IMG/VR virus record: IMGVR_UViG_3300027851_000072
Location: 1 to 37,492 of that record
Length of the DNA stretch: 37,492 bases
DNA from: a virus
Strand: one strand, 5' to 3'
The notes beneath the pieces are model-generated. The model did not search any database. It saw only the letters and a list, made by a program, of their open reading frames with translations, and was not told the origin of the DNA. Made by a program: the position numbers and the translations under genes. Of the stretch, positions 1 through 37,492 are shown piece by piece. Each line of letters opens with the position of its first letter. The first letter of the stretch is position 1.

Positions 1-428
1 CCACTTGCTGGCAGCGCTGCGCGTGGCATGATTGTCGCCGCTATTCCGCCCAGCTCTGCCGCCAGCGCCGCAGGCACGATCAGGATGGGGATCAACCGCC
101 CGCATCCGGGATTTTTCGAGCGGGGGTGATTTCCTCTTGAGCCGCCGGGCTGGGGTGCGCGGGCGAATGCGTGGATGCAGGCGGCGAAGAGGTGACATTT
201 GTTAAGATTTACGTGAACAGGTGAGGAACCTTGCGCAGGCACAGCTGAGCGGGCTGAATATCGAATCAGGTTGAGATCAGGCATCACCCAGTCAAGATCC
301 ACACTCCTATCACAGGAAGTCGTGGAATCCGCATGCTGCCAGCAGCAAGAACTTGCTGCGGGCTTACATCTTACTTCACGTACCGGAATTCGCTAAACAA
401 GTGATGTACTGTACATGGGGGCTTAAAG
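1..428. other. Left flank, no firm gene
   Basis: No confident gene. Plus frame 1 is open from the window edge to a stop at 127-129, but its 42 residues are Ala/Ser/Gly rich. The minus strand across about 1-100 is also open and would encode a hydrophobic stretch (LIPILIVPAALAAELGG) running off the left edge, so a host or phage gene starting here is possible. Bases 130-428 are lower in GC than the phage structural genes and hold no useful ORF. A perfect 7 bp hairpin lies at 342-359 (arms GCAGCAA and TTGCTGC), without a T-run. The segment could contain the prophage end, but no attachment core or integrase is visible. Confidence 0.4.
404..416 (+). promoter_or_regulatory. Perfect palindrome upstream of the cargo gene
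   Basis: ATGTAC-T-GTACAT is a perfect 13 bp inverted repeat ending 12 bases before the ATG at 429. A G-rich ribosome-binding stretch (GGGGG) follows it. The position fits an operator or a promoter-overlapping site controlling the 429-941 gene. No convincing -10/-35 pair is visible, so the regulatory role is inferred. Confidence 0.35.
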
Positions 429-941
429 ATGGATTTTGTGCGAGTCTCAAACGAGAATCGACTTTGGAAACAACTGATTAACGACTGGGAAGACCAGTGC
501 CGAGAGTTTGGGGAGGACATTGGTGACTACGCCACAGCATCTCTTCCAGTGTTAGAATCGCTCGCATCAGAGACCCAGCGCAAGAACGCTGGCGTGTTTG
601 CCGTGCGCAGTGAGCGAGGATTTGAGGGGATCTGCCAGCTCAACGTAACCCCTCTACCAGGATACACCGGGCCCGTCCTGCGAGTGCGGCACATAGTGCA
701 CGCACCTCGATACGACTTCGAAGAAGCGATGGATATTGATGAGTATGCTGCAGTACTTGCCAGCACTCTCCTTGGTGTCTTCCGGACCTCAGAGCACGAT
801 ATGAAGGCTGAGCACATCAAGTTCCACTTCAAGAGCCCGGCTGAACAGATGTTCTTCAGTAAGCTGAAAGATGCTTTGGCCGAAAAAGAACTGTTTTCAT
901 TAATGGAATTGAAAGGTAGCTGGCTCTATATTACAAAATAG
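429..941 (+). CDS. Cargo protein of unknown function, 170 aa
   Basis: I do not recognise this protein. It is soluble, acidic and has no signal peptide or membrane segment. The middle (about residues 55-125) alternates predicted strands and helices in a way loosely like a GNAT acetyltransferase, but no acetyl-CoA motif (Q/RxxGxG/A) is evident, so this is only a suggestion. GC is near 50 percent, well below the phage genes that follow. It lies on the plus strand, opposite to the whole late operon, and is followed 45 bases later by a 46 aa gene and then a terminator. This is the usual placing of a lysogenic-conversion (moron) unit beside the lysis genes. A defence, superinfection-exclusion or toxin role is possible but not shown. 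Confidence 0.75.
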   Translation: MDFVRVSNENRLWKQLINDWEDQCREFGEDIGDYATASLPVLESLASETQRKNAGVFAVRSERGFEGICQLNVTPLPGYTGPVLRVRHIVHAPRYDFEEAMDIDEYAAVLASTLLGVFRTSEHDMKAEHIKFHFKSPAEQMFFSKLKDALAEKELFSLMELKGSWLYITK

Positions 942-986
942 ACAGCGTCAGGGAGGTCGGGCGCTTTACCACATAGGGATTTGACG

Positions 987-1127
987 ATGAACCAGCACGC
1001 CATCTTCGACGAAATTCTCAAGGACGCTGTGAGAGACGCAATCGAAAAGTGCGGATATCATGTGCTGCGATCGATGGAATTTTTCGGGACCAACGAAAGC
1101 AAACTCAAAGCCCTGAAGGCAGCTTGA
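987..1127 (+). CDS. Small cargo protein, 46 aa
   Basis: A 46 codon ORF (MNQHAIFDEILKDAVRDAIE...) with ATG at 987 and TGA at 1125. The first half is a clear amphipathic acidic helix and the second half is shorter and basic. It follows the 170 aa cargo gene on the same strand and precedes a strong plus-strand terminator, so the two are probably one transcript. No family is recognised. It could be a small partner, for example an antitoxin or inhibitor, of the upstream product; that rests only on adjacency and size. Start choice is fixed by the ATG following the in-frame stop region; the ribosome-binding site is weak. Confidence 0.5.
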   Translation: MNQHAIFDEILKDAVRDAIEKCGYHVLRSMEFFGTNESKLKALKAA

Positions 1128-1145
1128 TCGCCTTACAATTTCTTC

Positions 1146-1172
1146 AAGCCCCGCCACTGCGCGGGGCTTTTT
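1146..1172 (+). terminator. Rho-independent terminator of the cargo unit
   Basis: A 7 bp GC stem (GCCCCGC at 1148-1154, GCGGGGC at 1161-1167) with a 6-base loop is followed by TTTTT at 1168-1172. It ends the 429-1127 plus-strand unit. It also lies at the convergent junction with the leftward late operon that ends at 1178, where the opposite strand has no good T-run. Confidence 0.8.
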
Positions 1173-1177
1173 CATGC

Positions 1178-1519
1178 CTACCCCCCCGCCTCCGCCAGAC
1201 TCGCCTCGATCCGCAGCGCCAGCGCTTCCACGCTGGGCGCCACGGCCCGCAGCGCATCGGGCACCGTCTCGCGCAGATAGCCCAGCACCAGCCCGCGGGC
1301 GGCCTCGCCATCCAGCTGCCGGGCCATGGCCAGCGCCACACCGCGGTTGATCGCGGCTGACAGCCGGTCAGCGTGGCGCTGGTCGATCTGCACCCCGGTC
1401 CAGCGGCGCAGCGCGGCGACGGCCTGCGCCACCAGCGCGGCGATGGTGAGGCCAATCAGCTCGGCCAGGTGCGGCTGCATGATGAGCCAGAGGCTCGCGA
1501 TGAAATCGGTCATGGTCAT
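1178..1519 (-). CDS. Putative holin, 113 aa
   Basis: Small protein with one strong hydrophobic segment (about residues 8-37, LWLIMQPHLAELIGLTIAALVAQAVAAL, split by a short polar patch) followed by a soluble, charged, helical tail. This layout resembles single-span phage holins such as the LLH/superfamily-6 type, which anchor in the inner membrane and release or trigger the endolysin. Its ATG overlaps the stop of the amidase gene by four bases (ATGA), so the two are translationally coupled and probably act together. A second holin-like gene lies at 4366-4752, so this one may be the holin or an accessory lysis membrane protein. Confidence 0.65.
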   Translation of the reverse strand: MTMTDFIASLWLIMQPHLAELIGLTIAALVAQAVAALRRWTGVQIDQRHADRLSAAINRGVALAMARQLDGEAARGLVLGYLRETVPDALRAVAPSVEALALRIEASLAEAGG

Positions 1520-2136
1520 ACTCCCTTGAACCAGGCGGGCACATGGAACCCGGGGCAGGCCTTGGCGGCATACTGGTTGTGCCCCGATACGGTGGTGATC
1601 TGCGTCCGCATGGTGATCGACTGGATCAGCTGGCGCAGGGCGATCAGCTGCCGATCGGCAAAATGCCGCTCCGGCCGGTCCGTCTCGGCAGAGCCATGGC
1701 CGCCGATCAGGCAGCAGTGGATGACGCCGCTGTTGTGCCCCACCACGCCCGCGCCGATATCCGTTTCGCGGCGTCCGGCGCGCATGTCACCGGATCGGCC
1801 GATGATCCAGTGATAGCCGATATCGCGCCAGCCATTATCCTGCACATGCCAGCGCCGGATCTCGGCCACCTGCGCATCAATGCCGTGGCCATCCAGCCAG
1901 CTGGGCAGGGTCGCGCTGCAATGCACCACGATTTCGCGCACCGGATAGCGGGCGTTGCCCTGATAGATCATGGCTTTGGTCTCGGGCGCCAGATCCTGCG
2001 CCACTACGGGCGCGCCCTGCCCCCAGCGCACGGCAGCGGCGCGGGTGCGCGGCCCGTCGATCCCGTCAATCGGCCCGGGCGAGGCGCCCACGCCGGTCAG
2101 ACCGGTCTGGATGGACCGGATGTGTTGCGATGACAT
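1516..2136 (-). CDS. N-acetylmuramoyl-L-alanine amidase endolysin
   Basis: Endolysin that cleaves the amide bond between N-acetylmuramic acid and L-alanine in peptidoglycan at the end of lytic growth. Residues about 66-200 form an Amidase_2 (T7 lysozyme-like) domain. The three expected zinc ligands are visible: His72 (VHCSAT), His186 (SGHNQY) and Cys194 (KACPGF). The first 45 residues (SIQTGLTGVGASPGPIDG) look like a short peptidoglycan-binding-type segment. I prefer the ATG at 2136 over one seven codons upstream because TTGGAG sits just before it. There is no signal peptide, so release must depend on a holin. It overlaps the downstream holin-like gene by four bases. Confidence 0.92.
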   Translation of the reverse strand: MSSQHIRSIQTGLTGVGASPGPIDGIDGPRTRAAAVRWGQGAPVVAQDLAPETKAMIYQGNARYPVREIVVHCSATLPSWLDGHGIDAQVAEIRRWHVQDNGWRDIGYHWIIGRSGDMRAGRRETDIGAGVVGHNSGVIHCCLIGGHGSAETDRPERHFADRQLIALRQLIQSITMRTQITTVSGHNQYAAKACPGFHVPAWFKGV

Positions 2137-2151
2137 GTCATGCTCCAAAAA

Positions 2152-2179
2152 ATGCAAAAGCCCCGCACGGTGGCAGGGC
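2152..2179 (-). terminator. Probable terminator before the amidase gene
   Basis: On the minus strand GCCCTGC (2179-2173) pairs with GCGGGGC (2166-2160) with one G-T pair, followed by TTTTGCATTTTTT. It lies between the 124 aa gene and the amidase, so it may attenuate transcription into the lysis genes. Confidence 0.5.
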
Positions 2180-2207
2180 GGCTGTTGCTTTCGACTTTTG
2201 CGGCCCG

Positions 2208-2582
2208 CTAGGGCTCCAGCGCCTCGGATGCAGTCACACCCAGCACCGCAATGGCGGCCTGCGGGTCATCCCCAAACACCGCCACCAGATGCGACGGATC
2301 AGCGGCACCGCCGATACGGATCACAGCCTGTGCGCGGGCGGCAGCGGCCATGTCGATGATCGAGGTGGTGTCCCACTCAGGGCGCTGCAACGGCGACTGT
2401 GCGGCGGACAGCCACTCATCCCGCGCCTCGAAGCTGGCGCAGGCATAGCGGTTCCCAGCCGCGTCCTGCCAGCCGCAGGGGGTTCGGTAGGTTTCACCAT
2501 CGGCCTCGGAGAACGCGAGGCACATGGCGAGGTGGTTGGCATCCTCGATCAGCGACTCTGGACAAGCTGCGGTGACACGCAT
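2208..2582 (-). CDS. Hypothetical phage protein, 124 aa
   Basis: Unrecognised protein without membrane segments. Residues 1-60 include CLAFSEADGETYRTPCGWQDAAGNRYACASF, with several Cys and aromatic residues; the C-terminal half is Ala/Ile rich. Its ATG overlaps the stop of the spike-fibre gene by one base (TGATG), so it is co-translated with it and probably belongs to the same accessory virion or host-interaction module. A role in fibre assembly or protection is possible from position alone. Confidence 0.7.
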   Translation of the reverse strand: MRVTAACPESLIEDANHLAMCLAFSEADGETYRTPCGWQDAAGNRYACASFEARDEWLSAAQSPLQRPEWDTTSIIDMAAAARAQAVIRIGGAADPSHLVAVFGDDPQAAIAVLGVTASEALEP

Positions 2583-3931
2583 CAGTAGGCCCCCGTTTTG
2601 CTATTCATCCACGTTTCGGTTTGGGTGATCTGATCGGCGGTCAGGTTTGCACCGAAGCGCATGATCAGGCCGTAGATACGACCGTTGAAGGGAAGCGAGG
2701 TTCCGCCACGACGACCGATGTAGAGTGGGTAGGCGAGGAAGTTGCCCGTGCCTTGGTCGGCGGTAGATTGGGCGACTTGGGTGCCGTTGACGCGCAAAGT
2801 CGCGCGGTCGCCAGAAATGTCACCAAGGCCAGTCACGACAGAAGTAAACGGAGCGTTGAATGTCCCGTCAGCAGCGGTTGCGCTGGCAAGTGCGGTGCCG
2901 TTGCTTTGGAAGGCGAAGTCCGCAAACGAGAGACCAGAACCAGCGGGTGCGTTCATGTTAAGCGTGCCAGAGTTAGTGATGAGATTCGAGTGTTCGACAA
3001 TAATCGCCTGCGCCGCATCGCTCAGCTTCCGCACCCCCGCGAACACCTGCGCCTTATCAATCCCCGGCGTGATCGTAGGAGTGACAAGGAAATCATCCAC
3101 CCCGTCAAACGACAGATAGTGCAACGAGGGGACACCTGCTTCCGTCACGTCGAAGGCAGAGCCAACACGCTGGTAGTTCGTGGCGGTGGAGCCGAGTTCA
3201 AACTGGGGACGACGAATTATGACGCGCTTGGAAGCGCTAGGAGTTACAGACGTGCCGCCATAAGTGTCAGACAGTGTAATCTGTATGATGCCGTTGTTGT
3301 CTGCACCCGACGTAAAGGGGAGGTAGAACCTAAAGAAACCATCACCAACATTTGTGGAACCAAATTCGCCGGCTGTTCCAGTTTGCGCGTCAATGTTTAC
3401 AAGGTTTGGGTTGGTGACGTTTCCATACCGTAACCGGATATACCTAACGGTATCTGCCTTAATGTCGATAGCAAAGATTGCGTCACCGGAAGGGTTGATC
3501 GCAGAAGTCAATGTGGAGGTTGCGTTCACGCCATCGTTGGCAAAATACCATTGCTGCGGCTCCGTTGTAGCTGAGACAGAACTTCTTATCCTATCCCAAG
3601 CTGGGTTGTCGAACTGCTCAGTGAACGTCAGCAGGTTCCGACGCCCACCAAGAGGTTCAACACCATACGTCGGCCTTGCGGCAGCAGTTGCTTGCGTTGC
3701 GTGGTTGCCCCTGCCTGACCTATCCAGCACCAGCCCGACAGACTGCCCAGCCGCAGTGACAGGCGTCGTTCCTGCCGCATCCTGAAACAGCGACGACAGG
3801 TCAGAAGGGTCATACCACACCCCTTGGCGCGCGCCCGCGAAGATCAGCGCCTGCTGAAAGCCGACGATGCCTGCGGGATCAACGCCACCGCGCGCCGCCA
3901 CGCCCGCCAAGCCAAAACCAAGCCCCAGCAT
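2582..3931 (-). CDS. Spike/fibre protein with lectin-like domains
   Basis: 449 aa adhesin-type protein. A short glycine-rich N-terminus is followed by a DPSDLSSLFQD...GQSVGLVLDRSGRGNHATQ segment, typical of phage surface fibres. Next comes a beta-rich region (about 95-260) resembling the phage head-spike fibre or carbohydrate-binding fold (NLLTFTEQFDNPAWD), then a concanavalin/LamG-like domain (about 270-449: LSFDGVDDFLVTP ... LYIGRRGGTSLPFNGRIYGLIM). It follows the spike-base gene with a one-base overlap, as the rcc01079/rcc01080 head-spike pair does in the Rhodobacter GTA, where it binds capsular polysaccharide. The middle third is clearly lower in GC than its neighbours, suggesting that the receptor-binding part was exchanged. 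Attachment to head or tail cannot be decided from sequence. Confidence 0.75.
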   Translation of the reverse strand: MLGLGFGLAGVAARGGVDPAGIVGFQQALIFAGARQGVWYDPSDLSSLFQDAAGTTPVTAAGQSVGLVLDRSGRGNHATQATAAARPTYGVEPLGGRRNLLTFTEQFDNPAWDRIRSSVSATTEPQQWYFANDGVNATSTLTSAINPSGDAIFAIDIKADTVRYIRLRYGNVTNPNLVNIDAQTGTAGEFGSTNVGDGFFRFYLPFTSGADNNGIIQITLSDTYGGTSVTPSASKRVIIRRPQFELGSTATNYQRVGSAFDVTEAGVPSLHYLSFDGVDDFLVTPTITPGIDKAQVFAGVRKLSDAAQAIIVEHSNLITNSGTLNMNAPAGSGLSFADFAFQSNGTALASATAADGTFNAPFTSVVTGLGDISGDRATLRVNGTQVAQSTADQGTGNFLAYPLYIGRRGGTSLPFNGRIYGLIMRFGANLTADQITQTETWMNSKTGAY

Positions 3932-4200
3932 TACCAGACCCCGACGATGCCGGTCGCGGTAGTCCCTGTGGCCCAGACGCGGACCACGCGCATGGGCAGC
4001 GGCACCCCGGCCAGCATGTACAGATCGACCGGGGCCACACTATCGCGCACCGTCACCCGCACCGTGCCTGACACCAGGCAATACAGCGCGCGGGGCACCA
4101 CGGCCACATCCACACCATCGCTCGGAGCGATGACTGCTGCCTGCGTAGCAGGGCTGTCCAGCCCGCCAGCATGGAATCTATAGGCGTCCTCTTGAGGCAT
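3931..4200 (-). CDS. Spike base protein, RCAP_Rcc01079-like
   Basis: 89 aa protein matching the pattern of the GTA spike-base family: a variable N-terminus, then PRALYCLVSGTVRVTV, then AGVPLPMRVVRVWATG and TTATGIVGVW at the C-terminus. In the Rhodobacter GTA this small protein seats the capsid spikes that help particles adsorb to capsulated recipients. Here it sits directly upstream of the lectin-like fibre gene with a TAATG overlap, so the two probably form one adsorption structure. A terminator-like hairpin lies just upstream. The family assignment is from recalled sequence features. Confidence 0.72.
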   Translation of the reverse strand: MPQEDAYRFHAGGLDSPATQAAVIAPSDGVDVAVVPRALYCLVSGTVRVTVRDSVAPVDLYMLAGVPLPMRVVRVWATGTTATGIVGVW

Positions 4201-4212
4201 TTCGCCCTCCTG

Positions 4213-4242
4213 AAATTGATAAGCCCCGCCGAAGGGCGGGGC
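4213..4242 (-). terminator. Strong hairpin between holin module and spike genes
   Basis: A perfect 8 bp stem GCCCCGCC/GGCGGGGC (4223-4230 with 4235-4242) has a 4-base loop. On the minus strand it is followed by TTATCAATTT, a weak T-tract. It probably causes partial termination upstream of the spike genes. Confidence 0.55.
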
Positions 4243-4274
4243 CGGTCACCATTTCCCCGGCCTCGGGAAAATGC

Positions 4275-4364
4275 TCAGTGCCAGCCGCCCGAGGCGATCA
4301 GCACGATCAGCACCGCTGCGAACACCCACGCCCGCACCTCCTCACGCGCCCAGCGGCGCAGCAC
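4275..4364 (-). CDS. Small single-span membrane protein, 29 aa
   Basis: A 29 codon ORF starting at GTG 4364 with GGAGG six bases upstream; that ribosome-binding site lies in the last codons of the holin gene. The product (about LRRWAREEVRAWVFAAVLIVLIASGGWH) has a charged amphipathic start and one hydrophobic span. It begins one base after the upstream stop, so it is likely translated with the holin and may be an antiholin, pinholin or spanin-like helper. It is short enough to be missed by gene finders. The initiation signals and protein-like composition support it, but no homology is claimed. Confidence 0.5.
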   Translation of the reverse strand: MLRRWAREEVRAWVFAAVLIVLIASGGWH

Positions 4365-4365
4365 C

Positions 4366-4752
4366 TCACGCCTCCGGGGCATTGCCGCCCCCTCGCCCGA
4401 TCCGGGCCGCCTGCGCATCGACGATGCCCAGAATGATCTTGGACAGGCTCATGCCGATGATGCCCGCCGCAAAGGCCGCCGCATCGCGCACATCGGTGCC
4501 CCGGCCCAGATTGCCCAGCCACAGCTCCAGCAGGGCCAGCACGATGGGCGTGCCGTATTTGGCAAACAGCACCCCGGCCACGATGCTCACCGCACCGTCC
4601 CGCAGGCGCCGCGTCTCGCTCATCAGCCAGCGGATTAGGCCACCTGCCGCACCGGCCAGCACGGCCCGGCCCGCCTCGCCGGAGACCCAAGCCGCAAACA
4701 GGCCGATGTACAGGATCAGCTGGTCCAGCCAGCTGGGGGATTCGGGCGTCAT
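4366..4752 (-). CDS. Phage holin, three-helix type, 128 aa
   Basis: Inner-membrane protein with about three hydrophobic segments: residues 10-25 (LILYIGLFAAWVSG), 28-42 and 55-78 (AVSIVAGVLFAKYGTPIVLALLELWLG), plus 90-108 (AAAFAAGIIGMSLSKIILGIV). The AGGLIRWL...RRLRDG motif between spans resembles LydA-type phage holins, which form the membrane lesion for endolysin release. A 29 aa membrane ORF follows with one base between them. The endolysin gene is about 2.2 kb downstream, separated by the spike genes, so the lysis cassette is split. Confidence 0.7.
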   Translation of the reverse strand: MTPESPSWLDQLILYIGLFAAWVSGEAGRAVLAGAAGGLIRWLMSETRRLRDGAVSIVAGVLFAKYGTPIVLALLELWLGNLGRGTDVRDAAAFAAGIIGMSLSKIILGIVDAQAARIGRGGGNAPEA

Positions 4753-4768
4753 CGCACCTCCGCGTATG

Positions 4769-4789
4769 AAAAAGCCCGCCAGCGGCGGG
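4769..4789 (-). terminator. Terminator upstream of the holin gene
   Basis: A 6 bp stem CCCGCC/GGCGGG (4775-4780 with 4784-4789) and 3-base loop are followed on the minus strand by CTTTTT. It lies between the DUF4376 gene and the holin gene and could limit lysis gene expression. Confidence 0.65.
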
Positions 4790-4818
4790 GTGTGGGTGGG
4801 TCAGCGGTGGCGCGGCGG

Positions 4819-5196
4819 TCAGCTTGGCCAGCCTGCAGCCAGATCATAGGCCTCGCCCGCCGCACGGGCCGCCAGCAGCTGCGCCTCTCGGTCGAAACAG
4901 GCCTGCACATGGGCGCGCACGGCCTGTGCCGCGCCGATGATCGTCTGCGCATCCAGCGTTACGAAACCGTCAGGCGTTTTCCACTGCACCGAATATTCCG
5001 GATCGATCAGGGCGGCCAAAGCGGCACCCATGATGCGATGCTGGCTGACATCATCGGTGGCAAAGCCGATACCGCCCAGCGTGATGCCGCCTGCAATCGC
5101 CATATCGCGCCGGGCCTTGATGCGGTCACGCTCTGCAGCATCTGCCTTGGCGCGGACGGCTTCAACCGTGTGCATCTGGCTCCAGTTGATGGTCAT
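4819..5196 (-). CDS. DUF4376-like protein, 125 aa
   Basis: The layout matches small DUF4376 phage proteins found next to tail-fibre genes: an N-terminal charged helix (VRAKADAAERDRIKARRD), a central IDPEYSVQWKTPDGFVTLDAQTIIGAAQAV segment and a helical C-terminus with HVQACFDREAQL. The function is unknown; a tail-fibre assembly or chaperone role is often inferred from position. Its start overlaps the stop of the upstream 115 aa gene by four bases (ATGA). No membrane segment or signal is visible. Confidence 0.65.
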   Translation of the reverse strand: MTINWSQMHTVEAVRAKADAAERDRIKARRDMAIAGGITLGGIGFATDDVSQHRIMGAALAALIDPEYSVQWKTPDGFVTLDAQTIIGAAQAVRAHVQACFDREAQLLAARAAGEAYDLAAGWPS

Positions 5197-5540
5197 TCTG
5201 CATCTCCTTCGGTGGGTTGCGCCCAGTGCGGCAGATCCACGGTGCCATCGGTCATCACATGGATCGCTGCCGGATGGGTCACGGCTGCAGCTTCCGGCGG
5301 CGCGGGATACGGGATCGGGCCATGCGGCAGGATCAGGGTGAGGTGCAGGGCCCCACCGATACGGGTCACATCGGAAGCAAGCCAGTCGCAGTTGACGGCA
5401 TCCCGGGGCAGGATTGCGCCTTCGGGCAGCGGGCCGAAATCATAGGCTGTGCCATTGATCGTCAGCACATCGCCCGCAACATGCGGGGTCAGGCTGGCAT
5501 CCATGCGGACGGGGCTAAAGGTGATGATTATGTTCGCCAT
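5193..5540 (-). CDS. Hypothetical tail-region protein, 115 aa
   Basis: Beta-rich, acidic protein of unknown function (TFSPVRMDASLTPHVAGDVLTINGTAYDFGPLPEGA at the N-terminus). It starts nine bases after the tail fibre gene stop, with GAGAAG before its ATG, and overlaps the DUF4376 gene by ATGA. The conserved order fibre, this protein, DUF4376 suggests a set working on fibre assembly or decoration. There is no recognised domain, membrane segment or catalytic motif. Confidence 0.7.
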   Translation of the reverse strand: MANIIITFSPVRMDASLTPHVAGDVLTINGTAYDFGPLPEGAILPRDAVNCDWLASDVTRIGGALHLTLILPHGPIPYPAPPEAAAVTHPAAIHVMTDGTVDLPHWAQPTEGDAE

Positions 5541-5549
5541 GACTGCTTC

Positions 5550-6659
5550 TCAATACCATGTGCCTTGGGCATAGAGGCTGACGCCTACGCCAGAGATGAT
5601 TGCATCGCTCTTGTCCAGCACAACATATGACAGGCTGGTGGTGGTGACAGACGCGGTCTGACCAGATCGTAAAGGCGTCCCCCCCCGCGCGCTGGCAGAC
5701 GTGGTCTGTATCCCGGCAAACGCGGCCGGATAGGTCCATGTCTGGGCCGAGGCAGCCGAGGTGGCCACGTGCCAACACTCCTGGCTGCCATCGGCAAAGC
5801 GCCGATAGCGACCGTTCGCGTTGCTGCCGGTTTCAATCAGCGCCCCGGTTGGAACACCGCCGGACTGACTGACGGACCCGAGGATGTTTCGCTGTCCAAA
5901 AACCTCGGACCACGGGCTTTGCACATTGTTGTTGTCGATGTATCCGATGAACATGCGCCTCGCGTCTGTATCTAACACAATGCGCATCTGGCGGCTGGAG
6001 GCATAGTTGAAGGCGATGACGGTGCCGTAGCCCAGCCCGGTTGGCCCGGCATCGCCGACATTGCTATACCAGTAAGCGCCCGAAGGGCTGGCTCCCCAGG
6101 TGTCGAAGTCATATTCTGGCGGATAACTGTCGGCGCCCAAAAGCCAGCCGCCATGTCCGGTTTGGACGAGCCGCCCCGCCGTGCTGTCGGTGGCGGTGGC
6201 AGTCGGCACAAGACCCAGCGTCGCGCGCATCGCTGCCCGATCTGCATCATCAAGCAAGGTGCGGGCAAACGCGCTGAGCGTGGTAAGCGCCGCCGTGCCA
6301 GCCCCGGTGTAATAAGCCAGCTTGTTCGCAGAAGTGGCCAGCCCGGCCAGCGACGACAAGTTGCCATTGGTCAGCGCCGACAGCACCTCGCGGGCAGCAG
6401 ACAAGACGCGCGTCGCATCCGGGGTAAATCGGACCTCGTAATTCGCGCCCGACAAGGCCCCGCCCGGCCAAGGGTATGCCAGTGTGATTGAGGTTGCACT
6501 GTTGACGCTGGCAATCCTGACGCTGAGACCGGCGGCCCAGAAAATGTCGCCTGCTTCCAGCCCGGCAGCAACCCAGCTTGTGCCGGTCCCGGTCACGGTG
6601 GTGGAGCCAGCGCCGACCGCAACAGTCCCGGCGAAGTAAGACGTCGGCAAATCAGGCAT
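5550..6659 (-). CDS. Tail fibre protein, 369 aa
   Basis: Fibre-like virion protein. The N-terminal 85 residues ([20 protein letters not shown]) form a small beta domain common at the attachment end of phage fibres. A helical segment ([35 protein letters not shown]) resembles stalk regions of Rhodobacterales phage fibres. The C-terminal half (about 165-369) is Gly/Ser/Tyr/Trp rich with [16 protein letters not shown], a motif common in receptor-binding tips. Its ATG overlaps the upstream 55 aa gene by eight bases. It lies directly after the gpJ-like gene, the position of lambda stf/tfa. Confidence 0.8.
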
Positions 6660-6819
6660 CGGGGGCCTCCTCGGCTTTGGCGGCCTCCAAGGCCGCGATA
6701 TGGGCTTTCAGATCGGCAATCGCCTGCGCCTGGATCAAGCTGCGGTTGCGCTGGAACTCCAGCTGCGCCTGAGCTTCGGCCAAGGCGACCGAGGCCGCGA
6801 TGGTGACGGCATGTGTCAT
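6652..6819 (-). CDS. Small helical protein between gpJ and fibre, 55 aa
   Basis: A 55 codon ORF ([22 protein letters not shown]...) starting at ATG 6819 with AGAGGT upstream and ending inside the fibre start codon region (eight-base overlap). It is almost entirely a predicted amphipathic helix with heptad spacing ([16 protein letters not shown]), so it may form a coiled coil with the fibre or the tail tip. It starts three bases after the gpJ-like stop. No family is recognised. Tight coupling on both sides supports that it is real. Confidence 0.65.
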
Positions 6820-6822
6820 GTC

Positions 6823-9800
6823 TTACCTCTTGAATTGTTGGGCTTCGAGGAAGGGGCGGCGAATTATGCCTGAGCGCCCCCCGCCCGCGTTGTTCGGTGC
6901 CTCGATCGCTCTAATCGAATAAGTGGTCTCCCCTCCGCCTGTGTTGAAATCCACCATGGAGAACGATTTCGCATCCTGGATCCCGTCTGGGGCAGCGACT
7001 GCGAGATGGGACCAAGTGTTGACCAAGGTGGATCCGCGATAGAGCCTGATCTCGGTATAGGTCGTGCTGCCGCTGCTTCTCGGGTTCTCGAGAGTGCAGG
7101 CAAAGCCGATCCTTGTTCGAAACCCAGCGGTCCGGGGCACAATCAGGGACACGATAGTTGTCTCTGTTGTTTTGCTGTCGATAAGCCATTCCCCATTGGG
7201 CAGATATTCATATTCGACCGTGGTGACCGCGTTGCCCGCGATTTTCAGGGTATCGATATCCGCTTCCTTGATCAGCGCCTTCTTGATGTAGGTGCTGCCC
7301 CCATCGACAATGAACGGCACATCCCGGGCGCTGCCGTTGATGATGGCGAACCGATCTGCCCGTACCAGCACCCGGCTATCCCCGGAGCTGGTAGCCTCCA
7401 GAAACAGCGCCGCCGTCTGGGTGTCCGCACCGTCCGACGCGGTGGCGGACAAGCCGATGCGGGATGTGGCACCGGCTGGCGTGGCCTCAACGCTGATCCT
7501 GAACCGGCCGCCCGCCGAGAACTTGCCAACAGTCGTATTCAGCGCCGTCAGCGCATCGGCCTGCCCTGAAATTTCCCCCTCTGCTGTCGAGACCCGCGTG
7601 GTCAGTGCGTTCAGGGCCGAGGCCGAAGCCTTACCGGATAGATCACTCTGCAGATCGGTGATCGCAGTCGACTGGGCTGTCGTGATTGCAATCAGGCTCG
7701 GGATATTGCGATCCTGCACCGAAACCCATGTAGAGCCGCCCCATCGATAGCATTTGCTCCCCTGGGAAGTGTCGAACCAGATATCGCCCACACCTGTTGC
7801 GGTGGGCGCGGTTGATGCGCGAAACACCTTGTTCTTGCCGTTGGCTGTCGTCTCGACATTGGTGACCTTGGTATCCAGCGTGCTCAGGGCCGAGGCGCTC
7901 GCCTTGCCCGCAACGTCGCTTTGCAGGCTTGTGATCGCCGATGCATGCGAGGTGACAGTCTCTTGCAGGGCGGGAATGGCCTTGTCCTGCACGGATACCC
8001 AGCCGCTGCCACTCCAGCGCCAGCACTTGTCGTTGTCATCGGTATCAAACCAAAGGTCACCGGCATCCCCCGCCACCAGCCCGCTCGGGGCGGTGGCCTG
8101 CCGGAATACCCGGTTCTTCGACCCTGCAACCGTTTCGACTGTAGTAACCCGGCTGGTCAGGACGCCCACTGCACTGGAGCTGGCCTTGCCTGCCACGTCA
8201 TTTTCAAGGTTGGTGATCGCAATTGATTGGCTCGATATCGCCGTCTCGGCATCGGTGACCCGCGTCGTCAGACTGCTGACCGCCGAGGCACTGGCCTTGC
8301 CTGCCACATCACTCTGCAGGCTGGTGATCGCAGTTGACTGCGACGCAATCGCGTTTTCTGCACTGGTGACCCGGGTGGTCAAGCTGCTCAGGGCTGAGGC
8401 GCTGGCCTTGCCTGCAACATCTGACTGCAAGGCCGTTATGGCCGATGCCTGCGACGTGATGCTGGCCTCGGCGACAGTCACCCGCGTCGTCAGGGCGTTC
8501 AGAGCGCTGGAGGTTGCAAGCCCCGGCACGGCAGACTCGAGCGCTGTGACTTTTTCCGAGAGCACAACGACTGCATCGGCCTGCACGCCCACATCCGTCC
8601 GCAGCACCTCATCTGCGGTGGCCAAGGCCTCCCTGACAGCTCCATCAGCCAGGAAAGCCGCAAACTGCGCATCAATCCCCTCTGCGGCAAGCGGATCAAT
8701 GCTGTTGCGCAAAGCCACGACAGCGGCGCTCTGGCTGGTCAGCCCGCCCGAAAGTTCACTGACCTCGGTGGTCAGCTCCGAGACGGCAGCCGCGCTGGCC
8801 TTGTCGCCAAGATCGGATTGCAGGCCGGTGATTGCCGTCGCCTGAGCGGTCAGAAGTCCCTCGGCGGTGATCACGCGGCCATCCAGCGCCTGCACCGCAT
8901 TGGCTGTTGCGGTAGTGTCGCCTTGGATATCGGTGAGGCTGGCTTCCAATTCCGTGATCGCGGTGGCCTGGGCTTCATCCGCCGATATGCGGGCGGTCCG
9001 CTCGGCAACCAGTTCGGCGCGGCTGGCTCCGGGCGACGGGCGGCCAATCGCGACCCAGTCGATCTCGATATAGTTGCTCGCATCCGACACAGCGGCGAGA
9101 TCAAGCCTTATCTGATCCAGCGTGCCGGACCATTCCGGGGTCACCGTGACATCGGCAATGCCATCGACCCAAACTGGTGCGGTGATCGCAATGCTGCGGC
9201 CCGCCGCCCAGCCCTGCCCCGCCGCCTGCCACCACAACGCGCCCGCCCAGCTGGGCGATCCGACACGCCGCAGCCGCGCCCGAACCTGCGAATAGACCTG
9301 CGTATCTACAGCCAGACCGACGGGAGACGCGACCCATGCGCCCGATCCTGTCGGAGGGCGCAGATATCCGCCTGTTGCGGTCGGGTTGCTCGGGCTTCCG
9401 GCCCAGCCCTCTATGGCCGCGTCGAAATACCAGATATCGGACTGGTCGAATTGGGTGTTGGTACCGACAGATACGGCGGCGATCTGCTGGGCCAGAGCGT
9501 TTTCGCCATCGACCCGGGCGGTATCAACCGCGATGATCCGTGCTCCCAGATCATCGCTTTCGGCCTCCAGGACGATAACGCGCTCTGCGATGGCCCCGGT
9601 GGCACTGGCGGCGACCGTGATCCGCTCATCAAACGAGGCCGCATAGCCCTCGACCACGACGCTTATCTGCCTGCGCAGTTCCTCGCGGGCGGTGTAGGAC
9701 TGATAGTCAAGGTCAGCCACATAATCCCGGATGGCCTGCACCGACCGGGCAAGATCGCGGTAATGCTGGGCAGTCGTGATGGCAAGATCACCGCGCGCAG

Positions 9801-11874
9801 CGGCTTCGGTCGCCAGTTGGGATGCCTGCTGCGCAAGATCGGCAGCCTGTTGCGCCTGCTCCGCCGTCAGCGCGGCGATCTCCGCCTCGGCCTCTGCAAT
9901 AGCATCAGCGGCCAGATCAAGCTCCGAGTTGATCCAGTCCTCCAGCGTGGAAAGCTGGTCAAGAATTTCGGCCTCCAGCTCTGACCAGTCCAGATCGGCA
10001 GGGCCAAGCTTGACGCCCGGAGTGGTGGCGCTGATCCAGTTTGACCACTCTGTCGGGCGGGGAGCAATGATCCGGGCGCGGGCCTCGTAGACCGTGGCGG
10101 GCAGCACCTCATGGATATGCCGCTGGCCCGCCTCAATATCCTGTGTGCTGCCGCGCAGGCTTACCGCCTGCCCCGCCACGCGGACTTGCCAGCGGAGACC
10201 CTCCGCATCCTCCATCGCATCTGCCGTCCAGCCGACAAGCAATGCCGGGCGGCGCGCGGTGCCAGCACCATCGAGGATCGACACGCCAGACACGGACCAC
10301 CCCGGCACGGCCTGCACCGTTGGCAGTTGCGGTGTCAGCGTCGGGGGATCAGGCAATGTCACCGAGGGCGGATCATAATCGGACGGATCGCGCTCACGCA
10401 ACAACACCTGCACGAGCCCGCCAACCGGATCCCGAACGACCTCGACCACCTCGAACAGCTTGGCCGAATAGTAGTTGCGCGCCGAGGTCCAGCTGATCAA
10501 ATCAAGCGGCATCAGCGCGGCGGCATCAGGCGGCAAGGTAAGGGTATGCCTGCGCCAACGCCGCGCATCCTTGGCGTAAGCTGCCATCAGCCGACGCACC
10601 TGCGCGGGATAGGGCGCCGCAGGCAACGTCAGATCCGCCACCAGCCTGCGCCCGCCGTCTTCTGCCTCCCAGGCAGCATCATAACGCGGCGTGGCGTCCT
10701 TGCCCTCCCACCCGCTCCGTGGATCCGGGTAGTTTGCGGCAACGCCGTTATAGGTGGCCTCGGGGGCCGGGAACGGGTCGAAATCCTCGGGCGACGTGAC
10801 GATGATGTCATCATCAGTCACGAAATAGACCGGCAGACCCGGCGCGCCGACCCGGATCGACCAGACCCCACCCATTTCGGAGAGTTGGCCCGAGCACCCC
10901 TTCAGCAGTTCCTCAATGACCGAAAATGGCTCATCCTCGACAAGCACCTCAAGCCCGGCACGGTAGCGCGGATTGCCGCCGACGCTGACATCCGCGACCG
11001 TCATGGCGGAGGCCCATGTCGCCAGAGGCAAATCCTCAGCCGCGCACTCGCCGCCCCAGACATCACCGCCCGGCAGGGCTATGCCCCGCAGGATGTTATA
11101 GACCTGCACCACAGGGTTGACGCTAGGCTCATAGGTCGCGGGCTGGCCAAAGCGATGCGATCCACTGCCGCCTGCCGTGCCGTCCTTGCGCGGATCATAG
11201 AGCGGGATGCCGCCCAGGACAAAGCGCACCTTGGGAAATCCCGAATACACCTCCCGGTCGTACCGAAACGTCATCACGGCATAGCAGATCCCCGCACCGA
11301 TCCGTTCTGCCCCCCAAGGCCGCACATAAGGCGCAGGGTATTTGGCCACCAGCATCGCGTCTGCGGCAGTCTGCCTGCCATCGTGATACCGGATCCATGC
11401 CTTGCCCTCAAACCGCCCAAGCAGCGGCAGGCCATAATCCGCATCCGGCTCGGTCCCGATATCAACGGGCTCGCCATCAAGGATCACACCATCCAGCGTT
11501 TGTCCGGGGATGCCGCCGACCTCGATCACATAGTTGAGATAGGCATTCGGGGTCTTGCCGGATTTGCCATGAGACATCGGCGGCGCGACAAGTTGGCCCT
11601 CGGTCGCATACCACCCGAGGATAAAGCCCTCACTGTTGACGCCGCCACTCTGCGTGGCCGTGGTGCGGATGCCAGGCTGCTTTGGCTTGGGGGCCAGAGC
11701 CTGAGACAGCGCCGACAGCGCCACCGAGCTGAGCAGCCGACCGACCGCGCCGGTGGTGATCCAGGACGCAGCCGCAGCGCCCGCAGCCCATGCCCCGCCG
11801 ATGCCAGCACCGGCCACAGCACCCGTCGCCAGAAAGCTGGAAAACCCCGAGATAAATGCGCCTACTGCGGGCAT
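6823..11874 (-). CDS. Tail tip / host-specificity protein, gpJ-like, 1683 aa
   Basis: Largest gene of the tail module. Residues 1-60 are Gly/Ala rich and hydrophobic; residues about 60-510 carry the tail-tip hub typical of lambda gpJ and GTA tip proteins (GFILGWYATEGQLVAPPMSHGKSG, VPIYD-type segments). Residues 515-618 look like a fibronectin-III-like domain (VPGWSVSGVSILDG). Residues 638-760 are a long coiled coil. Residues about 990-1440 hold seven copies of a 37-residue coiled-coil repeat (VAGKASASALSSLTTRVTSAE). Between them are two copies of a Trp-rich module of about 55 residues (GDLWFDTDDNDKCWRWSGSGW and GDIWFDTSQGSKCYRWGGSTW). A beta-rich C-terminus probably contacts the receptor. It lies at the end of the tail-tip genes, as J does in lambda. 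Confidence 0.88.
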   Translation of the reverse strand: MPAVGAFISGFSSFLATGAVAGAGIGGAWAAGAAAASWITTGAVGRLLSSVALSALSQALAPKPKQPGIRTTATQSGGVNSEGFILGWYATEGQLVAPPMSHGKSGKTPNAYLNYVIEVGGIPGQTLDGVILDGEPVDIGTEPDADYGLPLLGRFEGKAWIRYHDGRQTAADAMLVAKYPAPYVRPWGAERIGAGICYAVMTFRYDREVYSGFPKVRFVLGGIPLYDPRKDGTAGGSGSHRFGQPATYEPSVNPVVQVYNILRGIALPGGDVWGGECAAEDLPLATWASAMTVADVSVGGNPRYRAGLEVLVEDEPFSVIEELLKGCSGQLSEMGGVWSIRVGAPGLPVYFVTDDDIIVTSPEDFDPFPAPEATYNGVAANYPDPRSGWEGKDATPRYDAAWEAEDGGRRLVADLTLPAAPYPAQVRRLMAAYAKDARRWRRHTLTLPPDAAALMPLDLISWTSARNYYSAKLFEVVEVVRDPVGGLVQVLLRERDPSDYDPPSVTLPDPPTLTPQLPTVQAVPGWSVSGVSILDGAGTARRPALLVGWTADAMEDAEGLRWQVRVAGQAVSLRGSTQDIEAGQRHIHEVLPATVYEARARIIAPRPTEWSNWISATTPGVKLGPADLDWSELEAEILDQLSTLEDWINSELDLAADAIAEAEAEIAALTAEQAQQAADLAQQASQLATEAAARGDLAITTAQHYRDLARSVQAIRDYVADLDYQSYTAREELRRQISVVVEGYAASFDERITVAASATGAIAERVIVLEAESDDLGARIIAVDTARVDGENALAQQIAAVSVGTNTQFDQSDIWYFDAAIEGWAGSPSNPTATGGYLRPPTGSGAWVASPVGLAVDTQVYSQVRARLRRVGSPSWAGALWWQAAGQGWAAGRSIAITAPVWVDGIADVTVTPEWSGTLDQIRLDLAAVSDASNYIEIDWVAIGRPSPGASRAELVAERTARISADEAQATAITELEASLTDIQGDTTATANAVQALDGRVITAEGLLTAQATAITGLQSDLGDKASAAAVSELTTEVSELSGGLTSQSAAVVALRNSIDPLAAEGIDAQFAAFLADGAVREALATADEVLRTDVGVQADAVVVLSEKVTALESAVPGLATSSALNALTTRVTVAEASITSQASAITALQSDVAGKASASALSSLTTRVTSAENAIASQSTAITSLQSDVAGKASASAVSSLTTRVTDAETAISSQSIAITNLENDVAGKASSSAVGVLTSRVTTVETVAGSKNRVFRQATAPSGLVAGDAGDLWFDTDDNDKCWRWSGSGWVSVQDKAIPALQETVTSHASAITSLQSDVAGKASASALSTLDTKVTNVETTANGKNKVFRASTAPTATGVGDIWFDTSQGSKCYRWGGSTWVSVQDRNIPSLIAITTAQSTAITDLQSDLSGKASASALNALTTRVSTAEGEISGQADALTALNTTVGKFSAGGRFRISVEATPAGATSRIGLSATASDGADTQTAALFLEATSSGDSRVLVRADRFAIINGSARDVPFIVDGGSTYIKKALIKEADIDTLKIAGNAVTTVEYEYLPNGEWLIDSKTTETTIVSLIVPRTAGFRTRIGFACTLENPRSSGSTTYTEIRLYRGSTLVNTWSHLAVAAPDGIQDAKSFSMVDFNTGGGETTYSIRAIEAPNNAGGGRSGIIRRPFLEAQQFKR
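7560..8900 (-). repeat. Imperfect 111 bp repeats inside the gpJ-like gene
   Basis: Seven imperfect copies of a 111 bp (37 codon) unit occur around 7620, 7890, 8170, 8282, 8393, 8500 and 8790. Three or four of them, between about 8160 and 8520, are directly tandem. Two related Trp-rich modules (about 7690-7830 and 7970-8110) interrupt the array. The repeats encode coiled-coil stalk segments and can change in number by recombination, altering stalk length. Confidence 0.75.
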
Positions 11875-11875
11875 G

Positions 11876-12283
11876 TCAGACCTCCCACACGCGCGCGGCC
11901 AGCGTCAGCGGCACAAGCCCCAGACCCTCACGACGCAGGATGTAGATCATCTCCCCCTGGACCACGCCCAACGCCTGACCATCGGTGGTCTCAACAGCCG
12001 CAAGATCCCCCGGCACCGCAGAAAGGATGGCAGGCCGCTCCGCAAAATGCACCGAGGCCAACGCGACATGATCGGCATAGCCAGCCCGGCGCAAGACACG
12101 CAGGCCGCCGCGCGTGGTGTTGTAACGGCCCCGCCAGTCCGCTGCGAGGTCGACCCCGGTCATCGCCAGGACCGCGCCTGCCGCGAACAGCGCGCAATCG
12201 TGATGACCCTCGACAAATGGTTTCCGGGCCGCCTCGCCCAGATAGAGCGAGAGGCGGTTTTCCCAGCCAGCGGATTTTTGCAT
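11876..12283 (-). CDS. DUF6950-like, NlpC/P60-related tail protein, 135 aa
   Basis: It begins at ATG 12283 (MQKSAGWENRLSLYLGEAARKPFVEG), one base after the upstream stop; the longer frame upstream is antisense-like filler inside the previous gene. Residues 25-35 (EGHHDCALFAAGAVLAMTG) resemble the Cys-nucleophile region of NlpC/P60 peptidases, and PGDLAAV plus LGVVQGEMIYI match the usual later strands. However, the catalytic His is not clear, so activity is uncertain. It holds the position of lambda gpK and of the GTA cell-wall peptidase gene, just before the gpJ-like gene. A role in local peptidoglycan degradation or tail-tip assembly is inferred. Confidence 0.72.
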   Translation of the reverse strand: MQKSAGWENRLSLYLGEAARKPFVEGHHDCALFAAGAVLAMTGVDLAADWRGRYNTTRGGLRVLRRAGYADHVALASVHFAERPAILSAVPGDLAAVETTDGQALGVVQGEMIYILRREGLGLVPLTLAARVWEV

Positions 12284-12284
12284 G

Positions 12285-12944
12285 TCAGCGATAGTCCTTC
12301 TTGGTCGCGGCGGTAACAGCAGCGGCCTTGCTTGGCGCGGCTGCGCGCTTTTCGCCCCAGACACATTCGACAGCGCCGCTGATATCCGTGTCGCGCCGGA
12401 AAGCATCTCCTGCTGCGCGGGCGCGCAGCGCTGCATCGGATCGCTTGACAGAGAGGCCGCGCGTCAGAGCCCAGGCGGCAGAGGCAAGGGTGATGTCACA
12501 GGTCGCCTCACCCCCCTCGGGTGGCGTGGTGATCGGCGCCGACATGACCGTGCCTTTGAAGATCCGCACCGGATCAGCCACAGCAAGCTCGGTGGTCGGG
12601 TTGCAATACCACTCGTGGATCTCGACCGGGGCCAGCCGAGGATCATACTCGCGGAGCAGAGCCACCAGCTCGGGGGCCAGTGGCGACACACTGATCACAT
12701 GCTGACGCACCTCCAGCCCGGCGCGGGCCGTCAGAGGCTCCATACCGATCAAAGCGCCCGCGCCGTAATAAGTGCGGGCCTGTCCACCAACGGCGATCAC
12801 CTGAGCATCTGCACCAGTCCACAGCCCAAGCGCCTCCTCAGCGCCAGTTGAGCTTTTGCGGGCCCGGAACCAGATCAGGATATGCGTCAGCAGACCGCCA
12901 CGCGCAGCCAGGTGCGCGGTGATTTCAGGGGCAAGGGAGCGCAT
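12285..12944 (-). CDS. Tail tip assembly protein, gpL position, 219 aa
   Basis: Unassigned tail protein. Its N-terminus (PEITAHLAARGGLLTHILIWFRAR) resembles the start of DUF2163-type hub proteins of GTA and related tails, and the body is beta rich (GLEVRQHVISVSPLAPELVALL). A Cys-containing C-terminal third (ECVWGEKRAAAPS) could bind metal, as lambda gpL does, but this is only a suggestion. It lies between the gpM-like and gpK-like genes with gaps of three and one bases, consistent with co-assembly of the distal tail. Confidence 0.65.
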   Translation of the reverse strand: MRSLAPEITAHLAARGGLLTHILIWFRARKSSTGAEEALGLWTGADAQVIAVGGQARTYYGAGALIGMEPLTARAGLEVRQHVISVSPLAPELVALLREYDPRLAPVEIHEWYCNPTTELAVADPVRIFKGTVMSAPITTPPEGGEATCDITLASAAWALTRGLSVKRSDAALRARAAGDAFRRDTDISGAVECVWGEKRAAAPSKAAAVTAATKKDYR

Positions 12945-12947
12945 GGA

Positions 12948-13610
12948 TTACCGTCCGAGTGTCTGGATTGCGGCAAAGGAAATGCCGCCCGTTGCAGCGG
13001 GATCGGCACTGCCATAATTTGCTGAGCCCGGCACGATCTGGGCTTGGATTGTCGGCCTGATCAGGGACACAGTTGCCCCCACGAGCGCGCCGGGACGGAT
13101 CGCAGGGCGCACCTCAAAAATAGGTGTTACTCCCGCGCCCGAGGCAACGACTGAGGTGCTGACGATTTGATGCACGGCACGTCGTATCGGGTTTGATCCA
13201 TATCCAAATCCCAAAAACTCGCCCTGCGCCAAGGTGTATCCGGGCGGGCAACCCTGCAGCCGCATCTCGACATTGTTTGCCGCCAGTGTGTGGACCGTCA
13301 CGGTGAACCCTATCAGCTGTGCGCCGCTGGGGTCATAGGCAGGCGTACAAACAGGCAAAGGGTGCAGCAACAATGATGCGCCCGCGTCGGCCAGCATCGC
13401 CAGCCGCGCCGATACTGCCTCCGCCGCACGGTGTGCGGTCGGGGCCAATGTGACGCTCGCCTGCCAGAGGCGCGTGCCACGACGGGCCGTGATGATTTCT
13501 CCCCCCTCGGTACGGCTCTGCATCATGGCCCCGCCCAGCGTAAAACGGCAGCTGGCGACACGCAGGCCACCGAAGAAATCAGCAGTGGTGAGCGGGAATG
13601 ATATAGCCAT
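12948..13610 (-). CDS. Distal tail / minor tail protein, 220 aa
   Basis: Beta-rich protein (FPLTTADFFGGLRVASCRFTLGGAMMQSRTEGGEI at the start) in the gpM position directly after the tape-measure gene. Its ATG region overlaps the tape-measure stop by one base. The middle has GYTLAQGEFLGFGYG and a C-terminal hydrophilic beta segment. It probably forms part of the distal tail ring linking the tail tube to the tip proteins. No enzyme motif is seen. Confidence 0.65.
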   Translation of the reverse strand: MAISFPLTTADFFGGLRVASCRFTLGGAMMQSRTEGGEIITARRGTRLWQASVTLAPTAHRAAEAVSARLAMLADAGASLLLHPLPVCTPAYDPSGAQLIGFTVTVHTLAANNVEMRLQGCPPGYTLAQGEFLGFGYGSNPIRRAVHQIVSTSVVASGAGVTPIFEVRPAIRPGALVGATVSLIRPTIQAQIVPGSANYGSADPAATGGISFAAIQTLGR

Positions 13611-15481
13611 CAGCGCGTCCTCGGGGATTTGTTGATCTGCGCCATGCGGTCAGGCAATCTACGATCACTGGCGCGCATGATCTGCACCGTTTGGGCACCA
13701 GTCCGCTCGAGGATCGACGCCTCAAGCCCCTCCGACAGGCTGATTGCAATGGCCGCAGATCCGCCAGCGCCAGCCGCATCCCTCGCCATGCGCTTGCTGA
13801 TGTCGTGCGGGATCACTTGCGTGCCCCGCGGCAGGTTCATGATTTCGCCGCCCCGTTCGTTCACGCGGGCAAGGCCACCACGGAAGCTGTCGGTCCCATT
13901 TGCAAAGGACGGCAAACCGAGGGCGCCCCAGATGCCGTTGAAACCGGCGGTGAACAGCGATCCGGCCTGATTGCCAAGCCAGCTTCCTGCCATGCTCTTG
14001 AGAACATCGCCCAGCTTCTTGCCTTCCAGTGCAACCTGCCCGAACACGTCGCGGGCAGTATCGCGAAAGCTGAAAAGCGGCGCTTCCATTCCAGCCTTTT
14101 CAATTGCATCGGTGGCCTGCCCCATCGCCGACTGGACACCGGAAATGTTGTCGGTGATCCCAAGGCCAAGGCCTTGCATGATCCACATGCCGATTTCGCG
14201 GAACACCCGGGATGGCGACTGGATGCCCAGGGCTTCGCGCGCCCACTCCGGCAGGCTTTCGGCCATGCCGTAGATTTTTGCCTTCAGCTCTTCCCACTTG
14301 CGCGTGATCCCGTCCATCAGACCCTGAACGATCTGCGTGCCGATTTCCAGCATCTGTGCGGGCAGGGTCCGGAACCAGTCGAGGATCTCGTTGAACTTGG
14401 CTTTCACAGCCTCGATAGCCGAGGTGACCGTCGCCTTTATGTCATCGCCCCACACGGCCCATGCGGAAGCCAGAATCGAAGCCGCAGCAATGAACAGCCC
14501 AAGCGGGCCGGTGGCCGCGATCAGACCGGAAACCGCTGTGGCAAAGGCGCCGATGGCCAGCAGGATTGGTCCACCAGCGCCAAGTGCAAGGGCGATCACA
14601 CCGGCCGCCTGCTGCACCGGGGCAGGCAGGTTAGTAAACCAGGTGATTGCAGAGCCGACCTTTTCAACCAGACCGGCCATAGCCGGAATGATGCGCTGGT
14701 TGATCATCTCCAGAAGCGCGGTCATCGATGGCATCAGGCTTTCAGCCAGTCCATTCTGCAGGCCCTGCGCACCGCCCTTCAAAAGCTCCATCTGTGCGGT
14801 GAAGCCTTTCGAAGCGGCAATGGCCTTGTCTGACATGATTGCGCCAGTTGCCGCAGCAGCGGCCCCGAGGCGCGCCATTTCGGCACCATTGCCCCGCAGC
14901 AGTGGCAGCAGTGCCGTGCTTTCGCTCGCGATGGCCTCCATGTAGAAGGTCATTTCCTGCTGGCTCAGACCGGCCTTTTCCAGAGATGACACATAAAGCT
15001 GCAAGGCCTGAGGGCCAGACAAGCCTTTGAACGCATTTGCAGTGATGCCGATCTTCGGGGCGATCTTGGTAAAGAAATCTGCCATCGGCCCCGCGCCAGT
15101 CGCGTTGAAGTCACCCACGCGATCATTCATGTCCTTCAGGATTCCGGCCAGCTGGTCCTGCTCTATGCCAACGGATTTCGCAGCCGCAGCCATCAACTGG
15201 AACTCGGTCGCACTGGCGTTTGAAATATTTGCCTGCCGGGCGATTTCGGCGCCAGCCGCGGCAGTGCTGTTGACCGCCGCCAACGCAGCGCCGCCAAGCG
15301 CGGCCATCCCTGCCGAAACCACGCTGAGCTTCTGGCCCAGATTGGTGGCAGAGGTTCCAAGCCGCGCCGACATGTCACCGGCAAGCGCGGCAATACCCTT
15401 GGTGGCCTGCTTCACACCAGCCGAGAAAGCCGCCGTATCCAGGCCAAGAGCCACAAAGAGCGAGCCGATCGCATCTGCCAT
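13610..15481 (-). CDS. Tail tape measure protein, 623 aa
   Basis: Tape measure protein that sets tail length and is probably ejected with the DNA. The start at ATG 15481 (MADAIGSLFVALGLDTAAFSAGVKQA) is a classic tape-measure N-terminus and has GGAG eight bases upstream; the longer frame begins inside the opposite-strand gene. The body is Ala-rich helix. A hydrophobic block (VIALALGAGGPILLAIGAFATAV, LGLFIAAASILASAWAVWG) lies about residues 280-340, as expected for the membrane-inserting part. A C-terminal FANGTDSFRGGLARVNERGGEIMNLP motif is typical of short siphophage tape measures. At about 0.15 nm per residue, the tail would be near 90-95 nm. Confidence 0.93.
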   Translation of the reverse strand: MADAIGSLFVALGLDTAAFSAGVKQATKGIAALAGDMSARLGTSATNLGQKLSVVSAGMAALGGAALAAVNSTAAAGAEIARQANISNASATEFQLMAAAAKSVGIEQDQLAGILKDMNDRVGDFNATGAGPMADFFTKIAPKIGITANAFKGLSGPQALQLYVSSLEKAGLSQQEMTFYMEAIASESTALLPLLRGNGAEMARLGAAAAATGAIMSDKAIAASKGFTAQMELLKGGAQGLQNGLAESLMPSMTALLEMINQRIIPAMAGLVEKVGSAITWFTNLPAPVQQAAGVIALALGAGGPILLAIGAFATAVSGLIAATGPLGLFIAAASILASAWAVWGDDIKATVTSAIEAVKAKFNEILDWFRTLPAQMLEIGTQIVQGLMDGITRKWEELKAKIYGMAESLPEWAREALGIQSPSRVFREIGMWIMQGLGLGITDNISGVQSAMGQATDAIEKAGMEAPLFSFRDTARDVFGQVALEGKKLGDVLKSMAGSWLGNQAGSLFTAGFNGIWGALGLPSFANGTDSFRGGLARVNERGGEIMNLPRGTQVIPHDISKRMARDAAGAGGSAAIAISLSEGLEASILERTGAQTVQIMRASDRRLPDRMAQINKSPRTR

Positions 15482-15505
15482 TTTCGGAACTCCGTATCGC
15501 CGCAG

Positions 15506-15534
15506 TTGACTCGATGGCAAGCGCTGGCGACGCT
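15506..15534 (+). promoter_or_regulatory. Possible promoter for the opposite-strand gene
   Basis: TTGACT at 15506-15511 is a good -35, but the hexamer 17 bases later (GACGCT, 15529-15534) is a poor -10. It lies just upstream of the only plus-strand gene in the tail module, which needs its own promoter. Evidence is weak. Confidence 0.25.
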
Positions 15535-15559
15535 GATTGCATTTGAGAAGGATGGAATC

Positions 15560-15931
15560 ATGGGTTGGCTCGACGCGCTTTTCGGCAAAGGCACATCGAA
15601 GAACATCAAGACGGCGCAAAAGGTGTTGAAGGCCGCGAAGAAGGTCACTGCGCCTGCGCCCCCGCCGCCAGAAACCATCGGCCGCGTCCCCACGAACAGC
15701 AGGCCGAAGGTCATCTGGGGCAAGTCAGCAAATGGCAACGATCAAACCAAGATTGATGGCTACCTGGTGACGGTCTTCAAGAAGGGCGATCTTTGGAACT
15801 ACTGCGTTGCAGAGATTCTGGACGAGGAAGAGACCGCCAGCGGCGAAAAGCCAGATCTGGAGTTTGGCGACGAATACCCGACCAAGGCCGAGGCGAAGCG
15901 GGAAGCGCTGATCTACATCGGCGTTTTTTGA
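15560..15931 (+). CDS. Opposite-strand insert gene in the tail operon, 123 aa
   Basis: Unrecognised protein starting at ATG 15560 with AAGGA upstream (MGWLDALFGKGTSKNIKTAQK). The first 30 residues form an amphipathic basic helix that could lie on a membrane. A Pro-rich linker (APAPPPPE) follows, then a small beta-alpha domain (KIDGYLVTVFKKGDLWNYCVAEIL ... YPTKAEAKREALIYIG). It is on the plus strand between the tail-chaperone and tape-measure genes, both on the minus strand. It is convergent with the chaperone fusion (19 bp overlap at 15913-15931) and divergent from the tape measure. This is typical of a moron with its own promoter that is expressed in the lysogen. Function is unknown. Confidence 0.75.
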   Translation: MGWLDALFGKGTSKNIKTAQKVLKAAKKVTAPAPPPPETIGRVPTNSRPKVIWGKSANGNDQTKIDGYLVTVFKKGDLWNYCVAEILDEEETASGEKPDLEFGDEYPTKAEAKREALIYIGVF

Positions 15932-16565
15932 ACTGCACCCCTGGCCAGCGCCCTGTCGATCCGGTCCCACGCCGCATGAAACCGCTTTGCCCGATCCTCT
16001 CGGCTGGAAGGCTCTGCAACCTTGCCTGCAAAATCAGCAAGCTGGATGGTCTTTTTCAGATGCGGCAGCATTGCACCATACCAGACCATTTCACGCTCGC
16101 GCTGCATCCGGATTGCCGCGCCTTCCATCTCCAGCAGGTATAGCCGTGGCGTGATCTCCCAGAACCGCGCCGGATCCAGCCCGGCTCCGATGTACCGCGC
16201 CGCTGCCGCCTCTATGTTCAGCGCTTCCTTGCAGCCTGCCCGGCCTTGGCGCCGTTTCCCGCTGCCTGCGCCTCCGGAAAGGCCGATTTCATGAGGCGAC
16301 CAAGCAGGGATGGATCGGCGGTCAGCATATCGTCAGCAAGCAGGGCTGCGTCACTTTCCGGCATGTTCTCACCCCGCATCAGCGCGCGGGTCACGATGTC
16401 AACGATCATCCCGAAGTCGGGCATCTCACCTTCTTGGATTTCAAGGCACTGAATGAAATCCTTGCCATGCCGTGCCTGCAGCTCTGCAAGCACGGTCCAT
16501 GTCAGGCGCAGGGTGATCGACTTGCCCCCGAAATCGTGGTGCAGCGTCCCGGTCACATCAGCCAT
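15913..16565 (-). CDS. Tail assembly chaperone fusion (gpGT-like) made by -1 frameshift
   Basis: Predicted 217 aa product. Ribosomes read the 16565 frame for 104 codons, slip back one base at G GGA AAC (16260-16254), and continue in the second frame to the stop at 15913. The second frame is open through the whole overlap and encodes a protein-like extension (LNIEAAAARYIGAGLDPARF, then REREMVWYGAMLPHLKKTIQ) of the gpT kind. It has no good start codon and ribosome site of its own near its beginning; the first in-frame ATG is at 16128. The geometry (short product, -1 fusion, directly before the tape measure) is the lambda G/GT arrangement, in which the fusion loads tail tube subunits onto the tape measure. 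No frameshift measurement exists here. Confidence 0.8.
16218..16565 (-). CDS. Tail assembly chaperone, short form (gpG-like), 115 aa
   Basis: Unshifted product of the chaperone gene. Residues 1-100 carry the usual gpG/GTA chaperone pattern: a beta start (GTLHHDFGGKSITLRLTWTVLAELQARHG), then helices around FGMIVDIVTRALMRGENM and ADPSLLGRLMKSAFPEA, typical of proteins that monitor tail tube subunits. The C-terminus (NGAKAGQAARKR) is read only when the slippery site is not used. It lies directly downstream of the tail tube gene, as expected for this chaperone. Confidence 0.82.
   Translation of the reverse strand: MADVTGTLHHDFGGKSITLRLTWTVLAELQARHGKDFIQCLEIQEGEMPDFGMIVDIVTRALMRGENMPESDAALLADDMLTADPSLLGRLMKSAFPEAQAAGNGAKAGQAARKR
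16254..16260 (-). promoter_or_regulatory. Slippery heptamer GGGAAAC for -1 frameshift
   Basis: Read on the minus strand the site is G GGA AAC in the 0 frame, exactly the X XXY YYZ pattern; lambda uses GGGAAAG at the same gene position. The -1 frame stays open from here to 15913. Any downstream stimulatory structure was not resolved by eye. Confidence 0.78.
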
Positions 16566-16578
16566 GGATCACCCCCAA

Positions 16579-17043
16579 TCACGCGATCACGCGCGGGTTA
16601 GGCGATACCCGCTCGAAGATCTTGAAGGTCACATTGGCCATGCGCATGTCACCCACCGTCCCGGTCGGGTTGAAGGCGTTGACGTAGCCGCGATAGGTCC
16701 GGCGCAGGCCGCCCACGTTGAACTCGATCCGGATGTGTTCCGGCGTTCCGGCCTCGGTCAAATCTGCCAGTTCATCCAGCAGCACCTGAGACGCATGTGC
16801 GGGCCAGAACTGAAGATCCTGCGAAAAATCAGCCACAGGCAGCATGCCCGGGATGGTCTCGCGTGACCGGCCGGGCGACTGCATATGTGTGGCGTCAACG
16901 TCTTCGGGCGCCTTTTCAGGCATGGCAACCTCTTCGATGCCAAGCACCTGCGTCCATTCCGTGATCGCGGTGCCGGACCCGATGGGGCCGATCCAGAGTT
17001 CGTCGTTCCAGGCAACATCGGCCTGCGATGCAGTTTCAACCAT
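16579..17043 (-). CDS. Major tail tube protein, 154 aa
   Basis: Tail tube subunit of the siphophage type. The sequence WNDELWIGPIGSGTAITEWTQVLGIEEVAMPEKAPEDVDATHMQSPGRSRETIPG is typical of the tube family, with IRIEFNVGGLRRTYRGYVNAF and TVGDMRMANVTFKIF in the C-terminal beta sandwich. Its ATG has GGAGA nine bases before it and overlaps the stop of the tail-completion gene by eight bases. The gene is directly upstream of the tail chaperone gene, matching the conserved tail order. Confidence 0.88.
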   Translation of the reverse strand: MVETASQADVAWNDELWIGPIGSGTAITEWTQVLGIEEVAMPEKAPEDVDATHMQSPGRSRETIPGMLPVADFSQDLQFWPAHASQVLLDELADLTEAGTPEHIRIEFNVGGLRRTYRGYVNAFNPTGTVGDMRMANVTFKIFERVSPNPRVIA

Positions 17044-17422
17044 GTTCTGGTCTCCATGTTACAAAATAGTCTTGGGAAAACCGCGACGGCCTGCCGACGG
17101 TGGATGATTCCTGATCTTCCCGTTCGGTTTCGAAAAGGATCAGCCGGATACCGCCTGATCGCGTCCCGTTCAGTTGCGCCTGCACCAGATTCGACAGGGC
17201 GCGCGCGGCAGGGCGGTTAGTGCCGTAGCTGTCGATCTGCACCCGGAAACGGGAATATCCGCCAGCGCCCTGCATATGCGGTCTGTCCTGATTGCCGATG
17301 ATGTTCAGGGTCAGATAGGGCGGCGCCGCGCCCTGCTGCGCCATGCCCCAGAAGATCTTGCCCCCGACAATGGCGGTGATCGGCGCAGAGCTGGAAATCA
17401 GATTGAACAGCGCATCATCCAT
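17036..17422 (-). CDS. DUF3168 tail completion protein
   Basis: Protein of the DUF3168 / SPP1 gp17-like family that joins the tail tube end to the neck. Typical parts are ALFNLISSSAPITAIVGGKIFWG at the N-terminus, GGYSRFRVQIDSYGTNRPAARALSNLVQAQL in the middle and a C-terminal RPSRFSQDYFVTW strand. The ATG at 17422 makes a TGATG overlap with the gp10-like gene, with a GTG one codon upstream as an alternative. Its end overlaps the tail tube start by eight bases. Confidence 0.85.
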   Translation of the reverse strand: MDDALFNLISSSAPITAIVGGKIFWGMAQQGAAPPYLTLNIIGNQDRPHMQGAGGYSRFRVQIDSYGTNRPAARALSNLVQAQLNGTRSGGIRLILFETEREDQESSTVGRPSRFSQDYFVTWRPEHG

Positions 17423-17991
17423 CACCCACCCGCCTTTGCCTTGCGCCTGGCCTGCGCCTTGATCGCCTTGTCGATATGCTTGCGCAGCTCTTCAGATATC
17501 CGGCGCAGCGTGGCGTCCTTTTCTTGATCCCAGGCTGGCCGGGCAAAAGGTTGCGGCGCCGTGCCCGGGTGCTGCGATCCAGCAAACAGCCCGCCGTTGA
17601 TGTGCGGCGCAGTACCGAACTCGGCAAAATGCGCGTGCGGTGCCTTCACCGTTGGCCCGACATACATCATGACGGGCGGCATCGTGCCCTTCGCAGCCCG
17701 CAGGGCATCGCGCATGGACTTCAATGCCAGTGCCTTGTTACCCGCGGTATCGCGCATCGTTTTGGCATAGGCCGCCTTTCCGGCCTCGCCCTTTATTTTG
17801 GTGCTGACCGCGATGTTGCGCTCCAGCTGGCCGCGATCCTTCGGCGCCAGGGTACGCATCACCTCCGCCACCGGCTCACCGGCTTTCTTCAGGGTGTTAC
17901 GCATGACAGTGCGGCGGGTGGCCGTCTTTTCCAGCCGCATCATCGCGGCTTCCAGCTCTTTCAGGCCGGTGACCTTGGCCGTGACTTTCAC
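17422..17991 (-). CDS. HK97 gp10-like neck protein, 189 aa
   Basis: Matches the HK97 gp10 family involved in head-tail joining. The N-terminus MKVTAKVTGLKELEAAMMRLEK with TLKKAGEPVAEVMRTLAPKDRGQLERNIAVS is the family core; a PHAHFAEFGTAPHINGG loop (residues about 105-121) is also characteristic. It overlaps the upstream head-closure gene by four bases (ATGA). The basic C-terminus (AIKAQARRKAKAGG) may contact DNA or the connector. Confidence 0.87.
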   Translation of the reverse strand: MKVTAKVTGLKELEAAMMRLEKTATRRTVMRNTLKKAGEPVAEVMRTLAPKDRGQLERNIAVSTKIKGEAGKAAYAKTMRDTAGNKALALKSMRDALRAAKGTMPPVMMYVGPTVKAPHAHFAEFGTAPHINGGLFAGSQHPGTAPQPFARPAWDQEKDATLRRISEELRKHIDKAIKAQARRKAKAGG

Positions 17992-18314
17992 AGGTCTGCC
18001 CTCGCCTCTGCCGTGATTTCCAGAAAATCGCGGCGCCCCATCTCCTTGATGCCGGTAATCTGGAATGTGCGGCCGCCCTCTGTCAGCCGATCCTTGGGCG
18101 TCAGGCCTCGGCTGAATGTGCTGGATCGCACCACAAAGCGCGCGACCACGACCGCTTGCATGGTTCCTGCCGCCGCCTTTTCGCCGTCCGAAACGTCCTT
18201 TCGGCTAGCCCAGACAGTGCCAAGATCGGCCCATGCCTCGGTCAGCCCAAGCCCGGTATTGGTCACCGTCGCGCGGGAAAATGTTACCCGGCGATCCATA
18301 CCACCGGCCATCAT
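17988..18314 (-). CDS. Head-tail adaptor / head closure protein, 108 aa
   Basis: Small beta-barrel head closure protein of the SPP1 gp16/HK97 gp7 type. Its DRRVTFSRATVTNTGLGLTEAWADLGTVWASRKDVSDGEK start and FVVRSSTFSRGLTPKDRLTEGGRTFQITGIKEMG core are the standard family pattern. I place the start at ATG 18314, which overlaps the connector stop as ATGA; a GTG four codons earlier is possible. It closes the portal after packaging and joins the gp10-like neck protein. Confidence 0.87.
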   Translation of the reverse strand: MMAGGMDRRVTFSRATVTNTGLGLTEAWADLGTVWASRKDVSDGEKAAAGTMQAVVVARFVVRSSTFSRGLTPKDRLTEGGRTFQITGIKEMGRRDFLEITAEARADL

Positions 18315-18814
18315 ATCCGTGCCCACCGCATCTGCATGATCAGCGCATTGACCGCCAGCGGCAGTTCAGTCGCGCTGCTCATCGCCACCGCCTCACGGTT
18401 GGCATACCAATGCGCGACCAGCATTTTGACCACGGCCTGCACGCCGGGCAGCAGATGCGCTGGCATCGAGCAGGTAAACGTCACTGTGCAGGAGTCCGTC
18501 ACATCGACAACCGGACCCAGCGCCGAAGCGGTGACCGCCAGCGCGACAGGCCCGGCACCATAATCCGCGCTGGCCGCCGTCACATCTGGCATCGGCAGCA
18601 CCACTTCGCCCGCTGCATCCACGGCGATCTGCCACGTCTGCGGCATGATGCAGCGGCCCAGCACCCCGGTCCAACCGTCCAGATGCGCCACCGCCGCCGC
18701 CCCAAGGCTTTCGATCAGCGTCAGATCGTCATCGTGATCCACCCGCAGATACAGGCGCAGATCGTCCGGCAGCACGACAGGATCGGCGGGCGGGGTGACG
18801 AGAGTGGGGGTCAT
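18311..18814 (-). CDS. Head-tail connector, gp6-like, 167 aa
   Basis: Belongs to the gp6/gp15-type connector family (Phage_connect_1). It begins MTPTLVTPPADPVVLPDDLRLYLRVDHDDDLTLIESLG, with the helix-turn region then a beta insert (TWQIAVDAAGEVVLPMPDVTAASADYG) and a C-terminal helix (GVQAVVKMLVAHWYANREAV). The start at ATG 18814 overlaps the stop of the 56 aa gene; a longer frame to 18904 is discarded as it runs inside that gene. The protein makes the ring below the portal. Confidence 0.87.
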   Translation of the reverse strand: MTPTLVTPPADPVVLPDDLRLYLRVDHDDDLTLIESLGAAAVAHLDGWTGVLGRCIMPQTWQIAVDAAGEVVLPMPDVTAASADYGAGPVALAVTASALGPVVDVTDSCTVTFTCSMPAHLLPGVQAVVKMLVAHWYANREAVAMSSATELPLAVNALIMQMRWARI

Positions 18815-18981
18815 TTGGTGGCCTTGGCCTTGGCGGTCTCGACGGCAACGGGGGCTTCGAACGCGCCGACGCTCTCGGCATATGCCGCAAGGTTTTCGGG
18901 GCACTCCTCACCAGCGTCGATCACGCGCGGATAAATCTCGCCGTCCGGCACGCCGGTGATGGCCTTGGTCAGCTTTGCCAT
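18811..18981 (-). CDS. Small protein between capsid and connector, 56 aa
   Basis: A 56 codon ORF from ATG 18981, preceded by AGGAGA at good spacing, ending in an ATGA overlap with the connector gene. The product (MAKLTKAITGVPDGEIYPRV ... VAVETAKAKATK) is acidic in the middle with an Ala/Lys tail. Short proteins of this kind commonly sit after the capsid gene in HK97-type heads and may be head-completion or FI-like factors. No domain is recognised, but the initiation and coupling signals are strong. Confidence 0.75.
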   Translation of the reverse strand: MAKLTKAITGVPDGEIYPRVIDAGEECPENLAAYAESVGAFEAPVAVETAKAKATK

Positions 18982-19000
18982 GATCAATCTCCTATCGGCT

Positions 19001-19028
19001 TGGGAAAGGGGGCAGTTCCCCGCCCCCT
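19001..19028 (-). terminator. Possible attenuator after the capsid gene
   Basis: AGGGGGC/GCCCCCT arms (19007-19013 and 19022-19028) form a 7 bp GC stem with an 8-base loop on the minus strand, followed by TTCCC, a poor T-run. It may protect capsid mRNA 3' ends or partly stop transcription. Confidence 0.35.
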
Positions 19029-19039
19029 CAAAAAGCCGA

Positions 19040-20275
19040 TCAGGCTGCGGTATTCAGCGCCTTCATGGCCTCGGGGTTCACCACACCGCCGCCGACACGC
19101 TTCGTGGTGTAGAACATCACGAACGGCTTGTTGGTGTAGGGGTCACGCAGCACGCGGGTGCCGACCCGGTCGATGATCAGGTAGGTCCGCGCGAAGTCGC
19201 CGAACAGCACCGACTTGGACGAGGCGGCCAGCGCGGGCATCGCCGCGATTTCCGACACCGAGTAGCCCAGCAGCGTGGACGGCTGGCCCGCCTGATAGGA
19301 GGGTTGCCACAGGTAGTTGCCCTGGCCATCCTTCAGGAGGCGAATGGCATTCAGCGTGCCCTTGTTCATCGCGAAGCGCGCATTCGGCATGAACGACACG
19401 TCCAGCGCATGCACAAGGTTCACGATGCCATCGGCGGTCACGGTCGCAGCAGCGCCAGAGTTGACCGTGGTGATGGCGCCCAGCGGGTTCGCAGCTGCGT
19501 TCGCAGCGCCCGTCACATAGGTCAGGATGCCATTCGGGCGACCGTTCGCACCCGAGCCGGAAATGAACGCAAGGCCTTCCTGATAGGCGAACTCGGTTTC
19601 GACCTCACCGGCCAGCCACATCTCCAGATCAACCTCAGCGTCATCCAGCATTTGCTGGGTGGCAGCGGGGTTGGCGTAGATTTCGCCGGTCTGGAAATCC
19701 ATCGAGCCGAAGGTTGGCGCGGCGGTTTCGGGGCGCGCGGCGGTTTCACCGACCCAGCCCGAGGTGGTGCCGCGCAGGTTGAACAGCTTCTTGAAGCCGT
19801 TGCCGCTGATCGTCTGCACCGTGGCAAGGCCACGCAGGGTCGAAAGCACCACCAGCTTGTCGGTGATGGTGCGGTCCCACTCGCGCGGGGCCAGATAGCC
19901 GCCTTCGGCATCCGCGCCCTTGTTCAGCGAAGCCTGTACGTCGCCCTTGCGGATGTGCGCCATGAACGCGTCGGTATAGGCCTTGTCCTTCACGCGACCC
20001 TTTTCGACGCCGCCGGCGCCCAGCTCCATTGCGGAAATCTGCTGAACCGCCTTGTCGAGCGCGCCTTGCAGATCGCCGACCTGAGCATTCACTTTGTCCA
20101 GCTTTTCGCGCGTCACCACGTCGTCAAACTTGGCATTCACGCCCTTGATCTGCTCGGCGTGGGTATCCTTGAAGTCCTCGAACGCCTTTTGCAGCGAGGC
20201 GAGGATCTGGTTCGGGTTTGCGTCCGCGCGTGCGAACATGATCCCGCGAGCGGGTTGTTTCGATTGGAAGCCCAT
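19040..20275 (-). CDS. HK97-type major capsid protein, 411 aa
   Basis: Major capsid protein of the HK97 fold. Residues 1-100 form a charged helical delta domain (ILASLQKAFEDFKDTHAEQIKGVNAKFDDVVTREKLDKVNAQVGDLQ), expected to be removed by the protease. The mature shell part has the family pattern ADAEGGYLAPREWDRTITDKL, STLRGLATVQTISGNG, GWVGETAARPETAAPTFGSMDFQTGEIYANPAATQQMLDDAEVDLEMWLAGEVETEFAYQEGLAFISGSG and MNKGTLNAIRLLKDGQGNYLW. It follows the ClpP-like protease gene after 11 bases. The upstream pairs of genes and this one form the standard portal-protease-capsid set. Confidence 0.95.
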   Translation of the reverse strand: MGFQSKQPARGIMFARADANPNQILASLQKAFEDFKDTHAEQIKGVNAKFDDVVTREKLDKVNAQVGDLQGALDKAVQQISAMELGAGGVEKGRVKDKAYTDAFMAHIRKGDVQASLNKGADAEGGYLAPREWDRTITDKLVVLSTLRGLATVQTISGNGFKKLFNLRGTTSGWVGETAARPETAAPTFGSMDFQTGEIYANPAATQQMLDDAEVDLEMWLAGEVETEFAYQEGLAFISGSGANGRPNGILTYVTGAANAAANPLGAITTVNSGAAATVTADGIVNLVHALDVSFMPNARFAMNKGTLNAIRLLKDGQGNYLWQPSYQAGQPSTLLGYSVSEIAAMPALAASSKSVLFGDFARTYLIIDRVGTRVLRDPYTNKPFVMFYTTKRVGGGVVNPEAMKALNTAA

Positions 20276-20286
20276 GGTTTTCCCTT

Positions 20287-21105
20287 TCAGGCTTTGAGGG
20301 TGTTGATAAGCCGCTCGGCAGCGGCAACGTCAAAGCCAGCGCACGGCGTGGCCGTTCCGGCAGCGCTTGGCGTGCCAGCAGCTTCGCGCAAAAGCCGCCG
20401 CCGCTCGGAACGCGGCAGACCTGCTTTCGCAAGGGTAGAATCCAGAGCGGCGCGGGCCTTCTTGCCTGCATCCGCTTCGGTATAATCAGGGGCGTCGAAC
20501 GTCGCATCGGCGAACCCCTTGTCGATGGCGGTCTCGGGCCTGAGCCAAGTCTCCGCTGCCATCATCGACTTGATTTCAGTAAGGTCTCCTCCGGTGCGCG
20601 CGGCGTAGATGTCAGCCATGGCTGCGTCGAACTCAGCGAATGTTTCGGCCGCATCGCGCATGTCGTCCTGGTTGCCGACGACGACGCCCCAAGAATTGTG
20701 GATCATCAGAAACGACCCGAGGCCCATCTCGATTTTGTCACCGGCCATGGCGATGATCGACGCCGCAGATGCCGCAAGGCCCATCACCTTGACTGTGACC
20801 TCTGCAGGGTGTTCGCGCAGCAGGTTGTAGATCGCCAGCCCCTCGAACATGTCGCCGCCCGGGCTGTTGATATTGACCGTCACAGGCTTTTTGCCAATGG
20901 CGCGCAGCGCACCGGCCACGCGCTTGGCTGTCATGCCTTCGCCAGTCCACCAGTCCTGCCCAATCACGTCATAAACGCTGATCGTGGCAGTCTCATCCGC
21001 CTCTGCTGCCATCGGCTTCCAGCGATCCAAAACGTCAGACCGCGCGTCGCCCTGATAGGCTTTGGGCCGCTCAAAACTTGCGCCCGGGAGTTTAAGCAGG
21101 CTCAT
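20287..21105 (-). CDS. Head maturation protease, ClpP-like, 272 aa
   Basis: Serine protease of the S14/ClpP-related prohead protease family, which removes the capsid delta domain. The core has INSPGGDMFEGLAIYNLL (residues 79-96), the nucleophile region GLAASAASIIAMAG with Ser113 as the likely nucleophile, and His136 in FLMIHNSWG. An Asp in TAIDKGFADATFD is a likely third member. The start at ATG 21105 has GGAGG upstream and overlaps the portal gene by 14 bases; the longer frame lies within the portal gene. The Ala-rich C-terminal tail may be a scaffold-like or self-cleaved segment. Confidence 0.92.
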   Translation of the reverse strand: MSLLKLPGASFERPKAYQGDARSDVLDRWKPMAAEADETATISVYDVIGQDWWTGEGMTAKRVAGALRAIGKKPVTVNINSPGGDMFEGLAIYNLLREHPAEVTVKVMGLAASAASIIAMAGDKIEMGLGSFLMIHNSWGVVVGNQDDMRDAAETFAEFDAAMADIYAARTGGDLTEIKSMMAAETWLRPETAIDKGFADATFDAPDYTEADAGKKARAALDSTLAKAGLPRSERRRLLREAAGTPSAAGTATPCAGFDVAAAERLINTLKA

Positions 21106-22336
21106 TGCCGCCTCCAATCTGTTGACCTGCCGCAAGTGGCAGATTGTCGCGCTTTGGCAGATCGAGCGCGTCGCGCACTTCATCTGCGGCCATCCAAGGG
21201 GCATGACCGCCAGACCCGAGAGCCTTGGCGAAAAACTCGGACTGTGCGCCCATAGAGCCGCGCAAAAGTGCCCCGGGGTTGAATTTTGCTTGGAAGATTT
21301 CAGCCTCGGCGTCGGTCAGAAGATCCCGCTCAATCGCCTGCTGCCACGCCTCAAACCACGGGTTCAGCCCGTATTGCACGAAGAACTGGCCGAGAACGTC
21401 GATACCACTGCCCCAGCTCGTGTCATCCATCCCAAGCAGAGGACGCGGAACCCCAAACGCCCGCCCGATTTCCTCGATCTGCATGGCTCGCTGTTCAAGC
21501 GCCTGCGCGTCCTTTCCGGTTGTTGCTGCCGTCCCGAGGTCCATGCCCTCTTCAAGGATGATAGAGCGATGCGCATTGGCCGCACCTTCGCGCGCCTCCA
21601 TCGACGCCTTGAGCCGCTCGAAGGCCTCGGGGCTCAGCTTGCCCGGATACTTGAGAACCTGCCCAACAATCACGCCATTCTCGAACAGCCTTGCCGCTGC
21701 GCGTTCGGTCTGGATCGCCAGCGCGATAGCTTCAGCCGCCTGCCGCACTAGCGACAAACCTGTGTAACCGTCGTCAGACATTGGCCCGCGCAGGTGAAAG
21801 ACCTCCGCCTGCCGTAGCGTGATCGGCCCCGCGTCCTTGCGGGTGATGCGATAGGTCAACTCGCCAGCGGGCGTTTGCGTGACCGTCCAGCGGCTGCGGG
21901 CGATTGGCAGCAACGCTGACAGCCGGTTGCCCACCATGACCTTGCGCGCGATGGCGTCACCATCCGACAGAACCCAGCGCTGCATCAGCTGCCGGAACTC
22001 GAAAGCAGTCTGCCAGCCGTTTGGCCTGCGATGCAGAACCCTGAACAGCGGGTGATCCTCGGCCTTGGTCTTGTCATCGCGCCGTTGCAGGTGCAGCGGC
22101 AGCATGGCAATGCTGTTTGAAATCAGCAGAACTGACCGCAAGACAGCCGTGTTCCGCATTGCCTGTTCCGGCGTGACAGACAGGCCAGCAGCCGTAGAAA
22201 CTCCACCGCCAGAGCGGATGAACTCAAGAAACCGCGGATCGTCCAGCCCGTCAAAAATGACGGATTCACCCGCCATCGCACGGGGCGTCGCCGTTCCGCC
22301 ACGGGGCGACCGGCGGAATAAATCAAATAGCCCCAT
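21092..22336 (-). CDS. Portal protein, HK97 family, 414 aa
   Basis: Twelve-subunit portal through which DNA enters and leaves the head. Family features include MRNTAVLRSVLLISNSIAMLPLHLQRRDD, the RFGPQAGE-like RSRWTVTQTPAGELTYRITRKDAGP, HLRGPMSDDGYTGLSLVRQAAEAIALAIQTERAAARLFENG, and a C-terminal FGVPRPLLGMDDTSWGSGIDVLGQFFVQYGLNPWFEAWQQAI with LRGSMGAQSEFFAKALG. The start at 22336 overlaps the terminase stop by one base (TGATG). It is followed at once by the protease gene. Confidence 0.95.
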   Translation of the reverse strand: MGLFDLFRRSPRGGTATPRAMAGESVIFDGLDDPRFLEFIRSGGGVSTAAGLSVTPEQAMRNTAVLRSVLLISNSIAMLPLHLQRRDDKTKAEDHPLFRVLHRRPNGWQTAFEFRQLMQRWVLSDGDAIARKVMVGNRLSALLPIARSRWTVTQTPAGELTYRITRKDAGPITLRQAEVFHLRGPMSDDGYTGLSLVRQAAEAIALAIQTERAAARLFENGVIVGQVLKYPGKLSPEAFERLKASMEAREGAANAHRSIILEEGMDLGTAATTGKDAQALEQRAMQIEEIGRAFGVPRPLLGMDDTSWGSGIDVLGQFFVQYGLNPWFEAWQQAIERDLLTDAEAEIFQAKFNPGALLRGSMGAQSEFFAKALGSGGHAPWMAADEVRDALDLPKRDNLPLAAGQQIGGGNEPA

Positions 22337-23940
22337 CAGATCACCAAAATTCCGCGTGTTTCATATACCGACGGGCCTTCGCTCGCATCCTGCCACGTCC
22401 CGGCCACGCTCATCGCCATTGCCAGCGCAACCATGCCGTCGATCCGCCCACGGCTCTTGCCCTTGACCAGCTTGCGGTTGCCTGCCGGGTCGGTCTGCAC
22501 CACAGCGTTTGCGGCGCAGGTGTCCAGCACCGGATGCCCGCCATGCGCCAGCGTTTTCGTCAGGATCGCGCTTTCCAAATCGCGCAGGGCCGGGCTCATG
22601 CTCTGGAACCCCTGCCCCATCGGTTCGAATATCGCGGCGTCACCGTCCAGTTGCGCGTCGGTGAATCCGGCGCGGGACAGCCACGGCTTGAGGTGCCGCC
22701 AGTTCCACCGGTCGAAGGCGATCTTCCGCACGTCGTAGCGCTGCGCCACGGTCCAGAGGTGGGCCGCGACAAACTCGTAATCCACAACCGGACCATCAGG
22801 CGCCTGCAGAAACCCCTGCTTGTGCCACACATCGTAGGGCACGCGGTCGGCCTTGGCCTTCTCTCGCAGGCCATTGCCGGGCAGCCAGAACGTCGGGTGG
22901 ACCTGCCACACGCTCTCGACTGGCGACACCAGCACCAGAGCCGTGAGGTCGTTGACCTCCGACAGGTCAAGGCCGCCGAACACCACCGCCCCATCCTCCA
23001 GCGGCAAGGGCTTGCTGGCGCATTCCTGCCAGACCTTGCGACCGATGAATGGTGCCGTCGCCTCGATGCGCTGGTTCAGATAGAGCCAGCGGAAACTGTT
23101 CTCGTCGCTCGGCAGGCGCTCGGCCCGTGCCGCCAGATCCTCGATGTCGGCGATGCTGCGAAACTCGCCCATCGCTGGGTTGGCTGCCAACCAGGCATCA
23201 CGGTCCATCAGGTCACAATCCTGCGGCGCGGCATAGACATGGCTCACCGTGCGCGGATCGCCGCTTGCCTCCGCATCATCCAGCCAGCGCGAAAACATGT
23301 CGTTATCGGTCGCGGCCTGCGTTGAAATGGCGATCAGCAGCGGGTCGTCATGCGCGCCCTGTGATGTGGTGATGGCCTCCACGAAATCGTCATGCGGGCC
23401 TTTGATCTGGCCCACCTCATCAAGGATCGCCAGCACTGGGGAAAGCCCGTGCGCCGTGCCAGCCTCCGCAGAGATGGCCCGGTATTCGACGTTCATCTGA
23501 ACGCCGGTAATCATTTTCTGCGACGGCGTGATGTGCGTGCAGGATTTCGCCCGCAGCTCCGGCGAAAGGCCGATCATTTTCTGCGCCAACTTGAACACCA
23601 GCGCCGCCTGTTCGCGCGACCGCGCCCCGCTGATGATCTGGCTGTTCTGCCGCGCCTCCGGCCCGACGATATGCGCCAGCAGGAGGCAGGCGATGAGACA
23701 ACTTTTCCCATTTTTGCGCCCGACGCTTAAGTAGGCTCGTGATGTGCCTGCCGGGTTGTCGTAGATTTCCCTGATAAAACGTTCCTGGAATGGCATAAGC
23801 TTAAGCGGTTCGCCAACATGCTTGCCCTCTGGCGTCTTGATGTATTTGGCAATGAAGGCCAAAACCCTTTCGCCTCTCGTCATGCTACCCCGCCAAATTC
23901 CACCCCATGTAGGATGAGGCTTTCCCAGCCCTGATTGCAT
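22336..23940 (-). CDS. Terminase large subunit, HK97-like
   Basis: Packaging motor and nuclease of the Terminase_1 family. Residues (numbered from ATG 23940): Walker A at 74-80 (GRKNGKS), Walker B with LAILDE at about 170-175, coupling motif ISTQA at about 205-209. The nuclease part has GGLDLSEVNDLTALVLV, FDRWNWRHLKPWL and a final acidic RIDGMVALAMA. The N-terminus GLGKPHPTWGGIWRGSMTRGERV fits the family, so I start at 23940; the ATG at 23883 (MTRGERV) is an alternative. The first 56 bases (23885-23940) overlap the end of the upstream HNH gene in another frame, which is unusual and may reflect insertion of that gene. Confidence 0.92.
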   Translation of the reverse strand: MQSGLGKPHPTWGGIWRGSMTRGERVLAFIAKYIKTPEGKHVGEPLKLMPFQERFIREIYDNPAGTSRAYLSVGRKNGKSCLIACLLLAHIVGPEARQNSQIISGARSREQAALVFKLAQKMIGLSPELRAKSCTHITPSQKMITGVQMNVEYRAISAEAGTAHGLSPVLAILDEVGQIKGPHDDFVEAITTSQGAHDDPLLIAISTQAATDNDMFSRWLDDAEASGDPRTVSHVYAAPQDCDLMDRDAWLAANPAMGEFRSIADIEDLAARAERLPSDENSFRWLYLNQRIEATAPFIGRKVWQECASKPLPLEDGAVVFGGLDLSEVNDLTALVLVSPVESVWQVHPTFWLPGNGLREKAKADRVPYDVWHKQGFLQAPDGPVVDYEFVAAHLWTVAQRYDVRKIAFDRWNWRHLKPWLSRAGFTDAQLDGDAAIFEPMGQGFQSMSPALRDLESAILTKTLAHGGHPVLDTCAANAVVQTDPAGNRKLVKGKSRGRIDGMVALAMAMSVAGTWQDASEGPSVYETRGILVI

Positions 23941-24781
23941 AGACGGCAGCGCTAACCCTTTGAGGTGTTGACCCCAAGGCGTCAGCAATCTGCCGTCTAT
24001 CCCCAGTCAATACCGATCCGTCGCGTGTCAGCGTTATCGCCTTGGCCCTTGGTCCCGATGTTGTTCCATCGCGCGGGCAATTGAACCGTCGATCATCAAC
24101 CCCGGACAGACGCCAACCGCATCGCGTCACGCTGCGCTGGTGAACTACACGCCACGCCGACGCATCACTTAACCCTGCGTGATTGCAAAATTCAGACTGC
24201 GTTCCCTCGAACGTGCGGCCGTCGCGGTTCACGAACTTGTTCACCTGCCCCTTTTCGCTCCGCTTATGATCGGCGATGCGCGAGGCCAGCAACCAGCCCT
24301 TAACGCTGGGGCGCACGCCGCTAGCTACCATCGTCCAAGTCGGTCGAGACATGCCGTGCTTCGCGTGCATGTCGAAGATCGTGGCGCTTTCCCTGTCGCC
24401 CGTCCGATAGTTCACCCAGTCAAATATTTCATGGTTGAACAGAGGGTTTTTGTCGGCAGCCCACCGTTCGGAAAGTGCTGGAATTGATAGACGTTTTGCT
24501 AGCGCATAGCGTCCCCGGCTTTGCAGCCTTCTCCCCCAATGCCGCTCAGTGATCTGCATCATGCAGAACAAGGCAGCCGACATCTTGCCGCCATATATCT
24601 TCGCCAAAAGCAGGTGAGCGAAGAAGTGATCCTCTGGCGTCAACCTGACCAAGTTATCCCGGCCATCGCCGCCGCCAAGCGAGCGCGGGATGATGTGGTG
24701 CCTCTCGGTATATCCGGTCAGCGAGTGTTCGATAGACTTGCGGTGCGCGATGAACGCGCTGTATATCCGTTGGTAGTCCAA
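23885..24781 (-). CDS. Homing-type HNH endonuclease, 298 aa
   Basis: Free-standing HNH endonuclease. Residues about 24-60 hold the HNH core (TERHHIIPRSLGGGDGRDNLVRLTPEDHFFAH: His pair, Asn and final His). The C-terminal 120 residues have two or three DNA-binding repeats, FVNRDGRTFEGTQSEFCNHAG and LTRDGSVLTGDRRQIADALG, of the type found in group I intron and free-standing homing endonucleases. The start is TTG 24781 with GAGGT upstream. GC is lower than in flanking genes. It sits between the small and large terminase genes and its last 18 codons overlap the terminase N-terminal frame, the pattern of a mobile gene placed at a conserved site. An intron cannot be excluded without RNA data. Confidence 0.85.
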   Translation of the reverse strand: MDYQRIYSAFIAHRKSIEHSLTGYTERHHIIPRSLGGGDGRDNLVRLTPEDHFFAHLLLAKIYGGKMSAALFCMMQITERHWGRRLQSRGRYALAKRLSIPALSERWAADKNPLFNHEIFDWVNYRTGDRESATIFDMHAKHGMSRPTWTMVASGVRPSVKGWLLASRIADHKRSEKGQVNKFVNRDGRTFEGTQSEFCNHAGLSDASAWRVVHQRSVTRCGWRLSGVDDRRFNCPRDGTTSGPRAKAITLTRDGSVLTGDRRQIADALGSTPQRVSAAVYAIRAGKASSYMGWNLAG

Positions 24782-24878
24782 TGCCTGTCACCTCAGGTTG
24801 CGGATCAGAGGCCGTGTTGCGTTGGCGCGCTTCACGGTCTCGCTATTTTATCACGCCCTGATTCGAGCGCCAGCACAA

Positions 24879-25334
24879 TCAGTTCGGGCGGGCCAGCAGA
24901 TCGTCGCCGTCGTCAGCCTCGAACTCGCGAGCCTGATCCCGGCGCTTCGCCACGTCCCGAGCCTCACCGCCTTGCGCGCGCGCGTGGAGCGACAGGCTGC
25001 GACGATAGGACAGGATGATTGACGCATTCATCTGGATGACAGTCTTGCGCGGGTTCACGACGGGCGTGCCCTTGTCGCTTTTCATCACCGCGCCCTCAGT
25101 CCGCATCAGGCGTTGATCTTTCTCAAGGTCGGCCATCGTCCGCGCCAGCATCGCGGCAAGTTCAAGCTGGTGTGCCGTCCACTCCGACCGGGCGAACTCT
25201 GCAAGCACACTGGCGAAGAACGGCAGATCGGATTCATCCAGCGGGACATTTGATGGCGGGCTGATTTGCGCCTGCGCCGCTTGTGCAGCGGCAACCGCGC
25301 CCGCTGTGGTGTCGATCCTTGTGCGTCGAGCCAT
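24879..25334 (-). CDS. Terminase small subunit, 151 aa
   Basis: DNA-recognition subunit of the packaging enzyme, related to the P27-type small terminases. Pattern: PSNVPLDESDLPFFASVLAEFARSEWTAHQLELAAMLARTMADLEKDQRLMRTEGAVMKSDKGTPVVNPRKTVIQMNASIILSYRRSLSLHARAQGG. The N-terminus is low-complexity Ala/Gln, and the C-terminus (REFEADDGDDLLARPN) is acidic, as expected for the part that binds the large subunit. It starts at ATG 25334 and ends 98 bases before the homing HNH. That gap carries a 15-codon GTG frame (KRANATRPLIRNLR) that could be a remnant of the old terminase start. Confidence 0.85.
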   Translation of the reverse strand: MARRTRIDTTAGAVAAAQAAQAQISPPSNVPLDESDLPFFASVLAEFARSEWTAHQLELAAMLARTMADLEKDQRLMRTEGAVMKSDKGTPVVNPRKTVIQMNASIILSYRRSLSLHARAQGGEARDVAKRRDQAREFEADDGDDLLARPN

Positions 25335-25454
25335 GGTCTACCTATGCGCCCCAAGCATGCCAGGGCGAAAAACTGTGTTAGCGGAATGTGTGACTAAACG
25401 CGCCGGTCCGCTGTTGCGCGGCCCCCAGACTTTCGACCACCCCCCCCCGGGGGG
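25335..25454. other. Gap between HNH and small terminase, candidate cos region
   Basis: 120 bases without a gene. It holds a run of ten C followed by six G (about 25440-25455), the palindromic CCCCCCGGGGGG, and GC-rich inverted sequence around GCGCGGCC. In HK97-type phages with an HNH protein next to the small terminase, the cohesive-end site lies in this neighbourhood. That is inference from gene order; no cleavage site can be read from sequence. Confidence 0.35.
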
Positions 25455-25781
25455 TCACCAGACCGGGCGCCCATCGGCGTCGAACTGCACCCGCGCCCTG
25501 ACCTGCTGGCCCTTGGCCTCGTGGCCCTCCGCCGTCGTCTTGGCCTTGTGGCACTCGTCACAGATCGCCCGCAGGTTCTCCGGGTCGTCGGTGCCGCCCT
25601 TGGACTTGGGTTTGATGTGGTCCACCGTGCGCGCTGGCGTGGCCCTGCCATCTGCCAGACATGGCTGGCACAGGTGCATGTCGCGGGCGAGGATGCCGAC
25701 GCGCAGGCGATCCCATGCGCTGCCATAGCCGCGCTGGTGCCGGGTGCCGGGCCGTCCACCCCATCCGCTACGCTCTGCCAT
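25455..25781 (-). CDS. HNH endonuclease, HK97 gp74-like, 108 aa
   Basis: Small HNH nuclease of the kind that works with terminase on cos DNA in HK97-type phages. Zinc-binding Cys pairs CQPC and CDEC (residues about 38-41 and 74-77) frame the HNH centre (TVDHIKPKSKGGTDDPENLRAICDECH). The N-terminus is RGYGSAWDRLRVGILARDMHLC, the family start. It lies directly before the small terminase gene and is distinct from the homing-type HNH downstream. The stop is followed by the C/G run. Confidence 0.9.
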   Translation of the reverse strand: MAERSGWGGRPGTRHQRGYGSAWDRLRVGILARDMHLCQPCLADGRATPARTVDHIKPKSKGGTDDPENLRAICDECHKAKTTAEGHEAKGQQVRARVQFDADGRPVW

Positions 25782-25842
25782 GGGTGCCCGCCTGAATAGT
25801 GCCTCGCCGGGGTGCGCATCGCTGAGAGGCGTGGCGAGGATC

Positions 25843-25917
25843 TGGCGAGGGTGTGAGGAATCGAACCCCAGACGCGCGGGTTTGGAGACCGCCGCTCTAC
25901 CACTGAGCTACACCGAC
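25843..25917 (-). tRNA. tRNA-Trp-like gene, anticodon CCA
   Basis: Reads on the minus strand as a 75-base cloverleaf including encoded CCA. Acceptor GTCGGTG pairs with CACCCTC except positions 2-71 and 3-70; D-arm GCTC/GAGC; anticodon arm GCGGT-CTCCAAA-CCCGC with one mismatch (31-39); variable GCGTC; T-arm TGGGG-TTCGATT-CCTCA. The CCA anticodon reads Trp. The mismatches mean it may be a divergent phage tRNA or a decaying copy. It sits between the 197 aa gene and the HNH gene on the same strand. Confidence 0.7.
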
Positions 25918-25983
25918 GCTGAATGCAAAAAGCGCCCGAGGTTTCCCTTGGGCGCAGCTCTCCGATGTTGGGAAGTTGCCAGA

Positions 25984-26577
25984 TCAGCGACGCTCTGTCA
26001 ACAGCTTGAGCGCAGACACCGCGACAGTGCCACATGCAGTGGGCGCCCCATCCCGCCAGAGCGACGCCTCCCCCATGAACCCATCCAGCGCGCCGCGCAG
26101 CGCCCATCGATATTGCGGCGCAGGGAATGCGGCCATCATGCCGGACCATACGTCCCATGCACGGCGGGCGGCCTCATCTCGCTCGTCGCTGGTGCGCAGA
26201 TCCACGCGCAGGCTCTGGTCTGTCTCCATGCGGTCATGGATCATCGGCGACGCGGCGCCTTTTGGGTCACCCGTGCAGCCGATGATGCGCATCCGGTAAT
26301 TCCGGTGGGCGGCGCTGATCGCGGCCCATGTCTCGCACAGGTCATCACGCTCCTGCCCGGCCGACAGCGCGAGGATGCAGCGGCCCATGTCGCTCTCGTG
26401 CAGCACCGATGCGGCGTCGATCCGGCACCGACGGGCGCGGGCGGCCATGATCGGCGGCGGCCCGTCCTGCACATCGGCGCGACGCCCTTGCCCCATGCGC
26501 TGGCCCACGGCTTTCCCGCCCGGCAGGCTGATCTTCGCGGCCTTGCGGCGGCGCTTGCGTTCGGCCTTGCTGGTCAT
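25984..26577 (-). CDS. Hypothetical phage protein, 197 aa
   Basis: Starts at ATG 26577 (MTSKAERKRRRKAAKISLPGGKAVGQRMGQGRR), after a GAGGACGAGG stretch; the longer upstream frame is not protein-like and is rejected. The N-terminus is very basic, suggesting RNA or DNA binding. The rest is soluble and helical (ALSAGQERDDLCETWAAISAAHRNYRMRIIGCTGDPKGAAS ... ERDEAARRAWDVWSGMMAAF). It lies between the replication genes and the tRNA/terminase region. No known family is recognised; it may be a late regulator by position, but that is guesswork. Confidence 0.7.
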   Translation of the reverse strand: MTSKAERKRRRKAAKISLPGGKAVGQRMGQGRRADVQDGPPPIMAARARRCRIDAASVLHESDMGRCILALSAGQERDDLCETWAAISAAHRNYRMRIIGCTGDPKGAASPMIHDRMETDQSLRVDLRTSDERDEAARRAWDVWSGMMAAFPAPQYRWALRGALDGFMGEASLWRDGAPTACGTVAVSALKLLTERR

Positions 26578-26614
26578 GCCTCGTCCTCGCGTTGATATTC
26601 CAACCTTTGCCGGG

Positions 26615-27253
26615 TCATTCGGCGGCCACGCCCCAGTCCGGGACGTCGCGCTTGTCGGGGATCGAAGGTCCGCCGTTCGGATCTTGCCGCTGGTCATTCC
26701 GGGCCTTCCAGACAGCCTTTGCTGCCTCGTGATCGGCCTTGCGCTCAGCCTCCCATGCAAGCGCCGGCTGATCCCCGTAGATCGCCTTCCGAGCCAGAAA
26801 CGCGCCACTCCGGTAGCGGTCCATGGTGGCGCGATCGACCAGCCCACGGGCGGCAATCTCGCAGGCACCGGAACCCCAGAGCCAGCACTCGCCGACCGCC
26901 TCCCCGGCCTGCATCCGGCGCGCTGCGATGCCTGCGGGGCTCATGTCCCGCTCTTCGCCAGACAGGTCTTTGCGCGCCCATTGCGCATCCTTTCGGAGGT
27001 TTGAACATACCGCCCCAAGCTCGCCCTTTGTCGGCCAAGCCCTCGTCTTCATTTGGTATTCCACCTGGTCAAGCGCCTTGGCCGCGAAGTCTGCGTAATC
27101 GCTTCGGGGGGCGAATTTCAGGATCACGCCAAGCAGGGCTGCAGCCTCATCCTGCTGCGCCCGTTCGTTGTCGCGGATCGACTGCGGCGGGCTGTATCGC
27201 TCAAGCCAGCGGCTGAAAAGCCCGGAGATTTCCGCGGTGCGAAAGTCGGTCAT
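26615..27253 (-). CDS. Replication-region protein, 212 aa
   Basis: Helical protein of unknown function, overlapping the initiator gene by four bases (ATGA). The start MTDFRTAEISGLFSRWLERYSPPQSIRDNERAQQDEAAALLGVILKF and YADFAAKALDQVEYQMKTRAWPTKGELGAVCSNLRKDA resemble proteins placed after initiators in phages, which often load the host helicase. However, there is no Walker A motif, so an AAA+ loader is ruled out. A helicase-loader or primosome role is possible from position only. Confidence 0.72.
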   Translation of the reverse strand: MTDFRTAEISGLFSRWLERYSPPQSIRDNERAQQDEAAALLGVILKFAPRSDYADFAAKALDQVEYQMKTRAWPTKGELGAVCSNLRKDAQWARKDLSGEERDMSPAGIAARRMQAGEAVGECWLWGSGACEIAARGLVDRATMDRYRSGAFLARKAIYGDQPALAWEAERKADHEAAKAVWKARNDQRQDPNGGPSIPDKRDVPDWGVAAE

Positions 27254-28161
27254 TGGCGAAGGCTCCCATCGGGGTTGAAATCATCAGGGTTCAGGTTCCA
27301 GAGCTTGCGCGGCGGCGAGGCACGGGCCGAAGACGATGGCTGCAGCTTGGGTGGCGGAAAGTCTCTGGATGCCGCGAATTCATCCAGCGCTGGCAGGAAG
27401 AACCGCAGGGATGAGGGCGGCCCAGCCTTTGGGCCGGAATTCCTGACCGCCATCACCTCTGCGATGATCTGCAGGACCTGCGCCTCATCAATGCCCCTGA
27501 CTGCCATTCTCGCTGATAGCTCTGCCATTTCGTCGGATCGGCCAATCCTGCCACCTCCCCGACCAGTCATCCCGGAAACTGGATCAACACCGCAGGCCAG
27601 CAGAATGCGTTCACGGAAAGTCATGTCCGGCTGCAAATTGGCAGCACACGCGCCAGCATCAGCAGCAATCTCTTTCTTAGGCTCTGGTATAGGCTCAGGC
27701 TCAGGCTCAGGCTCTGGGTTTCGATAGGCTTTCGATAGGCTATCGTTTTGCGGCCCAAGATCGGCAATATTCACATACTTCGCGCCGCGCAAATCCTCGA
27801 TAAGCCGTTGTTTTTCCTCGCAATCAGGCAATGACATAGCGACCTTGACGGCGCCAGCGGCGTGCTTCGGGTTGGTGAAGGGGTCATGCCGGATGAAATC
27901 GACGATCCTGACCAGCATTTCGTCCCTATCGAAACCCACTAGAAAGGCTTTCGATAGGCTATCCATAGCCTTTCTATAGCGCTCAGAATCCCACCCCAAA
28001 TCCGCCAGCGCATATCCTTCGGGCAGCGGAAAACACCCGATGAGGTTGCTGTGCGGGCACGAGTGCAGGTAGAGGTAGAGGTATCTTGCGTCGTCAGAAT
28101 CGAGCCTGGAAAACTTCCGGCTGCGCCAGATCACGGTGTAGATTTTGGCGTAATCGCGCAT
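27250..28161 (-). CDS. Phage replication initiator (lambda O-like), 303 aa
   Basis: The N-terminal 120 residues (MRDYAKIYTVIWRSRKFSRLDSDDARYLYLYLHSCPHSNLIGCFPLPEGYALADLGW ... FIRHDPFTNPKHAAGAVKVAMSLP) form the winged-helix domain of phage replisome organisers. A flexible linker EPEPEPEPIPEPKKE and a C-terminal helical part follow, the lambda O layout. The gene carries 11-bp iterons that encode the repeated peptide DSLSKA, so it probably contains its own origin. It starts at ATG 28161 with a one-base overlap with the previous gene and overlaps the next gene by four bases. Confidence 0.82.
   Translation of the reverse strand: MRDYAKIYTVIWRSRKFSRLDSDDARYLYLYLHSCPHSNLIGCFPLPEGYALADLGWDSERYRKAMDSLSKAFLVGFDRDEMLVRIVDFIRHDPFTNPKHAAGAVKVAMSLPDCEEKQRLIEDLRGAKYVNIADLGPQNDSLSKAYRNPEPEPEPEPIPEPKKEIAADAGACAANLQPDMTFRERILLACGVDPVSGMTGRGGGRIGRSDEMAELSARMAVRGIDEAQVLQIIAEVMAVRNSGPKAGPPSSLRFFLPALDEFAASRDFPPPKLQPSSSARASPPRKLWNLNPDDFNPDGSLRQ
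27719..27740 (+). repeat. Two tandem 11 bp iterons
   Basis: TTTCGATAGGC occurs twice with no gap (27719-27729, 27730-27740), followed by TATCG. Part of the candidate origin and of the 19-base direct repeat 27726-27744, which recurs at 27945-27963. Confidence 0.8.
27925..27934 (-). repeat. Inverted iteron copy
   Basis: CCTATCGAAA is the reverse complement of TTTCGATAGG (10 of 10 bases), 15 bases before the next direct copy. Confidence 0.7.
27949..27959 (+). repeat. Fourth iteron copy
   Basis: TTTCGATAGGC, identical to the first two, within the second copy of the 19-base direct repeat (27945-27963). A weaker TTTCTATAG follows at 27971. Confidence 0.75.
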
Positions 28162-28466
28162 CAGTGCATCCCCGCCTTGTTCGACGGGCTGACCCGCAAT
28201 TCCGTGGGTCGCTCAGACTGGCAGTCCAGCGCGTTGGCGTCGTATAGCGCCATGATCCTCGAGACCATCTTGGAGCACGCCGCAGATTGCTTATCGGTGA
28301 GCCCGCCACTCTTGATGGCCCACATCAGGCAGGACGCCGCAAATTGGCGCTGCGGATCTTCCTTGTTCATGACGAATACCGTCCATCTGAGCAGGTCATC
28401 CCACAGGCTGGAGGTCGGCGGCGACGGCACGTCATGCGGCATTGGATATTGGTTTTTATCAGACAT
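28161..28466 (-). CDS. Hypothetical early protein, 101 aa
   Basis: Begins at ATG 28466 (MSDKNQYPMPHDVPSPPTSSLWDDLLRW), with AAGGTG upstream, overlapping the DnaA-like gene by eight bases; a longer frame inside that gene is rejected. After a Pro-rich start the protein is helical (LLRWTVFVMNKEDPQRQFAASCLMWAIKSGGLTDKQSAACSKMVSRIM). Family not recognised. Its place between a DnaA-domain-IV-like protein and the initiator suggests a role in early replication control. Confidence 0.68.
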   Translation of the reverse strand: MSDKNQYPMPHDVPSPPTSSLWDDLLRWTVFVMNKEDPQRQFAASCLMWAIKSGGLTDKQSAACSKMVSRIMALYDANALDCQSERPTELRVSPSNKAGMH

Positions 28467-28728
28467 TTTCGCACCTTGTGATTTCGCTTCGCGCCCTCGC
28501 CCAATGCCGCGCCACGCCCTGCCCGACGCTGCTGTGATCCCAGCCACCTACCTTGGCGATGGCAGTGAAGGTGAACCCGGCCTGCCGCGCCACAGCCCAG
28601 GCCTCGGACCGTGCTGCGACCACATGCGCGTGACGATCACGCACGAGGATGTCAGCCTCGGACATGCCGTGCTTGGCCGCTGTGGCGGCGATGATGGATC
28701 GGATGCGGGCGCGGGGTGATTGTGCCAT
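28459..28728 (-). CDS. DnaA domain IV-like DNA-binding protein, 89 aa
   Basis: Stand-alone copy of the DnaA C-terminal helix-turn-helix. Residues about 33-75 (HVVAARSEAWAVARQAGFTFTAIAKVGGWDHSSVGQGVARHWA) follow the domain IV pattern: arginine before the first helix, then GFTFTAIAKVGG-WDHSSV, where DnaA has GGRDHSTV. No AAA+ domain is present. Such a protein would bind DnaA-box-like DNA, perhaps to recruit or to block host DnaA at host or phage origins. Directly upstream of the 101 aa gene and initiator. The family call is firm from the motif; the role is inferred. Confidence 0.78.
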   Translation of the reverse strand: MAQSPRARIRSIIAATAAKHGMSEADILVRDRHAHVVAARSEAWAVARQAGFTFTAIAKVGGWDHSSVGQGVARHWARARSEITRCENV

Positions 28729-28736
28729 GGCTTGCC

Positions 28737-31310
28737 TCAGGCCGCGTCGCCATCCAGAAAATCGAACAGGCTTGGCGTCGAAACATCCGCCTCGGCTGCG
28801 GCGCAGTATTTCGCCCCGTCAAGGAAATACCCCTTGTTCAATTCGCAGCCCATTCCGAAGCGGCCGAGTTTTACCGCGCGGAACGGCACAGTCATCAAGC
28901 CGCCGAACGGATCAAAAACCACCTCGCCAGGCTCCGTGAATTGCTGGATGGCGCGATCCACAATGTCGAACTGCAGCGGGCAGAGGTGCATTTCCTGCCC
29001 CTTCCGCGCCTGCTCTGCATTGATCGTCCGCATCCGCGCAACATCCGTCCAGACGTCTGGATGAATAGAGTGAGGCGGCAAGAGCATGAATGTCGGCGGC
29101 AGCCTGCCATTCATTTCGAGGTGCTCACCGATTTTAACGTGGTGCTCGAATTCATATACAGCGTTCAGGTTGAAATCCTTCCAGACCTTGTAGACCTGAT
29201 CTGCCTCAAGCCCATCCAGATCGAGAGGCCGCAGGCAGCGGTCTCCGCTTGATCTGGTGTATCCGTGGGCGTCGATCTGCCAGCGGGCACGGGAATATCC
29301 GGCCTCGTTATCCCAGATCTTCGACTCGCCATCCCAATGCTTCTTGGACTTAGCCACCGGCCGATCAGCATAACCATTGCTGCGATCTGTTGGCGGCTTG
29401 CGGAACAGCAGCAGGTATTCCGGCACGCCGCAGCCCATGCGCGTGCCGTCTTTGCATTGCTCCGTCCAGCCCAGACGGTAGGTCTGATTGTTTTCCCGCA
29501 CCACATCCGTGGTGATCGTCTTCATCCCGAGATAGGCAAATCCGTGCCGCTTGAACTCCGCAATGCAGTCGCAATGCAGCGTCGAAAGCGTCTGGAAGCC
29601 GAACCCATTGATCCCGCCGGGAATGATCCGATCCTTTACATGGATCGCTGCAATCCGCCCAGGCTCAAGAACCCGCAGCAGGTTCGGAATAAGAAACCCC
29701 ATCTGCTCCCAAAAATGCGGGTCATCGTCGGTATGGCCGAAGTCCGCATAATTCGGGCTGTACTCATATTGTGTGCTGAACGGAATTGAGGTGACGATCA
29801 GCTGCACGGAGTTTTCATCCATGCGCGCCGTTTCCTTCACGCAGTCCTCGTGCATGATCCGGTAATTTCGGCCCGTGATTTCCACCCGCTCAACGCCCAT
29901 GGCGCGAACCAGGTGCTGCTGCATTGCAATCTCGGAAAGGCCATATTCTCGGATGATCTGAACCATTTTCTCTACCATCTGATTGTGCGCAGCCCACTTG
30001 CGCTCCAAGGCCTTGCGAACCTCGCGCTCGGCTTCGGTGTAGATCAGGTCGACACGCACCAGATCCGCCAGCTGACCAAAGCGCCGGAGCCTATGAACCG
30101 CCTGAATGAAGTCGTTGAACTTGAAGCCGATCCCGAGGAACACGGCCCAGCTGCAATGCGCCTGAAGGTTGGTGCCAGACCCCAACATCACCGGCTTGGC
30201 GCCAAGCTCGGAAATATGCCCGTCGGCAAAACCGGCAATCACATCCTCGCGGGCATCAAGATCCTGCGCGCCGTAGACCGTGGCAACGCCCGGAACCGCG
30301 CGTTCGATGGCCGCTCGCTCGCTTTCCAGATCGTGCCAGATGATCCTGTGCGCAGCCGGATCTTCTGCCCTGATCTGCATGAGCCGGTCGATCCGCGCAG
30401 GCAGGCTGTCGCGCTTTTCGCGCGCCGCGCCCGACAGGTCCACCGTGGCATCCCTGAACATGCGCGCCTGGCCGCTCTTCTCGTGGCCCGCGCCCGAAAG
30501 GTGATCGACCGGCAACTCATGCCACCGCACATCCAGTGGCGGCAGGTCATAGCCATCATCCGAGAAGGCAGGGTCCAGATCGGAGGGGCGCGTGACAAAC
30601 AGCGCCCACGACGCGACCCAAAGCCAGAACTCCTGCTCCTTGTGCTGCATCAGGGTCAGGTTGTCGGCCTTCTCGCTGTTACGCTTGAAGAACCGGGTCT
30701 TTGCCTGCCCGATATCCATCACATCGAGGAACCCGGCATAGCTCAGAAGCTCGATGTAATCGTTCGGGCTGGGGGTGGCGGTGGCGACGAAACGATACGG
30801 CACGTTCATGAACGTGCGAATGAATGTGCGGAAGGTCTTGGTGCCGCCCATGCCGCGCAGAACGGCCGCTTCATCCAGCGTCACGGCCTGGAAATGATCC
30901 GGCTTCAGCTTTCCATCGCGGACCGTCTCGTAATTCGTCAGATAGACCGCAGGCCCATCGACCTCTGCATCCGACTTGATGAATCGCAGATCAATCGCGA
31001 ACTCTCCGTGAAACCGCCGCGCTGCCTCTGCAATGAACTCGCGCCTGACGCCAAGGGGTGCCACGATCAGCACCGGGGCGTTCAGGCGCCGCCAGAGCAC
31101 CCGCATCGTTTCCAGCTGCGTGGCCGTCTTGTGCAGGCCGAAGCTGGCAAACCATGCCCGCCGACCACCGGACAGGCCCCAAGCAACCATGCGCCGCGTG
31201 TGCGGCTTAAGCGCCGGGTTCAGATCCGCCTCTGGAACATCAATGCCGCCAAACCGGGGAGCAATTGCGGCCTTGGATGCCAGGAAGTCATCATAGGAAT
31301 GAAAGCTCAA
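28737..31310 (-). CDS. Helicase-DNA methyltransferase fusion, 857 aa
   Basis: Two-domain enzyme. Residues about 35-420 form an SF2 helicase: altered Walker A FGLHKT (57-62, His for the usual Gly), DEAA (146-149), TATPSP (177-182) and motif VI QAVHRLRRFGQ (403-413). Residues about 480-857 form an amino-DNA methyltransferase of the beta order: motif IV TSIPF (507-511, usual form SPPY/DPPY), a long insert, then motif I FDPFGGLMTVPFRA (799-812). Both active-site motifs depart from consensus, so activity is uncertain but the substitutions look conserved-like rather than random. The start is TTG 31310 with GGAGG before it, immediately after the DUF1064 stop. It may protect phage DNA from host restriction or act during replication; target site unknown. 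Confidence 0.85.
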   Translation of the reverse strand: MSFHSYDDFLASKAAIAPRFGGIDVPEADLNPALKPHTRRMVAWGLSGGRRAWFASFGLHKTATQLETMRVLWRRLNAPVLIVAPLGVRREFIAEAARRFHGEFAIDLRFIKSDAEVDGPAVYLTNYETVRDGKLKPDHFQAVTLDEAAVLRGMGGTKTFRTFIRTFMNVPYRFVATATPSPNDYIELLSYAGFLDVMDIGQAKTRFFKRNSEKADNLTLMQHKEQEFWLWVASWALFVTRPSDLDPAFSDDGYDLPPLDVRWHELPVDHLSGAGHEKSGQARMFRDATVDLSGAAREKRDSLPARIDRLMQIRAEDPAAHRIIWHDLESERAAIERAVPGVATVYGAQDLDAREDVIAGFADGHISELGAKPVMLGSGTNLQAHCSWAVFLGIGFKFNDFIQAVHRLRRFGQLADLVRVDLIYTEAEREVRKALERKWAAHNQMVEKMVQIIREYGLSEIAMQQHLVRAMGVERVEITGRNYRIMHEDCVKETARMDENSVQLIVTSIPFSTQYEYSPNYADFGHTDDDPHFWEQMGFLIPNLLRVLEPGRIAAIHVKDRIIPGGINGFGFQTLSTLHCDCIAEFKRHGFAYLGMKTITTDVVRENNQTYRLGWTEQCKDGTRMGCGVPEYLLLFRKPPTDRSNGYADRPVAKSKKHWDGESKIWDNEAGYSRARWQIDAHGYTRSSGDRCLRPLDLDGLEADQVYKVWKDFNLNAVYEFEHHVKIGEHLEMNGRLPPTFMLLPPHSIHPDVWTDVARMRTINAEQARKGQEMHLCPLQFDIVDRAIQQFTEPGEVVFDPFGGLMTVPFRAVKLGRFGMGCELNKGYFLDGAKYCAAAEADVSTPSLFDFLDGDAA

Positions 31311-31652
31311 TCACACCTCCCGAATGGTAAGGCCCTGCGCAGCCAAGATGGCCCGCTTGAGCTTGTATTCCGGGGTCTGAAAGCCCTTGGCGTCCTCGAT
31401 CACCTCGCCACCCGTGCGGCGATCCAGATAGACGAAGTCGGCGACATAATGCGCAGGCCGCCCGGTCGGTGTCAGGATCGGTCCATCGCGGCCCTTGAGC
31501 TGGATCTTTACCTGGCGCCGCAGGTCGGAAATCTCGCCGCCACGGGCCAACAGTTCCAGCTCTGCAAAACGCCGCGCCTCACGCCTGCTGTCGAAAGACT
31601 GGTCGCCGATCTGCGCCCGCTTTGCGCCGTATTTGTGGGGCTTGACCGTCAT
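31311..31652 (-). CDS. DUF1064 nuclease-like protein, 113 aa
   Basis: DUF1064 family; related in fold to small phage resolvase or endonuclease-I-like enzymes. Markers: KYGAKRAQIGDQSFDSRREARRFAELELLARGGEISDLRRQV, then ADFVYLDRRTGGEVIEDAKGFQTPEYKLKRAILAAQGL, with the likely metal-binding D-x-n-E-D-x-K set. A role in recombination or junction cleavage is probable. It overlaps the GapR-like gene by four bases (ATGA) and its stop abuts the methyltransferase start. Confidence 0.85.
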   Translation of the reverse strand: MTVKPHKYGAKRAQIGDQSFDSRREARRFAELELLARGGEISDLRRQVKIQLKGRDGPILTPTGRPAHYVADFVYLDRRTGGEVIEDAKGFQTPEYKLKRAILAAQGLTIREV

Positions 31653-31942
31653 GCCATCCCCAGCGCACTGAGATACATGTCAAGAACGGCCTGTTCTTCC
31701 GCCACGTCATCGGGCTTGCGCTTGCGCAGCGCGACGACCTTCTTCAGCACCTTCGTGTCGTAGCCCCGGCCCTTGGCCTCAGCCATCAGCTCCTTCTGCT
31801 GTTCGGCGACGTCTTTCTTCTCGGCCTCCAGCTGTTCGTAGCGTTCAATGAACTGGCGCAGCTCGTCGGCATGGACAGCATAGGCTCCAGCCTCAACCTC
31901 ACGGTCCTCGTCGGTATTCTTCATGGGGATGCGATCAAGCAC
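31649..31942 (-). CDS. GapR-like (DUF2312) DNA-binding protein, 97 aa
   Basis: Matches the GapR family, which binds overtwisted, AT-rich DNA ahead of forks in alphaproteobacteria. Pattern: VHADELRQFIERYEQLEAEKKDVAEQQKELMAEAKGRGYDTKVLKKVVALRKRKPDDVAEEQAVLDMYLSALG. The GTG at 31942 has GGAGAGG upstream; ATG 31924 (MKNTDED) is an alternative. Coiled-coil N-terminal half. The neighbouring replication genes suggest it works with the phage fork or topology. Confidence 0.88.
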   Translation of the reverse strand: MLDRIPMKNTDEDREVEAGAYAVHADELRQFIERYEQLEAEKKDVAEQQKELMAEAKGRGYDTKVLKKVVALRKRKPDDVAEEQAVLDMYLSALGMA

Positions 31943-32135
31943 GCGGGCCTCTCCTGAGAATTTCGTGGGTTACGCCCCGCAGCCGCGCCTCACAGATCGA
32001 GGCGTCCTTGCTGCGACGCAGGTGTTTCAGTCGCCGGGCCTCTGTCAGCAGAGCCAAGCGTTGTGCGGCCAAGATGGCCGTCTCTCCGTCGCTCAGCCTC
32101 GCCCCTGTGCTCCCGGCAGGCCCAGAGCACGCCCC
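31935..32135 (-). other. Second-frame extension of the zinc-finger gene
   Basis: In the frame one base ahead, LSDGETAILAAQRLALLTEARRLKHLRRSKDASICEARLRGVTHEILRR is a clean basic helix ending at a TGA that overlaps the GapR start codon (GTGCTTGA). It has no good start codon of its own. Taken with the upstream CxxC/CxxH frame it suggests a single gene split by a frame change. Confidence 0.4.
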
Positions 32136-32229
32136 GTTTGCCCTCCGGCAGCTCCGACAGCAGACCGGGCAGCCGGAAGCCGAAGGATGCGCTGGAGCCG
32201 CAGAGGAAGCAGGCGTGGCCATGGGTCAT
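31990..32229 (-). CDS. Zinc-finger-like protein, frame probably broken
   Basis: Starts at ATG 32229 in an ATGA overlap with the regulator stop. The first 45 residues (MTHGHACFLCGSSASFGF ... LWACREHRGEAE) have CxxC and CxxH pairs, a believable zinc site. After about residue 45 the sequence (RRRDGHLGRTTLG) no longer looks protein-like, while the +1 frame continues with a helical stretch to a stop at 31935 that overlaps the GapR start. So the real gene may span 32229-31935 with a +1 shift, a sequencing error or an indel. Confidence 0.5.
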   Translation of the reverse strand: MTHGHACFLCGSSASFGFRLPGLLSELPEGKRGVLWACREHRGEAERRRDGHLGRTTLGSADRGPATETPASQQGRLDL

Positions 32230-33053
32230 GTGTCCTGGCCATCGGCGCGGCTCAGCCAGTAGCCGCCGCCAGCTTTGTTGCTTGTGATCTGCCAGCCATG
32301 CTCGGCCATGCGCTTGCGAAAGGCGCTGATCGTGTTGGCGACGATGTTCCGCGCCGTGACCGCCTTCTTGTCGGCATAGATCGCCGCGCCGATTTCGGCC
32401 CCGGATATGCCGGGGCGGCTATGGATGGTGACGATGATCTGCGCCATTCTGGGCGAGACCTCGGAGCAGACCGGCGCGATTTCTGCCGGTGCTGCCGGGG
32501 CAATCAGGTTCTTTGATGCCGCCATGGCTGCACGCTTCAGCTTGATACCGTGACGACTGGCAAGGTCGTAAACCCGGCGCCGGTCAATGCCCATCTGCAG
32601 CGCGATATCCGCGGCACTCATGCCTTGGTCGGAAAGGCCCTGCAGGCGTTCCTTGATCGGGTCATGCTGGCTGACGATCCCGGCATTCTCGTTTGCCTTG
32701 GCGGCCTGCACGCGGCGGATGCGTTCGCTGTTCCGCCATGTGGCATCACGCATTGCCATCCAGCTATCCAGTTTCCCCGCCGCATCCGGCAGGCCGGAAA
32801 CCCCGCGCGGGATGATCTGCACCGGGCCGGTCACGCGCACGCCATAGCGCGCAGCAACATCCGCAGCCACACGGTCGGCATAGGATTGCAGGCGACCCGA
32901 CGCCGCAAGCGCCGGGCCACCCTCCACGCGCTGCGGGGAGGAGGTAGAGGCGCGCGGAATGGAAATTGCTGCCGGGGCCACACGGGCACCCTGCCCCGGC
33001 TCAGGGCCAACGCGGGGAAAGTCCGCTGCCCGGTGGTTGGTTGTGCTGCTCAT
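32226..33053 (-). CDS. Helix-turn-helix regulator, 275 aa
   Basis: DNA-binding protein of the early region. A flexible Pro/Ser-rich N-terminus precedes two possible DNA-binding parts: a resolvase-like helix-turn-helix (LSDQGMSAADIALQMGIDRRRVYDLASRHGIKLK, about 140-175), and a C-terminal winged helix (about 205-270: PGISGAEIGAAIYADKKAVTARNIVANTISAFRKRMAEHGW...GGGYWLS) like the effector part of OmpR-type regulators. It overlaps the small HTH gene by four bases. Probable role: control of early or late transcription. No sensor domain is visible. Confidence 0.75.
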   Translation of the reverse strand: MSSTTNHRAADFPRVGPEPGQGARVAPAAISIPRASTSSPQRVEGGPALAASGRLQSYADRVAADVAARYGVRVTGPVQIIPRGVSGLPDAAGKLDSWMAMRDATWRNSERIRRVQAAKANENAGIVSQHDPIKERLQGLSDQGMSAADIALQMGIDRRRVYDLASRHGIKLKRAAMAASKNLIAPAAPAEIAPVCSEVSPRMAQIIVTIHSRPGISGAEIGAAIYADKKAVTARNIVANTISAFRKRMAEHGWQITSNKAGGGYWLSRADGQDT

Positions 33054-33349
33054 GCCCCACCCTCCGCAACCCGCGCAGCAGATGCGGGTTTTTTCGTTGG
33101 GGATGGTTGCGCGGGGGCAGAGGCGGGGCCATGTCCTCCACTGAGGACGCCATCACGATAGGACCGCATGAATGCACGGACTTTTTCCGCAGTCTCTGGC
33201 CAGACCCGCCTGCGCTCACGCAGACGCGGGACCAGCTCGGAATTTCCACTGGCGCGCTTCCCGAAATAGCTGGCGCCCATTTGGGTCTCAGCGAGAAACG
33301 CCTCGATGTCTTCAAGGAGATTTTCTGAGGTTTGCTGCATGACGCCCAC
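33050..33349 (-). CDS. Cro-like small DNA-binding protein, 99 aa
   Basis: Small acidic-to-basic protein opposite the CI-like gene. Central segment (LEDIEAFLAETQMGASYFGKRASGNSELVPRLRERRRVWPETAEKVRAFM) is a degenerate helix-turn-helix found in Cro-like phage proteins. The frame opens at GTG 33370, but that start lies inside the first operator; GTG 33349 has AAAGAGG five bases before it, and ATG 33340 is another option. It is likely the first gene of the leftward operon and acts on the shared operators. Confidence 0.7.
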   Translation of the reverse strand: MGVMQQTSENLLEDIEAFLAETQMGASYFGKRASGNSELVPRLRERRRVWPETAEKVRAFMRSYRDGVLSGGHGPASAPAQPSPTKKPASAARVAEGGA

Positions 33350-33351
33350 AA

Positions 33352-33369
33352 TATCCTCTTTAGCGGACA
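33352..33369. promoter_or_regulatory. Operator A in the CI/Cro intergenic region
   Basis: TATCCTCTTTAGCGGACA, an 18 bp imperfect palindrome (consensus TRTCCKCTWWAGMGGAYA). Operator D differs at only two of its bases. Centre 25 bases from B. Confidence 0.65.
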
Positions 33370-33376
33370 CCGCAAG

Positions 33377-33394
33377 CGCTTTCTATCGAGGACG
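33377..33394. promoter_or_regulatory. Operator B, degenerate
   Basis: CGCTTTCTATCGAGGACG: the right half (GAGGAC) fits the operator; the left half is poor. Spacing to A and C is regular (25 and 26 bases), which is why it is listed. Confidence 0.4.
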
Positions 33395-33402
33395 TGCACC
33401 CA

Positions 33403-33420
33403 TCACCGCTTTCGCGGATA
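33403..33420. promoter_or_regulatory. Operator C next to the repressor start
   Basis: TCACCGCTTTCGCGGATA; its reverse complement TATCCGCGAAAGCGGTGA matches 14 of 18 bases of the reverse complement of operator A. It contains the perfect inverted repeat CCGC-TTTC-GCGG and lies nine bases before the repressor ATG, so it may autoregulate it. Confidence 0.55.
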
Positions 33421-33428
33421 ATCCCGCC

Positions 33429-33743
33429 ATGAGCGATGAAGCATGGCGTGAAAGGCTGCGCGCCGGATTGGCAGCCAGCGGGAAAAGTATGAGGGCTGTA
33501 TCCCTGGCAACTGGGAACGGTCAGGGATACGTTTCATCCATCCTGACCGAGGGCAAAGACCCCACGATAGAAAATCTTATGGCGGTCTGCGACGCTATTC
33601 CGGTCAGCTTGGCTTATGTGCTTTACGGCTTCGACATTACGCCAGAGGATGCCGATCTTCTTGCTGCGATGAAGGAAAGTCCCGAGACTCGGGATGCCGT
33701 CCTGACCCTCCTGCGATCTCGCGCGAAGCCGATGCAACCATAG
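33429..33743 (+). CDS. CI-like phage repressor, 104 aa
   Basis: Small repressor with a lambda-type helix-turn-helix. Residues about 5-65 (AWRERLRAGLAASGKSMRAVSLATGNGQGYVSSILTEGKDPTIENLMAVCDAIPVSLAYVLYG) carry the HTH_3 pattern with recognition helix near GYVSSIL. The remainder (DADLLAAMKESPETRDAVLTLLRS) is a short helical oligomerisation part; there is no LexA-like self-cleaving domain, so induction must work without autocleavage. The start at ATG 33429 is chosen over a longer frame because operators occupy the upstream part. It is divergent from the Cro-like gene. Confidence 0.85.
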   Translation: MSDEAWRERLRAGLAASGKSMRAVSLATGNGQGYVSSILTEGKDPTIENLMAVCDAIPVSLAYVLYGFDITPEDADLLAAMKESPETRDAVLTLLRSRAKPMQP

Positions 33744-33798
33744 CCTTTTCTTTGGCGCTCATCTCCTTAAGCGCTGCAACAAAATCACTTAAATTCAT
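33637..33798 (-). CDS. Small ORF antisense to the repressor end, 53 aa
   Basis: ATG 33798 has GGGGAG six bases upstream. The product begins MNLSDFVAALKEMSAKEKAM, a good amphipathic helix, then becomes less regular. Its last 107 bases run antisense to the repressor 3' end. Coding potential beyond residue 30 is doubtful; it may be real, or its transcript may act as antisense RNA on the repressor. No family recognised. Confidence 0.35.
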   Translation of the reverse strand: MNLSDFVAALKEMSAKEKAMVASASREIAGGSGRHPESRDFPSSQQEDRHPLA

Positions 33799-33981
33799 TG
33801 CCATCTCCCCAGATCGCCAAAAGAACGTAACAGGAACATTGACCAGATCAAGCAGGGAATCTGCTGGCCATCTGAAATCCTGTGGACAAGCCGAAGCCGG
33901 TCTGCGCGCCGGAGGCTCGACTCAGCCCCCGGCGCCACCCCATCATCAGGTCACCACAACCGCAGATGATGGAGATTCGAA

Positions 33982-34293
33982 TTGACCGATTACCCGACCG
34001 TCTCAATTCAGGGATGCAGCTACCGCGTGAACTGCGGCATCTGCAATGCGCCGGTAACCTTCCGGGCTGAACTCGATCCTGACAGCAAGGATGTCGGTTG
34101 CGCCTCTTGCGGGAACTGGGACAGCCCGGATCAGGTGGCCGCCATCGCGTTCGAGCACGCCAAAGACGAGGCCCAGCTGGCTGTCAACAGACTCGCTCGG
34201 GATGCCGCGCGCAAAAGCAAATTCATGACATTCAAGGGCAAGACGGTGAATGATAAGACCTACCGCTTCCGCGTCGGCGATATCCAGGGCTGA
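33982..34293 (+). CDS. Zinc-ribbon protein, 103 aa
   Basis: TTG start at 33982 with GGAG seven bases upstream. Two Cys pairs, CGIC (about residues 18-21) and CASC (about 40-43), make a zinc ribbon; the rest is a helix (AAIAFEHAKDEAQLAVNRLARDAARKSK) and a basic end. Probably binds nucleic acid. It lies on the plus strand after the repressor with no other gene of its strand until 35007 and ends at a strong terminator, so it may be expressed in the lysogen. Confidence 0.75.
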   Translation: MTDYPTVSIQGCSYRVNCGICNAPVTFRAELDPDSKDVGCASCGNWDSPDQVAAIAFEHAKDEAQLAVNRLARDAARKSKFMTFKGKTVNDKTYRFRVGDIQG

Positions 34294-34319
34294 CACCCAG
34301 GCATCCCGATCTGCCCCCG

Positions 34320-34343
34320 GCCCCGCCTCTGGCGGGGCTTTTT
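34320..34343 (+). terminator. Strong rho-independent terminator
   Basis: 8 bp perfect stem GCCCCGCC/GGCGGGGC (34320-34327, 34331-34338), 3-base loop, then TTTTT. Ends the repressor-side plus-strand transcript, at the convergent junction with the DUF2513 gene. Confidence 0.88.
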
Positions 34344-34358
34344 CACGCCCATCCTGCA

Positions 34359-34715
34359 TCATGACAACGGAATACCCAGCTCGCCCAGCTTGCGCATCGC
34401 ATAGCCCTCGGCCACCCGAAGTAGCATCTGCAGGCTGGCGCCACCCAGCATCCGCGCCCCGGCCTTGGTCGCCTCCCAGGCATCGTTCTGCCGGGTCAGT
34501 GCCAGAAAATCATGACCGGCATTGGTGATCCTGAACACCCCACCATTTCGCCCGCTTTCGGCCAGAAACCCGGCGTCCACCAGCAGACGCAGGTGGTAAT
34601 ACCGGATGCGCTCACCCTGATCCGAACCAGAGTGCAGCGCGCAGACATACAGCGGGTCGTCATGCGCCTCGATCTCCAGCAGGATCTGGCGCGCAAGATC
34701 GTCGTCTCGTTTCAT
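34359..34715 (-). CDS. DUF2513 protein, 118 aa
   Basis: DUF2513 family, winged-helix-like small phage or mobile-element proteins. The start MKRDDDLARQILLEIEAHDDP at ATG 34715 is the family start; a longer frame to 34949 runs through the operator region and is rejected. IRYYHLRLLVDAGFLAE and FRITNAGHDFLALTRQNDAWEATKAGARMLGGASLQMLLRVAEGYAMRKL are the conserved parts. Function unknown; probably a regulator. It has its own leftward unit, divergent from the 35007 operon. Confidence 0.85.
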   Translation of the reverse strand: MKRDDDLARQILLEIEAHDDPLYVCALHSGSDQGERIRYYHLRLLVDAGFLAESGRNGGVFRITNAGHDFLALTRQNDAWEATKAGARMLGGASLQMLLRVAEGYAMRKLGELGIPLS

Positions 34716-34888
34716 GGCAATGCCCCAACCTAACATTGCCATGACGCTATCGGTCGCCACGCTATCCGGGCAACGATTCCATGGCTGCAGTTCCGGTCGG
34801 ACGACCCCATCATCCTGCATAGCGCACCTCCAGCGGCACCGCGCCGCATCCGTGATTCTGGCACGCCCAGTATAGATCCGCAAATTTA

Positions 34889-34906
34889 TATCCTCTATAG
34901 CGAACA
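34889..34906. promoter_or_regulatory. Operator D
   Basis: TATCCTCTATAGCGAACA. The flanking base is also A in both, so 17 of 19 bases match operator A. Centre 29 bases from E. Confidence 0.65.
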
Positions 34907-34917
34907 TTCCTGTTGAC

Positions 34918-34935
34918 TGTCCTCTTTTGAGGATA
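34918..34935. promoter_or_regulatory. Operator E, most symmetric copy
   Basis: TGTCCTCTTTTGAGGATA: arms TGTCCTC and GAGGATA around TTTT, 6 of 7 arm positions complementary. It overlaps the TTGACT hexamer, the position expected for repression. Confidence 0.7.
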
Positions 34936-35006
34936 CATGTTGTTCCCATCAGCAGCGCCGAAACTCATTGAGCCGAGGGCCTGCGCCAACCAGTGAGGAA
35001 CCAGCC

Positions 35007-35258
35007 ATGAACACCCCGCTTCCCGCCTCTTTCCCCGCCCATGGTGGGGTCATCACCGGCTCGATCCTGACGCCGGAAGAAATCGCGAAAATGGATCAGC
35101 GCATCGTCTGGAACCGCATCGTGCGGCCCATGAAGATCACGCTGTCCCAGCCCCCCGCCTTCATCGGCCACAACCGCACCGTCCTGCCGCGCGGCCCGTT
35201 CGATCTGCCGGTGAAGCGTGACGGCGATGCGGATGCCGTGACGCATCGGGTGGCGTGA
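35007..35258 (+). CDS. Hypothetical early protein, 83 aa
   Basis: First gene of the rightward operon. ATG 35007 has GAGG nine bases upstream; the frame extends 13 codons further without a better start. Product begins MNTPLPASFPAHGG, with basic middle (RIVRPMKITLSQPPAFIGHNRTVLPRGPF). Family not recognised. Under likely control of operators D/E. Confidence 0.65.
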   Translation: MNTPLPASFPAHGGVITGSILTPEEIAKMDQRIVWNRIVRPMKITLSQPPAFIGHNRTVLPRGPFDLPVKRDGDADAVTHRVA

Positions 35259-35530
35259 TGACCGCCCTGACCGACGCTCTGGCACTGCCGCACTTCCACT
35301 GCATCGCTGACTTTTCGGCCATCGCCCATGATGGCGTGATCGCGGCTGGCAAGGATCTGCGGCTGAACTTCGATGATGCCTGCGACGACCTGATGGAATT
35401 CGACCGCGACGGCCAGGAGGCCCGGGTTTTCCGCATCGAGTTTGCCGCGGGCAAGGTCTGCGATGTGACCGAAGACGCCCGCGCCGCGATTTCCCGCTGG
35501 CGCTATCAGCGCGGCATTGCCGCCGAATAA
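35258..35530 (+). CDS. Hypothetical early protein, 90 aa
   Basis: Starts at ATG 35258, sharing a base with the previous stop (TGATG). Compact acidic alpha/beta protein (CIADFSAIAHDGVIAAGKDLRLNFDDACDDLMEFDRDGQEARVFRIEF...). No family recognised. A possible terminator/attenuator follows at 35554-35609. Confidence 0.68.
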   Translation: MTALTDALALPHFHCIADFSAIAHDGVIAAGKDLRLNFDDACDDLMEFDRDGQEARVFRIEFAAGKVCDVTEDARAAISRWRYQRGIAAE

Positions 35531-35553
35531 CTCGCCGCCGGGTGGGTCTCCCT

Positions 35554-35609
35554 GCGCCCGGCCACCTTCCCCGCGTCTGTGCAGCCACCACTCCGGGCGC
35601 GGGGCTTTT
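35554..35609 (+). terminator. Terminator or attenuator with alternative stems
   Basis: CCCCGCG (35569-35575) pairs with CGCGGGG (35598-35604), followed by CTTTTCTT, a terminator-like form. A second perfect 8 bp pair, GCGCCCGG (35554-35561) with CCGGGCGC (35593-35600), shares bases 35598-35600 with the first, so the two stems exclude each other. No leader peptide is evident. Confidence 0.4.
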
Positions 35610-35638
35610 CTTCACACCTTGAACCCGAGGAATGACCC

Positions 35639-35815
35639 ATGCTCACGCCTCTCGAAGCTGAACAACACGCCGCAATGCGCGCTGTTGCCGCGCTGATGGA
35701 AGACGAAGAACTGCGCCTGCGCCGCGCCGTCATGCAGCTGATCCGTGGCCCGATGGCCAAGGCGTCTCTGGTGGCCAATGCCCGCAAAGTCACGGAGCTG
35801 CGCCATGCCCGCTGA
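35639..35815 (+). CDS. Small helical early protein, 58 aa
   Basis: ATG 35639 with GAGG eight bases upstream. Product MLTPLEAEQHAAMRAVAALMEDEELRL... is all helix with a basic end. It overlaps the following gene by 11 bases, so it is part of the same operon. No family known. Confidence 0.6.
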   Translation: MLTPLEAEQHAAMRAVAALMEDEELRLRRAVMQLIRGPMAKASLVANARKVTELRHAR

Positions 35816-36053
35816 CAGCTGGAACGGGATCCGCATCCTGACGGAATGCACCGAAGGCGACGATGAAGATAGCTGGGAGGCATGGCTGGAGGATGACGCA
35901 GGCGGCTTCCTTGGCGAGGGATCGACCGAGATCGGCGCGGTTGCCGACCTGATCGACCAGCTGAACGCCGATGCGGTGGATGCCTTCGCAATGGCAGAGA
36001 TGGCCGCAGATGACCGGGCGCATGCGCGCGCCGAGCGGAGGGCGGGCCTGTGA
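35805..36053 (+). CDS. Acidic early protein, 82 aa
   Basis: ATG 35805 with GGAG upstream; the longer frame starting at 35745 lies inside the previous gene. Very acidic (TECTEGDDEDSWEAWLEDDAGGFLGEGSTEIGAVADLIDQLNADAVDAFAMAEMAADD). Acidic phage proteins of this size are sometimes DNA mimics or inhibitors; no such function is shown here. Overlaps the next gene as GTGA. Confidence 0.68.
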   Translation: MPADSWNGIRILTECTEGDDEDSWEAWLEDDAGGFLGEGSTEIGAVADLIDQLNADAVDAFAMAEMAADDRAHARAERRAGL

Positions 36054-36526
36054 CCGCACTCACCATCGACACCTATCCCGTCACGACGATCGACATCATC
36101 GACGCGCGCAACACGCTGCAGGATGACCGCTCCACCGATGACGAGCGCCTGAATGCCTGCGCGATCCTGGCCCAATCGCCGGATTGCGAGGACCGCATCG
36201 CCGCGCGGGAGACGCGCAATGCCATCTGGTCCACGCCCGCATCCGAGCTGGCCGCCGAGGCGCGCCAGATCAGGGCCGACATCCGGCAGATCGACGCGCT
36301 GGACGCGGTCTGTTTCCACAGCCCGTGGTCCGACGCCAATGAGCCGGCAGTCCGGCGCGAGGGAGTCGAGGATGCCGTGAAAGCGTTCGGTCGGCTGGTG
36401 ATGTTCGCGGTGATCGCTGCCGGGATTGCGATGATGGCTGTGATGGCTGCCGAGGTCAGCGACTGGCTTCGCGACGGGATGCCCCAGCCGGGCGCGCCGA
36501 TGATTTATCTGGAGGATGTGGAATGA
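36050..36526 (+). CDS. Single-span membrane protein, 158 aa
   Basis: GTG start at 36050 (GGAGG nine bases before). Residues 1-100 are soluble and helical (ARNTLQDDRSTDDERLNACAILAQ, ARQIRADIRQIDALD). Residues about 118-135 (LVMFAVIAAGIAMMAVMAAE) form one membrane span near the C-terminus, giving a tail-anchored-like layout. Family unknown. Overlaps the next start (ATGA). Confidence 0.7.
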   Translation: MTALTIDTYPVTTIDIIDARNTLQDDRSTDDERLNACAILAQSPDCEDRIAARETRNAIWSTPASELAAEARQIRADIRQIDALDAVCFHSPWSDANEPAVRREGVEDAVKAFGRLVMFAVIAAGIAMMAVMAAEVSDWLRDGMPQPGAPMIYLEDVE

Positions 36527-37492
36527 ACGACATGACCCCGGCGCCGGGAACTGCGCTGACGATCCCCGAACCCACCCAGCTTGCCACGATCTTCCGCGCC
36601 GAAAACGGGCTTGACCCCATCATCGCGCGCATCGAGGCAGAGGCTCGCACCCATGTCCCCGACACCAGCACCAAGAAGGGCCGCGATGCCATTGCCTCGC
36701 TTGCGCACAAGGTGGCGCGGTCCAAGACGATGCTGGATGATGCTGGGAAGCAGCTCAACGAGGAAGACCGCAAGCGGATCGCCATTGTCGATGCTGCCCG
36801 TCGATCGGTTCGCGACCGGCTGGATGCGCTGAAAGCCGAAGTGCGTCGCCCGCTGGATGAGTGGGAGGCGGCTGAAACCGCCCGTGTCAACCGCCTGCGC
36901 GCCAGGATGCGGGAACTCGATGCAGGGTGCGCTGACCACCTCTGCCGCAGCGAGCAGATCGCCAATGTTCTGGCAGAAATCGAAGCAACCGAGATCGGCG
37001 AAGACTGGCAGGAAATGCAGGGTGAAGCGGCGATCCTGAAGGATCGTGCCGTAACAGAGCTGCGGCGCAATCTGGAAATCGCGCGCAAGCGTGAAGCTGA
37101 TGCCGAAGAGCTGGAGCGCCTGCGCGCCGAACAGGCAAAGCGCGACGAAGAGGCGCGCATCCATCGTGAAGCCGAAGAGGCAGCCGCCAAGCTGGCGGAA
37201 CGGGTATCCAATGCCCGCGCATACATCGAAACGGTCGGCACCGGGTTTATCGGCGGCCAGCCGCAACCCTACGGCATTCTGATCTACGAGCTGCAGCAGA
37301 AGATCCCGTCGCTGATTGACCAGCTGGGGGAACATGCAGCGGAACTGCACGGGCTGCGTCTGCAGGTTCTTGAGCGTCTGATTGAAGACCAAAAGGCAGA
37401 TGCTGCGGCGAAGGCCGCCCGCGAAGCTGATGCGATCCGCGAGGCTGCGGAGCGGGCCGCCAAAGAGGCTGAACAGCGCGCGGCGCAAGAAG
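36523..37492 (+). CDS. Long coiled-coil protein, cut by the window edge
   Basis: Starts at ATG 36523 with GGAGG upstream and runs 323 codons to the window end without a stop. After a Pro-rich start (MNDMTPAPGTALTIPEPTQL) it has a domain like that of phage proteins often placed beside RecT/exonuclease genes (FRAENGLDPIIARIEAEARTHVPDTSTKKGRDAIASLAHKVARSKTMLDDAGKQL), then long coiled coil (EELERLRAEQAKRDEEARIHREAEEAAAKLAERV). TolA-like annotation of such proteins comes from composition only. Antisense ORFs here are shadows. Confidence 0.85.
   Translation, partial: MNDMTPAPGTALTIPEPTQLATIFRAENGLDPIIARIEAEARTHVPDTSTKKGRDAIASLAHKVARSKTMLDDAGKQLNEEDRKRIAIVDAARRSVRDRLDALKAEVRRPLDEWEAAETARVNRLRARMRELDAGCADHLCRSEQIANVLAEIEATEIGEDWQEMQGEAAILKDRAVTELRRNLEIARKREADAEELERLRAEQAKRDEEARIHREAEEAAAKLAERVSNARAYIETVGTGFIGGQPQPYGILIYELQQKIPSLIDQLGEHAAELHGLRLQVLERLIEDQKADAAAKAAREADAIREAAERAAKEAEQRAAQE

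Follow-up and report, generated by a model that had tools for sequence, protein, structure and literature searches.

The 37,492-bp stretch of viral DNA analysed here (hereafter the window) carries tandem 11-bp repeats at two places inside a single gene, which encodes a protein of 303 aa. In our view these repeats are probably (about 0.83) the iterons of an intragenic replication origin, bound by the winged-helix initiator that the same gene encodes. The two-cluster arrangement is common to many distantly related phages. The features on which this reading draws, together with the neighbouring genes, are the following:

26615-27253, minus strand: gene of 212 aa, directly downstream of the initiator gene
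27250-28161, minus strand: replication initiator gene, 303 aa, ATG at 28161; winged helix, EP-rich linker and C-terminal part
27691-27714, minus strand: EP-linker hexamers, four exact copies of AGGCTC encoding EP dipeptides
27717-27745, minus strand: putative iteron cluster 2, directly ahead of the EP-linker codons; two 11-mers in tandem, CTATCGAAAGC and CTATCGAAACC on the coding strand
27880-28140, minus strand: predicted winged-helix DNA-binding domain, codons 8-94 (AlphaFold2 model)
27924-27936, plus strand: putative inverted iteron copy beside cluster 1 (coding strand TTTCGATAGGG, one mismatch at 27924-27934)
27945-27979, minus strand: putative iteron cluster 1, inside the predicted recognition-helix codons; about three 11-mers in tandem, CTATAGAAAGG, CTATGGATAGC and CTATCGAAAGC on the coding strand
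27949-27987, minus strand: predicted recognition helix, codons 59-71 (model secondary structure)
28459-28728, minus strand: gene of 89 aa, close upstream of the initiator gene; its product has a DnaA C-terminal (HTH) domain at E 5.3e-7

The 303-aa protein matched PHROG 25711 (E 2e-30) and PHROG 1701, annotated as 'DnaD-like helicase loader' (E 5.5e-20), and it also matched the 'replication initiation protein' PHROGs 8064 and 3171. Its N-terminal domain fits the profile of the PHROG 1701/25711 phage initiators, and by these matches the protein is of the initiator/helicase-loader type. An AlphaFold2 model built from 36 sequences had a mean pLDDT above 90 over residues 11-130 and contained helices at residues 48-55 and 59-71, followed by a two-stranded wing at 75-86 (strands 75-78 and 83-86). 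From its place in the winged-helix fold, helix 59-71 is predicted to be the recognition helix, and cluster 1 spans the codons of this helix. The best structural matches of the model were the N-terminal domains of the RepA_N plasmid initiators 4pt7, 4pql and 5kbj, at Z scores of 8.2-8.3, a range that common folds also reach; Foldseek E-values were weak (0.23-0.38). The first-pass annotation, made from the letters of the window, had put the repeats at the winged-helix end and before the EP linker. The second placement stands, but the first site belongs to the predicted recognition helix.

The repeats themselves are real, and a scan of the window returned them at the coordinates given in that annotation. 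Exact copies of TTTCGATAGGC, whose coding-strand form is CTATCGAAAGC, occur at 27719-27729, 27730-27740 and 27949-27959, and the direct repeat of 19 bases (27726-27744 and 27945-27963) is exact. All exact and one-mismatch copies in the window lie inside the 303-aa gene, except for a single one-mismatch match at 7741, and two-mismatch copies are scattered over the window. Tandem Repeats Finder, run on the whole window, reported period 11 at 27719-27745 and 27945-27979. The latter array (3.2 copies, of which two are degenerate; score 10 at offset 11) raises cluster 1 to about three copies, above the number first listed, and lies about 220 bp from cluster 2. The inverted copy beside cluster 1 is weaker evidence because a conserved FDR-type peptide could explain it; two-mismatch equivalents are present in the relatives L031 and L075. 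No other paired array comparable as an origin candidate was found in the whole window. The AGGCTC hexamers are not an iteron but a codon-level repeat of the EP dipeptide linker. A 111-bp tandem repeat of about two copies, 77% alike, was also observed at 8180-8456, within the gene of a 1683-aa protein (6823-11874). A second viral contig is 100% identical to the window over 4,832 bp, with no difference in the initiator gene.

When synonymous codons were permuted within the gene, with the protein left unchanged, the 11-bp tandem score of the gene (13) was reached in none of 200 shuffles (null mean 4.7, maximum 9). Likewise, the 19-nt match between the clusters was equalled in 0 of 100 synonymous shuffles. 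Since 11 is not divisible by three, tandem copies fall in successive reading frames; the codon phases are 2, 1 and 0 in cluster 1 and 0 and 2 in cluster 2. As a result, across the window and its relatives, identical or almost identical 11-mers yield the peptides YRKA, AIES or LSKA.

The repeats recur in homologous genes of other phages. Among 33 non-redundant homologues collected by protein similarity, 18 carried an 11-bp tandem, counted where at most 1 of 200 shuffles reached it, compared with 2 of 200 flanking control ORFs drawn from the same loci (Fisher P 5e-16). Eleven genes outside this set, ten found by their repeat pattern (L018-L032) together with L036, were excluded from the count because their retrieval might favour repeats. 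A match between the two clusters was found in direct orientation in 14 and in inverted orientation in 17 of the 33 homologues (at most 1 of 100 shuffles). In 45 genes, the pattern-found ones included, 27 repeat runs lay at codons 56-75, 28 at codons 110-165 and 1 elsewhere. When offsets of 5-33 were compared, again with pattern-found genes in the set, 11 and its multiple 22 stood out, as did multiples of 6, and the remaining offsets gave little or no signal; the 6-bp periodicity in relatives comes from dipeptide linkers. The protein-based scan yielded 42 loci. Moreover, a search through 2.9 million viral contigs, made with a DNA query alone for CTATCGATACC twice in tandem, returned 11 loci, at least seven of them with the match inside a winged-helix initiator gene; in L018, L019, L020, L021, L023, L026 and L027 it falls within the initiator gene, mostly right before a low-complexity linker. 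Loss of the repeats from close relatives had been named in advance as a result that would speak against an origin. The close relatives L031, L032, L036 and L029 were found to keep them, and another, L075, retains a single copy or a remnant at each of the two sites.

Among other homologues, that of a Klebsiella phage, 39% identical in its 135 N-terminal residues, carries a different unit, GAAAGGGTTTC, at both of the same places, and both clusters are present in an Acinetobacter phage initiator. The genes of the relatives PhiR5_2 and Fraca likewise show this arrangement. In several phages of Gram-positive hosts, namely the Geobacillus phage E2, Listeria phage LP-030-3, Psychrobacillus phage PVJ1 and Oenococcus phage Krappator27, 11-bp tandems occur in the linker region. 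In Krappator27 (L163:786-1685), a different 11-mer, ACGAATCGTGG, is present three times in register after an ND-rich linker. The tandem pattern was absent from the Proteus plasmid, Mycobacterium, Actinobacillus, Thermobifida and SI2 relatives, and from Tenacibaculum JQ, Stenotrophomonas BUCT702, Bacillus Silence and Streptococcus Javan271. SfV and DC1, which have only the C-terminal part in common with the Klebsiella homologue, were without repeats.

Four classes of unit were distinguished by their core, namely TATCGA[AT]A, AAGGGGC, AAAGGGTT and AACGGTT. Both clusters of one gene belong to one class and are often inverted relative to each other; the match between cluster 1 and cluster 2 averaged 14.7 within a class and 7.6 between classes, a difference to which kinship may contribute. 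In many genes of the AAGGGGC class, the two clusters are reverse complements of each other, and the encoded peptides, EGASKGL and QAPSKPL, are unrelated. Furthermore, in 73 distinct Klebsiella-type genes (69-99% protein identity to the query), the lowest synonymous diversity among nine-codon windows coincided with cluster 1, at 0.15 of expectation. Synonymous diversity was reduced at cluster 2 as well (0.55-0.69), as it was in the linker region. Codons 160-168 of the Klebsiella-type gene (EDSSGHGFA; L002:3001-3888) showed synonymous variation at 0.19 of expectation, near that of cluster 1.

An alternative explanation is that the peptide DSLSKA, encoded at codons 67-72 and 140-145, is used twice as a protein motif, and that the likeness of the DNA merely follows. 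The first-pass annotation had drawn the opposite conclusion from the same peptide, taking it as a sign of selection on the DNA. The peptide does occur at both places, but the step from it to DNA-level selection is weak, and what carries that conclusion is the tests of frame, orientation and homologues, not the shared peptide alone. Synonymous shuffles did not reproduce the between-cluster match, copies stand in all three codon phases, and inverted clusters encode unrelated peptides; these results refute DSLSKA as a sufficient cause and leave the peptide explanation scarcely credible. Homologues retain the repeats yet vary their frame, orientation and sequence, and to judge from the genes compared the repeats are conserved at the DNA level rather than at the peptide level.

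The repeats might instead be operators through which the initiator or another regulator switches the initiator gene off, with the origin elsewhere; cluster 1 in particular could act in autoregulation or pair with cluster 2 in a loop ('handcuffing'). The presence of the same unit in both clusters, their distance of about 220 bp and their frequent mutual inversion would suit such looping, and the binding specificity of operators could equal that of an origin. Nevertheless, both clusters lie deep in the gene and not at a promoter, no sigma-70-like site and, more generally, no promoter or terminator was detected in 26500-29000, and the published counterparts (Tuc2009, SPP1, pSK41 and lambda) are origins, so that we regard operators as unlikely. 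Binding by another protein, such as host DnaA or the 89-aa DnaA_C-like protein (28459-28728), is suggested by the position of the latter gene close upstream of the initiator and by the resemblance of some units to a DnaA box (CTATCCATA against TTATCCACA, 7 of 9 bases by eye). Against this, the classes AAGGGGCTTCG and GAAAGGGTTTC at homologous positions are unlike DnaA boxes, and in most relatives the annotated neighbours are not DnaA_C genes, which makes this alternative very unlikely. The iteron-type origin within the initiator gene, as originally proposed, is well supported as a reading by the shuffles, the repeats of the homologues and the PHROG type of the initiator.

Several known systems resemble this arrangement. 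The initiators of the lactococcal phages Tuc2009 and TP901-1 are described in PMC8965321 as binding direct-repeat regions in their own genes that serve as the origin. In the Tuc2009 rep gene, four 11-mers (CAACCAAGTGT CAACCATTCCG CAACCAAATGA CAACCAAATGT) stand in exact 11-bp register; the 11-bp offset was reached in 18 of 500 shuffles, moderately beyond the null, and the 22-bp offset in 0 of 500. These 11-mers may be its functional origin repeats. Tuc2009 Rep is like the window protein in its annotation ('DnaD-like helicase loader'), in having repeats in the initiator gene and in their form of tandem 11-mers. It differs in that its iterons are only at the linker, with an unrelated unit (CAACCAAATGA) and an additional 15-bp array; no cluster was seen in the recognition-helix codons of Tuc2009 rep. 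TP901-1 was rejected as an 11-bp example, as the direct repeats of its rep gene are spaced at 15 bp (TTTTCCAGATGTGGC; L168:2748-3566), which indicates that not every origin of this kind has an 11-bp spacing.

The RepA_N initiator of pSK41 consists of a winged-helix N-terminal domain, an origin-encoded linker and a C-terminal domain, and its Rep boxes lie centrally in rep (PMC5703833). This family, which provided the best structural match of the model, may share its winged-helix N-terminal fold with the window protein, and its initiators bind Rep boxes located in their own gene. By contrast, these are plasmids, their Rep boxes are reported only centrally, and the 303-aa protein had no Pfam RepA_N match at E 0.1. 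The iterons of lambda occupy the middle part of O, its initiator gene (PMC7466680). Unlike the window, lambda has four iterons (six in Stx phages) beside an AT-rich tract, and no cluster in the DNA-binding domain is reported. The SPP1 protein gp38 binds direct repeats within gene 38, at oriL (PMC6316719); compared by its published description, SPP1 is like the window in having direct repeats in the initiator gene and unlike it in having a second origin, oriR, about 13 kb away.

For the working of such an origin, we infer binding by the 303-aa protein, opening of the DNA at the clusters and the manner of helicase loading. The winged helix of the initiator would bind the 11-bp units, one per helical turn, at two clusters, one within the stretch that encodes its own recognition helix and the other where the flexible linker starts. 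Several initiator copies lined up on the same face of the DNA would assemble into a nucleoprotein complex; this would bend the DNA and open it, either close to the two clusters or in the interval between them, and the helicase would be brought in through the linker and C-terminal part of the initiator and a partner encoded next door. The AT content of 27700-27969 was 47%, compared with 38% for the window on average, which puts the interval at the 96th percentile, and no strong or clear AT-rich unwinding tract was found in this interval. Cumulative GC skew, which had been suggested as a check, was monotonic on the window and uninformative, lending no support to an origin.

Next to the homologous initiators, the following gene encodes DnaC or a DnaB-like helicase. 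In the window this place is taken by the gene of the 212-aa protein, which had no Pfam, PHROG or phage match, its sole match being in the identical contig; by its position, it is possibly a helicase loader. In L075, a protein that looks similar by eye to the 89-aa DnaA_C one is encoded downstream of the initiator. Two further genes of the window were noted. One (28737-31310, minus strand) encodes an 857-aa protein in which a SNF2-like helicase part is fused to an N6/N4 DNA methyltransferase. The other (23885-24781, minus strand) lies between the terminase genes and overlaps the large one, and its 298-aa product has an HNH-like N-terminus by eye and is perhaps a homing endonuclease.

Origins within initiator genes are already known, and the cluster in the recognition helix looks like a new variant of them. 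In the literature covered, no recognition-helix cluster, inversion between clusters or cross-phage matching of unit classes was found; as it took in few subscription papers, this negative result carries little weight. At even odds, in our estimate, is the further proposal of a widespread type of phage origin whose target sites include the very DNA that encodes the recognition helix reading them, with the linker cluster matching this site in either orientation. If so, a change in the site would also be a change in its reader, and origin specificity and target would evolve as one sequence.

In conclusion, inspecting winged-helix initiator genes for self-similarity at 11 bp, in codons 56-75 and 110-165, may offer a route, from sequence alone, to candidate origins in many uncharacterised phages. 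Moreover, the arrangement would be a natural system with reader and target in the same bases, in which a comparison of the four unit classes makes the change of origin specificity testable.
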